A stretch of DNA of 64,000 bases from the NCBI RefSeq assembly GCF_000454545.1, contig NZ_CM002139.1, positions 231,148 through 295,147 on the forward strand, read 5' to 3'. The position numbers and the translations under genes are program-made. Source of the DNA: Xanthomonas cassavae CFBP 4642 (GTDB lineage Bacteria; Pseudomonadota; Gammaproteobacteria; Xanthomonadales; Xanthomonadaceae). Below, piece by piece: positions 1 through 64,000 of this stretch (positions are counted from its first letter, which is position 1; every line of letters starts with the position of its first letter). The notes under the pieces are model-generated. The model saw nothing but the letters and a program-made list of their open reading frames with translations. It was not told where the DNA came from and did not search any database.

Positions 1-1500
<1,500 letters not shown>

Positions 1501-1558
1501 TGTTTCCTGTCCTATGTGCGTGCCGGGCCGCTCAGTACCACCAGAAGTTTTGTCATCG

Positions 1559-1855
1559 CTATTCATGAGCAAGCACCGCTAACAGGCTCGCGATGGCGGA
1601 GCGTGCCTGCTCCTTATCTGGGCTGGCCAACATCGTGCGCACCCTCTGGGCCAAGTCGTCAGCCGATGGTGCAGATACCCCATTTCCGATATGCGCCTCC
1701 CGCATACAGGCATTGATCACCTTGGCGGGCGGGTCGTACTCCCCCCGCTCATACCGGCTCAACTGGGACTGCGAAACGCCCAAAACGGTGGCGAACTCCG
1801 CCTGGGTTCGCCCATTGCGGGCGGCCCGAATGAGATCAGCGACGCTGTTGACCAT
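1559..1855 (-). CDS. XRE-family helix-turn-helix regulator upstream of hsdM
   Basis: This 98-residue protein has a Cro/CI-type helix-turn-helix at residues 15-45 ([21 protein letters not shown]), followed by a short alpha-helical tail that probably dimerises. Its stop codon overlaps an in-frame ATG of the hsdM reading frame, so the two genes are one transcriptional unit. Two matching inverted repeats lie just upstream at 1878-1892 and 1908-1922. The arrangement fits an autorepressor that times expression of the methylase, like C proteins of other restriction systems; that role is an inference. The DNA-binding family is clear, but nothing shows which genes other than hsdM it controls. Confidence 0.85.
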
Positions 1856-1877
1856 AGGGTATCTTGGTGGCGTAAAT

Positions 1878-1922
1878 ATGCTTGAAAAGCATTGTATATC
1901 AATTTAAATGCTTGTGGAGCAT
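1878..1922. promoter_or_regulatory. Two matching 15-bp inverted repeats, probable operators of the XRE regulator
   Basis: Site A (1878-1892) reads ATGCTTGAAAAGCAT and site B (1908-1922) reads ATGCTTGTGGAGCAT. They share the arms ATGCT/AGCAT and are 30 bp apart centre to centre, about three helical turns. The AT-rich stretch between them (TATACAAT on the minus strand) could be the -10 region of the regulator-hsdM promoter. The binding protein is inferred to be the adjacent XRE regulator. Confidence 0.6.
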
Positions 1923-1991
1923 TTTTTCATCGGAGGCATCGGAGCCAATGGCTCGCGCTCCAGCCGCAAGGCTGGCGTCAAGAGAATCAAT

Positions 1992-2855
1992 TCATCGACC
2001 CAGGTACACCGTCGTGACTTGCAGTCGCTCATGTCCCAATTCGCGGCTGATCGTCTGTCGCGCAACCTGGTCTTGGCTGTGTTGTACGGGTGTCAGTTGT
2101 TGCGTCGAAGGACCGCCTGCCGCCGGAGCCTTCCATCCTGTCAGCACCAGATAGCGCGTTTGGGCATAGCCATGCCGCAAACCGTGCATGTTGCTCAGGC
2201 CCGCCGCCTTGCATTGCCCGTCGTAAACGTGCCGCTGCTGGATGTAGGTCTTGTTCGCGGGGATCAGCGAGCCCACCCCTGCCAGCCGGTGGGCCTCGTC
2301 CAATACCATGCGCTGCTCCGGCGTCGTGATCGGCACCGTCCGATCTCGCCCGCCCTTGGCCCACGAGCCTTTGATGGCGATGTGGCCGCCATGGTCGGCA
2401 TAGCGGGGTTGGAACTTAATGGACTCTTCCCGCCTCAGGCCAAAGGCTGCTTGCAGGCGCAGACTCATGCGGACGTGTGGATCGGTGATCCGGTCCAGCT
2501 TGTTATCCAGTTCCTTGACCTTGTTTTCATGGGCCACGTGGTGCCGCTCAGGAATGCCTAGCTTGGTGTTGTCTGCCGGCAGAATGCCTGCCTTGCCAAC
2601 CTTCTCGGCCCACCAGCGCAGGTGCGCCATGCGGTTCTTCAGCGTACCGGCCGACAGGCCTTCGGTTTGCCAGCGCTGCAACAAGGCTTCGGCATGCTTG
2701 CCCTTGAGCGAGGTGGCCCGCATCTGGCGGAAACCCGCTTCGCGCAGTTGGCGGGCGGCCAGGGTCAGCGACCGTTGCCGGTCAGCCTGGGTGGCATGGC
2801 TGCCGTCGCGGTTGCGCTGGCAGAGCTGGCGCAGGGTATAGGTCAGGTCGTCCAT
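1992..2855 (-). CDS. Tyrosine recombinase/integrase of an integrative element
   Basis: A 287-residue site-specific recombinase. The N-terminal 110 residues look like a phage-integrase SAM-like core-binding domain. The catalytic half carries an Arg in FGLRREE, the His-x-x-Arg box HGLRHGY, a conserved His in ELGHERL, and the nucleophilic Tyr in TTVYLG four residues before the stop. It resembles the integrases found inside integrative conjugative elements (Phage_integr_N/Integrase_1 type) rather than P4-type tRNA integrases. The start chosen is MDDLTYTLRQL at 2855; an in-frame ATG at 2894 would add 13 residues with no obvious function. Together with the STY4528-like gene upstream and the restriction genes downstream it marks integrative-element DNA. 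Confidence 0.8.
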   Translation of the reverse strand: MDDLTYTLRQLCQRNRDGSHATQADRQRSLTLAARQLREAGFRQMRATSLKGKHAEALLQRWQTEGLSAGTLKNRMAHLRWWAEKVGKAGILPADNTKLGIPERHHVAHENKVKELDNKLDRITDPHVRMSLRLQAAFGLRREESIKFQPRYADHGGHIAIKGSWAKGGRDRTVPITTPEQRMVLDEAHRLAGVGSLIPANKTYIQQRHVYDGQCKAAGLSNMHGLRHGYAQTRYLVLTGWKAPAAGGPSTQQLTPVQHSQDQVARQTISRELGHERLQVTTVYLGR

Positions 2856-3441
2856 CGCAGTGTCGTTCCATCGGTTGTCTGGGCTGAGAATCAAACGGTC
2901 AGTGTTTTTGCCAACTCGCCAAGGCGAGATCCCTGAAGGGCAAGGGCCAGGTGCTCAGTTCACCTGTGGCCTCGAATGAGGCGTCCGCCTTGCTTCCTGT
3001 GGGAAGGCCGGGCGGAGGAATGGCAAGGGATGACAACGCGATGTGCTGGGATGGATACCTCCTGTTATGCAGTGGTGAAAAAGGAGCTGGCAGGCCGTGT
3101 GAGGTCGGGCGAGCAGCGACGAAGCCTGGAAAGGCGAGCGTGTGTTGCGACGATGGCGGGACGAACCACGCCGAAGATGAGGAAGGCTCTGCCCGTGGGT
3201 AGGGCGGCACACCGAACGAGCCTGGGTGTGCCTGGGATGGTTCCGTCCGGCGAGCCGGGTCGGCGCTTGCAGGAACCTGCGCCAGGGTTCCGGTGTTCAT
3301 ATCCACCCGCAGGTCGTTGCTGGGCCAGTGTGCCAGGGCATCGTCATGTGCGCAGCCATCAATGCGATGCTGCGCCAACCCGCATTGCTGCTGCAGTTCG
3401 GCGGGCCGTCACTGCGGCGGGCAGTGACGGCCCCATCTGTC
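2856..3441. other. Gap between integrase and STY4528-like gene
   Basis: An open frame of about 159 codons runs on the minus strand (3378-2899). It is rich in Pro, Ser and Ala, has no recognisable domain and looks like chance open frame in GC-rich DNA. No repeat, tRNA or terminator was recognised. It may be residue of element genes that were lost. Confidence 0.35.
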
Positions 3442-4611
3442 TCATGCCGAGCCCAGTGGCCCCAACCTTGCAGCAGCGGGCGTATTCTCAGGGGCTGTTG
3501 GCAGCATCCCGCTGTCAGCCATGCAGCCGATGATCTGCCCGATAGGCAGCGATGGCGTCTTCAGCATGCGCCGGATCTGTTCCAGATGCCGTTGTGCAAC
3601 CTCACGCGAGGCAGTTTTTGCGGCTTGGCTGCTGGACGGTGGAGAATGGGCGGGCGGCGAGTCATGCAGGCTGTTGCTGATGGCCTGCACGGATGTCTGC
3701 TGCGGGGTAGATTTGCGGGCGGCCCAGAGCTTGAAGACGCCTTCCACGGCCTTCTTGATCAAACCGTAGAGGTAGGCGATGGCGTTGTGCACACCACCTG
3801 ATTCACAGCGCACGTCCCACTCGGCCAGCACTGCAAGGCGCTTCTCCGGCGGCAAGCCCCTGAGACGCGCGGTGAGAACCCGTTGCTGATCCTGCGGCAG
3901 CTGCCGGAAGCGGGCTGGCACATCTGGCCCCAATACCCGCACTTCGGGTTGTGAGCGGTGTGTACGTACTTCTTTTAATACTTCTTTTTCTACAGTACGT
4001 ACTGCTGTCGCAGATGCCGGAACGGGTTTCGGAATGCCGCCGCTAGCTTCGGGCACGAGGACATCGCGCGCAGTTGAGCCACCAGGACTGCCCGGGCCAT
4101 GGTCGTCGCCACGGTGCTGTAGGCGCCTGATCCGCTCCTGCATCGTTGCGGGCAGCTTTTCCAACCTGTCCGGATGGCGCATGGCCTCATCGAGAATGGA
4201 CTGCGCTAGTTGGCGGATCGTCGCGCTGGCGTGGCCGAGCGCCCGTTCCAGCAGCGGCAGGTAGTCTTCGTCCTCCATGCAGGCGTCGTCGAACGCAAGG
4301 GGCTGAGTCCGCACCGCGTAGCGGCTGGCCATCGAGAAGCCAGTCATCGGGTTGCGGCGGTACTCGACCAAAGCGATCCAAGTGGACAGCCGCAAGCACA
4401 GCACGGCCCTGGACACGGTTTCAAGGGCAGCCCGTTTGCTGCCCGGTGCGCTGGGCAGGTACTTGCGCAGCGCGTCATAGCTGAGGACCACGGTGCCATC
4501 GCTGCTGGCCAGCGCACGGAAAGTCAGCCAGGCGTTGCGCTCCAGTGGCGTCAGCCGCTCATCGAGCAACAGGGCTTTCGGGGTGATGATGTCCGAGGTT
4601 TGGTGTGACAT
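3442..4611 (-). CDS. STY4528-family pathogenicity-island replication protein
   Basis: A 389-residue protein whose N-terminal 130 residues match the STY4528 pattern: LDERLTPLERNAWLTFRAL, a YDALRKYLPS stretch, then an array of helices ending in LRLSTWIALVEYRR. This is a winged-helix-like domain found in replication or partition proteins of SPI-7-type integrative conjugative elements. The middle (about 170-240) is low-complexity and the C-terminal half is helical and charged. The start at 4611 (MSHQTSDII) is preferred over an ATG nine codons upstream. The protein sits with the integrase at 1992-2855 as a remnant of an element core; the relaxase, conjugation and partition genes expected in a full element are not visible. 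The family call is from memory of the N-terminal signature. Confidence 0.68.
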   Translation of the reverse strand: MSHQTSDIITPKALLLDERLTPLERNAWLTFRALASSDGTVVLSYDALRKYLPSAPGSKRAALETVSRAVLCLRLSTWIALVEYRRNPMTGFSMASRYAVRTQPLAFDDACMEDEDYLPLLERALGHASATIRQLAQSILDEAMRHPDRLEKLPATMQERIRRLQHRGDDHGPGSPGGSTARDVLVPEASGGIPKPVPASATAVRTVEKEVLKEVRTHRSQPEVRVLGPDVPARFRQLPQDQQRVLTARLRGLPPEKRLAVLAEWDVRCESGGVHNAIAYLYGLIKKAVEGVFKLWAARKSTPQQTSVQAISNSLHDSPPAHSPPSSSQAAKTASREVAQRHLEQIRRMLKTPSLPIGQIIGCMADSGMLPTAPENTPAAARLGPLGSA

Positions 4612-5179
4612 GGTGAGGCTCCTATCGGTGTCGGCCAACTGGCCAAAGGAGCCGTCATCTCACCCCGGCATCACCGCTGTCGCAGCCAACAATCCGAACT
4701 GCGCTTCTCCCGTTTTTCGAGCTGAAGCAGGACAAAACATCCTTGGTCTTCCGAATCAGGAGGTGGGAAAATGAGCCTGTTGCAGCGCATTGGACGTTGG
4801 CGGACGTCGATGGCCGGGTTCACTGCATCTGATTAGGCCGTCCGCTGACACATCGCACTGGTAACAGGAGAGCGAGAAGCATCCAGGGAGGGCCATCCGC
4901 CGCCATCAAGGGACACGCTTGGTATTTGGGTCCAAGAATAGGTCCAAGCACGTTGCGGGACCGCCATGATTGGATTGAAAATCAACGACATGCGGCAGAA
5001 ATTCCGCTTCTGCATCGGCAAGTGAAACGACGTGGCGATGCTGTATTCCTCATCCGGACCACCTTGCGTCCCTGGAACGTCGTCTGACGACGGCGTGGCC
5101 TGCAGGACTTTAGCGCATCGGCGTCATGCATCCATCGACAAGCGAGCCCCAATGCCTGGAGGCTCCACGCCGGGGTGCG
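4612..5179. other. Gap at the element/chromosome junction
   Basis: No convincing gene is visible. A 62-codon minus-strand frame (5021-4833) has no recognisable features. This stretch should contain the boundary between the integrative-element DNA and the core phosphatase gene, but no tRNA 3' end or direct repeat that would mark an attachment site was recognised by eye. Confidence 0.4.
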
Positions 5180-6037
5180 TTACAGCACGCCCGGTAATGC
5201 GGTCTGCAATGCGGCGTTCTCTGCGGCACAAGCTGTTGCGGCAGCGGCGGGCAACGGCGTTGCGCGCGCGGTGTCGATTTCCTTGCGGGCCGCGGCCAGG
5301 TCTTTCTCGAATGCCGGGTTGCCGTGCAAGGCAGCGACGGTGGCCGCGCCCATGATGCGGCCCTGCAGGACATCGCTCTGCCAATGCACGTTGCAGACCA
5401 GGCGGCTGTCGCCGAAGGCACGGCCGCGTGCCAGCAGTGCATCGCGCTGGGCCGGGGCGATTTCCGACAGGATCAATCCCCAGGCCCAGCCGATGGCGGT
5501 GTGGCCGGACGGATAGGAGCCATTCTTGCGCAGGCTGGCGTCGTCGTCGGGCGTGCACATCGGCTGCGCGTTGCGCATGAACGGACGCGGGCGCTGGTAG
5601 TGCGCCTTGGCGGCGCTGGTGCTGGTGCTGGCGTCGCGCATGCTGCGCTCGAGCAGGCGCAGCAGGTGCGGGGTGGCGGCCTGGTCGACCTGCACGCCGA
5701 GCGCGCAACGGAAGGCGCTTGCGGCGGCAGGAAAGCTCAGCACGGCATCCTGTGCAGCCAGATCCCAACGCACTGTGCCGCGCAGGGCGAGCATGGCCTT
5801 GGCGAGGGCCTCATCGTTGGCGAGCGCAGCGCTGCCGTCCGCCGGTGGTGGTGGCACCAGGCGCAGGCTGTCGGGCAGCTGTGAGGTGTCCAGGTAACCG
5901 CGGGCGTCGGTGGCAATCACCGAGCCTGCCGGCGCGGCCGGTTGCCGTGCACCGGCCATGCCGCTGCCGAGCAATAGCGCGGCGATGGCGACGCCTGCCA
6001 GCGTCGGTTGCCAGTGGCGGGCGATGCGGTGGGACAT
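5180..6037 (-). CDS. phoN: Class A non-specific acid phosphatase (PAP2 superfamily), periplasmic
   Basis: The protein (285 residues) starts with a signal peptide ending near ARQPAA and releases phosphate from organic phosphoesters in the periplasm. The three PAP2 phosphatase motifs are intact: KAHYQRPRP, the class A signature GSYPSGHT near residue 174, and GDSRLVCNVHWQSD with the catalytic His and Asp. The start at 6037 has a strong GAGGAG ribosome site. It diverges from the TonB receptor gene at 6233 across 195 bp that contain Pho-box-like heptamers, so induction by phosphate starvation is plausible. Longer open frames on the same strand that run into the receptor gene are antisense shadows. 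The symbol follows the family. Confidence 0.88.
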   Translation of the reverse strand: MSHRIARHWQPTLAGVAIAALLLGSGMAGARQPAAPAGSVIATDARGYLDTSQLPDSLRLVPPPPADGSAALANDEALAKAMLALRGTVRWDLAAQDAVLSFPAAASAFRCALGVQVDQAATPHLLRLLERSMRDASTSTSAAKAHYQRPRPFMRNAQPMCTPDDDASLRKNGSYPSGHTAIGWAWGLILSEIAPAQRDALLARGRAFGDSRLVCNVHWQSDVLQGRIMGAATVAALHGNPAFEKDLAAARKEIDTARATPLPAAAATACAAENAALQTALPGVL

Positions 6038-6142
6038 GGGCAACTCCTCGGGACGGCACGACTGCAAGAGCGCGCAGATTACGACGTGCAGATGACAGCT
6101 GCATGCCGGCACGACGCAGCTGCGGCGCGGCATGCGCACCGA

Positions 6143-6160
6143 CTGTCGCGGCACTGTCAT
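6143..6160 (+). promoter_or_regulatory. Pho-box-like direct repeat between acid phosphatase and TonB receptor
   Basis: Two heptamers CTGTCGC (6143-6149) and CTGTCAT (6154-6160) lie 11 bp apart, the period of PhoB half-sites (CTGTCAT-N4-CTGTCAT). Further single heptamers occur at 6092-6098 (on the other strand) and 6187-6193. They sit between two divergent genes, one of them a phosphatase. The PhoB assignment is an inference. Confidence 0.5.
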
Positions 6161-6232
6161 CTGGTCGTCGTATCGACGCAAGACAGCTGTCGCACGCTTG
6201 CCGCCATCTTTTAACGCACCCCCACGCCTGCC

Positions 6233-8548
6233 ATGCCCAAGACTCATCTCCTCAGCGCTGTCGTGCTCGCCGCGCTCGTGTTGTCGCCGGCCGCGCAGGC
6301 GGCCGATACACCGGCCGACGTAGCGGCCGATGCCTCCGCCGCCGCGGACACCGTGCAGCAGCTCGATGCGGTGTCGGTGATCGGCCAGGGCGAAACCCGC
6401 CAGGTGCAGCGCATCACCCAGCAGGACATTCCGGTGTTGCCGCCGGGCACCAGCATCCAGAAGCTGCTCAACCGCATGCCGGGCGTCAATGTGCAATCCA
6501 ACGATGCCTTCGGTGCTAACGAAGAGTCGCAGACGATCAGCCTGCGCGGCTTCAACGGCACGCGCCTGGGTTATACGCTCGACGGCCTGCCGCTGGGCGA
6601 CAACGCCTACGGCAACTACAACGGCCTCAATATCAGCCGCGCGTTGATCGCGGAAAATTTTGGTGGCGTGGAGCTGGCCTCGGGCATCGGTGCGTTGGGC
6701 ACCGCGTCCACCAGCAACCTGGGTGGCACCATCCAGTATTACTCGGCCGATCCGTCCAGCGTGTTCGGTGGGCAGGTGGCGCAGACCGTGGGTTCGGACG
6801 CCAACCGCCGCACCTTCCTGCGCGTGGACACCGGCGATTACAACGGCTTTTCGGCGTACCTGTCGGGCATCAATGCCGAAGCCGACATGTGGGCGCGCCC
6901 GGAATCGCCGACCACCACACGGCAGTTCAACGCCAAGGGCGTGTATCAATTCGATGGCGGCAAGCTGACCGCCTTTGCCGATACCTCGCGTACCTCGCAG
7001 GCGGATTATTCCTATCTGTCCAAGAGCGGCATGGCGCGCGGCCTGGGCTGGGACTGGAACCTGTATGCGCCGGACTGGAACCGCGCCCTGGCAGCGGCGT
7101 ACTGCGCGCCGGCCACACGCAATGCGGCGCGCTGCGGCTTCAGTGGCGGCGTGGACAACATCGACGATGCGTACTACCAGAGCCGCGCGCTGCGCGACGA
7201 CGACCTGTTCTACGTGGCCGGCGACTTCCAACCCAACGATGCGATCAGCCTGCACACCCAGGTTTATCACCACGAAAACAAGGGCCAGGGCCACTGGTGG
7301 TCGCCGGGCCAGGCCTCCAATCCGGGTACGCCGCAGGCACTGCCGATCTCCATCCGCAGCACCAACTACTGGATCAACCGCACCGGCGGCATCGCCTCGC
7401 TGGGCTGGGACCTGGGCCCGCATCACCTGGAAGCGGGCCTGTGGTACGAGCGCAACCACCACGATGTGGAGCGCAACTTCTACTGGATCGATGGTCCGGT
7501 CAGCGACGACACGTTCCTTCAGAATCCCGACCGCCGGTTGTTCTCGCAGAACTACATCATCACCACGCGGCAGTTCTACGTGCAGGGCAGCTTCAAGTTC
7601 CTGGACGAGCGTCTGAGCCTGGACCTGGGCATCAAGAGCCCGAGCACCGAAATGACCGCGCGCGAGACGCCGGACGTGGCGGTGGAAGCACCGGTGGCGA
7701 CCGGCTCGCTCAAGGCCAGCGAATCGGTGTTACCGCAGATCGGGCTGGGCTATCGCATCGCCGAGGGCCAGGAAGTGTTTGCCTCGTACGCGGAGAATAT
7801 CGCCGCGTTCCAGGGCGGCGGTGCCGGTGGCCCGTTGCTGGTGACGCAGGCGTCGTTCGATGCCAGCGTGGGCGCGCTGGAACCGGAAAAGTCGCGCACG
7901 CTGGAAGCCAGTTACCGCTTCGTGCGTGACCGCTTCGAGGCCTCGCTGGTCGGCTACGACGTGACCTTCGACAACCGCCTGCTCTCGCTCAACCCCTGCG
8001 CCAGCATCCAGCAGGGCACCACGCCGGCCTGCACCACGCGCTTCTTCAACGTGGGCTCGGTGAGCAGCCGCGGTGGTGAGCTGACGGTGATCTGGAAGCC
8101 GACCAGCTACCTGCAGTGGTACAACTCGGCCTCGCTGAACCGTTCCACCTACGACGACAACTACGTGCAGAACGGCGTGGTGATTCCCACCGCCGGCAAG
8201 ACCACGGTGGACACGCCCAAGCGCATGTTGGCCAGCGAAATCGCCTTCAACTACGCAGGCTGGAACGTCAACCTGCGCGGCAAGTACACCGGTGAGCGCT
8301 TCTACACCTACACCAACGACCAGGGCTTTGGCGGCTACACCTCCTTCGATGCCGGCGCCGGCTATGCATTCGGCCAGGTCGGCGTGTTGCAGGCGCTCAA
8401 GCTCTCGCTCAATGTCACCAATCTCACCGACAAGCGCTACGCGTCCAACCTCACCGCGTTCGCCAACAGCGATCCGAATGGGCGTCAGCTGGCCTTCCAC
8501 GCCAGTGCGCCGCGGCAGGTGTTCTTGACCTTGGACGCGAAGTTCTGA
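6233..8548 (+). CDS. TonB-dependent outer-membrane receptor
   Basis: A 771-residue receptor with a signal peptide cleaved near PAAQA/ADTP. The plug domain spans about residues 45-165 (VSVIGQGE, LLNRMPGVNVQS, SLRGFNGTRLGYTLDG) and is followed by a beta-barrel ending in the C-terminal Phe typical of outer-membrane proteins. No FecA-like signalling extension is present. Its ligand cannot be read from the sequence. The divergent acid phosphatase and the Pho-box-like site hint at a phosphate- or phytate-linked substrate, while many Xanthomonas receptors of this type take up plant carbohydrates. A 7-bp tandem repeat lies directly behind the stop codon. Confidence 0.92.
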   Translation: MPKTHLLSAVVLAALVLSPAAQAADTPADVAADASAAADTVQQLDAVSVIGQGETRQVQRITQQDIPVLPPGTSIQKLLNRMPGVNVQSNDAFGANEESQTISLRGFNGTRLGYTLDGLPLGDNAYGNYNGLNISRALIAENFGGVELASGIGALGTASTSNLGGTIQYYSADPSSVFGGQVAQTVGSDANRRTFLRVDTGDYNGFSAYLSGINAEADMWARPESPTTTRQFNAKGVYQFDGGKLTAFADTSRTSQADYSYLSKSGMARGLGWDWNLYAPDWNRALAAAYCAPATRNAARCGFSGGVDNIDDAYYQSRALRDDDLFYVAGDFQPNDAISLHTQVYHHENKGQGHWWSPGQASNPGTPQALPISIRSTNYWINRTGGIASLGWDLGPHHLEAGLWYERNHHDVERNFYWIDGPVSDDTFLQNPDRRLFSQNYIITTRQFYVQGSFKFLDERLSLDLGIKSPSTEMTARETPDVAVEAPVATGSLKASESVLPQIGLGYRIAEGQEVFASYAENIAAFQGGGAGGPLLVTQASFDASVGALEPEKSRTLEASYRFVRDRFEASLVGYDVTFDNRLLSLNPCASIQQGTTPACTTRFFNVGSVSSRGGELTVIWKPTSYLQWYNSASLNRSTYDDNYVQNGVVIPTAGKTTVDTPKRMLASEIAFNYAGWNVNLRGKYTGERFYTYTNDQGFGGYTSFDAGAGYAFGQVGVLQALKLSLNVTNLTDKRYASNLTAFANSDPNGRQLAFHASAPRQVFLTLDAKF

Positions 8549-8552
8549 GGAT

Positions 8553-8636
8553 GGGAATCGGGAATCGGGAATCGGGAATCGGGAATCGGGAATCGGGAAT
8601 CGGGAATCGGGAATCGGGAATCGGGAATCGGGAATC
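8553..8636. repeat. Heptanucleotide tandem repeat, 12 copies of GGGAATC
   Basis: Twelve perfect copies of the 7-mer GGGAATC run without interruption for 84 bp, starting five bases behind the TonB receptor stop codon. Perfect arrays of this kind change copy number readily, and this one would be a useful strain marker. Confidence 0.97.
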
Positions 8637-8848
8637 GCAAGAGCGGGTTTTGCTGTTGCTCACTGACTTCTGACTTCCGAGGTCCGTCGACTTCGTCGAC
8701 CGGCGACAGTGGTCAATAAGACGTCACCAGTGGTTGTCGGGCCGGTATGGGTGCGGGATGTACAGTCGTACTTCCCGCGTCGCTCATCGGCCAGGCTTGC
8801 CCGGCGGTCATGCGTCGATTCGGTAGCTGTTTTTCGTTGGAGATGGGC

Positions 8849-9949
8849 ATGATGCAGTTCGGTCGTCTTTGGCTGGTGGGAGCGATGATGGTTGGCATGA
8901 GCGGCCCGGCGGTTGCCGAGGCACCGTTGGCCAAGACGGTGCAGATCTTTGCGCACCGCGGCGCCAGTGCGTTGCGGCCGGAACACACCTTGGCCTCCTA
9001 CGCCAAAGCCATTGTCGATGGCGCGGATTTCGTCGAGCCGGATCTGGTGTCCACCAAGGATGGTGTGCTGGTGGCGCGTCACGAGAACGAGATCGGCGGC
9101 ACCACCGATGTGGTCAACCATCCGGAGTTTGCCGCGCGCAAGACGCGCAAGATCATCGATGGCCAGGCAATGGACGGCTGGTTCACCGAGGACTTCACGC
9201 TGGCCGAATTGAAGACCTTGCGCGCACGCGAGCGCTTGCCGCAATTGCGTGGCACGCGCTGGGATGGCCAGTTCCAGATCGTGACCTTGGACGAGATCAT
9301 CGATTTCTTGGCCGCGCAGTCGGCCGCCACCGGCCGCCCCATCGGACTGATTCCCGAGATCAAGCATCCAAGCTACTTCCAGGCGCTCGGCCTGCCGATG
9401 GAAGACAAGGTGCTGGCCACCTTGCAGGCCCATGCCTACACGCGTACCGCGCCAGTTGTGATCCAGTCGTTCGAGACCGGCAATCTGCGCTACCTGCGCG
9501 GCAAGATCGGGCGCGCCAGCAACCTCCGCCTGCTGCAGTTGCTGGGCGGCGCGCAGATGCCGCTACCCGATGCGGGCAAGGACGATGCGCCAGGCACATA
9601 CGCGCAACTGATGACGCCTGCGGGGCTCAAGCAGGTGGCCAGCTACGCCGATGCGATCGGGCCGGACATTCGCGCCATCATTCCGCTGGACACGCAGCAG
9701 CGCCTGGGCCAGCCAACCAGCCTGGTGCGCGATGCGCACGCGGTCGGGTTGCAGGTACAGCCGTATACGTTCCGGCCGGAGAATTTTTTCCTGGCCGCGG
9801 AAAACCGCAGTAGCGGCCCGGTGACCGAGCGGAACGACGCTGGTGCGTTGGCCGAACTCAAGACCTATCTGGACGCTGGCATCGATGCGTTCTTTGCCGA
9901 TGATCCGGGTCTGGCGCGGCGTGCGTTGAGCGGGCCACCATCGCGTTAG
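8849..9949 (+). CDS. glpQ: Glycerophosphodiester phosphodiesterase, exported
   Basis: The enzyme hydrolyses glycerophosphodiesters from phospholipid breakdown to glycerol-3-phosphate and an alcohol. The catalytic start of the TIM barrel is clear: FAHRGASALRPEHTLASY near residue 35, then EPDLVSTKDGVLVARHE, which supplies the metal ligands. Later elements (IPEIKHPSYF, VVIQSFE, DAFFADDPG) match the periplasmic GlpQ type. The ATG at 8849 (MMQFGRLW) is chosen because GGAG lies six bases upstream and a signal peptide ending at AVAEA follows; the frame is open further upstream to 8747. The product is about 366 residues. It lies near an acid phosphatase and a TonB receptor, consistent with phosphorus scavenging. 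Confidence 0.9.
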   Translation: MMQFGRLWLVGAMMVGMSGPAVAEAPLAKTVQIFAHRGASALRPEHTLASYAKAIVDGADFVEPDLVSTKDGVLVARHENEIGGTTDVVNHPEFAARKTRKIIDGQAMDGWFTEDFTLAELKTLRARERLPQLRGTRWDGQFQIVTLDEIIDFLAAQSAATGRPIGLIPEIKHPSYFQALGLPMEDKVLATLQAHAYTRTAPVVIQSFETGNLRYLRGKIGRASNLRLLQLLGGAQMPLPDAGKDDAPGTYAQLMTPAGLKQVASYADAIGPDIRAIIPLDTQQRLGQPTSLVRDAHAVGLQVQPYTFRPENFFLAAENRSSGPVTERNDAGALAELKTYLDAGIDAFFADDPGLARRALSGPPSR

Positions 9950-10799
9950 GCAGCGCCTGTAGGAGCGCACCCGGGCGCGACGAAGCGTTCTCGGGGAAAG
10001 CTCCATCGCGCCCGGGTGCGCTCCTACGCAGGGCAGGGCAACGCGGGAACTGCAGCACCACGTTTTCCGAACCGTCGTCCCGGCGTTGCCACAGCACCGG
10101 CACCTGACGCGGTGGCGGCGGTTCCAGCATTGCGTGTTCGGAGTTGCTCACCTCCCAGGCAGCGTCGTCGTCCTCGTCTTCCCAGCTGTAGCGCGGCCTG
10201 GCCTGCTGTGGGTCGCGCAGGCGCAGCAGCAGGGCGGCAATCAGGCCGGCCACTGCGCCGCCCAGATGCGATTGCCAGGACACGCCGGCTTCGTGCGGCA
10301 GGATGGTCACCAGCATACCGCCGTAGAACAGGAAGGCGATCATGCTGGTGGCGATCGCCGGGCGGTCGCGGCGCAGCAAACCCAGCACGAACACCAGGAA
10401 CATCAGCCCGTGGGTGATGCCGCTGGCGCCCAGATGCCGGCTGCCCGGTGCGCCCAACAACCAGGCGCCCAGCCCCGAGCCCAGCCACAGCAACGGCAGC
10501 GACATGGTGGTGGCCCGCGGGTACACGCTGCCGGCCAGGGTGCCCAGGATCAGCAGCGCGGCCGCATTGGCGCCCAGATGCGCGAGCGAGCCGTGCAGCA
10601 GCGGGGCGGTGAGGACGCCGATCAGCCCGTCGGCCTGCAGCGGCGCCACTGCCCAGGCGCGCCAGTCGAACCTGCCCTGCGCGGTGAACACCGCCACCAG
10701 CAGCAACACGGCGGCCAGGCTGAGATTGAAGGCACGCAGCACCCGCGAGCGGTCCAGGCGGCTCTGGGTGGGATCGGGAGCGAGCGAATGCGTTGTCAT
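9858..10799 (-). CDS. Rhomboid-family intramembrane serine protease-like protein
   Basis: The protein has about six membrane segments between residues 20 and 205. The rhomboid features are HGSLAHLGANAAAL in an early helix and SGITHGLMF, where the catalytic Ser sits in GASGI; a later helix carries SHLGGAVAGL with the second catalytic residue. The cytoplasmic tail after residue 215 is acidic. The start at 10799 (MTTHSLAPD) is chosen; the 35 codons upstream read as intergenic. The last 50 or so codons run through the palindromic repeat at 9959-10027 and then 92 bp into the end of the convergent glpQ, so the original stop was probably lost when the repeat arrived. Substrate is unknown. Confidence 0.82.
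   Translation of the reverse strand: MTTHSLAPDPTQSRLDRSRVLRAFNLSLAAVLLLVAVFTAQGRFDWRAWAVAPLQADGLIGVLTAPLLHGSLAHLGANAAALLILGTLAGSVYPRATTMSLPLLWLGSGLGAWLLGAPGSRHLGASGITHGLMFLVFVLGLLRRDRPAIATSMIAFLFYGGMLVTILPHEAGVSWQSHLGGAVAGLIAALLLRLRDPQQARPRYSWEDEDDDAAWEVSNSEHAMLEPPPPRQVPVLWQRRDDGSENVVLQFPRCPALRRSAPGRDGAFPENASSRPGALLQALPNAMVARSTHAAPDPDHRQRTHRCQRPDRS
9959..10027. repeat. Palindromic intergenic repeat (GTAGGAGCGC family), copy 1
   Basis: The arms GTAGGAGCGCACCCGGGCG and their reverse complement enclose a short loop, forming a long hairpin between the convergent glpQ and rhomboid genes. A near-identical copy lies at 31981-32046 and diverged copies at 32150 and inside recB at 44010. It can act as a bidirectional terminator. 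Confidence 0.9.
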
Positions 10800-10975
10800 G
10801 CACTCACGGATGGCGGCGTGGTTTTGTCTTTGCAAGCCCCGGCGGCGCGGGATGACCGGATCCGGCAGCGGGATAATCCCACCGCCAGACCGGATGGCGC
10901 CCATCGGTAGTCAGCTCGGGCAAGCCCGACGCGCGTGGCCACGCCTGCAGCGCTACCGATCCCGGCCCAGGGCCG

Positions 10976-11929
10976 TCAATGCACCGCCTTGGGCGGGCGC
11001 AGCAGGCTCAGCACGATGGTGGCGACCAGGATCGCCACCACCACGCCCAGCGACACCAGCACCGGGATCTTGTACAGATCGATGATCATCATCTTGGTAC
11101 CGATGAACACCAGGATCACCGCCAGTCCGTACGGCAGCAGGTGGAAACGGTCGGCCATGCCGGCCAGCAGGAAGAACATCGCGCGCAGGCCCAGCACGGC
11201 GAACACGTTGGAGGTGAGCACGATGAACGGGTCGGTGGTGATCGCGAAGATCGCCGGGATGCTGTCCACCGCGAAGATCACGTCGATCACCGCGATCAGG
11301 ATCAACACCACGAACAGCGGCGTGAACCAGCGTTTGCCGTCCTTGATCACGCTCAGCAGGTTGCCGTGGTACTGCGGGCTCAGGCGCAGATGGCCGCGCA
11401 TCCAGCGCAGCACCGGGTTGGCTTCCAGGTCCGGCTCCTTGCCGGCGGAGAACCACATCTTGATGCCGGTCAGCAGCAGGAAGGCGCCGAACACGTACAG
11501 CAGCCAATGGAACTTGGCCAGCAGCACCGAGCCGGCGAAGATCATGATCGCGCGCAGGACAATTGCGCCCAGCACGCCGATGATCAGCACGCGCTGGCGC
11601 TGTTCCTCGGGCACGCCGAAGTAGGTCATCACCATCAGGAACACGAAGATGTTGTCGACCGCCAGCGACTTCTCGACCAGGTAGCCGGTCAGGAACTCCA
11701 GCCCGATGCGGTCGGCTGCCGCATCGCCCATGCTGCCCTGCAGGTACCACCACAGGCCGGCGTTGAAGGCCAGCGCCAGCAGCACCCAGCCGATGCTCCA
11801 CCAGGTGGCTTCCTTGAAGGTCACCTTGTGGGCACCGCCATGGCGCATCAGCACCAGATCGACCAACAGCGCCACGATCACCACGATCGCGAAGCCGCCC
11901 CATAACCAGACATTGCCAATGGTTTGCAT
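10976..11929 (-). CDS. terC: TerC-family integral membrane protein
   Basis: A 317-residue inner-membrane protein with eight or nine hydrophobic helices. TerC landmarks are present: LEFLTGYLVEKSLAVDNIFVF near residue 70 with acidic and Asn residues inside the membrane, and the repeat-related VIDVIFAVDSIPAIFAIT in the second half. Homologues export manganese or accompany secretion of metalloproteins, and the name comes from tellurite resistance operons, but no ter operon is present here. The start MQTIGNVW at 11929 is chosen; the 57 codons upstream in frame cover two hairpins and are not protein-like. It is divergent from the methyltransferase gene at 12336. Confidence 0.9.
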   Translation of the reverse strand: MQTIGNVWLWGGFAIVVIVALLVDLVLMRHGGAHKVTFKEATWWSIGWVLLALAFNAGLWWYLQGSMGDAAADRIGLEFLTGYLVEKSLAVDNIFVFLMVMTYFGVPEEQRQRVLIIGVLGAIVLRAIMIFAGSVLLAKFHWLLYVFGAFLLLTGIKMWFSAGKEPDLEANPVLRWMRGHLRLSPQYHGNLLSVIKDGKRWFTPLFVVLILIAVIDVIFAVDSIPAIFAITTDPFIVLTSNVFAVLGLRAMFFLLAGMADRFHLLPYGLAVILVFIGTKMMIIDLYKIPVLVSLGVVVAILVATIVLSLLRPPKAVH

Positions 11930-12012
11930 ACAAGAATCCCGAAAAGTGAAACGACCTGGACAGCCGGTGGGCTGAGGCCTTGTGACACGGAAATCGTGGA
12001 TTCCGGGTGACG

Positions 12013-12064
12013 GACCTTCGCCTGCGCGGCGAAGGTCTCGCTCGCAACCGGCCGGGCCGGTTGC
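12013..12064. promoter_or_regulatory. Two adjacent perfect hairpins in the terC leader region
   Basis: Hairpin 1 (12013-12037) has a 10-bp stem GACCTTCGCC/GGCGAAGGTC with a five-base loop. Hairpin 2 (12044-12064) has arms GCAACCGG/CCGGTTGC. Both lie 85-135 bp upstream of the terC start, between divergent genes. Their role is unknown; attenuation of terC or transcript insulation are possibilities. Confidence 0.55.
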
Positions 12065-12335
12065 CGTTGCACCGGAGCGCCTGTTGGCAGGGCTCGTCAT
12101 GACGGCGACAACGCTAGAACACCAAACAGAACTACTGCGCGACCGCCAGGCGGGCCCGGTCGGTGCTCGGAATCCTCATGTACCACTCGTACACTGCGGT
12201 TCCTGCGCGCCGCCCGAACCCACCTGGCGACCGCTCGCTACGTTCTGTTTGTCGTTCTTGGGAGCTACTCCCCTTCTGCGCCCGATTCTGCGTGGCCGGC
12301 GCAGGCACGTCAATCCAGCCGGATACAATGGGCGG

Positions 12336-13502
12336 ATGAATACTCCTGCCCCCGTCGTCCGACTCAAGAGTGCGTGGCGCTCCAGCCACCCGTGGATCTT
12401 CCAGAAGCTGGTGGAAAAGCCCGCCGCCAAGCCCAAACCCGGCACCATCGTCGATGTGGTCGGCGTGGACGGGGAGTGGATCGGCCGCGGCTTCTACAAC
12501 GGCCACTCGCGCATCGCCGTGCGCATCCTGGAAACCGACCAGGCGGTGCCGGTGGATGCGGGCTGGTTCGCGCGCAAGATCGCCGCGGCAGTGAGCCTGC
12601 GCCGCGACTGGCTCAAGCTCGACGCGGTGTCCGATGCCTGGCGCGTGGTGCATAGCGAAGGCGATGGCCTGTCCGGCCTGGTGGTGGATCGCTACGGCGA
12701 CCTGGTGGTGGTGGAGTTCTTCGCCGCCGGCATGTTCCGTCACCGCGACTGGATCTACGAGGCGCTGCGCGAGCAGTTCCCGGGCTGCCGCTTCCACAGC
12801 TTTGCCGACGAACACGTGCAGAAGCAGGAAAGCTTCGATTTCCACGGCAACACCACCACCGAAGCGGCGGTGATCACCGAGCACGGCATCAAGTTCCGCG
12901 CCGACCCGGCCGGTGCGCACAAGACCGGCTTCTTCGCCGACCAGCGCGAGAACCGCCAGTGGCTGAGCGAGCAGGTCGAAGGCAAGAGCGTGCTGGACCT
13001 GTGCTGCAATACCGGCGGGTTTGCGGTGTATGCGGCCGCGCGCGGCGCGGCCGAGGTGCTGGGCGTGGACATCGACGAAGACGTCATCGCCATCGCCAAG
13101 GGCAACGCCAAGCTCAACAACGTGCGGCCCAAGTTCGTGCAGGCCGACATCTTCCCGTGGCTGCGCGATGCGGCCAATCGCGGCGAGCAGTTCGATGTGG
13201 TGATCCTGGACCCGGCCAAGATGACCCGCGATCGCGAGCAGGTGATCCCCGCGCTGAAGAAGTACCTGGACATGAACAAGCTGGCGCTGGGCGTGGTCAA
13301 GCCCGGTGGCCTGTTCGCCACCTTCTCGTGCACTGGTCTGGTGGCCGAGCAGGAGTTTCTGGACATGCTGCGGCGCGCCTCGTATTTCTCCGGGCGCACC
13401 ATCCAGATTCTGAAAGTGGCCGGTGCCGGCCCCGATCATCCGTTCATGGCGCATGTGCAGGAATCGCGCTACCTCAAGGCGGTGTTCTGCCGGGTGGTGT
13501 GA
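12336..13502 (+). CDS. rlmI: Class I SAM-dependent rRNA methyltransferase, RlmI-like
   Basis: The 388-residue product has the RlmI layout: an N-terminal PUA-like RNA-binding domain (residues 1-75, SSHPWIFQKLVE), a linker domain with LSGLVVDRYGD, and a Rossmann methyltransferase domain from about 190. Motif I is DLCCNTGGFAVYAA, motif II VLGVDIDE, motif IV ILDPAKM, and the catalytic Cys is in TFSCTGLV. RlmI makes 5-methylcytosine 1962 in 23S rRNA; that exact specificity is inferred from the domain order. The ATG at 12336 follows a GATACAAT stretch that may be the -10 element, so the leader is short. The frame is open far upstream but that part is not protein-like. Confidence 0.86.
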   Translation: MNTPAPVVRLKSAWRSSHPWIFQKLVEKPAAKPKPGTIVDVVGVDGEWIGRGFYNGHSRIAVRILETDQAVPVDAGWFARKIAAAVSLRRDWLKLDAVSDAWRVVHSEGDGLSGLVVDRYGDLVVVEFFAAGMFRHRDWIYEALREQFPGCRFHSFADEHVQKQESFDFHGNTTTEAAVITEHGIKFRADPAGAHKTGFFADQRENRQWLSEQVEGKSVLDLCCNTGGFAVYAAARGAAEVLGVDIDEDVIAIAKGNAKLNNVRPKFVQADIFPWLRDAANRGEQFDVVILDPAKMTRDREQVIPALKKYLDMNKLALGVVKPGGLFATFSCTGLVAEQEFLDMLRRASYFSGRTIQILKVAGAGPDHPFMAHVQESRYLKAVFCRVV

Positions 13503-13521
13503 TAGCGGTCGCTGTGAGGCA

Positions 13522-13543
13522 GCGGGCAATGCATGATGCCCGC
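13522..13543 (+). terminator. Probable terminator hairpin behind the rlmI-like gene
   Basis: GCGGGCA and TGCCCGC form a seven-base stem 20 bp behind the stop codon, without a clear T run. The rest of the gap to 13811 contains no recognisable gene. Confidence 0.4.
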
Positions 13544-13811
13544 CGCTTGCGTGTGCAGGTTGGTGGCAGTGCAGGAGCGGTCGCCTTGAGGATGACGCCA
13601 CGCCGTGGCGGCGCTCCGCGCAGGCAGCAGTGCAGGGCGGGCCTCACGCCTGCGCGCCGCATCGCGTGGCCTGCGATGGTGCATGCAGCGCGGGCGCTGC
13701 TGTCATCGGGATCGCCCAACCAAGGCAATGCCGGTGCGCGCTGGCACTGCTCGATCGCCGCACGCGGCAGCCGTGAGTTCAACGCAGACATTCACTAGGG
13801 AGCGGCAGTCG

Positions 13812-14132
13812 ATGAGGTCCAGCGACGAAGACGAACGCAAGGCCCTGCGCCGGTTGCTGCGCGAGATCGAGCGGCCCAATGCCAGCCTGCTGGCCAGCAA
13901 CTGGCCGGTGTTCGGCGTGTGGCTGCTGTTTTCCGGTGCCTTCATGTACTTGTTCCAGACCGGCGACGGTTCGCCGCTGCACCCGCTGCTGCTGGCGCTG
14001 GGGTCGACCTGTCTGGGCGTGTTCGGTGCGTGGATCGTGTTCCGCTCGGTGTGGGCGCGTCAGTGGCCGCATGTGCGCGAGCACATCGACGTGGACAGCG
14101 TACGTACGCGGCTGGCAGAGCTGGGCGATTGA
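13812..14132 (+). CDS. Small two-helix inner-membrane protein of unknown function
   Basis: A 106-residue protein with a charged, Arg-rich N-terminus (residues 1-25), two hydrophobic helices (about 32-50 and 58-78) and a basic then acidic C-terminal tail. This is a 2TM topology with both ends likely in the cytoplasm. The ATG at 13812 has a GGGAG ribosome site nine bases upstream. No family was recognised. It stands alone between the methyltransferase and a strong terminator shared with the convergent svx gene. Confidence 0.72.
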   Translation: MRSSDEDERKALRRLLREIERPNASLLASNWPVFGVWLLFSGAFMYLFQTGDGSPLHPLLLALGSTCLGVFGAWIVFRSVWARQWPHVREHIDVDSVRTRLAELGD

Positions 14133-14133
14133 G

Positions 14134-14167
14134 CTGCAGCACGCGTGGGCTTGCACGCGTGCTGCAG
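14134..14167. terminator. Strong bidirectional terminator hairpin
   Basis: A perfect 14-bp stem (CTGCAGCACGCGTG and its complement) with a six-base loop lies between two convergent genes, two bases behind the stop codon at 14132. Confidence 0.8.
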
Positions 14168-14195
14168 GTTGCAAGGTCATCGCCTCACTGCACAC

Positions 14196-16049
14196 TCACC
14201 AACCGGCGGGACGCGCGGTGATCTCCGGCACTGCCTGGCGCAGGTCTGCGCCGAACTCGGGGTTGCGCATCGTTTCGCCATCGGCATAACCGTAGAACAC
14301 GCCTTGCGTCGGCGTGGTGCCTTCGCGCAATTCCAGATCGCCGCGCACCTGGGTGGTACCGGCGATGCTGACCGTGCCGAATGCGCCCGGGCCCATGAAC
14401 ACGGTGTTGGCCTGGGCGTTGGCGCCGATGGTGGCGCCCGGATGCCACACGGTCAGCCCGCCGACCACGGCGTTGCCCTGCACGGTGCCGCCCATCACCG
14501 TGGCATGGCCGTCGATGCGTGCATTGCCCAGCACGCTGCCGGCCAGTACCCGTGCAAATGGGCCCACGTAGGCGGTGGAAGCGACATTGGCGGTATTGGC
14601 AATCCAGCCGCCGCCATTGGCGTGACGGCGGCCCACCGGGGTTGGCGTGGGCGCGTTGGGCTGGCTGCCGGCCGGGGCGGCATTGGTCAGCGTCACGCTC
14701 CACGGGTAGCGGTAGATCGCGTAGTACGACTGGTCCCACTTGATCTTCTGCATGGCGCTGGGCGCACCCATCACCATCAGGTACACCGCGCGGTCGCCAC
14801 TCTTCAACGCTACGGTGACGGTGGCCTTGGCGCCACGCTGCAGCGTGCTGTAACGCGCCTTGCCGGCACTGTCGATGGTGACCACGCCCCAGCGCCAGTC
14901 CGAATCCGGCAGCGGGATGCTGGTCGGGTCGGTGGCCAGGCCGGGCAGGGTGGCCACCGCCGGGGCGCTCTGCACCTGGCCTTCGAACGCAACCTGCAGG
15001 CTGCTGGCGCCGCTGGCCGGAATCAGCTGCACCAGGTTGTAGCCCCAGCGCTGTGGCGCCCACTCGAACGGCACGCGATAGCGATTGGTCTGGCCGGCCA
15101 CCGGATCGAGCACGGTCATGCGCAGCGCGCGGTCGCGGTTGTCCCAGTCCTGCGGACGCTGCGGATTGAACGCCAGGTTGCTGCCATAGCGTGCACGGTA
15201 CAACGCGCCCTGGTCGCTGCCATCGGGGTTGGTGTAGTCCCAGTTGACGTTGCGCATGGCCCAGTCGCCGAACACATCGTTCATCTGCGACTGGCTCCAG
15301 CCCATGTTGGCCTTGATCACCGAAAACGGATCGGCGGTGCGCTGGCCGGCGTCGCCGGGCTTGGGCGCCTTGGCCCACAGGTCGTTGATGATGGCGTAGC
15401 CGAAGCGATTCTTCAGGTACTCCATGAACTGCCAGTTGCAGTAGCGATCGCGGGTGGAGCCCAGATACACGTGCGGGTAGTTCACCAGCATGCTCGAGCA
15501 ATGCACATCGCTGGCATGGAATTCCGGCAATTGGTGAGTCATCCAGTTGGCGTGCGATTCCCAGATCCAGCCGCTGTAGTCGGAGTCGCGCATGCCCTGG
15601 GTCTGGCCCTGCAAGGCGTGGGTGAGCTCGTGCGCCAGCCCCCAGTGGTCGCGCAGGCCGCCCGGTGCCATCCACATGCCCATGCCGCCGCTGCCGGTGA
15701 CGCCACCGCTCAGGCCGAAGCTCGGATCCAGGTGCACGCTGGCCTTGTACTTGGTGGCGCTGGTGCAGGACGGCTCGGGGAATTGCAGGCGGTTGATGAA
15801 GGTGTCCCAGACCAGTTCCAGATGCTCGCCGGCGGCGCGCACGTCGGCGCTGGCCACGCCGTCGCCATTCCAGCGGAACGCAAAATGCGCGGTTTCGTAG
15901 CGCACCGGCGGCATGCCGGCTTCGTTGGTGCGGGCGACCCAGCTGCCGGCGGTGCAGGCTGCGCTGGCGGTGGAGGCCGCGCCCAGGCCGGCGGCGATCA
16001 GGGCAAGACTCAACAAGCGCCGGGGCAGCGCGCGCGATGCGATGGACAT
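14196..16049 (-). CDS. avrXca: Svx/AvrXca-family secreted zinc metalloprotease, virulence/avirulence protein
   Basis: A 617-residue exported protein with a signal peptide cleaved near TASA/ACTAG. The zinc-binding HExxH motif is HELTH at about residue 137, with a downstream Glu in WIWESHANW completing a gluzincin-like site. The family comprises AvrXca of Xanthomonas campestris and Svx of Pectobacterium, type II-secreted proteins that affect virulence or are recognised by plants. The last 130 residues (GGWIANTANVAS onward) repeat short units such as VLAGSVLGNARIDGHA, a pattern like a left-handed beta-helix. The start at 16049 is set by the signal peptide. It is monocistronic, convergent with a small membrane protein across a strong terminator. 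Host targets cannot be read from sequence. Confidence 0.9.
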   Translation of the reverse strand: MSIASRALPRRLLSLALIAAGLGAASTASAACTAGSWVARTNEAGMPPVRYETAHFAFRWNGDGVASADVRAAGEHLELVWDTFINRLQFPEPSCTSATKYKASVHLDPSFGLSGGVTGSGGMGMWMAPGGLRDHWGLAHELTHALQGQTQGMRDSDYSGWIWESHANWMTHQLPEFHASDVHCSSMLVNYPHVYLGSTRDRYCNWQFMEYLKNRFGYAIINDLWAKAPKPGDAGQRTADPFSVIKANMGWSQSQMNDVFGDWAMRNVNWDYTNPDGSDQGALYRARYGSNLAFNPQRPQDWDNRDRALRMTVLDPVAGQTNRYRVPFEWAPQRWGYNLVQLIPASGASSLQVAFEGQVQSAPAVATLPGLATDPTSIPLPDSDWRWGVVTIDSAGKARYSTLQRGAKATVTVALKSGDRAVYLMVMGAPSAMQKIKWDQSYYAIYRYPWSVTLTNAAPAGSQPNAPTPTPVGRRHANGGGWIANTANVASTAYVGPFARVLAGSVLGNARIDGHATVMGGTVQGNAVVGGLTVWHPGATIGANAQANTVFMGPGAFGTVSIAGTTQVRGDLELREGTTPTQGVFYGYADGETMRNPEFGADLRQAVPEITARPAGW

Positions 16050-16582
16050 GGGAGTTCTCGTGGAAAGATGGGTGCACACGCCCGCAACGCCCGCAAAAAC
16101 GCGCGGCGCTGTTGAGCTTTGGAGGGGGAATGGCGGTCGCTGGATGCGGCGGCCGCGCAAGTGTGCGCAGCGGCGGACGCGGCGCAATTGATCTGGATAT
16201 GTATTTTTCAGAATTGCAACGAACTACGCGCTCGCGGTGTGGCGCGGGTTGGACTTGTGCGTCTGCTGGGTGGTGGCCGCGAGCGGTTGGGCGATCACCG
16301 TGCGAGGAATGACGCGCGGCCTCGTTCGCGCCGGTACGCTCCTGGCCGGCCGCGGGTGGCTGGCGTTGGCGACGAACGTGCGTCGTTGCGCCAGGCCAGA
16401 CCCGGTGGCCATGGTCACCGGGTTGGGCGTTTGCACAAAACGCGGCAGATATCGGCCCTCCGTTGCCGCCGCCCTGCCGAAGATCTCAGGAAAAAGCGCC
16501 AACTAGAATGCGTTCACCCCCTGTGTGGTGCGGACGCTGCGGCGCCCTGCATCTGGCGCCGACCGACCCCCTGGAGCGTGCG
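16050..16582. other. Divergent intergenic region upstream of svx/avrXca and the MFS gene
   Basis: About 530 bp without a convincing gene. It must hold the svx promoter; AT-rich tracts (GGATATGTATTTTTC around 16195-16210) are the best candidates. No plant-inducible promoter box was found. Confidence 0.45.
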
Positions 16583-17485
16583 ATGACCCCAGCCTCCCGG
16601 CCCCTGCCGCCCCCCGACGGCCTGGACCCCACCTACCGCAAGATCCTGTGGCGGCTGATCCCGTTCCTGTTCGTCTGCTATCTGTTCAATTACCTGGACC
16701 GGGTCAACGTGGGGTTTGCCAAGTTGCAGATGCTGGGCGATCTGGGCATGAGCGAGACGGTCTACGGGCTGGGGGCCGGCATCTTCTTCATCGGCTACCT
16801 GGCCTGCGGGGTGCCCAGCAACCTGATCCTGCAGCGCATCGGCGCGCGCCGATGGGTGGCGATCATGATGGTCAGCTGGGGCCTGCTCTCCACTTGCCTG
16901 CTGTTCGTGCGCACCCCGGCCGGGTTCTACACGCTGCGCCTGCTCACCGGTGCAGCCGAGGCGGGCTTCTTTCCCGGCATCGTGCTGTACCTGACGCGCT
17001 GGTTCCCGCGCGCCCGGCATGGCCGGGTCATGACCGTCTTCATGTCGGTCATCCCGATCTCCGGCGTGCTGGGTGGGCCGCTGTCGGGCTGGATCCTGAG
17101 CCACTTCTCGGCCGGGCAGGGCGGGCTGGCCGGCTGGCAATGGATGTTCCTGCTGCAGGGCCTGCCCACGGTGGTGCTGGGGGTGGGGGTGTGGTTCCTG
17201 CTCAGCGACGGCGTGCAGCAGGCCGGCTGGCTGGATGCCGGCGAGAAACAGGCGCTGGGCCGTGCGCTGGCCGAAGACGAGGCGCGCAAGCCGGCCGGTG
17301 CATCCGGCTCGCTGGGCGCGGTGCTGCGCAACCTGGCGGTGTGGCTGCTGGGCACGGTGTACTTCTGCATCCAGAGCGGGGTGTACGCGATCAACTTCTG
17401 GCTGCCGTCGATCATCCAGGGCGGCGGCGTCACCGATCCCACCCGGATGCGCCGCCGGCCTGCTCCCCAGCGAGGACCCGCATGA
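16583..17485 (+). pseudogene. Truncated MFS sugar-acid transporter (glucarate/galactonate type)
   Basis: Residues 20-290 match the first part of an anion:cation-symporter MFS permease: RLIPFLFVCYLFNYLDRVNVGFAK, the intracellular loop IGARRWVAIMM, and AEAGFFPGIVLYLTRWFP. Relatives have about 430 residues and 12 helices; this frame has 300 and stops soon after helix 7 (FWLPSIIQGGGVTDPT), where some 130 residues are missing. Its TGA overlaps the glycerate kinase ATG as ATGA, so the last dozen codons are probably the native C-terminus brought forward by an internal deletion. Such transporters take up glucarate, galactarate or glycerate, which fits the kinase and the CdaR remnant downstream. It is unlikely to function. 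Confidence 0.75.
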
Positions 17486-18594
17486 AGATCGTGATCGCCC
17501 CGGACTCCTACAAGGAAAGCCTGTCTGCGCTGGAGGTGGCCACCCAGATCGAGGTCGGCTTCCGCGAGGTGTTTCCCGACTGGCAGTACCGCAAGGTGCC
17601 GGTGGCCGATGGCGGCGAAGGCACGGTCGACGCGTTGGTGGCGGCCACTGGCGGCCGGGTGGTGGCTTGCGCCGTCAGCGGCCCGCTGGGCACGCCGGTG
17701 CCGGCGTTCTTCGGCGTGACCGGCGATGGCCGCACCGCGGTGATCGAGATGGCCGCCGCCAGCGGCCTGGCCCTGGTGCCGGTGGCCGAGCTGATCGTGG
17801 CCGCGCTGGATGCCGGTGCGCGGCGTTTCATCATCGGCATCGGCGGCAGCGCCACCAACGACGGCGGCGCCGGCATGGCGCAGGCGCTGGGCGCGCGGTT
17901 GCTGGATGCGCAGGGCGAGTCGATCGGCCCCGGCGGCGGCGCGCTGGCGACGCTGGCCCGCATCGACACGCAGGACCTGGACCCGCGGCTGCAGGACTGC
18001 CACATCGAAGTGGCCTGCGACGTGGACAACCCGCTGATCGGCCCGACCGGCGCCTCGGCGGTGTTCGGCCCGCAGAAGGGCGCCACCGCGGACACGGTGC
18101 GCCAGCTCGATGCCAACCTGCAGCACTACGCCGACCTGCTGGAGCGCGACCTCGGCCTGCGCCTGCATGACCTGCCCGGCGGCGGCGCGGCTGGTGGGCT
18201 GGGCGCGGGGTTGGTGGCCTTCCTGGGCGCGCAGCTGCGGCCCGGGGTGGAAATCGTGGCCCAGGCGCTGGGGCTGGAGGCACTCATCGGCCAGGCCGAT
18301 CTGGTGATCACCGGCGAAGGCCGGCTGGACAGCCAGAGCCTGCACGGCAAGACCCCGGTGGGCGTGGCGCAGCTGGCGCAGCGGCATGCCAAACCGGTGA
18401 TCGCCATCGCCGGCTGCCTGGGCACTGGCGCCGGGCTGCTGCATGGCCATGGCATCGATGCGATGTTCGCGGTGGTGCACCGCGCCTGCACGGTGGAGCA
18501 GGCGCTGGCCGAGGCGGCCGGCAATGTACGCATCGCCGCGCGCAACGTGGCCGCCGCGCTGCAGGTGGGCCGCGCGCTGTCGGCGTGGGCCTGA
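17482..18594 (+). CDS. glxK: Glycerate 2-kinase with a short internal deletion
   Basis: The enzyme phosphorylates D-glycerate to 2-phosphoglycerate, the last step of glucarate/galactarate or glyoxylate assimilation. Signature stretches are IAPDSYKESLSA at the N-terminus, VADGGEGTVDAL, GIGGSATNDGGAGMAQALG, and GEGRLDSQSLHGKTP. The product is 370 residues against about 380 in the family. The text runs ASGLALVPVAELIVAALDAG, where relatives carry about a dozen extra residues (an RRTTS-type loop) between VPVAE and LIVAALDAG, so a small in-frame deletion is likely. It overlaps the truncated MFS gene by ATGA and is followed by a cdaR remnant, so the whole cluster seems to be decaying. Activity is uncertain. 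Confidence 0.83.
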   Translation: MKIVIAPDSYKESLSALEVATQIEVGFREVFPDWQYRKVPVADGGEGTVDALVAATGGRVVACAVSGPLGTPVPAFFGVTGDGRTAVIEMAAASGLALVPVAELIVAALDAGARRFIIGIGGSATNDGGAGMAQALGARLLDAQGESIGPGGGALATLARIDTQDLDPRLQDCHIEVACDVDNPLIGPTGASAVFGPQKGATADTVRQLDANLQHYADLLERDLGLRLHDLPGGGAAGGLGAGLVAFLGAQLRPGVEIVAQALGLEALIGQADLVITGEGRLDSQSLHGKTPVGVAQLAQRHAKPVIAIAGCLGTGAGLLHGHGIDAMFAVVHRACTVEQALAEAAGNVRIAARNVAAALQVGRALSAWA

Positions 18595-19490
18595 CTGGCG
18601 ACCCGCAACGGATCGGCCAGCAGGCCGAGCTGGTGCGCAGGGCGGCCGAGGCCATGCTGGAACAGGCCGGCCTGCTGCGCCTGTTGGCCCGCGATGCGCG
18701 CCTGCGCGAAGAGGTCACCCTTGGCCTGGTGCGTGCCGACGGCCCCACGCCGGCACTGGCCGGCCGGGCCGAGCGGCTGGGCATCGCGCTGGACCTGCCG
18801 CGCGTGGCCGCGGTCATCGAGGTGGAAAGCGACACCCTGGACCTGGACGCCATGCTGGTGGAGCTGCAGCGCCTGCACACCCTGCTGTCCACGCCCGAGC
18901 GCGGCACCCTGATCGCCGCCACCGCGCTCAACGAGCTGGTGGTGCTCAAGCCGGCGCTGGACCGCCGCGGCCGCTGGGACGTGGACGAACAACGCCGCCG
19001 CGCGCACCTTGCTGGAACGCATGCGCGCCAGCAGCCCGCTGCGCATCTGCCTGGCGCCGGGCCAGTATTTCCCATAGCCCAACGGGCTGGCGCTGTCGCA
19101 CCGGATCGCGCGCACCACCATGCGCATCGGCAAGGCCCGCCACCCGCAGGCCGACGCGTGCTTCTACAATGATTACCGGCTGCCGGTGCTGGTGGACGAC
19201 GCGCCAGGCCTGGCAGGCCGACGAGTCGCGCCAGCCGCTGCAGGCCTTGCTGGCGCAGGAGCGCCGCGGCCAGTCGCTGGCGACCCTGGCCACCTGGGTC
19301 GACTGCGGCATGCGCATGGCGCCCACCGCCCAGGCGCTGGGCATCCACCGCAACACCCTGGATTACCGCATGCAGCGTATCCAGACCTGTGCGCGGTGGA
19401 CCTGGGCCGCACCGAAGACTGCATGCGGCTGTACACCTGGCGCTGCAGATGCGCGATGGGCCGCGCGCCCCCGATGCGGTGGAGTAAGCG
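18585..19490 (+). pseudogene. cdaR: Broken sugar-diacid regulator CdaR
   Basis: Pieces of a carbohydrate diacid regulator appear in different frames. One frame (18585-18990) carries GLTGDPQRIGQQAELV, LPRVAAVIEVES and LVVLKPALD from the sensor and GGDEF-like middle domains. A second holds SHRIARTTMRIGKA and DACFYNDYRLPVLVDD, with a stop codon at about 19076. A third, around 19225-19380, carries the C-terminal helix-turn-helix (TAQALGIHRNTLDYRMQRIQ). At least two frameshifts separate these and the N-terminal part before GLTGDP is missing. CdaR activates glucarate and glycerate genes, so this was the local regulator of the MFS-glxK pair. Confidence 0.78.
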
Positions 19491-19623
19491 CCGATGCTGC
19501 CGGGCATGGCGGCACGCAGCTGCCTGGCCATGCACGCTGCGCGTGGCGCAGGCACGGCGGTAGCGGCGGACTGAGCTGGCTCGGCTAGACTGCGGCGATG
19601 ACCTTCGCCGAGCGATCCTTCCC

Positions 19624-21372
19624 TTGAATCCGCGCGACGCCGTACCGTCCATCCCGCCTGGCGAAGCCGAGCGTCTGGCCCGCCTGGCGTTGTTGCAGGT
19701 GCTCGATACCGAGTCCGAACCGTTCTTCGATGCGCTGGCCGCCGCCGCGCAAGCCATCGCCGGCACGCCGATCGCGCTGGTGTCGCTGGTGGACGAACAT
19801 CGGCAGTGGTGGAAGGCCAACATCGGCGTGCCGGGCGCGTCCGAGACCCCGCGCGAGCTGGCGTTCTGCGCCCACGCCATCCAGGACGATGCGGTGATGG
19901 AGGTGCCCGATGCGCCGGCCGATCCGCGCTTCAGCCACAACGCCCTGGTCACCGATGCGCCCGGCATCCGCTATTACGCCGGTGCGCCGATCGTGCTGTC
20001 CGATGGTCTGCGCATGGGCACGGTGTGCGTGATCGACAAGCGCCCACGGCAGTTGCTGCCGGCCCAGCTGGAGGCCTTGCAGCAACTGGCCAGGGTGGCT
20101 GCCGAAGGGCTGGAACAGCGGCGCGAGATGCTCGAGCGCGCCGACACCAATGCCCGGCTCGAGCAACGGCTGCGCGAGAGCGAGGCGTTCCTGGAACGTA
20201 CCGGGCGGGTGGCCGGCGTGGGTGGCTGGGAAGTGGATGTCGGCACCGGCACGCTGACCTGGTCGGACGAGACCTGCCGGATGCACGACCTGCCACCGGG
20301 CTACCAGCCCACCCTTGGCGAGGCCATTGCCTTCTATCCGCTGGAAGCGCGCGCGGTGATCACCGAGGCGGTGGACACCTGCGTCAACCAGGGCATTCCC
20401 TGGGACCTGGAGCTGCCGCTGATCGGCAGCACCGGCCGCCACCTGTGGGTGCACAGCACCGGCGCGGTGGAACATGTGGATGGCCGCATGCGCCTGATCG
20501 GCGCGATCCAGGACGTCACCGACCGCCACCGTGCAGTGGATGCGCTGGCCGCCAGCGAACGCAAGTTCCGCAAGATGTTCCAGTACAGCCTGGGCCTGAT
20601 CTGTACCCACGACATGGATGGCCAGCTGGTCAGCGTGAACCCGGCGGCGGCACGCTCGCTGGGCCGCAGCGTGGAGGAGATGGAGGGCTGCTCGCTGTTC
20701 GAGCTGATCCGCACGGAGCGGCATGACGGCCTGCGCGGCTATCTCTCGCGCATGGTGCTCGATGGCCAGGATTCGGGGGTGATCGAGCTGGTGGCCCGCG
20801 ATGGTAGCCTGCGTCACTGGAAATACCACAACGTGCTCGACGTGGAGGCCGATGCCACCATGGTGCTGGCGCATGCCCAGGACATCACCAATCAGCACCA
20901 GCAGGAAAAACAGCTGCTGGAATGGTCGTTCACCGACCCGCTGACCAATTGCTTCAACCGCCGCTTCCTGGACGACCTGGACAAGCGCGACGCCAGCGTG
21001 CGCTGGGGCTGCGTGGTGGTGGATCTGGACAAGTTCAAACTGGTCAACGACACCTACGGCCACCAGCGAGGTGATGAGGTGCTGGTGCAGATGGCCTGGT
21101 TCCTCAATGACCCGCTGCGTCGCCAGGACCACCTGGTGCGGCTGGGCGGCGATGAATTTCTGGTGCTGCTGCACGAGGCCAGCGAGCCGCAGCTGGAAGC
21201 GCTGGTGCGCAGCTACCTCGCGGGCAGCGACGAGGCGCCGATCCTGTTCACCCTGGGCACCGCCTTGCGTCAGCCGGGCGAGACACTGACCGCAGTGGTC
21301 GACCGGGCCGACCGTTCGCTCTACGCGACCCGGCGCGCGCGACGCGGCACGGGCGTCAACGACGCGCGTTAG
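19624..21372 (+). CDS. GAF-PAS-PAS-GGDEF diguanylate cyclase
   Basis: A 582-residue cytoplasmic signalling protein that should make cyclic di-GMP. A GAF domain covers about residues 20-160 (PIALVSLVDEHRQWWKA, AGAPIVLSDGLRMGTVCVID), two PAS domains with PAC segments follow (about 190-300 and 310-420, VTDRHRAVDAL, AQDITNQHQQEK), and the GGDEF domain ends the protein. The active-site motif is intact as RLGGDEFLVLL at about 506-510, preceded by VVVDLDKFKLVNDTYGH. The start is a TTG at 19624 (MNPRDAVPS); no in-frame ATG is placed better. The signals sensed are unknown. It is separated from the cdaR remnant by about 130 bp. Confidence 0.9.
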   Translation: MNPRDAVPSIPPGEAERLARLALLQVLDTESEPFFDALAAAAQAIAGTPIALVSLVDEHRQWWKANIGVPGASETPRELAFCAHAIQDDAVMEVPDAPADPRFSHNALVTDAPGIRYYAGAPIVLSDGLRMGTVCVIDKRPRQLLPAQLEALQQLARVAAEGLEQRREMLERADTNARLEQRLRESEAFLERTGRVAGVGGWEVDVGTGTLTWSDETCRMHDLPPGYQPTLGEAIAFYPLEARAVITEAVDTCVNQGIPWDLELPLIGSTGRHLWVHSTGAVEHVDGRMRLIGAIQDVTDRHRAVDALAASERKFRKMFQYSLGLICTHDMDGQLVSVNPAAARSLGRSVEEMEGCSLFELIRTERHDGLRGYLSRMVLDGQDSGVIELVARDGSLRHWKYHNVLDVEADATMVLAHAQDITNQHQQEKQLLEWSFTDPLTNCFNRRFLDDLDKRDASVRWGCVVVDLDKFKLVNDTYGHQRGDEVLVQMAWFLNDPLRRQDHLVRLGGDEFLVLLHEASEPQLEALVRSYLAGSDEAPILFTLGTALRQPGETLTAVVDRADRSLYATRRARRGTGVNDAR

Positions 21373-21449
21373 CTGTGATCTCTCAGTAGGTTGTTCATCC
21401 AGGGCCGATCTGGAAGATGGGGGTTACCACACCAACCCAGCCCCCAGGA

Positions 21450-21693
21450 GCCCCGGATGACGTCGATGCCTGCGACGTTCACCCGCGGGTCGTCGCCAAG
21501 CGCGCCCTAGCGCTCAACGCCGTCGCGCTCATCCTTTTCCACGATCGCCCAAGCGGAAATCCCGAGCCAAGCGGACCGCAAGGTCACCGAGCGTCTGCAG
21601 CAGGCGCTGGCACTTCTCGACATCCGGGTACTCGACCCCCTGGTCATCGGCGACCGGAAGAGCGTCAGCTTGGCGGCAAGGGGGTGGGCATAG
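21450..21693 (+). pseudogene. RadC-like JAB-domain protein fragment
   Basis: Only the C-terminal half of a RadC/YkfG-type JAB protein is present, in two frames. The first reads [23 protein letters not shown] and the second continues [23 protein letters not shown] to [10 protein letters not shown] and a stop at 21693. The metal-binding JAMM stretch is degraded: the usual HNHPSG is HDRPSG. RadC genes of this kind travel on integrative elements. Here the fragment marks the left side of the accessory cassette that holds the Imm11 and AHH genes. Confidence 0.75.
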
Positions 21694-21911
21694 CCCACCC
21701 CTCACCGATGTAGTCCGCCGTCATCGACGCGAGCATGCGGCGAGCGCATGTTCTGCACTCCAAGGGAAGCCCCGGAGGCGGGATGGCTGCCTGCAACGCG
21801 CTGATGCTCCTTAGTTTTTGGGATCGCTAGACCTGCCCGTGTCTAGCCAGTGCAAAGTAGGTAAGCTCTTCTTGAAGAGGACGCAGCGCCAACATGGATA
21901 GGAAGTAACGC

Positions 21912-22553
21912 ATGGTAGAGACGACCGAGAACCAGCCAAAGCCCGGGGAATTCTTTACCCTTGAGCCCGATGCGCTCAGGGGCGGCCCCGGGCACGGTGT
22001 AGTGTTTGAGAACCGCAAAGCTCTGATCACTCCGCCTCGGCTCATCTTGCGGCCAGAAGAGGGAGGCTTCCCGCCGCTTCGAGAGATTCCGCGCCTGGTT
22101 TACCACCCCAACGAGGGGGCTTTGCCCCAAGACCTAGAAGGCGGATTTAGCGGCTATTGGCTGATGTCCGAAAGGCTCCGCAAGGTGATGGATTCTGTGG
22201 ACCCCAATGCGTTCGTCTTTGTGGAGGCCGACTATCGACTTGCGGATGGCTCAGCGGGTCCGATGTTCTTCCTCTGCGATGTGGTGCGAACAGTAGATGC
22301 TCTCGACGAAGATGTTTCTCAGCTCAACATCATCATCAGCGATGAGTTTGTTGAGGGGAAGTATTACGACCTGACCGGTGATGTGCGCCTCGCTTTCAAG
22401 AAAGATGTTCTCGGTTCGGCTCATGTCTTCCGTTTGCCTTATCACGGCATGGTCTTCTGCGACCGCGTATTCAAGCATGCTGTCGAGGCTGCAGGCATTG
22501 GTGACCAAAGCGGGTCCGATGGGCTTTGGTTTGATGACGTGGTGGATAGCTAG
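21912..22553 (+). CDS. Imm11-family (DUF1629) immunity protein, copy 1
   Basis: A 213-residue soluble protein with the Imm11/DUF1629 pattern: PGEFFTLEPDA, a GGFPPLREIPRLVYHP stretch, DLEGGFSGYWLMSERLRKVM, and the closing HVFRLPYHGMVFCDRVF. Members neutralise nuclease toxins of polymorphic or secreted toxin systems. The ATG has an AGGAAG ribosome site. A second copy with roughly 70 percent identity follows at 22732, and an AHH nuclease effector after that, in the immunity-before-effector order seen in Xanthomonas type IV effector loci. Base composition is lower in GC than the flanking core genes, consistent with acquisition. Which toxin it blocks is not proven; loss of pairing with the broken effector is possible. 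Confidence 0.75.
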   Translation: MVETTENQPKPGEFFTLEPDALRGGPGHGVVFENRKALITPPRLILRPEEGGFPPLREIPRLVYHPNEGALPQDLEGGFSGYWLMSERLRKVMDSVDPNAFVFVEADYRLADGSAGPMFFLCDVVRTVDALDEDVSQLNIIISDEFVEGKYYDLTGDVRLAFKKDVLGSAHVFRLPYHGMVFCDRVFKHAVEAAGIGDQSGSDGLWFDDVVDS

Positions 22554-22731
22554 GTCCCGCAAAGAGACAACGAGAACGGAATCCGAGCCATTTCTAACTA
22601 TCAGACCTTCTCCTAGAGCGAGCAGCACAGTGTTGCCCTTTTGCCTTCTTGTCTGCCCAGGTCGGCGATCGGGACGGTAGACTCTGCCCGACTGAGATGG
22701 TGAGCATACCCAGATGGACGGGAGGCAACGC

Positions 22732-23373
22732 ATGGAAACAACAATGATCAATGAACCCAAAAAAGGTGAGTTCTTCCTCCTTCGCCCCGATGCTCGCCGG
22801 GTGGGCAAAGGCCACGGTGTGGTCTTTGAAAACCGAGACGCACTCCTGACTGCTCCCAGACTCGTTTTGAAGCCGGAAAGTGGGGGCTTCCCACCCTTCC
22901 GGGAGACTCCCCGGTTGTTTTATCAACCTAGCGAAGGCGTGCTGCCACAGGACCTAGAGGGCGGCTTCAGCGGCTACTGGTTGGTTTCCGAACGTCTGCG
23001 TCGTGTGATGGAATCAGTGGATGCCGAAGCCTTCGCCTTCGCTGATGCTGACTATCGTTTAGCCGATGGCTCGAAGGGTCCGAACGTCTATCTGTGCGAT
23101 GTGATCCGCACGGTGGATGCGCTGGACGAGTGCGCTTCCATGCTCAACATCGAGGTCAGTGACGATTTTGAGGAGGGCAAGTATTACGACCTCACAGGCG
23201 AAATCCGCTTGGCTTTCAGGCGTGATGTGCTGGGAGATGCACACGTCTTTAGGTTGCCTTTTCATGGAGGGGTCTTTTGCGACCGAGTATTTAAGGATGC
23301 TGTGGAAGCAGCAGGTATTGGCACCGATGCACAATCGAACGGCCTCTGGTTCTACGATCTAGTCAACCGCTAA
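22732..23373 (+). CDS. Imm11-family (DUF1629) immunity protein, copy 2
   Basis: This 213-residue paralogue of the gene at 21912 is similar along its whole length (KKGEFFLLRPDARR, DLEGGFSGYWLVSERLRRVM, YRLADGSKGPNVYLCDVIRTVDAL, FHGGVFCDRVFKDAVEAAGIG). The upstream sequences are also alike (GGAGGCAACGCATGG here, AGGAAGTAACGCATGG for copy 1), so a unit containing promoter-proximal DNA and gene was duplicated. The start at 22732 (METTMIN) uses the GGAGG site; an ATG six codons upstream is in frame. It ends 36 bp before the AHH effector gene, so it is the more likely cognate immunity gene. Differences between the copies cluster around residues 105-150, a place to look for specificity. Confidence 0.75.
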   Translation: METTMINEPKKGEFFLLRPDARRVGKGHGVVFENRDALLTAPRLVLKPESGGFPPFRETPRLFYQPSEGVLPQDLEGGFSGYWLVSERLRRVMESVDAEAFAFADADYRLADGSKGPNVYLCDVIRTVDALDECASMLNIEVSDDFEEGKYYDLTGEIRLAFRRDVLGDAHVFRLPFHGGVFCDRVFKDAVEAAGIGTDAQSNGLWFYDLVNR

Positions 23374-23409
23374 AGCGAGCGACAATGTCGCAAGGAAGGA
23401 GCCTGATCC

Positions 23410-23880
23410 GTGCCGAACTACCGAACGCTTTTTCAGGACCACCACAACATTGAGCAGCAGACGCTGAAGAACAGCGAGTTGCTTGATGAGCTTCGGCGGG
23501 CGGGGAAGTTCGATATCCACGCACCGGAAAACCGATTGTTCCTTCCTGCCAGTCCCCAGTTTGCACAAACAATTGGGGTTACGCCGCATAGCGGTGGCCC
23601 ACTTGGAGAATACCAAAGTGGGATACTGCTTCGCTTGGAGAGGCTTCAGAAGACCCGTGATGGTCGAGCTGCCTTGAGTGGTGACCCAGATGCGATGGAT
23701 CGCATTGTTCGGCGCGTTGAAGAGCTACGCGATACGGTCAAGGTCGGGCTGATCAATGGTGATCTGAACACCAATACGCCCGTTGGTTTAAGCCCTGCGC
23801 AGACCAATCAGAAGGTTCAAGACTTTTCCGCGATATCCCGACCTACCAGCAAACCCATGCCCGACAAATTGAAGCCCTAA
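23410..23880 (+). CDS. AHH-nuclease toxin domain, N-terminal part of a Xanthomonas type IV killing effector
   Basis: A GTG start with a strong AAGGAAGGAG ribosome site opens a 156-codon frame. Residues 1-80 form an AHH (HNH/endonuclease VII superfamily) domain: FQDHHNIEQQTL gives the paired His, GKFDIHAPENRLFLPA the core, and HSGGPLGEYQ the last catalytic region. Residues 81-140 are helical linker. The frame ends in an unrelated tail after KVQDF, but shifting frame at 23824-23827 gives KVQDFFRDIPTYQQTH and joins the sequence to the fragment that runs to 24896. Proteins of this build are X-T4SS effectors (X-Tfes), secreted to kill other bacteria by a C-terminal XVIPCD signal, which is absent here. 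The nuclease domain itself is complete, so self-protection by the adjacent Imm11 genes may still matter. Confidence 0.7.
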   Translation: MPNYRTLFQDHHNIEQQTLKNSELLDELRRAGKFDIHAPENRLFLPASPQFAQTIGVTPHSGGPLGEYQSGILLRLERLQKTRDGRAALSGDPDAMDRIVRRVEELRDTVKVGLINGDLNTNTPVGLSPAQTNQKVQDFSAISRPTSKPMPDKLKP

Positions 23881-24896
23881 AAAGCTTCACGGGGATAGAC
23901 CACGGCTGGGGCGCCGTCGCGCACTCTGAGTCGCGCATCGTTTCCGCGCTCAACCAGATCCAGGTCAGCAATAGCGCCATCATCCGGGGCGGCGACCTCC
24001 AACTCCAGCGCAGCGGGTTGTCGCTCGCTATCGCCAATGCGCACCACGATGGACGCGTGGTCTTTTCAGAGCAGGGCATCCTCAAGGTCGAGCAGACCCT
24101 GGGCAAGGAGGCCGCACACAACCTGCGCGTTCCCCGAGGTCAACGCGGTGCCGCATCCATGGACGTGCTGCTCGGTACAGCGTCGGCCAGCACCTTGGTG
24201 CGATCCGGCGGCTTGCTGGCCACCGGGGCAGACGCAGTGCTGACTGCCCGCCGTTCCGCCGAGTTGCTGGAACAGGGCAATGCCACGGCCGCGCAGTCCG
24301 AGGTCACCCATGCCTTGGCCCGTAACGTCGGCGGCTGGGCCGGTGGTGCGTCCACAGCCGCAGCGCTGGGCGGTAGCGGCTTCGTGCCTGCGGCGTTGGT
24401 GGTCGGCGATGCGCTGTTGATGAGCAAGGCGTTCGACAAGGGCGCCGATCTGCTGGACAACCGCGCCATCTACCACCAGAGCGACAAAGCGGGCGTAGAC
24501 TGGCAGTTCAACGGTCGCAACTGGCAACGCGAAGCGGCCATCGAGCTCCTCGCCCAGGATGAGCGCCGCACGACCAACGAGCAGCCCGTGGTCGCCAGCT
24601 ATGAGAAATCCCAGGAACTGGGCGCGCTTGCCAACGCCAAGGCAGTGGAGTTGGCACTGGGCAAGGCTCCTCCCCCGCAGGACCCGTTCAACCTCCCTGC
24701 ACGGGCCAGCGACCAAGTCGGATTGGACAACCAGAACTGGCACCGCAATCCCGAGAGCCAGGCATGGGAACACCAAGTCAAAACCGCCGTGTCCGGTGCC
24801 AACGACCGGGGCACGGTGGAGGCTGCGCGCGGTGCGCCCGCCGTGGACGTACACGCGCCCGTCTGCCGATGCGAAGCAGCACTCGCCATCGGCTGA
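23829..24896 (+). pseudogene. Middle part of the same type IV effector, frameshifted and C-terminally truncated
   Basis: The frame reads from RDIPTYQQTHARQIEALKSF through a long Ala-rich region (GWGAVAHSESRIVSALNQ, SLAIANAHHDGRVVFSEQGI, ARNVGGWAGGASTAAALGGSG) to WHRNPESQAWEHQVKTAV and stops at 24896. It has no credible start codon of its own; a TTG at 24018 is the first option. It belongs to the AHH effector at 23410, from which it is separated by a one-base contraction of a T run. Related Xanthomonadaceae proteins, as recalled, continue for hundreds of residues and end in an XVIPCD secretion domain. Here the text changes character after about 24810 and the GH92 gene starts at 25027, so the C-terminus has been replaced or lost. 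Confidence 0.65.
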
Positions 24897-25026
24897 CGGT
24901 GAGGGCGGTTGTGGGGTCGGTCGTTGTTCGCGCACGCTTGATCGCGCCGGTCGCCGCGCCCTGCAGCGGCCGGCATGCGTCATTCCACCTGCGGCCTTGG
25001 TCGCCCTCTCCCCCGAGGTGTCTTGC

Positions 25027-27504
25027 ATGCTCCCCGCTGTTGCCTCTCACCGCGCTTGGTCGCGTCTTTCATCAACGCCGCTGTGGCGCCGCGCCGCCGC
25101 CAGCCTATGCCTGCTAGGTGTCACCCTCGCTGGCCCGCTGGCTGCGCAGGACCCGGCGCAGGTCAACACCTTCATCGGCAGCAAGGACGACGGCAATACC
25201 TTCCCCGGTGCGTCGGCCCCGTCAGGCCTGATCCAGGTCAGCCCGATCGGCGCGCACTACGCCGGCTGGCGCTATGACGACCCAAGCATCCGCGGCTTCG
25301 GGCATTCGTTCCTGTCCGGCGCCGGATGCTGGGAGCAGGGCGGGCAGGTCTCGGTGTTGCCGGTGACCGGCCGCATCGGTCCCGGCGGCGACTTCGACAC
25401 CGCCGATGCCAAGGCCTTCGACCAGAAGCGCTACGCCGCGCGTTTCACGCATGACGGCGAAGTGGGGCAGGCCGGCTACTACAAGGTGCGGCTCACCGAT
25501 TACGGCGGTATCGATGCCGAAGCCAGCGCGCTCACCCGCGCCGCGGTCGAGCGCTATACCTTCGCGCCCGGCGCCGACACCGGTCATGTGCTGGTCAACG
25601 TGGCCCAGGCCAACGACCGCCACGTGGTGATCGGCAGCCAGGTGCAGCTGGTCGGCGACCGCGTGGTCGAAGGCAAGCTGGTCACGCAGAGTTTCTGCGG
25701 CGGCCACGAATACACCACCTGGTTCCGGCTGGAATTCGACCGTCCGTTTACGGCGCACGGTATCTGGGGCGAAGACGGCGGCGTGCCCGACGCGCGTCAC
25801 GGCATGGGCGGCGAACTCAAACCCAATGGCGCCTGGCTCAGCTTTCCGCTGGGCACCGACAAGGACGCGCGCGCAGTGACCGTGGTCAGCGCGATCTCGC
25901 ATGTGGATGCCGAAGGCGCCCGCAGCAATCTGCGTGCCGATGGCATGCAGGGCGGCAAACTGCTGAGCCTTGCGCAGATGCGCCAGCGCGCGCAGCAGGC
26001 CTGGCGTAGCGAGCTGGCCAGTCTGCAGCTGGAGGGCGCCAGCAGCGATGACCGCAGCGTGGCCTATACCGCGCTGTATCACGCGCTGCTGCAACCGCTC
26101 ACCGGCAGCGATGCCGATGGCCGCTACCGCGGCTACGACGATGCCATCCACCGCGCCGAGGGCTGGACCTACTACGAATACTTTTCGCTGTGGGACACCT
26201 ACCGCTCGCAGAACCAGTTGCTGGCCTTGCTGCGCCCGCAGCGCGCGCGCGACATCGGCCGTTCGCTGCTGGCCATCCACCGGCAGGGCGGTTGGTTGCC
26301 GCGCTGGGGCTATGCCAACTACGACACCAACATCATGACCGGCGATCCGGTGACGCCCTTCCTGGTCGACCTGTGGCGCTTGGGCGCGCTGCAGGGCAAT
26401 GAGGCCGAGGCCTACGCGGCGCTGCGCCAGAACGCCTTCGGCCAACCGCCAATCAACTCGCGGCATTCCGGGCGCTCGGGCAATGCGAGTTATCTCGCCA
26501 ACGGCTTCGTGCAATACGACCGCGCGTTTCCCTCCAAGGGCATGGACGTGGACCCGCACCACGGCGGCTCGGCCACGCTGGAATACGCGCTGGCCGATTG
26601 CGCGCTGGCACAGATGGCCCACGCCCTGGGCCATGCCGACGACAGTACGCAGCTGCGCGCGCGCGGCGGCAACTGGCACCGCGTCTGGGACGCCACCGTG
26701 CGCGATGCGGATACCGGCTTTGCCGGCTTCCCGCGTCCGCGTCTGGAAGATGGCAGCTGGTACGCGCCGGCCAACGACCAGTACAGCCCACGCTCGCAGC
26801 ACGGCTTCCATGAAGGGACCGCCTGGCAATACCAGTGGCTGGTGCAACAGGACATCCCCGGCATGCTGCAGGCCATGCACGGCACCGAACAGGCAGGCAA
26901 ACGCCTGGACACCTTCTTCGCCTACGACGACCTGCTCAAGGACCCGCTCGATGGCGCACGCACGCACTGGGTGGTCGGCCCGTACAGCTACTACAACCAG
27001 TACCGCTACAACCCCAACAACGAACCGGACCTGCACGCGCCATGGATGTATACGCTGATCGGCCAGCCGTGGAAGACCGCCACCGTGGTGCGCGCCGCGC
27101 AGCAGTTGTTCACCAACGCGCCCAATGGCGTCACTGGTAACGACGACCTCGGCACCATGTCCGCCTGGTACCTGTTCAGCGCCCTGGGCCTGTATCCGGC
27201 GGTGCCGGGCAGCGGCCAATTCCTGCTGCACACCCCGCGCTTCAAACGCGCCACGCTAGACCTGGGCAATGGCAAGCGCCTGCGCATCGACGCCCCCGGC
27301 GCCGACGGGCGCGCGCTGCAGTACGTGGAAGGCGTGCGCCTCAACGGCAAACCGCAGCCGCAGGTGTTCCTGGACTGGGCGCAGTTGCAGCAGGGCGGCA
27401 CGTTGTTGTTTGCGCTCACCAGGCAGGCCCCCACGCAAGGCTGGGGTACCCAGGCCGATGCACTCCCGACCTCGTTCTGCGCCACACCTGCAGCAGCGCA
27501 GTGA
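25027..27504 (+). CDS. GH92 family alpha-1,2-mannosidase, exported
   Basis: An 825-residue glycosidase that removes terminal alpha-mannose from N-glycans or mannans in the periplasm or outside. A signal peptide ends near LAAQ/DPAQ. GH92 signatures run from VNTFIGSKDDGNTFPGASAPSGLIQVSP through GFGHSFLSGAGCWEQGG, YYEYFSLWDTYRSQNQLL and HEGTAWQYQW to GNDDLGTMSAWYLFSALGLYP, which carries the catalytic acid region. The ATG at 25027 is chosen because the signal peptide begins there; the frame is open to 24559 across the preceding remnant. In Xanthomonas such enzymes work with other glycan-degrading enzymes on plant glycoproteins; no partner glycosidase lies here. Confidence 0.92.
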   Translation: MLPAVASHRAWSRLSSTPLWRRAAASLCLLGVTLAGPLAAQDPAQVNTFIGSKDDGNTFPGASAPSGLIQVSPIGAHYAGWRYDDPSIRGFGHSFLSGAGCWEQGGQVSVLPVTGRIGPGGDFDTADAKAFDQKRYAARFTHDGEVGQAGYYKVRLTDYGGIDAEASALTRAAVERYTFAPGADTGHVLVNVAQANDRHVVIGSQVQLVGDRVVEGKLVTQSFCGGHEYTTWFRLEFDRPFTAHGIWGEDGGVPDARHGMGGELKPNGAWLSFPLGTDKDARAVTVVSAISHVDAEGARSNLRADGMQGGKLLSLAQMRQRAQQAWRSELASLQLEGASSDDRSVAYTALYHALLQPLTGSDADGRYRGYDDAIHRAEGWTYYEYFSLWDTYRSQNQLLALLRPQRARDIGRSLLAIHRQGGWLPRWGYANYDTNIMTGDPVTPFLVDLWRLGALQGNEAEAYAALRQNAFGQPPINSRHSGRSGNASYLANGFVQYDRAFPSKGMDVDPHHGGSATLEYALADCALAQMAHALGHADDSTQLRARGGNWHRVWDATVRDADTGFAGFPRPRLEDGSWYAPANDQYSPRSQHGFHEGTAWQYQWLVQQDIPGMLQAMHGTEQAGKRLDTFFAYDDLLKDPLDGARTHWVVGPYSYYNQYRYNPNNEPDLHAPWMYTLIGQPWKTATVVRAAQQLFTNAPNGVTGNDDLGTMSAWYLFSALGLYPAVPGSGQFLLHTPRFKRATLDLGNGKRLRIDAPGADGRALQYVEGVRLNGKPQPQVFLDWAQLQQGGTLLFALTRQAPTQGWGTQADALPTSFCATPAAAQ

Positions 27505-27560
27505 CCAGCACGTGCTCCTGATCCGCCGGATGCCCCTGATCCATGGCCCGGTAGATGAAA

Positions 27561-27751
27561 GCCCCTCTCCTGCGGGGTGAAAAGGCACAGCTTGCGCGCT
27601 ACTGGCGCGCGGAGCAGGGGTTGGGGTGAGGGTACGGGGCAAAGCCACTGACCAACCTGGATGACACGAAGCTTCGCCCGTACCCTCATCCGGCCCTTCG
27701 GGCCACCTTCTCCCCCATGAAGGGGGACAATGTCCCGCCGGGAGAAGGGAC
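27561..27751. repeat. Pair of facing G-rich/pyrimidine-rich intergenic repeats
   Basis: One unit (27561-27641) begins CCCCTCTCC and ends GGGGTTGGGGTGAGGGT. A second in opposite orientation (27677-27751) begins GTACCCTCATCCGGCCC and ends CCGGGAGAAGGG. They fill the gap between two convergent genes. Related units are embedded in recB and recD. Confidence 0.8.
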
Positions 27752-27798
27752 TGGTCGGCGTCGCGCAACCCAGCTGAAAGCGTCCTCTCAACAACGCC

Positions 27799-29214
27799 TC
27801 ACCCGGCCTGGTTCAACCGGCTATTGCGCCGCCCATACGCCAGATACACCACCACGCCCAGCGCATTCCACAGCAGGAACCACCCCTGCGTCTTGCTCGG
27901 CAGGCTCCAGAACAGATACAGGCAGCCCAGGATCGCCACCGGTCCCACCACCCAGGCCAGCGGTGTGCGGAACGCCCGCGCGCGGCCAGGCTCGCGCACG
28001 CGCAACACCAACAGGCATGCCGCCACCGCGGTGAACGCCGCCAACGTGCCGGCATTGGCCAGCGCGGCGATCTCGTCCAGCCGCGCCACGCCCGCCAGTG
28101 CCGCCACCAGCACCGCGGTGAACAGCGTGATCGCCACCGGTGTGCCGGTGCGCGCGTTGACCTTGGACAAGCCGCGCGGCAACAGCCCGTCGCGCGACAT
28201 CACGAAGAAGATCCGGCTCTGCCCATACAGGAACGCCAGCAACACGGTTGGCAGCGCAATGATCGCCACCGCGCCGATTACCAATGCGGCCTTGCCGTGG
28301 CCGAGTTCGCGCAGGATCAGCGCCAGCGGTTCCGGGCTCTTGCCGAACACGGTAAAGCTCATCGCGCCGACTGCGGCCAGCGCCACCAGCACGTAGATCA
28401 GCGTGCAGCCGATCATCGAGCCGACGATGCCGATCGACAGATCGCGCCCCGGGTTCTTGGTCTCCTCGGCCGCTGTGGAAATCGCATCGAACCCGTAGAA
28501 CGCAAAGAAGATGATCGCCGCTGCCGCCATCACCCCGCGCTCCACGCCATCCGGGCCCATCGTCTTGGAGAAACCGTACGGCATGAACGGCTGCAGATTC
28601 GCGCTGTTGAAGGCCGGCAAGGCGATCGCCACGAACACGCCCAGCGCGATGATCTTCAGCAACACCAGCACCGCGTTGAGCGTGGCGCTTTCCTTGGTGC
28701 CGGCCATCAGCATGCCGGCGACCAGGAAGGTGATCACCACTGCCGGCAGGTTCACGATGCCGCCGGCATGCGGCCCGGCAATCAGCGTCTGGGGCACTTC
28801 CACCCCCAGCCACTGCAGGAACCCGACGAAATAGCCCGACCAGCCCACCGCCACCGTGCTGACCACCAGCGAATATTCCAGCACCAGGCTCCAGCCCACT
28901 ACCCAGGCGATGCTCTCGCCCAGCGCGGTGTAGCTGTACGTGTACGCGCTGCCGGCGGCCGGCATCATCGTGGCCATTTCCGCATACGCCAGCGCCGCGC
29001 AGGCGCAGACGATGCCGGCCGCCAGGAACGACAGCAGCACCGCGGGGCCGGCCTTGTCGGCGCCCACGCCGATCAACGTATAGATGCCGGTGCCGACGAT
29101 AGCGCCGATGCCCAGTGCGATCAGATGCGGCCAGCTCAGGCTGCGGACCAGTTGCCGCCCGGCCTCGTGCACGGTGACCTGATCGATGGATTTGCGCCTC
29201 AGCCAAGACGACAT
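27799..29214 (-). CDS. APC-superfamily amino acid permease
   Basis: A 471-residue inner-membrane transporter with about 12-13 helices. The consensus APC helix-1 motif GIGAIVGTGIYTLIG lies at residues 35-50 and helix 3 shows ALAYAEMATMMPAAGSAYTY. FFAFYGFDAISTAAEETKNPGRDL marks the middle loop typical of the cationic amino acid transporter (YfnA/CAT) branch. The substrate is likely an amino acid but cannot be fixed. The start MSSWLRRKS at 29214 is chosen; the frame is open further upstream through unrelated DNA. It is followed by the repeat pair at 27561-27751, which may end transcription. Confidence 0.9.
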   Translation of the reverse strand: MSSWLRRKSIDQVTVHEAGRQLVRSLSWPHLIALGIGAIVGTGIYTLIGVGADKAGPAVLLSFLAAGIVCACAALAYAEMATMMPAAGSAYTYSYTALGESIAWVVGWSLVLEYSLVVSTVAVGWSGYFVGFLQWLGVEVPQTLIAGPHAGGIVNLPAVVITFLVAGMLMAGTKESATLNAVLVLLKIIALGVFVAIALPAFNSANLQPFMPYGFSKTMGPDGVERGVMAAAAIIFFAFYGFDAISTAAEETKNPGRDLSIGIVGSMIGCTLIYVLVALAAVGAMSFTVFGKSPEPLALILRELGHGKAALVIGAVAIIALPTVLLAFLYGQSRIFFVMSRDGLLPRGLSKVNARTGTPVAITLFTAVLVAALAGVARLDEIAALANAGTLAAFTAVAACLLVLRVREPGRARAFRTPLAWVVGPVAILGCLYLFWSLPSKTQGWFLLWNALGVVVYLAYGRRNSRLNQAG

Positions 29215-29303
29215 GCGAACCTCGCGGGAATCAAGAGAATGTGCGAGTGTCGCCCAACGCAGCGCAGCAAAGCTATTGGTCCAAGCCCACCCCCGATCCC
29301 AGC

Positions 29304-29650
29304 TCACTCCATCGACGGGCGATGCGGCGGCCGCGCCTTGCGATAGATCAGCTGCACCGCCCACGCGCCGGCGAGCCCGACCGCGCCGGCAGCGAAGTGG
29401 CTCCAGTCGCGCAACTGCGGCGCTGCGCCATTGGCCGCATGGCCCCATAGGTTGAACCACAGCAGCGCCAGCTCGCCATCGCCGATCACCGGCACCAGCG
29501 CGTTGGGATTGAGCGCGCGAAGCTCCGGCGCCTGCACCGATGCACAGCCGCTGCCATACGCATGCAGCATGCAGTCCAGTGCCAACCCATCGCATAACCA
29601 CAACACTTGCGCACGTTGATCGAGATCGGCTTTCCGTAGATCTCCAGCAT
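29304..29650 (-). pseudogene. Glutathione S-transferase N-terminal fragment fused to unrelated sequence
   Basis: The frame starts MLEIYGKPISINVRK at 29650, a glutathione S-transferase N-terminus. It shifts by one base at about 29605 (KVLWLCDGLALDC in the second frame) and continues to LRALNPNALVPVIGDGELAL. The text then switches to LWFNLWGHAANGAAP and a hydrophobic stretch LAGAWAVQLIYRKA that is not GST, so a deletion has joined two genes. Neither part should be functional. Confidence 0.6.
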
Positions 29651-29805
29651 GTGTTCCCCGCAGCACGCGCAATCGGTCGCAATGGCAAGAGGCGACGGTG
29701 GCGCGACTGCACGCCGCCACACGCACGCAGGGCGGCGAACGCAGGCGTGTGCGTCCGGCACGCTGCAGCTCGGTCCTGCATTCTCACCGCTGCAATGGCG
29801 CACCG

Positions 29806-30060
29806 CTACGGCTCGATCTTGCCCGCGTAAGCCTCGCGCACGGTCTGGCTGATGTAGGTGCTCAAACCACGCCCCGCCACGGCGAGCCGCTGCATGGTCG
29901 CCACGACCTCGGCGCCGGCGCTGTCGGCGGTGTACACATAGGTCTGGCCACTCCGAAAGCGCACGGCAATGGCAGCGTCGGCCAGCGCATACGCCACCAC
30001 GCCGGAATCGCCATCGCGACGGCCGTAGCGTTGCATTGGCAGCGAGCGGGGTGAGCGCAT
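29806..30060 (-). CDS. Small KTSC-like domain protein
   Basis: An 84-residue protein resembling the KTSC domain: SGVVAYALADAAIAVRFRSGQTYVYTAD followed by a helix and STYISQTVREAYAGKI. KTSC domains occur alone or joined to nucleic-acid enzymes and have no established biochemical role. An ATG at 30036 (MQRYGRRDG) is an alternative start; neither has a strong ribosome site. It stands alone, divergent from rmuC. Confidence 0.6.
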   Translation of the reverse strand: MRSPRSLPMQRYGRRDGDSGVVAYALADAAIAVRFRSGQTYVYTADSAGAEVVATMQRLAVAGRGLSTYISQTVREAYAGKIEP

Positions 30061-30302
30061 GCAGGCACGTTAGAACCATGGCGGTGACGAGGGGTTCACA
30101 CTAGGCGACCGTGCTGCTGCGCAACTGCATTGCGCCACAGGGGCGCAGGTGTCGCGGCCGGTCGTCAGCGCCAGCGGGCGCCCGTCACCGGTGTGGCGGG
30201 CCGGTCATCTGCTACTGCCAGCGCACCGTGCAGCAATCGCCCACCGCACACTCCGGAGTGCACTGACGCAGCGGGTGCGACCGGCACCGCTACACTGCGC
30301 AC

Positions 30303-31883
30303 ATGTCATCCGAATCCCTGATCCTTCTCGGGCTGCTGTGCGCAGTCTTCGTGCTGCAGCTGGCCTTGCTGCTGCGGCGTCCTTCCACCAGCGGGCTGGA
30401 GCAGGCGTTGCGCGCCGAGCAGCGCGACGGCCGCGGCGAATTGCGCGAGCAACTCGAAGGCCTGTCCCGGCAGCAGGACGGTCGCCTGGAAATCTTCGCG
30501 CGCAATCTCACCGAACTGTCCACCCACACCGATCAACGCCTGGACCAGTTGCGCGAAGCACTGGGCGAAGACGCACGCAAGGCGCGCGAGGAAAGCAGCC
30601 AGGCCCAGCAACGCACCGGCGAGCTGCTGACCGCGCGCCTGACCGAGCTGCGCACCCAGCTCGATGGCTTCGGCCAGCAGCAGGAAGCCCGCATCCACGT
30701 GTTCGGCCAGCAACTGACCGACCTGATTGCGCGCACCGACACCCACATGGCCGCCCTGCGCGAGGCGTTGGCCGAAGACGCGCGCAAGGGCCGCGATGAA
30801 GCCGGGCAATCGCAACAGCGCTTCACCGAAGCCCTGGGCCAACGCCTGAACGAGCTCACCCAGCGCAATGAACTGCGCATCGGCGAAATGCGCGCCACCC
30901 TGGAGCAGCAGCTGGCCGCGCTGCAGAGCGACAACGCCAGCAAGCTGGAACTGATGCGCGCCACTGTCGACGAAAAATTGCAGACCACGCTCAACACGCG
31001 CCTGGATGCCTCCTTCAAGCTGGTGTCCGAGCGGCTGGAGCAGGTGCAGCGCGGCCTGGGCGAAATGCAGCAGCTGGCCACCGGCGTGGGCGATCTCAAG
31101 CGCGTGCTGACCAACGTCAAGGACCGTGGCGGCTGGGGCGAAGTGCAGCTGGAGAACATCCTCGAGCAGACGCTGACGATGGAGCAGTACGCGGGTGGCG
31201 TGCGGCTTAAGCCCGACAGCGCCGAAGCGGTGGATTTTGCGATCCGCCTGCCTGGGCGCGGCGACGACACCGTGGTGTGGCTGCCGGTCGATGCCAAGTT
31301 CCCGCGCGAGGACTACGAACGCCTGATCGACGCGCAGGAGAAGGGCGACCTGGACGCGATCAAGCATTCAACCGCGCAGCTGGAGCGCGCCATCCGCGTG
31401 CAGGCCAGGTCGATCAGCGACAAGTATGTCTGCCCACCGCAGACCACCGATTTCGCGGTGATGTTCCTGCCTACCGAGGGCCTGTACGCCGAGGTGATCC
31501 GCCGTGCCGGCCTGGTCGACCTGCTGCAGCGCGAGTACCGCGTGGTGCTGGCCGGCCCGACCACCTTCACCGCCCTGCTCAACAGCCTGCAGATGGGTTT
31601 TCGCACCTTGGCGATCGAGAAGCGTTCCAGCGAGGTCTGGCAGGTGCTGGGCGCGGTGAAGAGCGAGTTCGGCAAGTTTGCCGGCATTCTCGAGAAGGCC
31701 GAGCGGCAGATCGGCACCGTGGGCAAGAGCCTGGGCGAGGCCAGTCGCAAGACCCGCACCATCGAGCGCCGCCTGCGCGGGGTAGAGACCCTGGCCAGCG
31801 AACAATCGCACGCACTGCTCGACGACGCCGGCAACGAGGACACCGGCAACCATGATGATGAAGCCGGCGACGAGCAGGAATGA
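30303..31883 (+). CDS. rmuC: RmuC-family DNA recombination limiting protein
   Basis: A 526-residue protein with a single N-terminal membrane anchor (residues 5-23, LILLGLLCAVFVLQLALLL), a long coiled coil rich in Gln, Arg and Glu (about 30-260), and the RmuC nuclease-like domain (about 265-450). The domain is marked by VKDRGGWGEVQLENILEQTL, VDAKFPREDYERL and FLPTEGLYAEVIRR. RmuC limits recombination at inverted repeats and stabilises the genome; DxK-type residues (DAKFP) fit a restriction-endonuclease-like fold. The C-terminal 30 residues are acidic. It is monocistronic; a palindromic repeat 97 bp downstream may end transcription. Confidence 0.92.
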   Translation: MSSESLILLGLLCAVFVLQLALLLRRPSTSGLEQALRAEQRDGRGELREQLEGLSRQQDGRLEIFARNLTELSTHTDQRLDQLREALGEDARKAREESSQAQQRTGELLTARLTELRTQLDGFGQQQEARIHVFGQQLTDLIARTDTHMAALREALAEDARKGRDEAGQSQQRFTEALGQRLNELTQRNELRIGEMRATLEQQLAALQSDNASKLELMRATVDEKLQTTLNTRLDASFKLVSERLEQVQRGLGEMQQLATGVGDLKRVLTNVKDRGGWGEVQLENILEQTLTMEQYAGGVRLKPDSAEAVDFAIRLPGRGDDTVVWLPVDAKFPREDYERLIDAQEKGDLDAIKHSTAQLERAIRVQARSISDKYVCPPQTTDFAVMFLPTEGLYAEVIRRAGLVDLLQREYRVVLAGPTTFTALLNSLQMGFRTLAIEKRSSEVWQVLGAVKSEFGKFAGILEKAERQIGTVGKSLGEASRKTRTIERRLRGVETLASEQSHALLDDAGNEDTGNHDDEAGDEQE

Positions 31884-31980
31884 GGGCCGCACGCAGCGTG
31901 CCGGCAGCGATGTCCTGCACAACGCCGAGCCCGCGCATGCAAGCACGCCTCTGATGCAGGTTGTCTCGGCACCTTTGCGA

Positions 31981-32046
31981 AGGAGCGCACCCGGGCGCGA
32001 CGAGGCGTTATCGGTAAGGCTCCATCGCGCCCGGGTGCGCTCCTAC
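31981..32046. repeat. Palindromic intergenic repeat (GTAGGAGCGC family), copy 2
   Basis: The arms AGGAGCGCACCCGGGCGCGA and their complement enclose a short loop, nearly identical to the copy at 9959-10027. It lies behind rmuC. Confidence 0.9.
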
Positions 32047-32149
32047 ACGGCGGAGGGCAGTTCGCTGCCGCAGCGCTGCAGGTGATCGCCGCAGTGATGG
32101 CCGGCTGCAGGACATGTGATCGGCGGTCCTGCATCCCACCAACGTCCCG

Positions 32150-32213
32150 TAGGAGCGCCTTGGGGCGCGACGCGGCCTTGCCGATCACCCATCATCGCGT
32201 CCAGGCACGATCC
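32150..32213. repeat. Diverged GTAGGAGCGC-family repeat, copy 3
   Basis: Begins GTAGGAGCGCCTTGGGGCGCG and ends with a weakened complementary arm (GCGTCCAGGCACGATCCTGC). It is an older variant of the copies at 9959 and 31981. The DNA between the two copies holds no gene. Confidence 0.6.
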
Positions 32214-32309
32214 TGCACGCCGCCAGACAACCCCACCCAACCCGACACGCCACGCTGACGCATCGGCCGCGATGCTTGGCGCGCACTCTTGTTCCAGAAG
32301 AAGACCCGC

Positions 32310-32693
32310 ATGTCGAGCCGATGGATGTACGCGGCACTGTCCGCACTGCTGCTGGCCGCCTGTAGCAATACTCCGACCACGCAACCGGCCCAGGCGGCGG
32401 GCGTGACACCCGCACCGACACCATCTGCATCCACGGATGCTGTTGCCTGCGCTGCCAAAGGTGGCCAACTGCACCCGGTGGGCCGCATGCAGATCCCGCA
32501 CTGCATCGTGCCGTATGCCGATGCCGGCAAGACCTGCAGCGACAACTCCGACTGCAGCGGCGATTGCCTGGCCACCAGCATCGTGCCGACCGGCACCGCG
32601 ACCTCAGGCACCTGCCAGCGCGACAGCGACCGCTTCGGTTGCCGCCAGGAAGTGGTTGGCGGCATGGGCCAGGCCGCGTTGTGCATCGATTGA
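32310..32693 (+). CDS. Cysteine-rich outer-membrane or periplasmic lipoprotein
   Basis: A 127-residue lipoprotein: a short positively charged start (MSSRWMY), a hydrophobic stretch and the lipobox LLLAAC with Cys at about residue 18. A Pro/Thr/Ala-rich linker follows. The C-terminal 80 residues carry eight Cys in a pattern (AYADAGKTCSDNSDCSG and GTCQRDSDRFGC as landmarks) suggestive of several disulfides. No family was recognised. The start at 32310 is favoured over an ATG seven codons upstream because it gives a better signal sequence. Neighbours give no functional hint. Confidence 0.75.
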   Translation: MSSRWMYAALSALLLAACSNTPTTQPAQAAGVTPAPTPSASTDAVACAAKGGQLHPVGRMQIPHCIVPYADAGKTCSDNSDCSGDCLATSIVPTGTATSGTCQRDSDRFGCRQEVVGGMGQAALCID

Positions 32694-32846
32694 TGGCTGC
32701 GAACAGGGTCAAGCGCGCGCACACGCCGATCAGTCGATCGGCCTGTGCGCGTCGCGGCAGATACCTGCAAGCGCCATGAGCCAGCGGCATCGCTCGCTCC
32801 ACCCTGGCGGTTTATGCTCTCGGCTCTACCTGTCCAGGACGCACCG

Positions 32847-33392
32847 ATGAGCCGGACGCTGTACGACATCCCCGTGGCCCGCATCGACGGTGAGCCCGCC
32901 ACGCTGGCCGACTATCGCGGCAAGGTGTTGCTGGTGGTCAACGTTGCCTCCAAGTGCGGGCTGACCCCGCAGTACGAAGGCCTGCAGGCGCTGTATCGCG
33001 ACAAGCAGGCACAGGGGCTGGAACTGCTGGGCTTTCCGGCCAACGACTTCAACGGACAGGAGCCCGGCAGCGAGGCGGAGATTGCGCAGTTCTGCCAGCT
33101 CAGCTACGACGTGAGCTTTCCGATGTTTTCCAAGATCGCCGTCACCGGTGCCGAAATCCATCCGCTGTATCAGGCATTGACCAGCGCCCGCCCGCAGGCC
33201 ACCGGCGATGGCCCGATGCGCGAAAAGCTGGCCGGCTACGGCATCGCACCCAACCCGGCACCGGGCGTGTTGTGGAACTTCGAGAAATTCCTGATCGGCC
33301 GCGACGGCCAGGTCATCGATCGCTTCGCCCCCGACGTGCCGGCAGACGATGCGCGCCTGCGTGTAGCGGTGGATGCGGCATTGGCGGCGTAG
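32847..33392 (+). CDS. Glutathione peroxidase family thiol peroxidase
   Basis: A 181-residue peroxidase that reduces hydroperoxides. The peroxidatic Cys lies in VNVASKCGLTPQYEGL at about residue 36, the Gln/Trp tetrad residues appear in GFPANDFNGQEPGS and LWNFEKFLIGRDG. Bacterial members usually use thioredoxin rather than glutathione. The start at 32847 (MSRTLYDIP) is clear because the domain begins at once. A hairpin 97 bp downstream is a candidate terminator. No redox regulator is adjacent. Confidence 0.9.
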   Translation: MSRTLYDIPVARIDGEPATLADYRGKVLLVVNVASKCGLTPQYEGLQALYRDKQAQGLELLGFPANDFNGQEPGSEAEIAQFCQLSYDVSFPMFSKIAVTGAEIHPLYQALTSARPQATGDGPMREKLAGYGIAPNPAPGVLWNFEKFLIGRDGQVIDRFAPDVPADDARLRVAVDAALAA

Positions 33393-33488
33393 CATCTGGC
33401 GCGGTGGCGAACTGATTTGATCCGCGTCGCTGTGATCGCTATTTATATTGCCGGTGATCCGCGCCATCTACGGGGTGGGGCCTTGCCA

Positions 33489-33516
33489 GAAAGCCCGGGA
33501 TCGCCCCCGGGCTTTC
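33489..33516. terminator. Rho-independent-type hairpin between gpx and the IS1595 element
   Basis: GAAAGCCCGGG and CCCGGGCTTTC form an 11-bp stem with a six-base loop. It lies between the gpx stop and the insertion sequence. Before the insertion it would also have lain about 110 bp behind mlaA, so it may be a shared bidirectional terminator. Confidence 0.7.
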
Positions 33517-33549
33517 GTATTCATTCCAAACCGCAAGCTCAACCGATCA

Positions 33550-34621
33550 CCTGATTAGCCCCGACTCTCAGCCATGAAAATTGCTCGCTGCACGTAAAAC
33601 CGGCTCTGGGCATGGTGTGGATTGCATCATGGCCGTGGCAAGTCGTGGCAGCATCTCGCGCAAGCGGAATCGACGATTAAAACGATAGGCCGCTTCTCCC
33701 AGGTAACGCCTTGCGTATTTGCCTTGCGCGATGGCGTGATACACGCCACTGATGGCGCGTTTGAGATTGCCCAGCACCACGTTGAGCCAACGTGCACCGG
33801 CCGTTTCGGTCGCGGCACGACCACCGCCAGTGTCCAGCGTGGTGTGCGCGTGGCCGGCGTCTTCTAGCCGGCGGAAGCAGGCCAGCCCATCGGTGTAGAC
33901 CTCGCATTCGGGCGCCAAGCGACGGGCAATCCAGTCCTGCAGCGAGGTGTTGTCGAAGCTGCGCACCGGCTCGATCACCACAAAGCGCGGCGCGGTGAAG
34001 GTGGCATCGGTCTGCACCGCAATCAGGAACGCTTGTTTGTTCTCCGATCCGCGTCCGGCCTTGCCACCGTTACGCTCGCCGCCGAGATAGGCATCGTCGA
34101 TCTGCACGAAACCCGCCAGTTTCCGCATGGATTCGCGCTCGGCCATAACCTGCATGATCTTGTGTTTCATCCGCCAGGCCGTCTTGTAGTTGACGCCCAG
34201 ATGCCGCATCAACTCCAGCGCGGCCATGTTGGTTTTGGTCGAGGTCAGCAGGTGCAACGCCAGCATCCAGGTGCGCAGCGGCAGCTTGGTGCCTTCGAAC
34301 ATCGTGCCTGCAATCAGGCTGGTCTGATGCCGGCACGCGCTGCATTGGTAGTAGATCGCAGCACCCCGCTTGAAACGCGAGCGCACGCGTCCGGCACAAA
34401 CAGGGCAACGAAAGCCTTGCGGCCAGCGCCACTTGTAAAGCGCGCGATAGCACTTGGCTTCGGTGCCGTAGGACGCGAAGAACTCAGGCATCGACAATCC
34501 CGCTTGGAACTGCACGGCATTGATACTCATCACGCCACCTCGTTGGCTTCAGGTGACAGCAGCATCCACCCAGCGCGGCGCAGATCCTGCGACAGGCGGC
34601 TGATGGTCAGGGCTAATCAGG
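33550..34621 (-). mobile_element. IS1595-family insertion sequence (ISXo5-like), complete
   Basis: The 1072-bp element has 24-bp imperfect terminal inverted repeats that begin CCTGATTAGCCC at both ends (33550-33573 and 34598-34621). The target ACCGATCA is duplicated on each side (33542-33549 and 34622-34629). An eight-base duplication is characteristic of IS1595. The element carries one intact transposase gene and sits directly behind mlaA. Confidence 0.93.
33568..34533 (-). CDS. IS1595-family transposase
   Basis: A 321-residue DDE-type transposase. An N-terminal zinc-ribbon (CPVC and CSAC pairs, residues 43-68) is followed by a helix-turn-helix (LRTWMLALHLLTSTKTNMAALELMRHLG) and the catalytic ISXO2-like domain, with the first Asp in QIDDAYLGGERNG, the second in VYTDGLACF, and the last acidic/Asn position around LNVVLGNLKRAISG. 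The length matches ISXo5 relatives. Its TGA overlaps the left inverted repeat. An ATG one codon downstream is an equally good start. It appears intact and the perfect target duplication suggests a fairly recent insertion. Confidence 0.93.
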   Translation of the reverse strand: MMSINAVQFQAGLSMPEFFASYGTEAKCYRALYKWRWPQGFRCPVCAGRVRSRFKRGAAIYYQCSACRHQTSLIAGTMFEGTKLPLRTWMLALHLLTSTKTNMAALELMRHLGVNYKTAWRMKHKIMQVMAERESMRKLAGFVQIDDAYLGGERNGGKAGRGSENKQAFLIAVQTDATFTAPRFVVIEPVRSFDNTSLQDWIARRLAPECEVYTDGLACFRRLEDAGHAHTTLDTGGGRAATETAGARWLNVVLGNLKRAISGVYHAIAQGKYARRYLGEAAYRFNRRFRLREMLPRLATAMMQSTPCPEPVLRAASNFHG

Positions 34622-34626
34622 ACCGA

Positions 34627-35682
34627 TCAACGGATCCACTGCGGGATGGGCATCGCATCCACCGGGACGGTGCTGTCCTTGTCCTCGCGCAGGTAGTCGG
34701 GCAGCTCGTTGTCCTTCTCGCGGTGGCTGCGCAGGTCGCGCACGATCTGGTAGTTGCGGCGCTGCATCCACGCATCGCGGGTCAATGCGTATTCGTCCGG
34801 TGCCTGGTCGCGCAGCGAATCCAGCGACATCAGTTGCGAGCGCGTATCCACCAGCTGCAAACCCTGCAGGGCGAAGCGCGCACCACTGTCGTCGACCTGG
34901 CGCAACGGCGAGAGCGGAATGTCGCCGCCCAGGCCGAAGGTGTCGCGCACGGTGCGCGGCCCGAACAGCGGAAGTTCGAAATAGCGCGAATTCCGCCAGC
35001 CCCACGCGCCCAGCGTCTGGCCGAAGTCCTCGCTGCGCCGCGGGATGCCGGCCGCCGAGGCCGGGTCGAACAGACCGGCCACACCCAGCGTGGTGTTCAT
35101 CACGAAGCGGCCCAGCGACTGCGCTGCATAGACCGGGTGGCCCTGCAGCAGCTGGTTGACCATGGTCAGCGGCGTGCCGAGGTTGTCGAAGAAGTTGGTC
35201 ACGCCCAGGCGCGCCGGACGCGGCACCACCTTGGTGTAGGCGGTCGCCAACGGACGTGCTACGCCGCGGTCCACCGCCAGGTTGAAGCGGTGCATGCCGC
35301 GGTTATAGCGCTCCCAGGGGTCGTAGGCCGGTGCCGCACCCGGTTGCGCCGGAGCGCCGTTGGCGCCGGCCTGCGGGATGGTTGGGCCGTACAGCGCGTC
35401 GAAATCGTCTTCGGCGGCGGTGGGGGCGCCGGCGGGCGCCGCACCGGCATCGGCGTTGGCGCCAGCCTGCTCAGCCGGTGCGGCTGTGGCCGGTAACGCG
35501 TCGGCAGCAGCGAACCCGGCTGCGGCCGGTTGCGCGGTCACTCCGGAATCGTCGCGGACCGGCGCCCGCGCACCCGGCGCGGTGTCGCTGGCTGTCGAGG
35601 GCGGCGCAGACTTCGGCGCCTGGCTGGCGCAGGCACCGAGCAACAGGCAGGCCAGCAGGGGGAGGGGGCGGAACTGGTTCAT
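34627..35682 (-). CDS. mlaA: MlaA (VacJ) outer-membrane lipoprotein of the phospholipid-asymmetry system
   Basis: MlaA removes phospholipids from the outer leaflet of the outer membrane and hands them to MlaC. The lipobox is LLLGAC (Cys at about residue 18). A Pro/Ala-rich linker of some 95 residues precedes the MlaA domain, which begins DPWERYNRGMHRFN and includes GVTNFFDNLGTP, GRFVMNTTLGVAGLFDPAS, and DFGQTLGAWGW. The start MNQFRPLPL at 35682 is set by the lipoprotein signal. It follows mlaB by 10 bp and is last in the mlaFEDCB-mlaA operon. Its stop codon forms part of the IS1595 target duplication, so the gene is unharmed but is now cut off from its downstream terminator. Confidence 0.93.
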   Translation of the reverse strand: MNQFRPLPLLACLLLGACASQAPKSAPPSTASDTAPGARAPVRDDSGVTAQPAAAGFAAADALPATAAPAEQAGANADAGAAPAGAPTAAEDDFDALYGPTIPQAGANGAPAQPGAAPAYDPWERYNRGMHRFNLAVDRGVARPLATAYTKVVPRPARLGVTNFFDNLGTPLTMVNQLLQGHPVYAAQSLGRFVMNTTLGVAGLFDPASAAGIPRRSEDFGQTLGAWGWRNSRYFELPLFGPRTVRDTFGLGGDIPLSPLRQVDDSGARFALQGLQLVDTRSQLMSLDSLRDQAPDEYALTRDAWMQRRNYQIVRDLRSHREKDNELPDYLREDKDSTVPVDAMPIPQWIR

Positions 35683-35692
35683 GGCGTGGCGC

Positions 35693-35986
35693 TCAGGCCT
35701 GAAAATCGAGAGTGGGGGAGAGGCGATAGGCAGCACGCAGGTCGTCCAGGCCGGACGCCTCGCCCGCCACCGCCGCAGGACCGGTGCCGCGCAGACGCGC
35801 GGCCAGCTCGGCCAGCATCGCAACACCGGCGCTGTCCAGACGTTGTACACCCGACAGGTCCAGTGTGCGCACGCCATCCAGGTGCGCAATCGCCTGCGGC
35901 CAGGCCGCAGTGACCGCCGCACGGTCGAGCACGCCGGTCACCACCATCGTGTCGCCGTTGCGCTGTATCTGGCCGTCACTTGCCAT
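35693..35986 (-). CDS. mlaB: MlaB, STAS-domain subunit of the Mla ABC transporter
   Basis: A 97-residue STAS-domain protein (GVLDRAAVTAAWPQAI, LDLSGVQRLDSAGVAMLAELAARL) that binds the MlaF ATPase and supports assembly of the MlaFEDB complex at the inner membrane. The Asp-Ser-Ala-Gly core (LDSAGV) is present. The start MASDGQIQ at 35986 overlaps the end of mlaC by 11 bp, so translation is probably coupled. Position between mlaC and mlaA supports the call. Confidence 0.88.
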   Translation of the reverse strand: MASDGQIQRNGDTMVVTGVLDRAAVTAAWPQAIAHLDGVRTLDLSGVQRLDSAGVAMLAELAARLRGTGPAAVAGEASGLDDLRAAYRLSPTLDFQA

Positions 35987-36638
35987 TGGCCGGTGCCGCG
36001 CCGACCTGCATGCTGCCGCTGCGCAGGTCGGCGGCGACCTTGGCGATGCCCTTTTCGCGCAACGGGCCATCGAACTGGGTCTTGAAGGTCTGCACGTAGG
36101 AGATGCCTTCGATCATCACGTCGAAGATCTTCCACTGGCCGCCAACATTGCGCATCAGGTAGTCGACCGGGGTGGGGTCGTTGCCGGCACGCAGCAGATC
36201 GGTGGATACCTTGACGCCGCGGTTGCCCGGCAGCGCGCTTTCGGACTTGCCGCGGAAGGTCGGCTTGCCTTCGAAGTTGAGCAGTGCGGTGCCATAGCGC
36301 TGCATCAGGTTGTCGGCCATGGCATCGGCAAACAGCTTGATATCGGCATCGGAGGCGCCGCGGCCATGCACGCCCAGCACCAGGCGTGCGGCGTAGTCGC
36401 GGTCGAAGGCCTTGTTCAATTCGCCGTCGATGTACTGACGCAGCGCTGCCGGGTTGCTGCGGAATTCGGCGCGGCGCTGTTCCAGCGTGCTCAGGATGCG
36501 GGTGCTGCTGTCGATGACGGTCTTGGTGGCCGCGCCTTGCGCAGGTGTGCTGGCGGCAGCCGGCTGTGCCAGCACGGTGGCCGGTGTGCACACCAGCAGG
36601 GTCGAGGCCAGGACGGCGGAGAGCAGGGTAGTCTTCAT
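35976..36638 (-). CDS. mlaC: MlaC, periplasmic phospholipid carrier
   Basis: A 220-residue periplasmic protein with a signal peptide ending at VLA/QPA. The MlaC domain shows ILSTLEQRRAEFRSNPAALR, VLGVHGRGASDADIKLFADAM, and the pocket-forming VDYLMRNVGGQWKIFDVMIEG, SYVQTFKTQF. MlaC shuttles phospholipid between MlaA at the outer membrane and the MlaFEDB complex. It overlaps mlaD by ATGA (36635-36638) and mlaB by 11 bp, so all three are translated from one message. Confidence 0.93.
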   Translation of the reverse strand: MKTTLLSAVLASTLLVCTPATVLAQPAAASTPAQGAATKTVIDSSTRILSTLEQRRAEFRSNPAALRQYIDGELNKAFDRDYAARLVLGVHGRGASDADIKLFADAMADNLMQRYGTALLNFEGKPTFRGKSESALPGNRGVKVSTDLLRAGNDPTPVDYLMRNVGGQWKIFDVMIEGISYVQTFKTQFDGPLREKGIAKVAADLRSGSMQVGAAPANGK

Positions 36639-37168
36639 TGGTGCGGTTCCGTAGAGGGAGAAGCGGGCTGGGCAGGCGGGGCAGCCTGACCGTCTGCAGC
36701 GGATTTATCACCGCCGCCACTGAACATGTACTTGCCGACCAGCTGCAGCAGATCCACCGCTGGCTGGGTGAAACCGATCTCTTCGCCCGGCTTGAGCGTT
36801 TCCGGATCGCCACCCGGTTGCAACCCGATATAACTCTCGCCCAGCAAGCCGCTGGTGAAGATACCGGCCGAGGTGTCGGCGGGCAGATCCTTGTACTTGG
36901 TGTCCAGCGACAGCGTGACCACCGAATCGAACTTGGTCGGATCCAGGCTGATCTCCGAGACCTTGCCGATGATCACGCCACCGATCTTCACCGGTGCCTG
37001 GGCACGCAGCTGGCCGATCTGGCTGAAGCGCGCGATCAGCGTGTACTGGCTGGAGCCAAAGCCCCAGCGCTGGTTGGTCGAGGCCACCGCCAATACCAGC
37101 AACGAGGCCAGGGTCAGCAGCAAAAAGGCGCCGACGGCGAATTCGAGTCGTGGTCCACGCATGGCCAT
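36635..37168 (-). CDS. mlaD: MlaD, MCE-domain subunit of the Mla complex
   Basis: A 177-residue protein with one N-terminal membrane helix (FAVGAFLLLTLASLLVLAVA, residues 10-29) and a periplasmic MCE domain (YTLIARFSQIGQLRAQAPVKIGGVIIGKVSEI, then DTSAGIFTSGLLGESYIGLQPGG). It forms the hexameric ring that contacts MlaC. A Pro/Ala-rich tail ends the protein. It is eight bases behind mlaE and overlaps mlaC. Confidence 0.94.
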   Translation of the reverse strand: MAMRGPRLEFAVGAFLLLTLASLLVLAVASTNQRWGFGSSQYTLIARFSQIGQLRAQAPVKIGGVIIGKVSEISLDPTKFDSVVTLSLDTKYKDLPADTSAGIFTSGLLGESYIGLQPGGDPETLKPGEEIGFTQPAVDLLQLVGKYMFSGGGDKSAADGQAAPPAQPASPSTEPHQ

Positions 37169-37176
37169 GGGCTATC

Positions 37177-37926
37177 TCACCTAAACAACATTGCAGAAAG
37201 GACGAAGTTGAACATCAGCACCAGCAGCGAGGCGTTCACCACCGCGCGGGTGGTGGCGATCGAGGTGCCTTCGATGGTCGGCTCGGCATGGAAGCCCACA
37301 TAGGCGGCAACCAGTGCAGCGGTGCCGCCGAAGATCGCCGACTTGAGCATCGCCACGCCAAAGTCGTCCCAGAAGTCCACGCTATTGCTCAGGCCGGACC
37401 AGAACGTGCCGTTGTCGATGCCCAGCACGTGCACTGCTTCGAAATAGCCACCGGTGATCGCCAGCGAGCAGAACACCCCGGTCAGCAGCGGCACCGTCAG
37501 CACCGCCGCCCAGAAGCGCGGCGCCACCGCCTTGGCCACCGGGTCGATGGCCATCAGCTCCAGCGCCTTGATCTGGTCGGTGGCGCGCATCAGACCGAGC
37601 TCGGCGGCGATCGAGCTGCCGGCGCGGCCGATGAACAACAGTGCGGTCAGCACCGGTGCCAGCTCGCGGTACAGCGACAGCCCCAGCAGCGTGGACAGCG
37701 CGTCCGATGCACCGTAGGTGGTGAGCGTGCGGTAGCCCTGCAGGGTCAGCACCAGGCCGACGAAGGCGCCGCCCACCGCAATGATCGGCAGCGAACGCGC
37801 GCCCACCTTGTAGATCTCGCGCACCAGTTCGGCAATGAAATCGCGCGTGGGCAGCGAGCCGCGCAGCACGGTCAACGAAAACAGCCCGGCGCGACCGAAG
37901 GCGCGAATCGATTCGACGAAGGCCAT
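37177..37926 (-). CDS. mlaE: MlaE, permease subunit of the Mla ABC transporter
   Basis: A 249-residue membrane protein of the MlaE family with five or six helices. Signature stretches are VGGAFVGLVLTLQGYRTL, YRELAPVLTALLFIGRAGSSIAAELGLMRATDQIKALELMAIDP, which is the coupling region facing MlaF, and AYVGFHAEPTIEGTSIATTRAVV. The start MAFVESIRAFG at 37926 shares its first base with the mlaF stop codon. Longer in-frame starts lie inside mlaF and are not needed. Confidence 0.93.
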   Translation of the reverse strand: MAFVESIRAFGRAGLFSLTVLRGSLPTRDFIAELVREIYKVGARSLPIIAVGGAFVGLVLTLQGYRTLTTYGASDALSTLLGLSLYRELAPVLTALLFIGRAGSSIAAELGLMRATDQIKALELMAIDPVAKAVAPRFWAAVLTVPLLTGVFCSLAITGGYFEAVHVLGIDNGTFWSGLSNSVDFWDDFGVAMLKSAIFGGTAALVAAYVGFHAEPTIEGTSIATTRAVVNASLLVLMFNFVLSAMLFR

Positions 37927-38720
37927 CAGGCAGCACTCCGGTCGCGGCGTGGCGCGGCATCGAACGCGATCGGGCCATCCGGCTGCCCGTGCAGGAACTG
38001 CTGCACCAACGGGTCGGTGCTGTCTTGCAGGTGTTCGGGCGTGCCGGCGAACACGATGCCGCCGTTGGCGATCACCACCGCCTGATCGCAGATCGGCAGC
38101 GTCTCGTGCACGTGGTGGCTGACGATGATGCTGGTCAGGCCCAGGCTGTCGTTGAGGCGCTGGATCAGGCTCATGATCACGCCCGAGGCGATCGGGTCCA
38201 GCCCGGTCAGCGGCTCGTCGTAGATCATCAAGGGCGGATCCAGCGCCAGCGCACGTGCCAGCGCCACACGCCGCGCCATGCCGCCGGACAACTCGCGCGG
38301 CCACGCATCGGCAACCGCCAGCAGGCCCACCGCGTGCAGCTTCATCTGTACCAGGCGCTGCAGCACCGGTGCCGGCAGACGCGTGTGCGTGCGCAGCGGC
38401 AGCGCGACGTTGTCGGCGACGCTCAGGTCAGTGAGCAGCCCATTGCCCTGCAGCAACACGCCGACATTGCGGCGCATCTCCAGCAGCGCGCGGCTGCCAT
38501 GCGGAATGGCATTGCCGAACAAGGTCACGGTACCGGCCACCGGGCGCAGCTCGCCGGTCAATGCGGCCAGCATCGTGGACTTGCCGCTCCCCGAAGGCCC
38601 GAGCACGGCGGTGATGCTGCCGCGCGGAACCTGCAACGAGACATCGCGCAGAATCGCGCGCCCGCCGCGATCGATGCGGACACCGGACACTTGCACGACA
38701 GGGGCAGCGGACGCCGTCAT
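37926..38720 (-). CDS. mlaF: MlaF, ATPase subunit of the Mla ABC transporter
   Basis: A 264-residue ABC ATPase powering phospholipid transport across the envelope. Walker A is GPSGSGKST (about 41-49), the signature is LSGGMARR, Walker B is LMIYDEP, and the switch His is in IIVSHHVHE. It is the first gene of the mla operon; the promoter should lie in 38721-38850, but no strong consensus is seen. The usual C-terminal extension that contacts the neighbouring MlaF is present (PEHLQDSTDPLVQQFLHG). Confidence 0.94.
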   Translation of the reverse strand: MTASAAPVVQVSGVRIDRGGRAILRDVSLQVPRGSITAVLGPSGSGKSTMLAALTGELRPVAGTVTLFGNAIPHGSRALLEMRRNVGVLLQGNGLLTDLSVADNVALPLRTHTRLPAPVLQRLVQMKLHAVGLLAVADAWPRELSGGMARRVALARALALDPPLMIYDEPLTGLDPIASGVIMSLIQRLNDSLGLTSIIVSHHVHETLPICDQAVVIANGGIVFAGTPEHLQDSTDPLVQQFLHGQPDGPIAFDAAPRRDRSAA

Positions 38721-39199
38721 TGCAGCCTTTAACAGAATTCCAACGCGATAGAGTAACCGTCACAGGGCTGAACATAACCGAACCGCCGCGTGCAGTATTG
38801 TCGCATTCACCGAGCGCCGATGTGGGTTTCCATAGCGCTGTCTGCGTAACAGCGTGTCCTGCAATGCGACCATCGCAAGATCCCGGATGTTGCAGAGACA
38901 AGCGTACGCCGTAGGAGGGAGCTCAAGCGGCCTGCGCCGCAGCACCTGGTCGACGCGCCTGCGTCGCGCGGGCAATGGCGGCCGTGCTCACCCGATGCAT
39001 TGCGCACTGATGTGTCGACTGCGTCGCGTTGCCGGAACGGGCGGCTTGTTGGATGCGTCACAAGACACGACGATCGATGGCTCTCGTCGCCACAGGACCT
39101 GTCCATCTTGACTGGCACGCCCAATCTGACGCTCTCCAAGGAAGCGGGTGCTCGCTGGGATGCCAATGCATCTGCGGATGCGTCTGGTTGCTGTCGCCT
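38721..39199. other. Gap upstream of mlaF, no intact gene
   Basis: This should include the mla promoter. Further right it grades into degraded coding fragments. A minus-strand open frame covers all of it but reads as frameshifted remnants and noise. Confidence 0.4.
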
Positions 39200-39605
39200 G
39201 CAGCAAATCCCAGGCGTCCCTACAGACGCTGTGCGGCGGGATTGGCGGACAGCACGTGCAAGGCGCGCGCGGTCGTCGCCAAGTCGGCGCGGCGCAGAAA
39301 GATCAGGCCTGGTGCGGGAAGATGCCGGTGGTGGCGATGCAGGGTGTGCGCAGGCATCTGCAGTTCGAGGGAGTGCCCATGAGGTCCGTCCTGGTCGAAG
39401 AGGCGCTACGCGCAGGCTGCGCGAAGGGAAGATGCCGGGCAGCGCGATGCAGAAGTTGATCGCGGTATACGGCTGCAGGTTCGGGTGCGCCTGGCTGCCG
39501 CCGCTGTTGCCGATGGTGGATTGAGACAGCGGTACCGTCGCACCGGGCGCGGCATACAGTGCGCGCGGCGTCGCCGGCGGCAGGGTGGCAACGTTGTTGG
39601 CGAAA
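39200..39605 (-). pseudogene. Remnants of tail-collar (microcystin-dependent-like) proteins
   Basis: Two degraded pieces lie on the minus strand. At 39421-39605 the frame reads LYAAPGATVPLSQSTIG then AHPNLQPYTAINFCIALPGIFPSR, the C-terminus of a tail-collar/MdpB-type protein. At about 39240-39400, in another frame, ELQMPAHT and ADLATTARALHVLSANPA match the middle part of a second copy. The genes were probably tandem paralogues. Stops and frame changes separate the pieces. The right end meets the autotransporter remnant on the other strand. Confidence 0.55.
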
Positions 39606-40123
39606 CCCCGATCTCCGACACAACGGTGGAAGCCGACGAAACGGTGATCTTCAGCATCGCCAGCGGTACCGGCTACGCGCAAGGCAGCCCGTCCAGCGCC
39701 ACTGCCACCATCGTCAACGACGATTTTCCCGTCGCGTCAATCGCAGCGGCCCCGGCCAGCGTGGCCGAAGACGGCCCGGCCAATCTGATCGACATCGTCA
39801 CCCTGGACCAGACCTCGCCAAGCGCGGTGTCGGTCGCCTTTGGCGTTGCCGGCTGGGGCCGGCTGACCCCGCAGTTGCGCGTGGAGTATCAGCGCGACTT
39901 CCAGGGTCGCGGCGATCCCACCTTGAGCTACGCCGATCTCAGCGGCGGTCCGTTCTACCGCACCGGGCAGGCCGCGTTCGATCGCAATCGCCTGATGGTG
40001 GGCATCGGCGCGGCGTCGTTGACCGAGCAGGGCCTGTCCACGCGGCTGGAATACCGCGGCATCACCGGCGGCGACAGCGGCGACGATCAGACCTGGATGA
40101 TCAATCTGGAAAAGAAATACTGA
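39596..40123 (+). pseudogene. Autotransporter remnant: Calx-beta repeat joined to a beta-barrel C-terminus
   Basis: The frame reads TTVEADETVIFSIASGTGYA and SATATIVNDDFPVASI, typical of Calx-beta repeats. It then jumps within ten residues from VSVAFGVAGW to GRLTPQLRVEYQRDFQG and runs through outer-membrane barrel strands to the C-terminal Tyr (NLEKKY). An intact protein would have many repeats and a full 12-strand barrel; here a deletion has fused the last repeat to the last third of the barrel. No start codon or signal peptide belongs to it. A terminator hairpin follows at 40152. Confidence 0.7.
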
Positions 40124-40151
40124 TCGCGCTCCACGTCATGCGGTAAGCGAT

Positions 40152-40189
40152 GCGATGGGCCGGACGCGATGTTCGGCCCATTGCGTTTT
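40152..40189 (+). terminator. Rho-independent terminator behind the autotransporter remnant
   Basis: GCGATGGGCCG and CGGCCCATTGC form a stem with one weak pair, followed by GTTTT. It probably ended the ancestral autotransporter transcript and still separates it from recC. Confidence 0.7.
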
Positions 40190-40350
40190 CATGGGCGCAT
40201 GCGGCGATGCAAGGCGTCCGGGTGCAGGCCCGATGCGGGTTCGAGCGGTTGACGGGCAGGACGCGCATTTGCAGGAGCGCGCCGCGGTGCCGGTGCCCGC
40301 GAAGGTGGCGCGAACGCGTGCCTGCGCGATCCGGCACAATGCAGGCACGC

Positions 40351-43300
40351 ATGCACGCCACGTCCGCGCCCGATTTCCGTCTTTATCCATCCAATGCGCT
40401 GGATACCCTGGCTGCCCTGCTGGCGCAGGAGCTGCGCCGGCCGGTGCCCGGGCAGCCGGTGTTGCAGCCGGAGGTCGTGCTGATTCCGCAGGTGGCGATG
40501 CGGCGCTGGCTGCAGTCCACGCTGGCCGCCGAGCATGGGGTGGCGGCGAATCTGGAATTCCTGACCCCCGGCGAATTCGTGGCGCGCGCGCTGGAGCGCA
40601 ACCTCGGCCCGGCCGACGACGATCTGGAGATGGCCACCACCCAGTGGCGGCTGTACGCCGCGCTGCAGGCCGATCTGGGCAGCGATGCGGCACTGTCGCC
40701 ACTGGCTGGCTATCTGTCCGATGGCGATGCGCTCAAGCCCTGGGCGCTGGCCGGCGAGTTGGGCAGCGTGTTCGAGAAGTACCAGGCCTGGCGCCGCGAC
40801 TGGTTGCTGCGTTGGGAAGGCGGCGCCGATGCCGACGACCCGCAGGCGCGGCTGTGGCGCAGCATCGCCACCGGCCGGCAATACCGCGCGCGCCGCATCG
40901 GCCAGTACCTGGATCGCCATGCGCGCGCCGACGGCCCGCTGCCGCAGGGCTTGCCGGCGCGGCTGTTTGCCTTCGCCATCCTCAATATCTCGCCCGACGT
41001 GTTGCGCGTGCTGGCCACGCAGGCGCGCGTGGGCACGTTGCATTTCTATCTGCCCACGCCCACGCAGGGGTATTGGGGCGATCTGCAAACCCTGTGGCAA
41101 CGCCGCCGCGAGGGTGGGGCGGCGGCGTTGTTCGCCGACCAGGTGCAGGAAAACCCGCTGCTGCAGGCCTGGGGCGCGGCCGGCCGTGACTTCATGGCCC
41201 TGATCGGCGATTACGAAGTGGTGCACCCGCTGGCCGAAATCGCCGCCTATGCCGATCCGCTGGAGTCCGGCCGCCGCCCGCTCGCCGACGGCGGCCTGGG
41301 CGACAGCCTGTTGCGGCGCATGCAGAGCGACCTGTTCCATCGCCGCGCCCCGGCGGTGCCGGCCGCATTGCCGGCGGTGAATCGGCATGACCCCAGTCTG
41401 CAGGTGCACGCCTGCCACACGCGCCTGCGCGAGCTGCAGGTGCTGCACGATCAGCTACGCGCATTGCTGGACGATGCGCGCTTCGAACCGCCGCTGCAGC
41501 CGCGCCAGATCGCGGTGCTGTCGCCGGACATCGACCCGTACGTGCCGTATCTGGACGCAGTGTTCGGCAGCCATGGCAGTGACGACGCATTGCCTTATGC
41601 CTTGGCCGACGCCAGCCCGCTGGCGAGCGAGCCGCTGGCCGAGGTGTTTCTCACCCTGCTGAAGCTGCCGATCGCACGCTTCGGCCTGCACGAAATCCTG
41701 GACCTGATCGCCAGCGCGCCGATCGCCGAAGCCGCCGGGCTGGACGAGGCCGGGCTGGAACGCCTGCGCGGCTGGCTGCATGCTGCCGGCGCACGCTGGG
41801 GTCTGGATGCGGCGCATCGGCGCCAGCACCAGGCACCGGGCGACGATGCCTACACCTGGCGCTTCGCGCTGGACCGGCTGCTGCTTGGCCATGCCAGTGG
41901 TGCCGACGACGATATCGACGGCGTGGCGCCGTGGCCGCAGCTGGAAGGCAGCGCACTGGCTGCGCTGGACACGCTGCTGCGCCTGCTGCGCGTGCTAGAG
42001 CGGCACCAGGCCGCACTGGCCGAGGCGCTGCCGCCGGCCAGCTGGCGCGAGCGCCTGCTGGAGCTGCTGGATGCGCTGATTCCCACCGCGCCCTCGGCCC
42101 CGCGTGCGCAGCGCGCACTGGACCGGCTGCGTAGCCTCATCGACCAGTTCGCCCGCGATGCGCAGCGCGCGCAGTATCCCGGCAGCGTGCCGGCCGAGGT
42201 GGTGCGTGCGCACTTTGCCGCGGTGCTGGGCGAATCGGACACGCGCGCACCGCTGCTCACCGGCGGCATCAGCTTCGGGCGCATGGTGCCGATGCGCCTG
42301 CTGCCATTCCGGGTGATCTGCCTGCTGGGCATGAACGATGGCGACTTTCCGCGCCGCGACCCGGCGGCCGGGCTCAACCGCCTCACCGCCGAACTGGGTA
42401 CCGAGCGCCGCCGCCACGGCGACCGCTCCACCCGCGAGGACGACCGCTTTTTGTTCCTGCAATTGTTCGCCTCCGCACAGGACGTGTTCTACCTGAGCTA
42501 TCTCGGCGCCGATGCGCGCGATGGCAGGCCGCGCGAGCCCTCGGTGCTGGTCAGCGAATTGCTGACCACCGCGGCGCACTACCACGCCGCCGCCGATGCC
42601 GCCGGTACCTTGGTGGTGCAGCACCCGCTGCAGCCGTTCGCCGCGGCCGCCTTCGGTGCGCAGAGCGAAGCGGGCAAGGACCCGCGCCGTTTCAGCTATC
42701 GCCGGCAATGGCGCCCGGCAGTGGACAGCCTCACCGGCCAGCGCCAGCCGCTGGCGCCGTGGCTGGCTGGCGCGCTGCCGGCCGACGCCGGCGGATTGCC
42801 GGGCAGCGTGTCCATCGACGAGTTGCGCCGGCTGTTCGGCGACCCGGCCGGGCAGTTCCTGCGCCATCGTTTGGGCATGCGCCTGCCCGATCCGGCCAGC
42901 GAAGACAGCGATCTGGAACCGCTGCTCGCACCCACGCGCGGGCTGGATCACTACGGCTTGCAGCAACAGGTGTTCCAAGCCGCAGTGGCCGATGACGTGG
43001 ACGGGCTGTACGAACGTCTGCGCGCGCGCGCGTTGCTGCCGTCCGGCCCGCTGGGACGGCGCCAGCTCGACGAGCGGCTGGCGCAATTGCGGCCATATGC
43101 GCAGGCCTTCCGGCAGTGGCGTGGCGACACCGACCCGCAGTCGCAGCGGCTGCAGGTGCAGATCGGCGATGTCGCGTTGCATGGCCGCGTGCCCGGCTGG
43201 TATGCGCACGGCGTGGGGCGCGTGCAGGTGGGCGCGCTCACCGGGCGCAATGCGATTGGCCACGGGCTGGAATGGTTGCTGCTGCGCGCCGCCGGCGAAC

Positions 43301-43755
43301 AGGTGCCGTATGTGCGTTTCTTCGAGCACGACGACGGCCTGGGCCCGCATCCCATCGATGCGCAACCGCTGGCACCGGCACAGGCGCAGGCCGCGCTGGG
43401 CGAGCTGCTGCAGCTGTATCGACAAGGCCTGCAGGCACCGCTGCCGTTCGCGCCCTATAGCAGCTGGAAATACCACCAGGCCGCGCGCAGCGACGACCTG
43501 GACAAGGCCATCAAGGACGCGGCGGGGCAGTGGCAGGCCAGCTTCGGTTGGAGCGAATCGCAGAGCCCGGAGCTGCGCCTGGTCAACCGTGGCCGCGACC
43601 CGTTCGCCGATGCGCAGCGGTTCAGCGCGTTCGCCAGCACCAGCCATCGGCTCTACGACCTGCTGGAACGCGCCAACACCGACGCAATGCTGGATCCGCA
43701 GCGCGTGATCGAAAGCTGGCGGCACTGGCATGGCGCGCAGGACGATGGCGAATGA
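40351..43755 (+). CDS. recC: RecC subunit of exonuclease V (RecBCD)
   Basis: A 1134-residue protein that scans for Chi sites and splits DNA strands in the RecBCD double-strand-break repair enzyme. N-terminal features are FRLYPSNALDTLAALLAQEL and VVLIPQVAMRRWLQ. The inactive helicase-like core includes FAILNISPDVLRVL and VICLLGMNDGDFPRRDPAAGLNRL, and the C-terminal region includes GLEWLLLRAAGEQ. The start is the ATG at 40351 (MHATSAPDF); an ATG four codons upstream is also possible. It overlaps recB by ATGA. Unlike recB and recD, it shows no inserted intergenic repeats. Confidence 0.92.
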   Translation: MHATSAPDFRLYPSNALDTLAALLAQELRRPVPGQPVLQPEVVLIPQVAMRRWLQSTLAAEHGVAANLEFLTPGEFVARALERNLGPADDDLEMATTQWRLYAALQADLGSDAALSPLAGYLSDGDALKPWALAGELGSVFEKYQAWRRDWLLRWEGGADADDPQARLWRSIATGRQYRARRIGQYLDRHARADGPLPQGLPARLFAFAILNISPDVLRVLATQARVGTLHFYLPTPTQGYWGDLQTLWQRRREGGAAALFADQVQENPLLQAWGAAGRDFMALIGDYEVVHPLAEIAAYADPLESGRRPLADGGLGDSLLRRMQSDLFHRRAPAVPAALPAVNRHDPSLQVHACHTRLRELQVLHDQLRALLDDARFEPPLQPRQIAVLSPDIDPYVPYLDAVFGSHGSDDALPYALADASPLASEPLAEVFLTLLKLPIARFGLHEILDLIASAPIAEAAGLDEAGLERLRGWLHAAGARWGLDAAHRRQHQAPGDDAYTWRFALDRLLLGHASGADDDIDGVAPWPQLEGSALAALDTLLRLLRVLERHQAALAEALPPASWRERLLELLDALIPTAPSAPRAQRALDRLRSLIDQFARDAQRAQYPGSVPAEVVRAHFAAVLGESDTRAPLLTGGISFGRMVPMRLLPFRVICLLGMNDGDFPRRDPAAGLNRLTAELGTERRRHGDRSTREDDRFLFLQLFASAQDVFYLSYLGADARDGRPREPSVLVSELLTTAAHYHAAADAAGTLVVQHPLQPFAAAAFGAQSEAGKDPRRFSYRRQWRPAVDSLTGQRQPLAPWLAGALPADAGGLPGSVSIDELRRLFGDPAGQFLRHRLGMRLPDPASEDSDLEPLLAPTRGLDHYGLQQQVFQAAVADDVDGLYERLRARALLPSGPLGRRQLDERLAQLRPYAQAFRQWRGDTDPQSQRLQVQIGDVALHGRVPGWYAHGVGRVQVGALTGRNAIGHGLEWLLLRAAGEQVPYVRFFEHDDGLGPHPIDAQPLAPAQAQAALGELLQLYRQGLQAPLPFAPYSSWKYHQAARSDDLDKAIKDAAGQWQASFGWSESQSPELRLVNRGRDPFADAQRFSAFASTSHRLYDLLERANTDAMLDPQRVIESWRHWHGAQDDGE

Positions 43756-46700
43756 GCGCGCCCACCGCGACCGACCCGTATCTGCAGCTGCCGCTGGACG
43801 GCGTGCGCCTGATCGAAGCCAGCGCCGGCACCGGCAAGACCTTCACCCTGGCCACGTTGTTCACCCGGCTGGTGGTCGAGCGCGGCCTGCGCATCGGCCA
43901 GATCCTGGCGGTGACCTTTACCGAGGCCGCCACCCAGGAACTGCGCCGACGCATCCGCGAGCGCCTGGTGCTGGCCGCCACGCTGGTGCCCGATGCGCCA
44001 TCCACCATCGTAGGAGCGCACCCGGGCGCGACCGACCTCGCCGACGACCCGTCGCGGCCAGGTCCGCTCCTACAAGAGCCGCCCGACGTCCTGCTCACCC
44101 GCGCCATCCTCACCGCGCACCTGGCCGCCGGCACCGAGACCCCGGCCACGCTGCGCCGCCGCCTGCAGCAGGCGGTGGAAGAAATCGACCTGGCCGCGGT
44201 GTTCACCATCCACGGTTTCTGCGCGCGCGTGCTGCGCGAACACGCACTGGAAAGCGGCCAGGCCTTCGCCGCCCCGCAGCTGCTCGCCAACGACCGCGAA
44301 CTGCTGGGCGAAGTGGCCGCCGACCTGTGGCGCCAGCGCGCCGCTGACGCGGTGGTGGCCGAAGACCTGATCGCCCTGTGGTCCGCTGGCCCGCTGGCGC
44401 TGGTCACGGATCTGCGTGCCTTGCTGCGCCACACCACGCTGCTGCCGGCGGCCTGCGCCGACACCGACGATGCCGCCGCCTTGCTGCAGGCCGTGCATGC
44501 TGCCGGCCATGTCCTGGCGGCTGCCTTCCAGACCCATGGCACGGCGTTTTTCGAAACCCTCATGGCTGCCATCGACGGCGGCGTGCTGAGCAAGGTCAGC
44601 TACAAACCCGACTGGCTCACTGCGCTGTGGCACTGGTTCGACGCCTTCGCCGCGGCACCGTCGCAGGACAGCACGCCGCATCCCAAGCTGGTCAAGTTGA
44701 CCGCGACCGAACTGGCCGCGGGCACCAACAAGAAGTTCGTCGATCGCACGCCGGCCTCGCCGCTGAGCCACGCCATCGATGGCTATCTCACCGCGCTGGC
44801 CCGTGTCGAGCAATGGCGGACACGTCGCCGCATCCGCCTGCTGCACGCGCTGCGCGAGGACGCCATCGCCCGGCTCGCGCTGCTCAAGCGCCAGCGCCGC
44901 GTGCAGACCTACGACGACCTGGTCGATGGCGTGGCGCACGCGCTGGAAGGCCCGCAGGCCGACGCCCTGGTCAGGCGCCTGCGCGCGCAGTACGCCATCG
45001 CGCTGGTGGACGAATTCCAGGACACCGACGACCGCCAGTGGGCGATCTTTTCCAACGTGTTCGGCAACGGCCCGCTCGCGCAGGCGGCCGGCTTTGCGCC
45101 GTCGCTGTTCTTGATCGGCGACCCCAAGCAGGCCATCTACGGCTTCCGCGGTGGCGACGTGCACACCTATCTGGCGGCGGCGGTCAGCGCCGAACTGGCG
45201 CCACCGCTGAGCCACAACTTCCGCTCGCGCCCCGGCGTGCTGGCGGCGATCGATGCGCTGTACGCGCAGGCCGGCTACACCGATGCCTTCCTCACCGACG
45301 GCATCGCCTTCCACCCGGTGCAGCCGGGCACCAAGCGCCTGGACACCGACCTGCAACGCGCGGGCGCCACCGCCCCGGCGCTGACGCTGTGGCGCGCGCC
45401 CGAACCGCCGCCGCCCGCCGCGCCAGCGGCAAAAACCAGGCAAGCCGGAAAGCCCAAGCCCTGGAGCGCCGGCCGCGCCCGCGAACTGGCCACCGCTGCC
45501 TGCGTGGCCGCGATCCGCGGCTGGCTGGCCGCCGGCCGCGACGGCACCGCCATCATCAACGCACGTCCGGTGCAGGCCGGCGACATCGCGGTGCTGGTGC
45601 GCAGCCATGGCGAGGCCACCCGCATCCAGCAGGCGCTGGGCGCGGTGGGCATTGCTGCGGTGGCCGCCGGCAAGCAAAGCCTGTTCGCCACCGACCAAGC
45701 GCTGGAACTGCTGGCGCTGCTGCAGGCCTTGCTCGACCCGGGCGACGACAGCCGCCTGCGCGCCGCACTGGCCACGGTGCTGATCGGGCAGGACGCCATC
45801 GCCATCGCCACGCTGGAACACGACGGCGAGCGGCATCGCCGCTGGCAGCAGCAGGCGCTGGACTGGCGCGAGCGTTGGCAACGCGGCGGCCCGCTGGCGC
45901 TGATCGGCGAACTCGGCGCCGCGCACGGGCAGCGCCTGCTGGCCCTGGTCGATGGCGAACGTCGCCTCACCAATTACCTGCAACTGGCCGAACTGCTGCA
46001 GGAGGCCGACGCGCGCGCGCTCGGCCCGCATGGCCTGGTCGACTGGCTGGCGCGCCGCATCGCCAATGCCGACGACAACGACGAAGCCCAGCAATTGCGG
46101 CTGGAATCGGACGCACGCCGCATGCAGATCGTCACCCTGCACAAGAGCAAGGGCCTGGAATATCCGCTGGTGTTCCTGCCGTACATCGGCATCGGCCGCG
46201 GCGACAAGGGCGCCGGCCGCCATTGCGTGGTGCACGCACCGGAGACCGGTCGCCAGCTGCACTGGAACGTAAAGGAAGACCCCGCCTGGAGCGCCGCCGA
46301 AGCGGCCTGGAAGCAGGAACAACGCGCCGAAGACGCGCGCCTGCTGTATGTCGGCCTGACCCGCGCCGAGCATGCGCTGTGGATCGCCAGCGGCAGCTTC
46401 CACCAGCACGAACGCACGCCGTTGGCCGGCATGCTGCGTGCGCTCGATGCGCTGCAGGGTGCGGCCGGCCAGGGCGTGGTGGTGGTCGACACCGCCACCC
46501 CGCTGCCCGAGCTGCCACGCCTGCCGCCACCGCCCGAGGCGCAGGTGCCGCCTGCGCGCATCCCGCAGCGGCACATCGCCCCGGAATGGTGGGTCTACAG
46601 CTTCACCCAGCTGGCCAACGCCGATGCCGGCGCCGCCACCGACCCGATGGCCAGCGCCACCGTGGTGGGCAGTGGCGGTACCGACGAACCGGCCGCCAGC

Positions 46701-47693
46701 GACGCCGCGGCAGCGGTCACCGAGGCAGAGCCGTTCGATCCGCGCTTTGCCGGCAACCGCTTCGGTGTGGTGATGCACGACGTGTTCGAGCGTTGCGACT
46801 TCGCCGCCTGGCAGCACTGGCGCCCCGGCGCGCCGGCGCCCGAGGGCCAGGCCGCCCCGATCACCGAAGCCCTGCAACGCGGCGGCTACGCGCAGGACGA
46901 GCTCGATGACGGCCTGCGCATGCTCACTGCACTGATCGGCAACACCCTCACCGTGATCCTGCCCGAAGGCACCGCCCTGGCCGCCGTGCCCGAGCCGCAG
47001 CGCCGCAACGAAATGGAATTCCACTTCGCCATGCAGCCCACCCGCGTGGACGCGCTGCTGGCGCTGTTGCACCGCTTCGAGGTGGTCGGCGACCGCCAGG
47101 CCTTCGGCGCACGCCAGCGCCTGGAAGGCCTGATGACCGGCCTGATCGATCTGACCTACACCGTCGACGGCCGCTGGTACGTGCTGGACTACAAATCCAA
47201 CCGCCTGCCCAGCTACGAACCCGACGCGCTGGCCCGCGTCATGGCGCATAGCGAGTACACCCTGCAGGCACTGATCTACACCGTGGCGCTGCACCGCTGG
47301 CTGCGCTTCCGCCTGGGCGAGGCCTACGACTACGCCCGCGACTTCGGCGGCGTGCGCTACCTGTTCTGCCGCGGCCTGGATGCGGGACGCCAGTGCATGG
47401 ACGAGGCCGTGCCCGACCCCATACACGTACCGGTCGCCGGGGCCGACTCCACACGCGACGAGGCGTCCGCGCCCGGCATCCACGCCTGGCGCTTCGACCC
47501 GGCGCTGGTTCAGGCCCTGGATGCTCTGTTCGCCGGCAAGCCTCTAGATCCCGATTCCAGCGACGCCCCAAAGTCTCCCTCCTCCCAGGAGAGCGACGCC
47601 AAAAAGCCCCTCTCCCCCCGGGACCTCGGTCCCCTTCAAGGAGAGAGGGGTTGGGGTGAGGGTCCGTCCGCCCCGGGAACCCCCACCCCATGA
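43752..47693 (+). CDS. recB: RecB helicase-nuclease subunit of exonuclease V, with repeat-derived insertions
   Basis: A 1313-residue protein: 3'-5' helicase and the sole nuclease of RecBCD. Walker A is EASAGTGKTFTL (about 22-33), the Walker B/motif II is VDEFQDTDD (about 418), motif III GDPKQAIYGFRGGD, later motifs VTLHKSKGLEYPLVF and LLYVGLTRAEHAL. The nuclease site has LDYKSN at about 1146 with upstream acidic residues. Two stretches are not RecB: residues about 86-110 (TIVGAHPGATDL onward) are coded by a palindromic repeat at 44010-44073, and the last 35 residues by a G-rich repeat at 47607-47663. Both lie outside the motifs. It overlaps recC and recD by ATGA. Confidence 0.93.
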   Translation: MSAPTATDPYLQLPLDGVRLIEASAGTGKTFTLATLFTRLVVERGLRIGQILAVTFTEAATQELRRRIRERLVLAATLVPDAPSTIVGAHPGATDLADDPSRPGPLLQEPPDVLLTRAILTAHLAAGTETPATLRRRLQQAVEEIDLAAVFTIHGFCARVLREHALESGQAFAAPQLLANDRELLGEVAADLWRQRAADAVVAEDLIALWSAGPLALVTDLRALLRHTTLLPAACADTDDAAALLQAVHAAGHVLAAAFQTHGTAFFETLMAAIDGGVLSKVSYKPDWLTALWHWFDAFAAAPSQDSTPHPKLVKLTATELAAGTNKKFVDRTPASPLSHAIDGYLTALARVEQWRTRRRIRLLHALREDAIARLALLKRQRRVQTYDDLVDGVAHALEGPQADALVRRLRAQYAIALVDEFQDTDDRQWAIFSNVFGNGPLAQAAGFAPSLFLIGDPKQAIYGFRGGDVHTYLAAAVSAELAPPLSHNFRSRPGVLAAIDALYAQAGYTDAFLTDGIAFHPVQPGTKRLDTDLQRAGATAPALTLWRAPEPPPPAAPAAKTRQAGKPKPWSAGRARELATAACVAAIRGWLAAGRDGTAIINARPVQAGDIAVLVRSHGEATRIQQALGAVGIAAVAAGKQSLFATDQALELLALLQALLDPGDDSRLRAALATVLIGQDAIAIATLEHDGERHRRWQQQALDWRERWQRGGPLALIGELGAAHGQRLLALVDGERRLTNYLQLAELLQEADARALGPHGLVDWLARRIANADDNDEAQQLRLESDARRMQIVTLHKSKGLEYPLVFLPYIGIGRGDKGAGRHCVVHAPETGRQLHWNVKEDPAWSAAEAAWKQEQRAEDARLLYVGLTRAEHALWIASGSFHQHERTPLAGMLRALDALQGAAGQGVVVVDTATPLPELPRLPPPPEAQVPPARIPQRHIAPEWWVYSFTQLANADAGAATDPMASATVVGSGGTDEPAASDAAAAVTEAEPFDPRFAGNRFGVVMHDVFERCDFAAWQHWRPGAPAPEGQAAPITEALQRGGYAQDELDDGLRMLTALIGNTLTVILPEGTALAAVPEPQRRNEMEFHFAMQPTRVDALLALLHRFEVVGDRQAFGARQRLEGLMTGLIDLTYTVDGRWYVLDYKSNRLPSYEPDALARVMAHSEYTLQALIYTVALHRWLRFRLGEAYDYARDFGGVRYLFCRGLDAGRQCMDEAVPDPIHVPVAGADSTRDEASAPGIHAWRFDPALVQALDALFAGKPLDPDSSDAPKSPSSQESDAKKPLSPRDLGPLQGERGWGEGPSAPGTPTP
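44010..44073 (+). repeat. GTAGGAGCGC-family palindromic repeat inside recB
   Basis: Begins GTAGGAGCGCACCCGGGCG and ends CGCTCCTAC, matching the intergenic copies at 9959 and 31981 in one arm and diverged in the other. It is translated in frame between the RecB stretches ATLVPDAPS and PDVLLTRAILTAHL. Confidence 0.85.
47607..47663 (+). repeat. CCCCTCTCC/GGGGTGAGGG repeat forming the C-terminal tail of recB
   Basis: Starts CCCCTCTCCCCCCGGGACC and ends GAGAGGGGTTGGGGTGAGGG, the same type as the intergenic unit at 27561-27641. It encodes the RecB tail KPLSPRDLGPLQGERGWGEG just before the recD start. Confidence 0.85.
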
Positions 47694-50080
47694 CCCACCC
47701 AACCCTGCTCACCGCCCTCAACCAGGCCAGTGCCCTGCGCACGCTGGACCTGGCCTTCGCGCAAAGCCTGCAGCGCCTCGCCCCGGACACCGACCCGCGG
47801 GTCCTGGCCGGCGCCGCGCTCGCCTCGCTAGCCGTCACCAGCGGCCACGCCGGTCTGGACCCGGCCCGCGCCGCGATGCTGCTGGACCCGCGCGATGGCC
47901 CCCCGTCCACGCTGCCGGACCCCGCCGACTGGCAACGCGCACTCGCCGCCTCGCGCTGGGTCGACCAACCCGCGCCCGACCAACCTGCCGCCGCGGACTG
48001 CCCGCTGGTGCTCGAACACGGCCTGCTCTACCTGCGCCGCTACCGCGAGTACGAACGCCGCCTGGCCCTGGGACTGCGCCGCATCGCCGCGCAACCCATG
48101 CCCGCGTTCGACGCCACCGCGCTGGCACCGCTGTTCGCGCAGTTGTTCCCGAACGCGACCCAGACCCCTCTCCCCCCGGGAGAGGGTGCCCGAAGGGCGG
48201 GTGAGGGCACGGGCCTGCCCGAGCCATCCCTCCACCAAGAAGGAACAAACCCGCCCACGCCATCCCACGTCCCAGACCGCCAGGCCCAGGCCGCTGCGCT
48301 GGCCCTGCGCCGCGCGCTGCTGCTGGTCACCGGCGGCCCCGGTACCGGCAAGACCACCACCATCGCCCGCATGCTGCTGCTGCGCATCGCCCAGGCCGCC
48401 GGCACAGCGCCGCCCCGCATCGCCCTGGCCGCGCCCACCGGCCGCGCCGCCGAGCGCATGGCCGAGAGCCTGCGCCTGGCCGTGGCCCGCGCCATGGAGC
48501 AAGGCCCGCCGCCTCCCTCCGCCGCACCGACTCCGGACACGTCCCGTCTCCCGCCTACCGGACTGCACGCAGACGTTTCCCCTCTCCCGCCTGCGGGAGA
48601 GGGTGCCCGCAGGGCGGGTGAGGGCAGCGCCCCCACCGACCCATCCTGGACCACCGCCCTCCCCACCGGCGCCAGCACCCTGCATCGCCTGCTCGGCGTC
48701 ATCCCCGACGCCCCGCAGTTCCGCCACACCGCCGACAACCCGCTGCCGTTCGACCTGATCGTGGTCGACGAAGCCTCCATGGTCGACCTGCCGCTGATGT
48801 GCAAGCTGGTCGAAGCCGTCGCCGACGGCACCCAGCTCATCTTGCTCGGCGACGCCGACCAGCTGCCCTCGGTGGAAGCCGGCGACGTGCTCGCCGCCAT
48901 CCTGCAGGCGGCCGGCCCCGGCGATGCGCTGCAGCCGGATGACGCCCACGCCCTGCAACCGCTGCTCGGCAGCCCGCCTGCCGCCACGCCCGCGCCTGCG
49001 CACACCGGCGGGCTCACCGGCCACCGCGTGCACCTGCTGCGCGGTTACCGCCAGGCAGACGAGTTCGCACTCGCCCCACTGGCCGATGCCATCCGCGCCG
49101 GCGACGCCGACACCACGCTCGCGCTGCTGCGCAGCGGCGAGCTGGCCGGCGTGCATTTCCACGAAGACGGCGACGACCCGCTCAGCGACGACCGCGACGC
49201 ACTGCTCGCCCACTGGCGCGCGCTGGCCGACGCCACCGACCCGGCCACCGCCCTGCGTGACGCCGGGCGCCTGCGCCTGCTCACCGCCGTGCGCGCCGGC
49301 CCGCAGGGCGCGCGCGGCCTCAACGCGCGGATCGAACACCTGCTGGCCGACACCGGCGCCGGCACACGCCGCCTTGGCACCGGCTCGCCCTGGTTCCAGG
49401 GCCGCCTGCTGCTGATCACCGAAAACAGCTACCGCCACGGCCTGTTCAACGGCGATGTCGGCATCTGTTTGCGAAGCGAAGCGAGTCCCTTTCCGGGGCG
49501 AAGCGAAGCCACTCCCTTCTCCGGGCACAGCGAAGCCCATCCGTCTTCGCAACCAGGCGCAGCGGATTCCTCAGTGGAGCGAAGCGCCGCAGGCGCCGCG
49601 ACCCATCGCGGCAACCAAGCGCCCTCGTCCCGGCCAAGCCAACCTGGCGGCAACTCTTACCGCGACGCCACCGGTGCCGACCGCCGTGCACAAGGCCCGT
49701 TGATCGCCTGGTTCGACGGCGACGGCGACGGCCAGGTGCGCGGCTTCCACCCCGCCACCTTGCCGGCCCACGAAAGCGCCTTCGCCATGACCGTGCACAA
49801 GGCCCAGGGCAGCGAATTCGACACCGTGTGGCTGCAGCTGCCCACCCGCGACGCCCGCGTGCTCAGCCGCGAACTGCTCTACACCGGCATCACCCGCGCC
49901 CGCCGCGCCCTGCACCTGGCCGGCAGCGAAGCGGTCATCCGCGCCGCACTGGCGCGCCACGCCGCGCGGATCTCGGGGCTGGCGTGGAGGTTGGGTGCTA
50001 ACGAACTGGAGCCGAGTTCGGTGCCGGCGCCGGTTCCCGAGCCGCCCGCAACGGCCCCGGTGCAAGGCGCGTTGTTCTGA
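47690..50080 (+). CDS. recD: RecD helicase subunit of exonuclease V, with several repeat-derived insertions
   Basis: A 796-residue 5'-3' helicase of the RecBCD enzyme. Walker A GGPGTGKTTT lies at about 214-223, motif II IVVDEASMVDLPLM, motif III LILLGDADQLPSVEAGDVL, and the C-terminal motifs AMTVHKAQGSEFDTVWLQLP and LYTGITRARRALHLAG are intact. Three stretches are foreign: two PPxGEGARRAGEG segments (about 162-172 and 300-312) coded by the same G-rich repeat, and a Ser/Glu/Ala-rich block of about 70 residues (595-663) that splits ENSYRHGLFNGDVGI from GPLIAWFDGDG. Without them the protein would be nearer the length usual for the family. Its start overlaps recB. Confidence 0.92.
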   Translation: MTHPTLLTALNQASALRTLDLAFAQSLQRLAPDTDPRVLAGAALASLAVTSGHAGLDPARAAMLLDPRDGPPSTLPDPADWQRALAASRWVDQPAPDQPAAADCPLVLEHGLLYLRRYREYERRLALGLRRIAAQPMPAFDATALAPLFAQLFPNATQTPLPPGEGARRAGEGTGLPEPSLHQEGTNPPTPSHVPDRQAQAAALALRRALLLVTGGPGTGKTTTIARMLLLRIAQAAGTAPPRIALAAPTGRAAERMAESLRLAVARAMEQGPPPPSAAPTPDTSRLPPTGLHADVSPLPPAGEGARRAGEGSAPTDPSWTTALPTGASTLHRLLGVIPDAPQFRHTADNPLPFDLIVVDEASMVDLPLMCKLVEAVADGTQLILLGDADQLPSVEAGDVLAAILQAAGPGDALQPDDAHALQPLLGSPPAATPAPAHTGGLTGHRVHLLRGYRQADEFALAPLADAIRAGDADTTLALLRSGELAGVHFHEDGDDPLSDDRDALLAHWRALADATDPATALRDAGRLRLLTAVRAGPQGARGLNARIEHLLADTGAGTRRLGTGSPWFQGRLLLITENSYRHGLFNGDVGICLRSEASPFPGRSEATPFSGHSEAHPSSQPGAADSSVERSAAGAATHRGNQAPSSRPSQPGGNSYRDATGADRRAQGPLIAWFDGDGDGQVRGFHPATLPAHESAFAMTVHKAQGSEFDTVWLQLPTRDARVLSRELLYTGITRARRALHLAGSEAVIRAALARHAARISGLAWRLGANELEPSSVPAPVPEPPATAPVQGALF
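48165..48209 (+). repeat. CCCCTCTCC/GGGTGAGGG repeat inside recD, first copy
   Basis: Begins CCCCTCTCCCCCCGGGAGAG and ends GAAGGGCGGGTGAGGGCA. It encodes PLPPGEGARRAGEG and matches the copy at 48579. Confidence 0.85.
48579..48626 (+). repeat. CCCCTCTCC/GGGTGAGGG repeat inside recD, second copy
   Basis: Begins CCCTCTCCCGCCTGCGGGAG and ends GCAGGGCGGGTGAGGGCA, in the same orientation and reading frame as the copy at 48165. It encodes PLPPAGEGARRAGEG. Confidence 0.85.
49471..49680 (+). repeat. GCGAAGCGAAGC-rich insertion inside recD
   Basis: A block with repeated GCGAAGCGAAGC, GCGAAGCGAAGCC and CAGCGAAGCC units interrupts the conserved RecD text and encodes about 70 Ser/Ala/Glu/Pro-rich residues (RSEASPFPGRSEATPFSG as the start). 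Its internal repeats resemble intergenic rather than coding DNA. Confidence 0.65.
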
Positions 50081-50133
50081 TCGAAACCAGCCGACACCCG
50101 CGCCTGGCCGGCAGAGCAACCGCCATGCAGTCA

Positions 50134-50166
50134 TGACGGTTTGCGTCATATAACGAAATCCGTTAT
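50134..50166. promoter_or_regulatory. Two inverted repeats over the higBA promoter
   Basis: TGACG-N5-CGTCA (50134-50148) and ATAACG-N5-CGTTAT (50150-50166) sit immediately upstream of the higB ATG at 50176. The second is the likely HigA operator over the -10/start region. Assignment to HigA is an inference. Confidence 0.6.
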
Positions 50167-50175
50167 GGTCAAGCC

Positions 50176-50457
50176 ATGATCAGGAGCTTTATCGACAAGG
50201 AAGCCGAAAAGATCTGGTTGGGTGAGCGCTCCCGCCGGTTGCCGGCCGACATCCAGCCGGTGGCGCGCCGCAAGTTGCGCATGCTCAACGCTGCCGCGCA
50301 CCTCGACGATCTGCGCATTCCACCCGCCAACCGGCTGGAAGCGTTGAAGGGCGAGCGGCGCGGTCGGTACAGCATCCGGATCAACGAACAGTGGCGCATC
50401 TGCTTTCGATGGAGGGAAGGCGATGTCGCCGAGGTCGAAATCGTCGATTACCACTGA
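50176..50457 (+). CDS. higB: HigB-type RelE-superfamily toxin
   Basis: A 93-residue toxin of the HigB/RelE fold, expected to cleave mRNA at the ribosome. Typical features are IRSFIDKEAEKIWLGERS at the N-terminus, the helix LPADIQPVARRKLRMLNAA, and the core strands GRYSIRINEQWRICFRWREGD with the catalytic Arg/Asn region, ending VEIVDYH. The toxin-first order and the antitoxin starting 16 bp downstream are the standard higBA arrangement. The pair looks intact. Confidence 0.9.
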   Translation: MIRSFIDKEAEKIWLGERSRRLPADIQPVARRKLRMLNAAAHLDDLRIPPANRLEALKGERRGRYSIRINEQWRICFRWREGDVAEVEIVDYH

Positions 50458-50473
50458 GCCCAGACATCTGTCC

Positions 50474-50764
50474 ATGACGGTCCTACCCAACATCCACCCT
50501 GGCGAAATCTTGCTTGAAGAGTTTCTCGAGCCATTGGGCATCAGCCAGAATGCGCTGGCCCGCGTAACCGGCGTGCCGCCGCGCCGCATCAATGAAATCG
50601 TACTGGGCAAGCGCGGTGTCACCGCCGACACCGCCGTGCGCCTGGCTGCAGCGTTGGGAACCAGCGAGCGCTTCTGGCTGGGCCTGCAAGCCGATTACGA
50701 ACTTGAACAAGCGCATCGCGCGCTGGGCGACCTGCCGTCACGGATCACGCGGTTGGTGGCTTGA
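50474..50764 (+). CDS. higA: HigA-type XRE antitoxin
   Basis: A 96-residue antitoxin with a central helix-turn-helix (ISQNALARVTGVPPRRINEIVLGKRG, residues 24-49) flanked by NIHPGEILLEEFLEPLG and the dimerisation helix ERFWLGLQADYELEQA. It should bind HigB and repress the operon through the inverted repeats at 50134-50166. The start MTVLPNIHPG at 50474 is chosen; the frame is open upstream over the end of higB. Confidence 0.92.
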   Translation: MTVLPNIHPGEILLEEFLEPLGISQNALARVTGVPPRRINEIVLGKRGVTADTAVRLAAALGTSERFWLGLQADYELEQAHRALGDLPSRITRLVA

Positions 50765-50798
50765 GTTGGGAGGCCCCCATCGCTACGTGGATCGTGGG

Positions 50799-51107
50799 CT
50801 ATAACCTGCCGGCCAAACGCACCATCAGATCCATGCGCTCATGCAGGATCGCCACGATCAGTGCCGGAGCGCGCTCACGCGGCAGGCAGAAGATGTGATG
50901 GTGCATGCAATGCGACATCCGCAATGCGGGGTACAGCGCGCTCAGATCCTTGAAAGTGCATTCCCCTGCTGCGAGACGGGCGATGCCCTGTTCCAGGTCT
51001 GCTATGTACCGGCGAACCTGCTCCTGGCCCCAGCGTGCCGAGGTGTAGCGGATGATCCCGCGCAGATCGGCTTCGGCTGCGTCGGTAAGGACGTAGCCGT
51101 GCATCAA
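50799..51107 (-). CDS. parE: ParE-type RelE-superfamily toxin
   Basis: A 102-residue ParE-like toxin: YVLTDAAEADLRGIIRYTSARWGQEQVRRYIADLEQGIARLA is the two-helix hairpin of the family, and a beta-sheet with LRMSHCMHHHIFCLPRERAPALIVAILHERMD follows. ParE toxins poison gyrase; some relatives are mRNases, so the target is not certain. Its start overlaps the antitoxin stop by four bases (ATGA), so the pair is translationally coupled. Confidence 0.88.
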   Translation of the reverse strand: MMHGYVLTDAAEADLRGIIRYTSARWGQEQVRRYIADLEQGIARLAAGECTFKDLSALYPALRMSHCMHHHIFCLPRERAPALIVAILHERMDLMVRLAGRL

Positions 51108-51358
51108 CCGCGACTGCCCTCGGCCAATTCTTCATCCAGGATGGTGCTGATGCTCTTGGTAGAAACCTCGCCGGCAAGGCCTTCCTCGACACGTGCCCCA
51201 AGCAGGCTTTTCAACTCCTGCCACGCTTGATCGGCGTTTACGTCGCCCGGAAAGAGACGTTCGAGTGCGTACTGCTTGATGGTCTTGCCCTGCAGGGCCG
51301 CCAGCGCCTTGAGGCTCTGATGCTGCTGATCGCTTAGGTCGATGGTCAAACGGCTCAT
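51104..51358 (-). CDS. ParD-like antitoxin of the ParE pair
   Basis: An 84-residue antitoxin. The N-terminal MSRLTIDLSDQQHQSLKALAALQGKTIKQYALERL is a ribbon-helix-helix of the kind found in ParD and related antitoxins, and the acidic C-terminal half (STKSISTILDEELAEG) would wrap the toxin. The start at 51358 is chosen; a start seven codons upstream is possible. It lies before the toxin, as usual for parDE. A GC-rich near-palindrome (AGCCGGTTAGCCGGCT) about 35 bp upstream may be its operator. Confidence 0.85.
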   Translation of the reverse strand: MSRLTIDLSDQQHQSLKALAALQGKTIKQYALERLFPGDVNADQAWQELKSLLGARVEEGLAGEVSTKSISTILDEELAEGSRG

Positions 51359-51546
51359 AAGCAGCTCCGAAGTCCGCACAAACCCACATTAGCACAGCCG
51401 GTTAGCCGGCTCGTTGATCGGTCTAAAGCAGCGTTTAGCGGGCTACCGCAGGTCATGCCGGCGGTGATTGGGAGACTCCGAGAGGCCGAGTTATGACGCC
51501 AGCGCTCAGCCAGTAGTAGAACATCCAATAAAACGTCCAAAAGCCG

Positions 51547-51573
51547 CGAGGTCAGGCGATTCACCTGACCTCG
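51547..51573 (-). terminator. Terminator hairpin behind the small lysine-rich protein gene
   Basis: CGAGGTCAGG and CCTGACCTCG make a perfect 10-bp stem with a seven-base loop, followed on the minus strand by a C-rich then TTTT-containing stretch. It lies 27 bp behind the 32-residue gene. Confidence 0.65.
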
Positions 51574-51599
51574 TTCGCCATCTGGCAGGCCCGGGCGGC

Positions 51600-51698
51600 T
51601 TACTTGCCCTTCTTTTCCTGCTTGGCCGCGCGCTTTTCTTTCAGCGTCTTGGTCGGCTCTTTCTTCTGGTTCTTCTTCTGGTCCATCCCCTTGCTCAT
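51600..51698 (-). CDS. Lysine-rich 32-residue protein
   Basis: A 33-codon frame with ATG at 51698, a GAGG ribosome site five bases upstream and a terminator hairpin downstream. The product begins MSKGMDQKKNQKKEPTKTLK and ends with a second Lys-rich stretch; 14 of 32 residues are Lys. It has no hydrophobic segment. High charge suggests binding to nucleic acid or the ribosome, or a small disordered protein, but function is unknown. It is too short for most gene finders; the ribosome site and terminator are the main support. Confidence 0.7.
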   Translation of the reverse strand: MSKGMDQKKNQKKEPTKTLKEKRAAKQEKKGK

Positions 51699-51836
51699 GA
51701 CACCCTCGTAGTTGCTGGATTGATTGGGCTGGCAGCGCCATGACCCCGGCGTGCCTGCGCACTGTAAGGCTTGTGTGCCATGGAAGGCAGAGGGGATTGC
51801 AGGCCAGGGCGACGGGCGGCGCGGCCGGCCACCGCC

Positions 51837-53750
51837 TCAGCGCGGCGCCAGCAGCCTGGCCAGCGTATCGGGCCGGTCGGCACGCCGCTGCAGCCTGGGG
51901 TAACGCAGCGGCCCTGTGTACGCAATCGCCACGTCTGCATGGTGGTCGTCCTGGGCAATGCCCAGCACGATGGGGCGATGCGTCGAGCCGCGCACCGCAT
52001 CGCGCAAGGTCTGCGGGTTGAACCGCGCGCCGTTGACGGTGAGCAGGCGCGTGCCTGGCCGCAGCCCGGCCGCGAACGCGGGGCCATTCCAGGCCACCGT
52101 GCGGACCATGCCATCGGCGCGCACAGCCAATCCGATCGAATAGCTGAGATCGGACACGCCTGCCTCATTCTCGCTGGCCCGGAACGCTGCTGTCGGCGTG
52201 TCCGTGTAGACCAGTGCCCAGCCGTGCTGGGTCAGGCCGCGCGTGGTGTCTAGTTCGTCGTGCGCATCGATCCATCCCCGCAGGAAACCCGCCCAGTCGG
52301 CAGGCGCCACCGCGTTCAACGCAGCGCAGATGTCGTCGAACGTGTAGGTGCGCGTGGGCGCGTCCGGCGTGGCGCCGGCAAAGAAGCCGCGTGCGAAATC
52401 ATCAAGGCCGCGATCGCCGCCGCTGCGCGCGCGAAGCTCGGCGTCCACCGCCAGCCACAGCATCACGCCTTCGGCGTAGTAATCGCGCCGGCGCTGCCAG
52501 TCGCGCCACGGCACCGGCTGGCGCAGCATGAAGGCCGGGTAGTGGACGTCGTCAGACAGGGGCCGCCATGCCCGTCCGGGCCGCTGCGCGATCTCCGCCG
52601 CTTCGATGGCCAGGCGGTCGCGCACCTCATCGGCACTGAACTGGCCGGCGCGCGTGGCCAGCACCCGTCCCCAGAACTCGGTCTGTCCTTCGTACATCCA
52701 CAACAGGCTGCCGGAGACCGGCACGTTCGGGGTCGGTGCCCATAGGTCGGCCGGGGTCCGATAGAACCCGTTCCAGGCGTGCACGATCTCGTGTGCGATC
52801 AGGTCGCGATACAGCAGCTGCTCCGGCCATTGCTGGAAGTGCGACAACGCCAACCCGTTCTCGCTGGACGCGCGATGCTCGGTGCCGCCGGACGACCCCT
52901 CGTCGCTCAGCCGTGCCAGGATCGCGTAGCGGGCGAACGGCGGCGGGCCGAACACCGCGCGCAGTTGCGCGACCAGAGCCTGCAACTCCGCTACCCGCGC
53001 GGGCGGGATGTGCAGGTCGCCCGGCCGCAACGCCACCACGTCGAGCGACACGGCGCCGGCCCCGGCGGCGGACAATGGCAGCTGCGCGGTATGGCGGCCG
53101 GCCAGCACCGGCGCGTCCAGCAGCGTTTCCAGCGATGTCGTCCTGAAGCGATAGCGCGCGCCCTGTGCATGCTCCACGTCCAGCGCACTGAACGGCCGCA
53201 ACCCCCCGGGCAGGGTGAGCGTGGCGGCCACCGGAATGTTCCGTGCATACCACCCGGCCGGGTAGAGCAGCAGGCGCTGCCACGGCACGGACACGATGTC
53301 GCGCGTGAGCAGGTCGCCGCCGGCCACCATCTGGAACTGCACATCGACTGCCCGCGTCCCGGCCGGCAGCTCCACGTGGAAGGCATGCGGCTCGTAAGCA
53401 TCGCGTCGCCACTTCAAACGGCGGCCCGCCGCACTGACCTGCAGGCCGGCCAGATCGGTGACGGTCAGGCTAGGCCCATGGCTGGCAGCCTCCCACCGCG
53501 GATACAGCAGCGTGGCCGTGGCACCCGGCGCGACCGGCACCCGCTGCTGCACGTTGAAGATGCGCCGCGCCACATCGGAGGCGTCCACGCGCACTTCCAT
53601 CACTCCGTCAAACGGACGATCCACCGGCGGCGGCACAGCGACCGACGGGGCCAGATACACCGGGCCGGCGCTGGATTGGGCAAATGCCGCAATCGCAACA
53701 ACGGCAAGCACAACCGACAGCAGCACGGTGCCCGGGAAGCGGATCGTCAT
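51837..53750 (-). CDS. M61-family zinc aminopeptidase with C-terminal PDZ domain
   Basis: A 637-residue exported peptidase with a signal peptide ending at AAFAQ/SSAG. An N-terminal beta-rich domain (about 30-220) precedes the catalytic domain, which carries HEIVHAWNG at about 317-325 and a downstream Glu in EGQTEFWGRVLATRAG. The C-terminal PDZ domain has SYSIGLAVRADGMVRTVAWNGPAFAAGLRPGTRLLTVNG. M61 enzymes (glycyl aminopeptidase type) cleave N-terminal Gly or Ala. Acidic or Gly-rich plant peptides are possible substrates, but this is conjecture. It stands alone. Confidence 0.88.
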   Translation of the reverse strand: MTIRFPGTVLLSVVLAVVAIAAFAQSSAGPVYLAPSVAVPPPVDRPFDGVMEVRVDASDVARRIFNVQQRVPVAPGATATLLYPRWEAASHGPSLTVTDLAGLQVSAAGRRLKWRRDAYEPHAFHVELPAGTRAVDVQFQMVAGGDLLTRDIVSVPWQRLLLYPAGWYARNIPVAATLTLPGGLRPFSALDVEHAQGARYRFRTTSLETLLDAPVLAGRHTAQLPLSAAGAGAVSLDVVALRPGDLHIPPARVAELQALVAQLRAVFGPPPFARYAILARLSDEGSSGGTEHRASSENGLALSHFQQWPEQLLYRDLIAHEIVHAWNGFYRTPADLWAPTPNVPVSGSLLWMYEGQTEFWGRVLATRAGQFSADEVRDRLAIEAAEIAQRPGRAWRPLSDDVHYPAFMLRQPVPWRDWQRRRDYYAEGVMLWLAVDAELRARSGGDRGLDDFARGFFAGATPDAPTRTYTFDDICAALNAVAPADWAGFLRGWIDAHDELDTTRGLTQHGWALVYTDTPTAAFRASENEAGVSDLSYSIGLAVRADGMVRTVAWNGPAFAAGLRPGTRLLTVNGARFNPQTLRDAVRGSTHRPIVLGIAQDDHHADVAIAYTGPLRYPRLQRRADRPDTLARLLAPR

Positions 53751-54024
53751 CGAGTCTCTTGGATGGTGCGGAACACGCACCGGCAATGAAAGGGCGTGAT
53801 CCTATACCGGCTGCACCAGGTGCTGATGTTGTTCAGTGCAGGCCGCAGGTTCAGTCCGCTATGAAATGTCCGGTTGCCGGTCGTTGCCGGTTGTCGGTTG
53901 CCGCGCGCAGCTTGGCGCACTCATTGCCGCCTCACATCCACATTTCGCTAAGAAGAAAGCAGGTGGATGACCGCTTACGCGCGCACGCACCACCCGGCGC
54001 AACCGCGGCCTGTCTTCGACAGAA

Positions 54025-54055
54025 ACGACAAGGCCCGCAGTGCGGGCCTTGTCGT
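54025..54055. terminator. Strong terminator hairpin behind the small lipoprotein gene
   Basis: A perfect 14-bp stem (ACGACAAGGCCCGC and its complement) with a three-base loop, seven bases behind the stop codon at 54063. Confidence 0.85.
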
Positions 54056-54062
54056 GACGCGC

Positions 54063-54395
54063 TTACTTGGTTTGCACGCGCTGGTACTGCTCGCCGCCGG
54101 TGTTGAGGTGGCCGTTGGTCTCGTCGATGACGAAGTTCGCCGTCTCCCCGTCATTGGTGACCTGCAGCGCCCCGTCCTTGTACACCGCCGGGTAGCTCTC
54201 GGTCTTGGGCTGGCGGCTGAAGAACTTCGGCGTGGTGCTCCGGACCATGAAGGTCTCGCCATTACGCTCGATGTCCATCGTCTCTTCCTGCGTCTGCACA
54301 TTGACCCAGTGCCCAACGAACTTCTCGCCCTCCACCTTGGCGCAACCGCTTACCAACAATGCCGCGGCCAGCGCGGTGCCCATCCACTTCATCAT
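54063..54395 (-). CDS. Small lipoprotein of unknown function
   Basis: A 110-residue lipoprotein with lipobox LLVSGC (Cys at about 18) after MMKWMGTALAAA. The mature part is a compact beta-rich sequence (KFVGHWVNVQTQEETMDIERNGETFMVRST), like a small lipocalin- or YbbB-like fold, ending in NGHLNTGGEQYQRVQ. GGAGAA lies seven bases before the ATG at 54395. It is monocistronic, with a strong terminator. No specific family was recognised. Confidence 0.78.
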   Translation of the reverse strand: MMKWMGTALAAALLVSGCAKVEGEKFVGHWVNVQTQEETMDIERNGETFMVRSTTPKFFSRQPKTESYPAVYKDGALQVTNDGETANFVIDETNGHLNTGGEQYQRVQTK

Positions 54396-54429
54396 CGTGC
54401 GTTCTCCAGTTGAGGCTGCGGCGAGCATG

Positions 54430-54809
54430 GCGGGCGGGACATGTAGAAGAGGTCAAGGCCAAAAAGGAATTGCCAACTTTCTCCCAACATTTGCAGAACT
54501 TACTGGTGTCACGTGCTCGTAATAACCGATTCAATAAAACGAGATCCTTTCTCATCTCCAAATATGGCCCAGTCCGAGTAAACAAAAGCTTTCTCGCGAT
54601 CAGTCATGATCTCGTTTTAAATATTTCCCTGCTTTTCTCGGGCGAACCAATCAGGTAGTGCGCGCATCCCTTTGCATCCTCACTATCAGATTTCTCGATT
54701 AGATCGCTAAGTCGTCTTTTTGTAACGGCCTCATTTCTTCTCTGTCTACTCAATTCATAATTAATAATTAATTCTGGGTGGTGTATGCTCCAATTGACAC
54801 TTGGCGGTC
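54430..54809. other. AT-rich stretch left of IS30, no confirmed gene
   Basis: Base composition drops sharply relative to the surroundings. A 69-codon minus-strand frame starts only inside the IS30 inverted repeat, so it is probably not a gene. This DNA is part of a low-GC islet that continues at 55871-56290. Confidence 0.55.
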
Positions 54810-55826
54810 TCAACTTGCAAGTGCAACACGTGAGTTGAATTGAGCGATCTCTTCTTCCAGCGCCTGGTTCGGCGTCTTCCAGCCAAGCGTCTGCCGTGGC
54901 CGGGCGTTCATCAGGTCGGCGACGTTGTTGAGATACTCCTGGCTCGCCTTGGACAAGTCCGCGCCTTTTGGCATGAACTGGCGCAGCAGGCCGTTGGTGT
55001 TCTCATTGCTGCCGCGCTGCCAGGGCGCATGTGGATCGGCGAACCAAAGATCGATGTTGAGCCGCTTCATCAGCTCTGGATAACACGTCATCTCGGTTCC
55101 GCGGTCATAGGTGAGGCTTCCCAGTAGGAAACGCGGCAGCTTCTTCATCTGTCGCGTGAAGCCCTCCAGCGCATCCTGTGCAGTACAGCCATCCATCTTG
55201 CACAGCACCACAAAGCGCGTCTTTCGCTCCACCAGCGTGCCTACGCACGAGCGGTTGAAAGCCCCTTTGATCAGGTCGCCTTCCCAGTGCCCAGGAATCA
55301 AGCGCTGCGCCACCTCTTCAGGCCGATGGACGATACGCAGCTCCTCCGGCACCCACGTGCGCTTGGCAGCGGTTGTACGGCGCAAGCCTCGCGTCGGCTT
55401 GTGCTGACGAAGCGCCTCCACAAGCTCTTTCTTCAAACCACCACGCGGATGCGCGTAGATAGCGGCGTAGATTGTTTCGTGACTCACGCGTTGACTTGGA
55501 TCATCCGGATGCATGGCCTTGAGCTTGGCAGCAATTTGCTGGGGCGACCAACGATACAGAACCAAGTCGTCACGCACCTGCTGAAAGAGCGCACTGCCTT
55601 CAACAAGCCGGCGCCTTCGAACGCACGCTCTGCGGCGCAGCCGATAGTTGCTGGCTGCGCTGGTTGCCGCATAGACAGGTTCGCCCTGTCGCCTTATCTC
55701 GCGCGACAGGGTGGACGCACTGCGATTGAGTCGCCTTGCAATGGAGTTGATGCTCATTCCGTTACCGAGTTCAATTTGAAGCAAAGCGCGTTCTTCGGAA
55801 CCCAGGTGCCTGTACTGTGTGCCCAT
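54810..55826 (-). CDS. IS30-family transposase
   Basis: A 338-residue DDE transposase of the IS30 family. An N-terminal helix-turn-helix (ERALLQIELGNGMSINSIARRLNRSASTLSREI) is followed by a second DNA-binding region (YRWSPQQIAAKLK) and the catalytic core with the Asp of GDLIKG, the Asp of TYDRGTEM and the Glu of NENTNGLLRQFMPKG. The length is normal and no frameshift is seen. Its stop codon lies in the left inverted repeat. Confidence 0.93.
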   Translation of the reverse strand: MGTQYRHLGSEERALLQIELGNGMSINSIARRLNRSASTLSREIRRQGEPVYAATSAASNYRLRRRACVRRRRLVEGSALFQQVRDDLVLYRWSPQQIAAKLKAMHPDDPSQRVSHETIYAAIYAHPRGGLKKELVEALRQHKPTRGLRRTTAAKRTWVPEELRIVHRPEEVAQRLIPGHWEGDLIKGAFNRSCVGTLVERKTRFVVLCKMDGCTAQDALEGFTRQMKKLPRFLLGSLTYDRGTEMTCYPELMKRLNIDLWFADPHAPWQRGSNENTNGLLRQFMPKGADLSKASQEYLNNVADLMNARPRQTLGWKTPNQALEEEIAQFNSRVALAS

Positions 55827-55870
55827 GCCGCTACCCTACGTCAAGGCGGGGTGTTGCACTTGGAAGTTGA
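54810..55870 (-). mobile_element. IS30-family insertion sequence, complete
   Basis: The element is 1061 bp with terminal inverted repeats TCAACTTGCAAGTGCAACAC (left) and TCAACTTCCAAGTGCAACAC (right, reverse complement). The flanks carry a three-base direct repeat GTC (54807-54809 and 55871-55873), the short duplication expected for IS30. It contains one intact transposase gene. Confidence 0.9.
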
Positions 55871-55955
55871 GTCTAAGCAGTTAACCGTAGTTTCCATCTA
55901 GCATGTACGAGCACCCCAACTGGGGCGATGTGTCAGATTGTTGTGATGTGAGAAT

Positions 55956-56255
55956 ATGAATAATCAGATACAAACCAATAATTCATTCGCCATCCGGTCC
56001 TTTCTTTCGCTCGTCGGCGGAGTGGTTCTACTGCAGGTTGGAAACCTCATGGGGAAGGGATCCTCGTACCAACTAAATTGGTACTACATTGCCCTATGCG
56101 CTCTTTATGCATTGGTTCCGATTGCCATCCTTCGAGCTATCCAGCGCCGCCCCAGTTTTTCCAGGCGGCTATACTCCATGATCCTAAGTGCATCAGCGCT
56201 AGTAGCAATTGCGGGTGGAATAGCTCTTTCGCTGCTCCCTCTGCCCAGCCCCTAA
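55956..56255 (+). CDS. Small three-helix membrane protein of unknown function
   Basis: A 99-residue hydrophobic protein with likely membrane helices at about 18-35 (SLVGGVVLLQVGNLM), 42-60 (YYIALCALYALVPIAILRA) and 75-95 (ILSASALVAIAGGIALSLL). Codon use is AT-richer than the core genes. A terminator hairpin lies immediately behind the stop, which supports a real transcription unit. No family was recognised. It sits in the AT-rich islet beside IS30. Confidence 0.65.
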   Translation: MNNQIQTNNSFAIRSFLSLVGGVVLLQVGNLMGKGSSYQLNWYYIALCALYALVPIAILRAIQRRPSFSRRLYSMILSASALVAIAGGIALSLLPLPSP

Positions 56256-56284
56256 CCACTCAGCACGCGCTGAGTGGGTATTTT
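56256..56284 (+). terminator. Rho-independent terminator of the small membrane protein gene
   Basis: CCACTCAGC and GCTGAGTGG form a nine-base stem with a four-base loop, followed by GTATTTT. Confidence 0.88.
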
Positions 56285-56512
56285 GCCCCCAACTGATGCA
56301 GGCGTGAGCCTGCGTCAGTTCCTGCTGACTATGCCCACCCGCGCGGGGGATCGAAGAAGGCGCTGGAGGGCGCCCAGCTCGCAGTTAAGTAGGTGCGCTC
56401 GCGGTAGCGGCTGCCAGACGCGCATCGAGGCGGCAGGTCCCACTGGTGCACGACGACTGCCGCCAATCGGAGCGAGCGCAAGAGCCTGCTTCGGTGCGCC
56501 CGCTCCGGGGCC

Positions 56513-56968
56513 TCAACGCACCTTGTACAACACCGCCGCACCGGGCCGCGGTTCGAACATCGGCACGGTCTGCTGCTTGAGCGCGGAGCCCTTGGCGTCC
56601 CACACCAGCGTTTCGACCGGGTAGTCGTCCTTGCGGGTCATTGCGCCGATCTGCTGGACAATCACGGTCTTGGCGGCAGGCACTTCAGGGTTCCAGGCGA
56701 ACACGCCAAGGCGACCGTAGAACACTGCCGGCGCAGCCGCGTCCAGGCGGCGGTCGGGGCACATCACCAGGCCACGTTCCAGCATCACGCGCAGCGCGCC
56801 CACGGGCACGGCCTTGACGGTGGGCGAAGTGCGGTCGGTGCTGTGACCAGGGCAGACATTGGCCGAGCGGGTGATCATGTCCTCTGCCACCTGCCGGTCG
56901 GACTGGGCCAGTGCCGGCAGTGCGGCGGTGGACAGGGCAAGCAAGGCAAGAGCGGATTTCCAGGGCAT
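56513..56968 (-). CDS. Exported protein of unknown function
   Basis: A 151-residue protein with a signal peptide ending at LPALAQ/SDR. The mature part (QVAEDMITRSANVCPGHST, PVGALRVMLERGLVMCPDRRL, AKTVIVQQIGAMTRKDD) contains two Cys that could pair. The ATG at 56968 has GAGGAG upstream; longer in-frame starts add no signal sequence. It stands alone. No family was recognised. Confidence 0.75.
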   Translation of the reverse strand: MPWKSALALLALSTAALPALAQSDRQVAEDMITRSANVCPGHSTDRTSPTVKAVPVGALRVMLERGLVMCPDRRLDAAAPAVFYGRLGVFAWNPEVPAAKTVIVQQIGAMTRKDDYPVETLVWDAKGSALKQQTVPMFEPRPGAAVLYKVR

Positions 56969-57420
56969 CTGACAACTCCTCATGAGATGGCACTCCAATG
57001 ACGACAGCCGGGCAGGGCGGCTGCCGACGACGCGCCCGGATGCTAGCAAGCGCTTCGTTAAATCCCGTCGAGGCGATGGCCGCAGCAGGTAGCGAACGTC
57101 GACACCGGCACCGGGCATCGGCACCTGGTGCGTGCGCACCGCCGGAATGCCCCACGCTTGTGGAGCTGTGCAGTGCCCAGGTCGTCTCTGGCGTCATCGC
57201 GCCCGGGATATCGACGGCTGGCCCACTTGTGCGCGCCCGGCCGCTTGCCTGAGGCAGCGATTGGACGGCATCCCGCGCGACTGTCGTCGGGCAGATGCCC
57301 ACCGCGTCATGGCCGCGCACGACAACCGCCGCTGACCTGTTTAGCGGCTGTCGGGAGACTCCCGATTGAGCGCCGGCAGCGCCACCGCTAGCGTGCGCGC
57401 AAGACACTGCCGGATCACCC
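56969..57420. other. Divergent intergenic region without a recognisable gene
   Basis: The DNA between the exported protein gene and the MbcA/ParS-like gene is GC-rich and has open frames that read as shadows. No repeat, terminator or RNA gene was recognised. Confidence 0.4.
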
Positions 57421-57822
57421 ATGGAACGCGCCGACCTCATCGCCTCACTGCTCACCGGTATGCGCCGGGCCGAAGCCTTGCGTGCGCAGCCGTCCAGCTA
57501 CAGCACCGCGCACAGCGAGCAGATGAGCGTGGAACACGGCAAGGCCGCCGACGCGGAACTGGTGCTGTCAATGTTCAAGTTCACCCCGGAGCATCTCAAG
57601 CTGCTGGGCAGTGACGGGATCGAGGCGCTGGGTGAAATCGTGTGCCACGCCTGGGCACTGCACGGCGGCAACAACGAGAGCCTGATCCGCTGGTTCCGCG
57701 AACCGATGAACGCGCTGGATGGCCAGACGCCGGCCGCCATGGTGCGCGCCGGTCGCCTCAAGGTGCTGCTGCTGGTGCTCAGGCAACAGATGGAGTGGGA
57801 GTTGCCGAAGCGCTCGGCGTGA
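57421..57822 (+). CDS. MbcA/ParS/Xre-like antitoxin-domain protein, orphan
   Basis: A 133-residue protein whose C-terminal half (NNESLIRWFREPMNALDGQTPAAMVRAGRLKVLLLVLRQQ) resembles the toxin-binding DUF2384 domain of MbcA/ParS antitoxins. The N-terminal 45 residues are helical and lack a recognisable helix-turn-helix. Antitoxins of this type usually sit next to a RES/MbcT toxin, which is absent here, so it could be a solitary antitoxin or a protein that has changed function. The ATG at 57421 is the only sensible start. Confidence 0.6.
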   Translation: MERADLIASLLTGMRRAEALRAQPSSYSTAHSEQMSVEHGKAADAELVLSMFKFTPEHLKLLGSDGIEALGEIVCHAWALHGGNNESLIRWFREPMNALDGQTPAAMVRAGRLKVLLLVLRQQMEWELPKRSA

Positions 57823-58080
57823 GCAGCCCGCGCCCGGCGAGCATGCGCGCGCTGCTGGCCGCGATGCCTTGTCGTAACGTGCAGTGCACCGCCTGGCATG
57901 GCACCGCGCGTTCGCGCTGTGCGCGGCCACGTCGCCTGCGCCGCCATTGACCTTCGACAGCTGCAACAGGACGGTCTTGGCCGCGTGCGCCGGCAGCCGC
58001 CGGGATGCGCAAACACGCGTCCGAGCCATCGCGTGCACGACCTGTGTGGCAATTGCAGGCCGTTCCGCGCAGCTACGCAG

Positions 58081-59700
58081 TCACTGCTTCGGGCGCGCCA
58101 CCGCGTACATCTCCCAGGCGATCTTCCTCATCAAGGCGTCGTTGTCGTCGCCTTCGGCGTACAGGTCGAAGTGGGTGCGGCCTTCCAGGTAGCGGAAGTC
58201 GCTCCTGGCGCCCAGGCCGTCCAGCACCGCCTGGAATTTGCGCGCCGCGCCATCCAGGTAGAACGTGTCGGCGGTGCCAACGATCAGGTGGATCTTGCCG
58301 TCCAGGTCGGGTTTGAGCGTTGGCCACTGCGCGGCGACCCGGGCAGAAATGTCGTAGTGCGTGCGCCAATAAGCCACCACGGCCGGGTCCACCTTGCCGC
58401 TGTCGCGATCGAACATCGGCAGCGGGCGGCCATCTGCGCCGCGCGGGGAGAACACCCAGTCGAACGAGGTGAACTGGCCGCCGTACGGGCCCAGCACGCG
58501 TTCGAGTTTGACGAAGGTCTCCAGATCGGCCACCACCTTGTCGTGGTCGCGGATCAACGGCACCTGGCTGCCGTCGGCGCGCCGGTACATGTTGGCATTG
58601 GGTGCGTACAGATCCGGCCCGGTGAAGTCATGGAAGTCGCTGGAATCGGGCGATGTGGACCAGGCGCCGCCGAACAGCGTGGGGTAGCGGGTCTGCAGCC
58701 ACAGCGTGGCCCAGCCGCCGGAGGAATGCCCGTTGAGGAAGCGGCCGCTGGCCTTGCCGTCCATCCGGTAGTCGCGTTCCAGCGCAGGGATCAGCTCCTG
58801 GGTCAGCGCCGTGCCCCAGGGGCCGTTGTTGACCGAATCGGCGAATTCATGGGTACCGGTAGGCGTGGACTGGTCCAGGAAGACCCAGATCATCGGCGGC
58901 ATCTGCTTGGCTGCCATCGCGCTCCAGGCGCTGGCAATGCTGCCGGCAAAGCGGTTGTAGTTGCTGCCGAAGCCGTCGGTGATATAGACGGTGGGATAGC
59001 GCGTGGTGGCCTTGGCATCGTAGCCGGGTGGCGTCAGCACGCGGGCGCGCAGCGAGACCGGCCGGCCCCAGAACGCGCTCAATGCCGGGCTCACCATCGA
59101 GGCATCGGCACTGTGCAGCCTGGCCTCGGGCACGGCATCGCGTACGGCTCGCGGCGCGCGCGGCGAGACCTGCCACGGGTCGTCCGAGGCCGGCAGCCGG
59201 GTGCTGAGGGTGAGCGCAGGCAGCGGCGTCTTCTTGTCCAGCGTCACCGCGGTGACCACGCTCAGCAGATCGCCGCCATCGCGGCCGAGATAGCCGTAGC
59301 TGTGGTCCGGATCCAGCACCGCCTGAAACAGGTAGTCGCCGGCCGGCAGCGCGGAGAACCCGCTGGGGAAGGCGATGTTGTCCAGGTCGATCTGCACGCT
59401 GCCGCCCGGCACGAGCCCGGTCACCTCCTGCGCCGCCACCGCGGTGGCGCTGGGGCGGAACGGGTTGGCGTCCACCGCATCCACCTTGCCGTCCTTACTG
59501 CCTTGCTTGGCCTCGGCCTGGGCATCCTTGGCAAGCGTGGCGAACACCAGCAGCCGGCCGGAGGTGGGCTGGTCGGTGGCGCCGCCCAGGGTGACACGCA
59601 GCAGGCGATGGGCAGCCACCGGCTCGGCAGCGTGCGCAGCGCAGGCGCACAGCAGGCCAACGGCCAGAGCCACACGCGGAGCAAGACGATGTAGGAACAT
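58081..59700 (-). CDS. Exported esterase-D-like alpha/beta hydrolase
   Basis: A 539-residue exported protein with a signal peptide ending at AAHA/AEP. An N-terminal beta-rich domain of about 190 residues precedes an alpha/beta hydrolase of the putative esterase (esterase D/Fes-like) type: PTVYITDGFGSNYNRF, the nucleophile elbow GHSSGGW at about residue 330, and a C-terminal His in EGRTHFDLYAEGD. The substrate might be a polysaccharide-linked acyl or feruloyl group, but this is not shown. The start at 59700 is set by the signal peptide. It is monocistronic and divergent from hipB. Confidence 0.82.
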   Translation of the reverse strand: MFLHRLAPRVALAVGLLCACAAHAAEPVAAHRLLRVTLGGATDQPTSGRLLVFATLAKDAQAEAKQGSKDGKVDAVDANPFRPSATAVAAQEVTGLVPGGSVQIDLDNIAFPSGFSALPAGDYLFQAVLDPDHSYGYLGRDGGDLLSVVTAVTLDKKTPLPALTLSTRLPASDDPWQVSPRAPRAVRDAVPEARLHSADASMVSPALSAFWGRPVSLRARVLTPPGYDAKATTRYPTVYITDGFGSNYNRFAGSIASAWSAMAAKQMPPMIWVFLDQSTPTGTHEFADSVNNGPWGTALTQELIPALERDYRMDGKASGRFLNGHSSGGWATLWLQTRYPTLFGGAWSTSPDSSDFHDFTGPDLYAPNANMYRRADGSQVPLIRDHDKVVADLETFVKLERVLGPYGGQFTSFDWVFSPRGADGRPLPMFDRDSGKVDPAVVAYWRTHYDISARVAAQWPTLKPDLDGKIHLIVGTADTFYLDGAARKFQAVLDGLGARSDFRYLEGRTHFDLYAEGDDNDALMRKIAWEMYAVARPKQ

Positions 59701-59893
59701 GCAAATCCTTGGAGACGCAGGTGGGTGGAGTGGGCGCAGATGGCCCTGCACAGACGGTAGCCAGTTCCGGTTGGCCGCGCGCCGCAAGGTGCGAGATCTG
59801 GTTGCCGTAGCCGAGCTGTGTGCGGTTGGAACCCCGGCGGGCAGCGTGTGGGCCGCTTTTATTTTCACAGCAGCAACCGCCTTCACTTCGAAA

Positions 59894-60008
59894 CTAAAGT
59901 GGGCGTTAGTTTTAGCTCAGTCAACCGCTAACCAATGGCCAATCTAATGTCTGCTTTAGTTTTACTCGTTGCCGTAGAAACGCCGAGATAATCTAAAGTC
60001 CGCTTTAG
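59894..60008. promoter_or_regulatory. Three phased operators upstream of hipB
   Basis: Three 16-bp sites share the pattern CTAAAGTnnGCnTTAG: 59894-59909 (CTAAAGTGGGCGTTAG), 59944-59959 (CTAATGTCTGCTTTAG) and 59993-60008 (CTAAAGTCCGCTTTAG). Their starts are 50 and 49 bp apart. The last ends 15 bp before the hipB ATG at 60024. HipB is the inferred binder; the spacing of about five helical turns would permit looping. Confidence 0.7.
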
Positions 60009-60023
60009 TTCCGGTTATTCGCT

Positions 60024-60275
60024 ATGCGCGTCCCAATTGACCACGCATCCGACATCGGTGCCTATGTCCGCGCAGTGCGCAAGGCACAAGGCCTACGTCA
60101 GGACGACCTGGCAGCGCTGGCCGGCACCAGTCATGTGGTGCTTGGCAATGTCGAGCGCGGCAAGGACACCGTGCAACTGGGCCGGGTGTTCGAAGTGCTG
60201 CGGCAATTAGGCATCCAGGTCCAGCTGGACCTGCCGGTGGAGTTGCCGGCTCCGGTAGCCAGGCACGTCGAATGA
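60024..60275 (+). CDS. hipB: HipB-type XRE antitoxin/repressor
   Basis: An 83-residue protein with a helix-turn-helix at 19-49 (GLRQDDLAALAGTSHVVLGNVERG) and a C-terminal tail rich in Pro and Val (GIQVQLDLPVELPAP) as in HipB. It should repress its own operon through the three operators upstream and hold the HipA kinase. Its stop overlaps the hipA start by four bases. It looks intact although its partner is not. Confidence 0.9.
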   Translation: MRVPIDHASDIGAYVRAVRKAQGLRQDDLAALAGTSHVVLGNVERGKDTVQLGRVFEVLRQLGIQVQLDLPVELPAPVARHVE

Positions 60276-61485
60276 ACACCGTCGATGCGCCACGCACCCT
60301 GGAACTGTGGCTGGAAGAGCGCCGCATCGGTGAGCTGCGGGAGCAGGGCAACCTGTGGGCGCTCGCGTACGACCCAGCGTGGCAAATGGACGGCTTCGAT
60401 CTGTCTCCCGCGTTGCCACCTCGCACGGGTCAGATCATTGATGGCGGTAGTCAGCGCCCGGTGCAGTGGTTCTTCGACAACCTGCTCCCCGAAGAGGGCG
60501 GACGCCGGTTGATCGCCAGCGATGCCGGCATCGATGCGGCCGATGCCTTCGGCCTGCTGCAGCGGTTCGGCCCGGAGTCGGCCGGCGCGTTGACCGTGCT
60601 GCGGCCAGGCCAGCAACTGCCGCCGCCGGCGCTGCAGCCGCTGAGCGATGTCGCGCTTTCTGAGCGTATTCGCGCCTTGCCCCGGCAACCGCTGACCCAT
60701 GACGCACCCAAGCGCATGTCGTTGGCAGGCGCCCAGCACAAGCTGGCAGTGGTGCTGGAGGCGGGGCAGTTGTGGGAGCCGGTGGGCACGGCTGCGTCCA
60801 CCCATATCCTCAAACCCGACCACGAACATGTGGACGACTACCCGCACAGCGCGGTCAATGAATGGTTTTGCATGCAGCTGGCCGCTGCCTGCGGACTGCC
60901 GGTGCCACAGGTGGCCGTGCGCCGCGTGCCGGAACCGGTGTATCTGTCCGCCGGTTCGACCGCATCGGCGATGGCCTGCAGGCACAGCGCCGTTATGCGC
61001 TGGACGGTTGCCAACTGCTGTCCCTGGATCGTGTTTACAACTACCAACAAGCCACCATCAACACCTTGCGCGCGCTCGAACGCATCAGCCGCATGCCTGC
61101 GGCCAACCTGAGCTTCCTGCGCGGCGCCAATGGCTGGGAACTAGCCCCGCATTACGACCTGCTCAGCACCAGCGTGTACACGGCTCCGGATTGGGGCTTG
61201 GACGAGCTGGTTTTTCCGATGGGTACCGCTCGCCGTTATGCCGCCATCGGTCGCGATGCTGTGGCGGCGTTCGGCCACTCCATCGGCGTACCAGCGAAAC
61301 TGACATTGCGGCATCTGGACGAACTGACGACCGCGATCAGGCGAGAGTCGCATGCCGTATTGCAGAGCTGCGAACAAGGCGCTACGCATGCAGTCGATCC
61401 TGGCGAAGCGCGCCTGCTACGGCAGATTGTGTTCGGGCCTGTGGTGGATGCATTGAGTGCAGTGTCGGCATCGGCTTTACATTAG
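60272..61485 (+). pseudogene. hipA: Broken HipA serine/threonine kinase toxin
   Basis: HipA phosphorylates glutamyl-tRNA synthetase and causes dormancy. The first frame (60272-60950) holds the N-subdomain (LWLEERRIGELREQGNLWALAYD, DNLLPEEGGRRLIA) and the ATP-binding part (MSLAGAQHKLAVV, STHILKPD). A one-base deletion at about 60946 moves the text to another frame (VRRFDRIGDGLQAQRRYALDGCQLLSL). That frame runs to 61485 through GWELAPHYDLLSTSVY. A second lesion removes the catalytic loop: SRMPAA is followed directly by NLSFLRG, where relatives carry about 20 residues including the GNxDxHxKN active-site Asp. The kinase cannot work. Confidence 0.88.
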
Positions 61486-61570
61486 CTCATGCATAGCAAA
61501 TTTTGGTCGAGCTGCGAGAGCCGCTCGTACTTATATTTTTCATAGACATTGAAGAAGGTAGCGAGCAGGA

Positions 61571-61820
61571 TCACTTCAGCCCCATCGGCTTGATCACTGC
61601 CTTGTCGCGCAGCTTGTCGAAGGCATCGGCGTCCTGTGCTGCCAGGCCAGCGTCACGGCCGATGCCCATCAGGAAGGAGCCGAGTCTGCCCCGGTCTGCC
61701 GGCTCGGCTGCCGACTCAAGGATTGCGCGGATCTCTGCCTGGGTGCTGCGGCCATGCAGTGGCGCACGCGCGGACCACGCGATGCACCTTGGGGATATTG
61801 CGGACGATAAAAGAAGGCAT
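61571..61820 (-). pseudogene. FitA-like antitoxin with a frameshift
   Basis: The gene starts MPSFIVRNIPKVH at 61820 and then changes frame near 61770 to LHGRSTQAEIRAILESAAEPADRGRLGSFLMGIGRDAG, ending at 61571. Together they form a ribbon-helix-helix antitoxin of the FitA/VapB type. No PIN-domain toxin lies downstream; the 85 bp to the hipA remnant are empty. The toxin is lost and the antitoxin is broken. Confidence 0.7.
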
Positions 61821-61923
61821 TCCACCCTCCTGGTTCAACCAGGTTGCTTGCACTTCAGAAATGCAAGCACTCAGGTAACCTCGATGCCCGGCATCAGCAG
61901 ACCAGGGCCAACCGGTCCTTGAC

Positions 61924-63039
61924 TCACCGATACGGCCCCGGCCCACGCCAGACCGGTTCGCCCTGGCGGTAGACCTCCATCATGTTGATGACCTCGCGGG
62001 CGTCGCCGATGCTCTTCAGTTCCGGCGAGTCCGGCGGCAGCAGGCGGCATTTGCTGGAGCCGCGTTTGAGTGCGACCTCCAGCGGGCAGACCATGCGTTG
62101 CTGGGTGCCGGGCAGGATGATGGCGATCTCCTGCATGCCCTGTTCCTTCCACACCCGCAACTGGGTTTCGCTGCGCACATCGTAATACACCTGGTAGCCG
62201 CCGATATCCATGCTGGGCTGGGCGTTGCGGCGGTCGTTGCGGCGGCCCTGGCTGATGGTGGGCGTGTACGAAGTGCCGTCTTCGGCGGCGTCGGCCGGTT
62301 CGTCGAGCATGCCCGGTGGACGCCCGGTCCAGGTTTCCGGGCGGCGCTGCGGCGGCGATGACGGTTCGGCCGGTGGTTGCGGCGGAGTGGGGCGGTGCAC
62401 GGGCCGGGCCGGGCGCTGTTCGGTCAGTCCGCCACTGCGCGTGCTGCCTTGCGGCGGCACCGGGTTCCTGGCGTTCCGCACCAGCGTGGATTGCACTGGC
62501 GAGGCCGCGGGTGGCGGCTGTACCGGTGCAGGCGTGGGCGAGGGCGGGGTGGGCGTTGGCGACGGGGTGAGTTGCTGGGGTTGGTCGGTGTCGCCGACAA
62601 AGTCCACCTTGGTGCGGCCACCGCTGGCCGAGCCCTGCGGCGGCGTCGCCGTGGGCGTGGAGGCCGACAGCAGGATCAGCAGCATCAGCACATGCAGCAG
62701 CGCGCTGATCAGCGCGGCGATCCACGGCTCGAGGCGTTCGATCAGCGGTTCGCTGCGTGGCAGCCAGTCGCTGGGGTCCAGCTGGACATGCAGCAGTTGC
62801 AGCGTGTCGTCGCGCACACGGTAGACCAGGACGTACGGGGTCTGTTTGACCACCCATTCGCGGGTGCCCGGCACCCGGCCGGCGCGGCCACGGCCGGGTT
62901 GTTCGGCCAGCGTGCGGGTGGCGTGCAACACCTGCCGTGCCATCGCCGCCGCCGCAACCGGGTTGAGCGCGTGATAGTGATCCTGGGCGTGGGCGAGCTG
63001 CTTGGCGGCCGGGACGGTCCACTCACGCCGCAACATCAA
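61924..63039 (-). CDS. ParE-like toxin domain fused to a membrane helix, proline-rich linker and C-terminal domain
   Basis: A continuous 371-codon frame with four parts. Residues 1-92 are a RelE/ParE-type domain (REWTVPAAKQLAHAQDHYHALN, PGTREWVVKQTPYVLVYRVRDDTLQLLHVQ). Residues about 104-125 are one hydrophobic helix (WIAALISALLHVLMLLILL). Residues 126-265 are rich in Pro, Thr and Gln, like the periplasmic spacer of TonB. Residues 266-371 form a compact domain (GGYQVYYDVRSETQLRVWKEQGMQ, IILPGTQQRMVCPLEVALKRGSSKC) with two Cys. The order predicts a cytoplasmic toxin domain tethered to a periplasmic domain. No ATG splits the frame between the first and second parts. It overlaps a 68-residue antitoxin-like gene by 17 bp. 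Function is unproven. Confidence 0.75.
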   Translation of the reverse strand: MMLRREWTVPAAKQLAHAQDHYHALNPVAAAAMARQVLHATRTLAEQPGRGRAGRVPGTREWVVKQTPYVLVYRVRDDTLQLLHVQLDPSDWLPRSEPLIERLEPWIAALISALLHVLMLLILLSASTPTATPPQGSASGGRTKVDFVGDTDQPQQLTPSPTPTPPSPTPAPVQPPPAASPVQSTLVRNARNPVPPQGSTRSGGLTEQRPARPVHRPTPPQPPAEPSSPPQRRPETWTGRPPGMLDEPADAAEDGTSYTPTISQGRRNDRRNAQPSMDIGGYQVYYDVRSETQLRVWKEQGMQEIAIILPGTQQRMVCPLEVALKRGSSKCRLLPPDSPELKSIGDAREVINMMEVYRQGEPVWRGPGPYR

Positions 63040-63229
63040 CGCCCCATCCGGCGAACAGTGCGGTGAGCTGCGCCGGCGCGACGAAGGCGCCCTGGTCGGC
63101 GGCAGCGATGCCTTCGAGCACGGCCGCCTGGAAGCTGGCCTCGGTCACCGCATGCAGCACGTCCTGCCACCCTGCGGTGTCGGGCAGCGTGTCGATCAGC
63201 GTATGGGCGTGATGCTTGATGGCAGACAT
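63023..63229 (-). CDS. Small antitoxin-like protein upstream of the ParE fusion
   Basis: A 68-residue acidic, helical protein (MSAIKHHAHTLIDTLPDTAGWQDVLHAVTEASFQAAVLEG, then FVAPAQLTALFAGWGVD). The position, size and 17-bp overlap with the ParE-like gene identify it as the probable antitoxin. No DNA-binding motif is obvious; it resembles short ParE antitoxins of the DUF-type addiction modules. The start at 63229 is chosen; 29 upstream codons in frame look non-coding. Confidence 0.7.
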   Translation of the reverse strand: MSAIKHHAHTLIDTLPDTAGWQDVLHAVTEASFQAAVLEGIAAADQGAFVAPAQLTALFAGWGVDVAA

Positions 63230-63478
63230 GGCACTGCGGTGGGGGAATACTGCCGACAAGTCTACCGCCGCAGCCCGGATTGGCGTGTGGCAACAGCCGG
63301 CGCGCAGGCGTGGCATTCACCGGCGAGGGCGGCCGCAGCGCACGGCGCCGGCGCTGCAGCCGCCTGCCAGCGGCCACGCCGGCGCACGGGCGGCAACAGA
63401 AAGTGACACTTGGCACCTTGTCGGCGGCGTGGCCGGGTTTCATCCTGCAGCCGTCACTTCACCCACAAAGGATTGGTC

Positions 63479-64000
63479 ATGCCCGCTGCTGCCATCGCGC
63501 CTTTTACCCCGTACCTGTCGATGGCGGCCATCGCCTTCATTTATTACCGGCGCATCCGCCGTAGCTTCGGCCGCCAGCAGTGGAAGCCGGTGGGCACTGC
63601 GGTGCGTGCGACTGTGCTGGTCATCGCCGCCGCTGCGCTGGCATTTGCGGTGTACGGCTTGCCGCAGGTGCGGCTGGGGATCGCGCTGGGAGCGGTGGCC
63701 GGCATCGGGCTGGGCGCCCTGTCGCTGCGCTACACGCATGCCGAATGGGCGCAGGGCAGCGGCTGGTACACGCCCAACCCGTGGATCGGCGCGGCGCTGA
63801 TGCTGGTGCTGCTGGGCCGGCTGGCCTGGCGCTGGGCCTCGGGCGCTTTCAGCCAGGGTGCGGCCGCTGCCGGATCGCAGGCCAGCCCGCTGACCCTGGG
63901 GATTGCGGCCGCGCTGGTGCTGTATGCGCTGGTGCACGTAGGTGGGCTGTGGTGGCGTCTGCGCCAGCTGCGCCTGCAGGCAGGCGCGGCGGGGTCGGCG
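63479..64000 (+). CDS. DUF1453-like inner-membrane protein, cut by the window edge
   Basis: The frame starts MPAAAIAPFTPYLSMAAIAF and is open to the last base (174 codons), so the C-terminus is outside the window. There are about five hydrophobic helices. YYRRIRRSFGRQQWKPVGTAVRAT is the Arg-rich loop after the first helix, as in DUF1453/CcdC-like proteins. Function is unknown. It is divergent from the ParE fusion operon. Confidence 0.65.
   Translation, partial: MPAAAIAPFTPYLSMAAIAFIYYRRIRRSFGRQQWKPVGTAVRATVLVIAAAALAFAVYGLPQVRLGIALGAVAGIGLGALSLRYTHAEWAQGSGWYTPNPWIGAALMLVLLGRLAWRWASGAFSQGAAAAGSQASPLTLGIAAALVLYALVHVGGLWWRLRQLRLQAGAAGSA

What the first reader, a model, noticed from the sequence alone, without database searches (positions are those of the whole stretch)
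61924..63229. A membrane-tethered ParE toxin fused to a periplasmic domain, with its own small antitoxin
A ParE-like domain, one transmembrane helix, a 140-residue proline-rich spacer and a compact C-terminal domain with two Cys are in one uninterrupted frame. This is unlike classical soluble ParE. The layout predicts that envelope signals or stress could control a toxin domain at the membrane, or that the toxin scaffold has been reused as a sensor. An antitoxin-like gene overlaps its start by 17 bp, so the toxin-antitoxin relation seems conserved.
Basis: partly seen in the sequence, partly recalled or inferred. Interest (0 to 1): 0.78.

Follow-up and report, generated by a model that had tools for sequence, protein, structure and literature searches.

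The report
Toxin domain fused to TonB-like protein
In Xanthomonas bacteria the toxin of an old toxin-antitoxin pair has been welded onto a membrane protein that resembles the cell's TonB/TolA force-transmitting rods; the layout is already in print as 'ToxM', and here its likely origin, its TonB-like anchor and the loss of a conserved toxin residue are added.

Summary
On the minus strand, 61924-63036 encodes a 370-residue ParE-TM-Pro-rich-globular protein; a 68-residue antitoxin-like gene (63023-63229) overlaps its start by 14 bp. The layout is not new: Gerdes 2025 (PMC11980606) described it in Xanthomonas as ToxM-ToxR.

Added here: (1) The fusion has one origin (100/100 support) and is in 35 of 35 genomes of the window's genus, broken in one. 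(2) The part after residue ~93 is an older Lysobacteraceae gene, found without ParE in 38 of 49 genomes that hold it (198 searched). (3) Its membrane helix carries the SHLS motif (S-X3-H-X6-L-X3-S) of TonB/TolA: exact in 30 of 30 fused proteins; the His is in 28 of 28 stand-alone and 14 of 14 paralogous ones. (4) The C-terminal His of the toxin motif, kept by 23 of 23 readable free toxins of the same module, is lost in 31 of 31 fused ones, yet the ParE part has the lowest dN/dS (0.18).

Best reading: a ParE toxin replaced the short cytoplasmic tail of a TonB/TolA-like envelope protein and was domesticated, probably losing classical toxicity and keeping its antitoxin as partner. Function is inferred.

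The parts
61924..63036 (-). Fused gene: ParE domain + TM + Pro-rich spacer + C-terminal domain (370 aa, ATG 63036)
   Evidence: whole-length match in one piece in 34 of 35 genomes of the genus, in two pieces in one
62761..63036 (-). ParE-like (RelE/ParE superfamily) domain, residues 1-92
   Evidence: Pfam PF05016 residues 5-84, 57.1 bits; dN/dS 0.177 for residues 1-88 in 31 rows; motif position 86 is Leu/Val instead of His
62662..62730 (-). Single transmembrane helix, about residues 103-125
   Evidence: Kyte-Doolittle peak 2.66
62659..62706 (-). SHLS motif S111-H115-L122-S126 of TonB/TolA type
   Evidence: all four residues in 30 of 30 distinct fused rows; motif definition from PMC12215075 (passages)
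62212..62661 (-). Pro-rich spacer, residues 126-275 (inferred to be periplasmic)
   Evidence: 34 Pro in residues 126-265; dN/dS 0.291
61927..62211 (-). C-terminal domain, residues 276-370, two Cys (317, 330); found only in Lysobacteraceae in the sample searched
   Evidence: alignment A1, 43 rows, both Cys invariant; AF2 mean pLDDT 88.3 on the last 94 residues; 3 of 274 class genomes, all of this family
63023..63229 (-). Antitoxin-like gene, 68 aa, overlaps the fused gene by 14 bp
   Evidence: open in all 31 rows analysed, dN/dS 0.342 for residues 1-63; same family near free ParE genes

Best explanation
A ParE toxin from a toxin-antitoxin pair was joined once, in a common ancestor of the window's genus, [P.] boreopolis and Stenotrophomonas sp. 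MMGLT7, to an existing stand-alone envelope gene. It replaced that protein's short cytoplasmic N-terminus (shown: stand-alone form, single origin, antitoxin kept). The envelope protein looks like a TonB/TolA-type energy transducer: cytoplasmic N-terminus, one TM helix with the SHLS motif that docks TonB/TolA to ExbB/TolQ, a Pro-rich rod across the periplasm, and a C-domain with two conserved Cys that would grip an unknown envelope partner (motif shown, function inferred). The ParE part has probably lost classical toxicity but keeps its sequence under strong purifying selection. It most likely serves as the cytoplasmic docking domain bound by the small antitoxin protein, so that the old toxin-antitoxin pair now regulates or anchors the envelope protein (inferred).
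For: Fused rows form one clade, 100/100 support, 33 of 69 rows; present in 35 of 35 genomes of the genus, whereas the antitoxin family is patchy elsewhere (27 of 274 class genomes, own included). C-part without ParE in 38 of 49 Lysobacteraceae genomes holding it (198 searched; my count). The stand-alone starts that could be read lie about 10 residues before fused residue 93. Of 30 distinct stand-alone loci none holds a ParE or antitoxin match; 2 are cut before that point and the other 28 reach at least 0.7 kb upstream. SHLS: all four residues in 30 of 30 fused rows; His in 28 of 28 readable stand-alone rows and 14 of 14 paralogues, Ser at -4 in 26 and 12 of these. Below-cut-off profile matches to TM and spacer: tolA_full for the window (E 0.0099), L014 (0.031) and L031 (1.4e-6), TonB PRK10819 for L060 (0.0017). 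ParE motif His: 0 of 31 fused, 23 of 23 readable free toxins of the module (one truncated set aside), 11 of 12 other ParE. ParE dN/dS 0.177, lowest of five regions. Pfam ParE_toxin covers 2-82/89 of the profile in the fusion and 1-89/89 in the free toxin of L089.
Confidence: 0.55

Rival explanations
1. [quoted passage not shown]
For: Antitoxin open and overlapping in all 31 rows; ParE under purifying selection; published proposal (PMC11980606, section 28).
Against: Motif His lost in 31 of 31 fused; in 35 of 35 genomes of the genus, while the antitoxin family elsewhere is patchy; no PADLOC match, no plasmid or phage match; the C-part exists without any toxin. None of these excludes toxicity directly.
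Confidence: 0.25
2. The C-part is not a TonB/TolA-like transducer but an unrelated envelope anchor; the S-x3-H pattern reflects helix packing only. ParE is a domesticated tail.
For: C-domain unlike TonB_C; no solved fold matched; last Ser of SHLS variable outside the fused clade.
Against: TM His in 72 of 72 readable rows and Ser at -4 in 68 of 72; TM plus Pro-rich order as in TonB; weak tolA or TonB profile hits on four members.
Confidence: 0.15
3. A neutral fusion by chance deletion, kept only because the C-part is needed; the ParE domain is a passenger.
For: The C-part is the older, widespread unit in the family.
Against: ParE has the lowest dN/dS of five regions, 0.177, and the antitoxin is also constrained, 0.342.
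Confidence: 0.05

Closest known systems
ToxM-ToxR (Gerdes 2025, mBio, PMC11980606; outline and abstract, sections 7 and 28 read in full, section 27 and others as passages, supplements not seen)
   Same: Same genus and same order: BECR-fold N-domain, TM, disordered stretch, structured C-domain, small upstream antitoxin gene; exemplified there by X. perforans.
   Different: That text holds 0 occurrences of TonB, TolA, Lysobacter or stand-alone. It calls the antitoxin of X. perforans an RHH regulator; my model of this one is all-helical.
TonB / TolA energy transducers (PMC12215075, PMC8928145; passages read)
   Same: One N-terminal TM helix with SHLS motif, Pro-rich or long periplasmic spacer, C-terminal globular domain.
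   Different: C-domain not TonB_C or TolA by profile; ParE domain on the cytoplasmic side; no stator gene beside it.
Free ParE with the same antitoxin family (nearest found: L089, ParE 60%, antitoxin 63% identical)
   Same: Same gene order, same 14 bp overlap, same antitoxin family.
   Different: Free toxin ends shortly after the motif and keeps its His; no TM or C-part. L089 lies beside a phage-integrase-type gene.
Long Lysobacteraceae paralogues (510-617 aa, e.g. L104 in this genome)
   Same: Same TM His and a related two-Cys C-domain.
   Different: A different, unassigned N-terminal stretch of about 90 residues before the TM and a longer spacer.

Membership tests
ToxM-ToxR | N-terminal BECR-fold (RelE/ParE) domain | tested here: met
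   PF05016 57.1 bits; PDB 6xrw by sequence; the fold itself was not modelled
ToxM-ToxR | Central TM, disordered stretch, structured C-domain | tested here: met
   hydropathy and Pro count; C-domain pLDDT 88.3
ToxM-ToxR | Small antitoxin gene directly upstream | tested here: met
   14 bp overlap; open in all 31 rows; co-transcription not testable
ToxM-ToxR | Antitoxin with RHH or HTH DNA-binding domain | tested here: inconclusive
   AF2 monomer is all-helical, helix 3-13 where an RHH would have a strand (RHH topology recalled); no Pfam or NCBIfam match; a monomer model cannot exclude a dimeric RHH
Classical free ParE/RelE toxin | C-terminal motif with the conserved His | tested here: not met
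   0 of 31 fused; 23 of 23 readable free toxins of the module; 11 of 12 other ParE
Classical free ParE/RelE toxin | Growth inhibition relieved by the antitoxin | not testable with these tools
   needs bench work
TonB/TolA energy transducer | SHLS motif in a single N-terminal TM helix | tested here: met
   exact in the window and in 30 of 30 fused rows
TonB/TolA energy transducer | TonB_C or TolA C-terminal domain (curated models) | tested here: not met
   no TonB_C at E<=1; tolA_full 15.1 bits against cut-off 59.45; hhalign probability 0.4%. So 'works like', not 'is a' TonB/TolA
TonB/TolA energy transducer | Same fold of the C-domain | tested here: inconclusive
TonB/TolA energy transducer | Contact with ExbB or TolQ | not testable with these tools
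   five MotA_ExbB matches exist in the genome

The most novel reading that the evidence does not exclude
A toxin-antitoxin pair has been wired to a proton-motive-force-driven TonB/TolA-type transducer: the ParE domain on its cytoplasmic end and the small antitoxin form a switch that couples the state of the envelope-spanning rod to the cytoplasm (or the reverse).
Probability: 0.35. Interest if true: 0.75.

Novelty: new member of a known kind. Interest (0 to 1): 0.5.

Why it matters
If right, it shows how a toxin-antitoxin pair becomes a fixed part of cell-envelope machinery: the fusion is in every one of the 35 genomes of its genus that were searched. It would also change the reading of the published ToxM from a defence toxin to a domesticated envelope component. 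And it would make the fate of a toxin after domestication testable, because free toxins of the same module, the fused form and the unfused envelope protein all still exist in one bacterial family.

Tried and rejected
Sequencing error or frame artefact: rejected, the order is in one piece in 34 of 35 genomes. Plasmid or phage cargo: no match in either collection. Known defence gene: no PADLOC match. PHROGs gave phrog_2455, unknown function (E 1.1e-5), on the ParE part, and weaker hits. C-domain as TonB_C: rejected by profile. C-domain fold: no useful PDB match by Foldseek or VIA-align, nor by sequence profile; this does not show a new fold. Antitoxin: no PDB match by profile or fold. Conserved neighbours: eight regions were printed, five of them with the stand-alone gene; none of the genes listed there is shared by all five, though L074 and L080 share a block. 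A first sorting of rows misplaced two and was redone; still kept only rows with a His in a hydrophobic stretch, so its His count was circular, and one search repeated the count by alignment without that condition (L064, broken, and L068, L069, cut before the TM, set aside). The chance check (6 exact SHLS in 8868 overlapping hydrophobic windows) used 13 loci that mostly hold family members, so it is only indicative. Of the 29 loci fetched with the antitoxin profile outside the known set (L144-L172), 18 gave a ParE at E 0.01 or better and 11 did not; of those 11, L144, L156, L169, L170 and L171 show only short ParE-like pieces and were not counted. Adjacency of ParE to the antitoxin was not measured one by one in the 18. 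Literature: 'transmembrane repetitive protein' with Xanthomonas gave 0 papers; a search from 2024 for at least two of ToxM, membrane toxin, BECR-fold gave only PMC11980606; a search for two of RelE ParE family toxin, Xanthomonas, TonB-like gave 13 papers, 10 listed, none on this by title or abstract start. No wider claim of absence from print is made. Passages of PMC13384398 and PMC10899793 were read and bear only on background.

Full report
What is there. On the minus strand of a Xanthomonas window (nearest named relative: X. codiaei, 96%, though records very near the window's genome may be left out there; a Xanthomonas sRNA sX9), one frame at 61924-63036 encodes 370 residues. Residues 5-84 match ParE_toxin (57.1 bits). 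One hydrophobic helix follows (peak 2.66), then a spacer with 34 prolines in residues 126-265, then a 95-residue domain with the only two Cys (317, 330). The gene 63023-63229 encodes 68 residues and overlaps by 14 bp if the ATG at 63036 is used. That ATG and overlap recur in [P.] boreopolis L057, Stenotrophomonas sp. MMGLT7 L060 and a free pair, L089, so I prefer it to the TTG at 63039.

It is already in print. Gerdes 2025 (PMC11980606) describes ToxM: an N-terminal BECR-fold domain, TM, disordered stretch and structured C-domain, exemplified by X. perforans, with an upstream antitoxin ToxR (section 28 read; section 27 as passages; supplements not seen). Function is called speculative there, with passage of foreign DNA as one idea. 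The text has no mention of TonB, TolA, Lysobacter or stand-alone. I did not compare with the X. perforans protein itself; the orthologue in X. euvesicatoria (L055) is in my set, and that the two are near kin is recalled.

The C-part is older than the fusion. Among 198 Lysobacteraceae genomes, 49 hold the C-part at E below 1e-40: 11 with ParE in front, 38 without (my count from the table). Of the 38, G104 and G186 are cut before the relevant end, G158 is in two pieces, and in G174 and G194 the match begins at residues 49 and 51; no ParE was found in the loci of these last two (L087, L092). The stand-alone proteins start about ten residues before the position of fused residue 93 where the start could be read. 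Of 30 distinct stand-alone loci none holds a ParE or antitoxin match at E 1e-5; L068 and L069 are cut there, the other 28 reach at least 0.7 kb upstream. All 35 of 35 genomes of the window's genus carry the fusion; one (G218) has it in two frames, and L064, X. phaseoli, is broken in the spacer. The Xanthomonas name reaches further than this genus set: X. massiliensis (L066) has the stand-alone form, and Xanthomonas sp. AmX2 (L069) is cut before the point. In a tree of 69 C-part rows the 33 fused rows form one clade with 100/100 support; I did not compare it with a species tree. At E up to 10 the window genome shows no second copy of the C-part, but one long paralogue (L104). A search of 274 genomes of the class with the C-domain profile hit 3, all Lysobacteraceae.

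The donor may be mobile. The antitoxin family occurs in 27 of 274 class genomes, own included. Of the 29 loci so fetched outside the known gene, 18 hold a ParE. The nearest free pair found (L089: ParE 60%, antitoxin 63%) lies beside a phage-integrase-type gene (68.3 bits); this is one case.

The anchor looks like TonB/TolA. PMC12215075 (passages) gives the SHLS motif as Ser-X3-His-X6-Leu-X3-Ser and reports that its Ser and His contact ExbB or TolQ; PMC8928145 (passages) says the residues are well conserved and essential for activity. The window has S111-H115-L122-S126 exactly. By alignment, without choosing rows for the His, all four residues are present in 30 of 30 fused rows; in 28 readable stand-alone rows the counts are Ser 26, His 28, Leu 21, Ser 13, and in 14 paralogues Ser 12, His 14, Leu 13, Ser 0. 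Below-cut-off tolA or TonB profile matches touch this region in four members, none in six paralogues scanned. Against this, the C-domain is not TonB_C, no solved fold matched, and in this genome TolA and two TonB-type proteins have the His without the Ser while two other TonB_C proteins show no TM His by eye. The genome holds a TolA over the cut-off, nine TonB_C places and five MotA_ExbB matches, so possible stators exist, none adjacent.

The toxin domain is kept but altered. In an alignment of 31 fused rows, 24 free toxins from antitoxin-bearing loci and 12 other ParE proteins, position 86 is His in 23 of 23 readable free toxins (the 24th is truncated) and 11 of 12 others, but Leu (25) or Val (6) in all 31 fused. 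L089, the nearest free pair, keeps it. The Arg/Gln at position 89 is kept in 22 of 23 free toxins and 11 of 12 others but in only 10 of 31 fused. In YoeB, a fold relative, the C-terminal His83 is the general acid (PMC3814384, passages); that position 86 here is its equivalent is inferred from place, not shown. ParE proteins are said to lack the main catalytic residues of RelE (PMC7180214, passages; also PMC11980606), so the His might not decide gyrase inhibition. Pairwise dN/dS (Nei-Gojobori, 31 rows, pairs with dS 0.05-2) is 0.177 for ParE, 0.294 for the TM stretch, 0.291 for the spacer, 0.219 for the C-domain and 0.342 for the antitoxin. Pairs are not independent, and these are averages. The set is the window plus 30 of the 32 named loci L033-L064; L061 (cut) and L064 (broken) were left out.

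The antitoxin. All 31 copies are open, and so is that of L064. The model is three helices (3-13, 21-45, 52-61; mean pLDDT 84.3, pTM 0.62), with no N-terminal strand and no Pfam or NCBIfam match. This sits badly with the RHH description of ToxR in print, but a monomer model cannot settle it.

Reading. Steps shown: fusion order, single origin, stand-alone form, SHLS pattern, loss of the motif His, purifying selection, kept antitoxin. Steps inferred: topology, use of ExbB/TolQ, a periplasmic partner for the C-domain, loss of toxicity, and antitoxin binding as a regulatory or anchoring contact. The layout as such is known; I therefore file it as a member of the published ToxM kind and offer the TonB/TolA-like, domesticated reading as the new part.

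Noticed in passing
window 60024-61485 (+): A hipB-like gene followed by hipA in two overlapping frames (60272-61111 and 60862-61485): hipA looks frame-broken.
   Followed up: partly
window 12178-12253 (+): Xanthomonas small RNA sX9, Rfam RF02228, 80.8 bits.
   Followed up: no
L104; G000:C6:2610505-2612280: Long paralogue (617 aa) with the same TM His and two-Cys C-domain but a different, unassigned N-terminal stretch.
   Followed up: partly
L107:10333-10755 (+): A 140-residue protein with a TonB_C domain lies near that paralogue, on the other strand.
   Followed up: partly
L064 (X. phaseoli ATCC 49119) and G218: Fused gene broken within the Pro-rich spacer; in L064 the antitoxin and the ParE part are still open.
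   Followed up: partly
L061 (X. prunicola); G220:C26: A second, partial copy of the fused gene, residues 79-370; in L061 it lies at the edge of the locus held.
   Followed up: no
L172; G000:C6:3316507-3316665: A second antitoxin of the same family in this genome, with a separate free ParE-like toxin that keeps the motif His.
   Followed up: partly
G000:C6:2360316-2360669 and 2641153-2641515: Two MotA_ExbB-type genes with no TonB_C match close by in the list; possible stators for TonB-like proteins without TonB_C.
   Followed up: no
window 63479-64000 (+), continued in L073: Divergent membrane-protein-like gene next to the antitoxin; no Pfam match.
   Followed up: no
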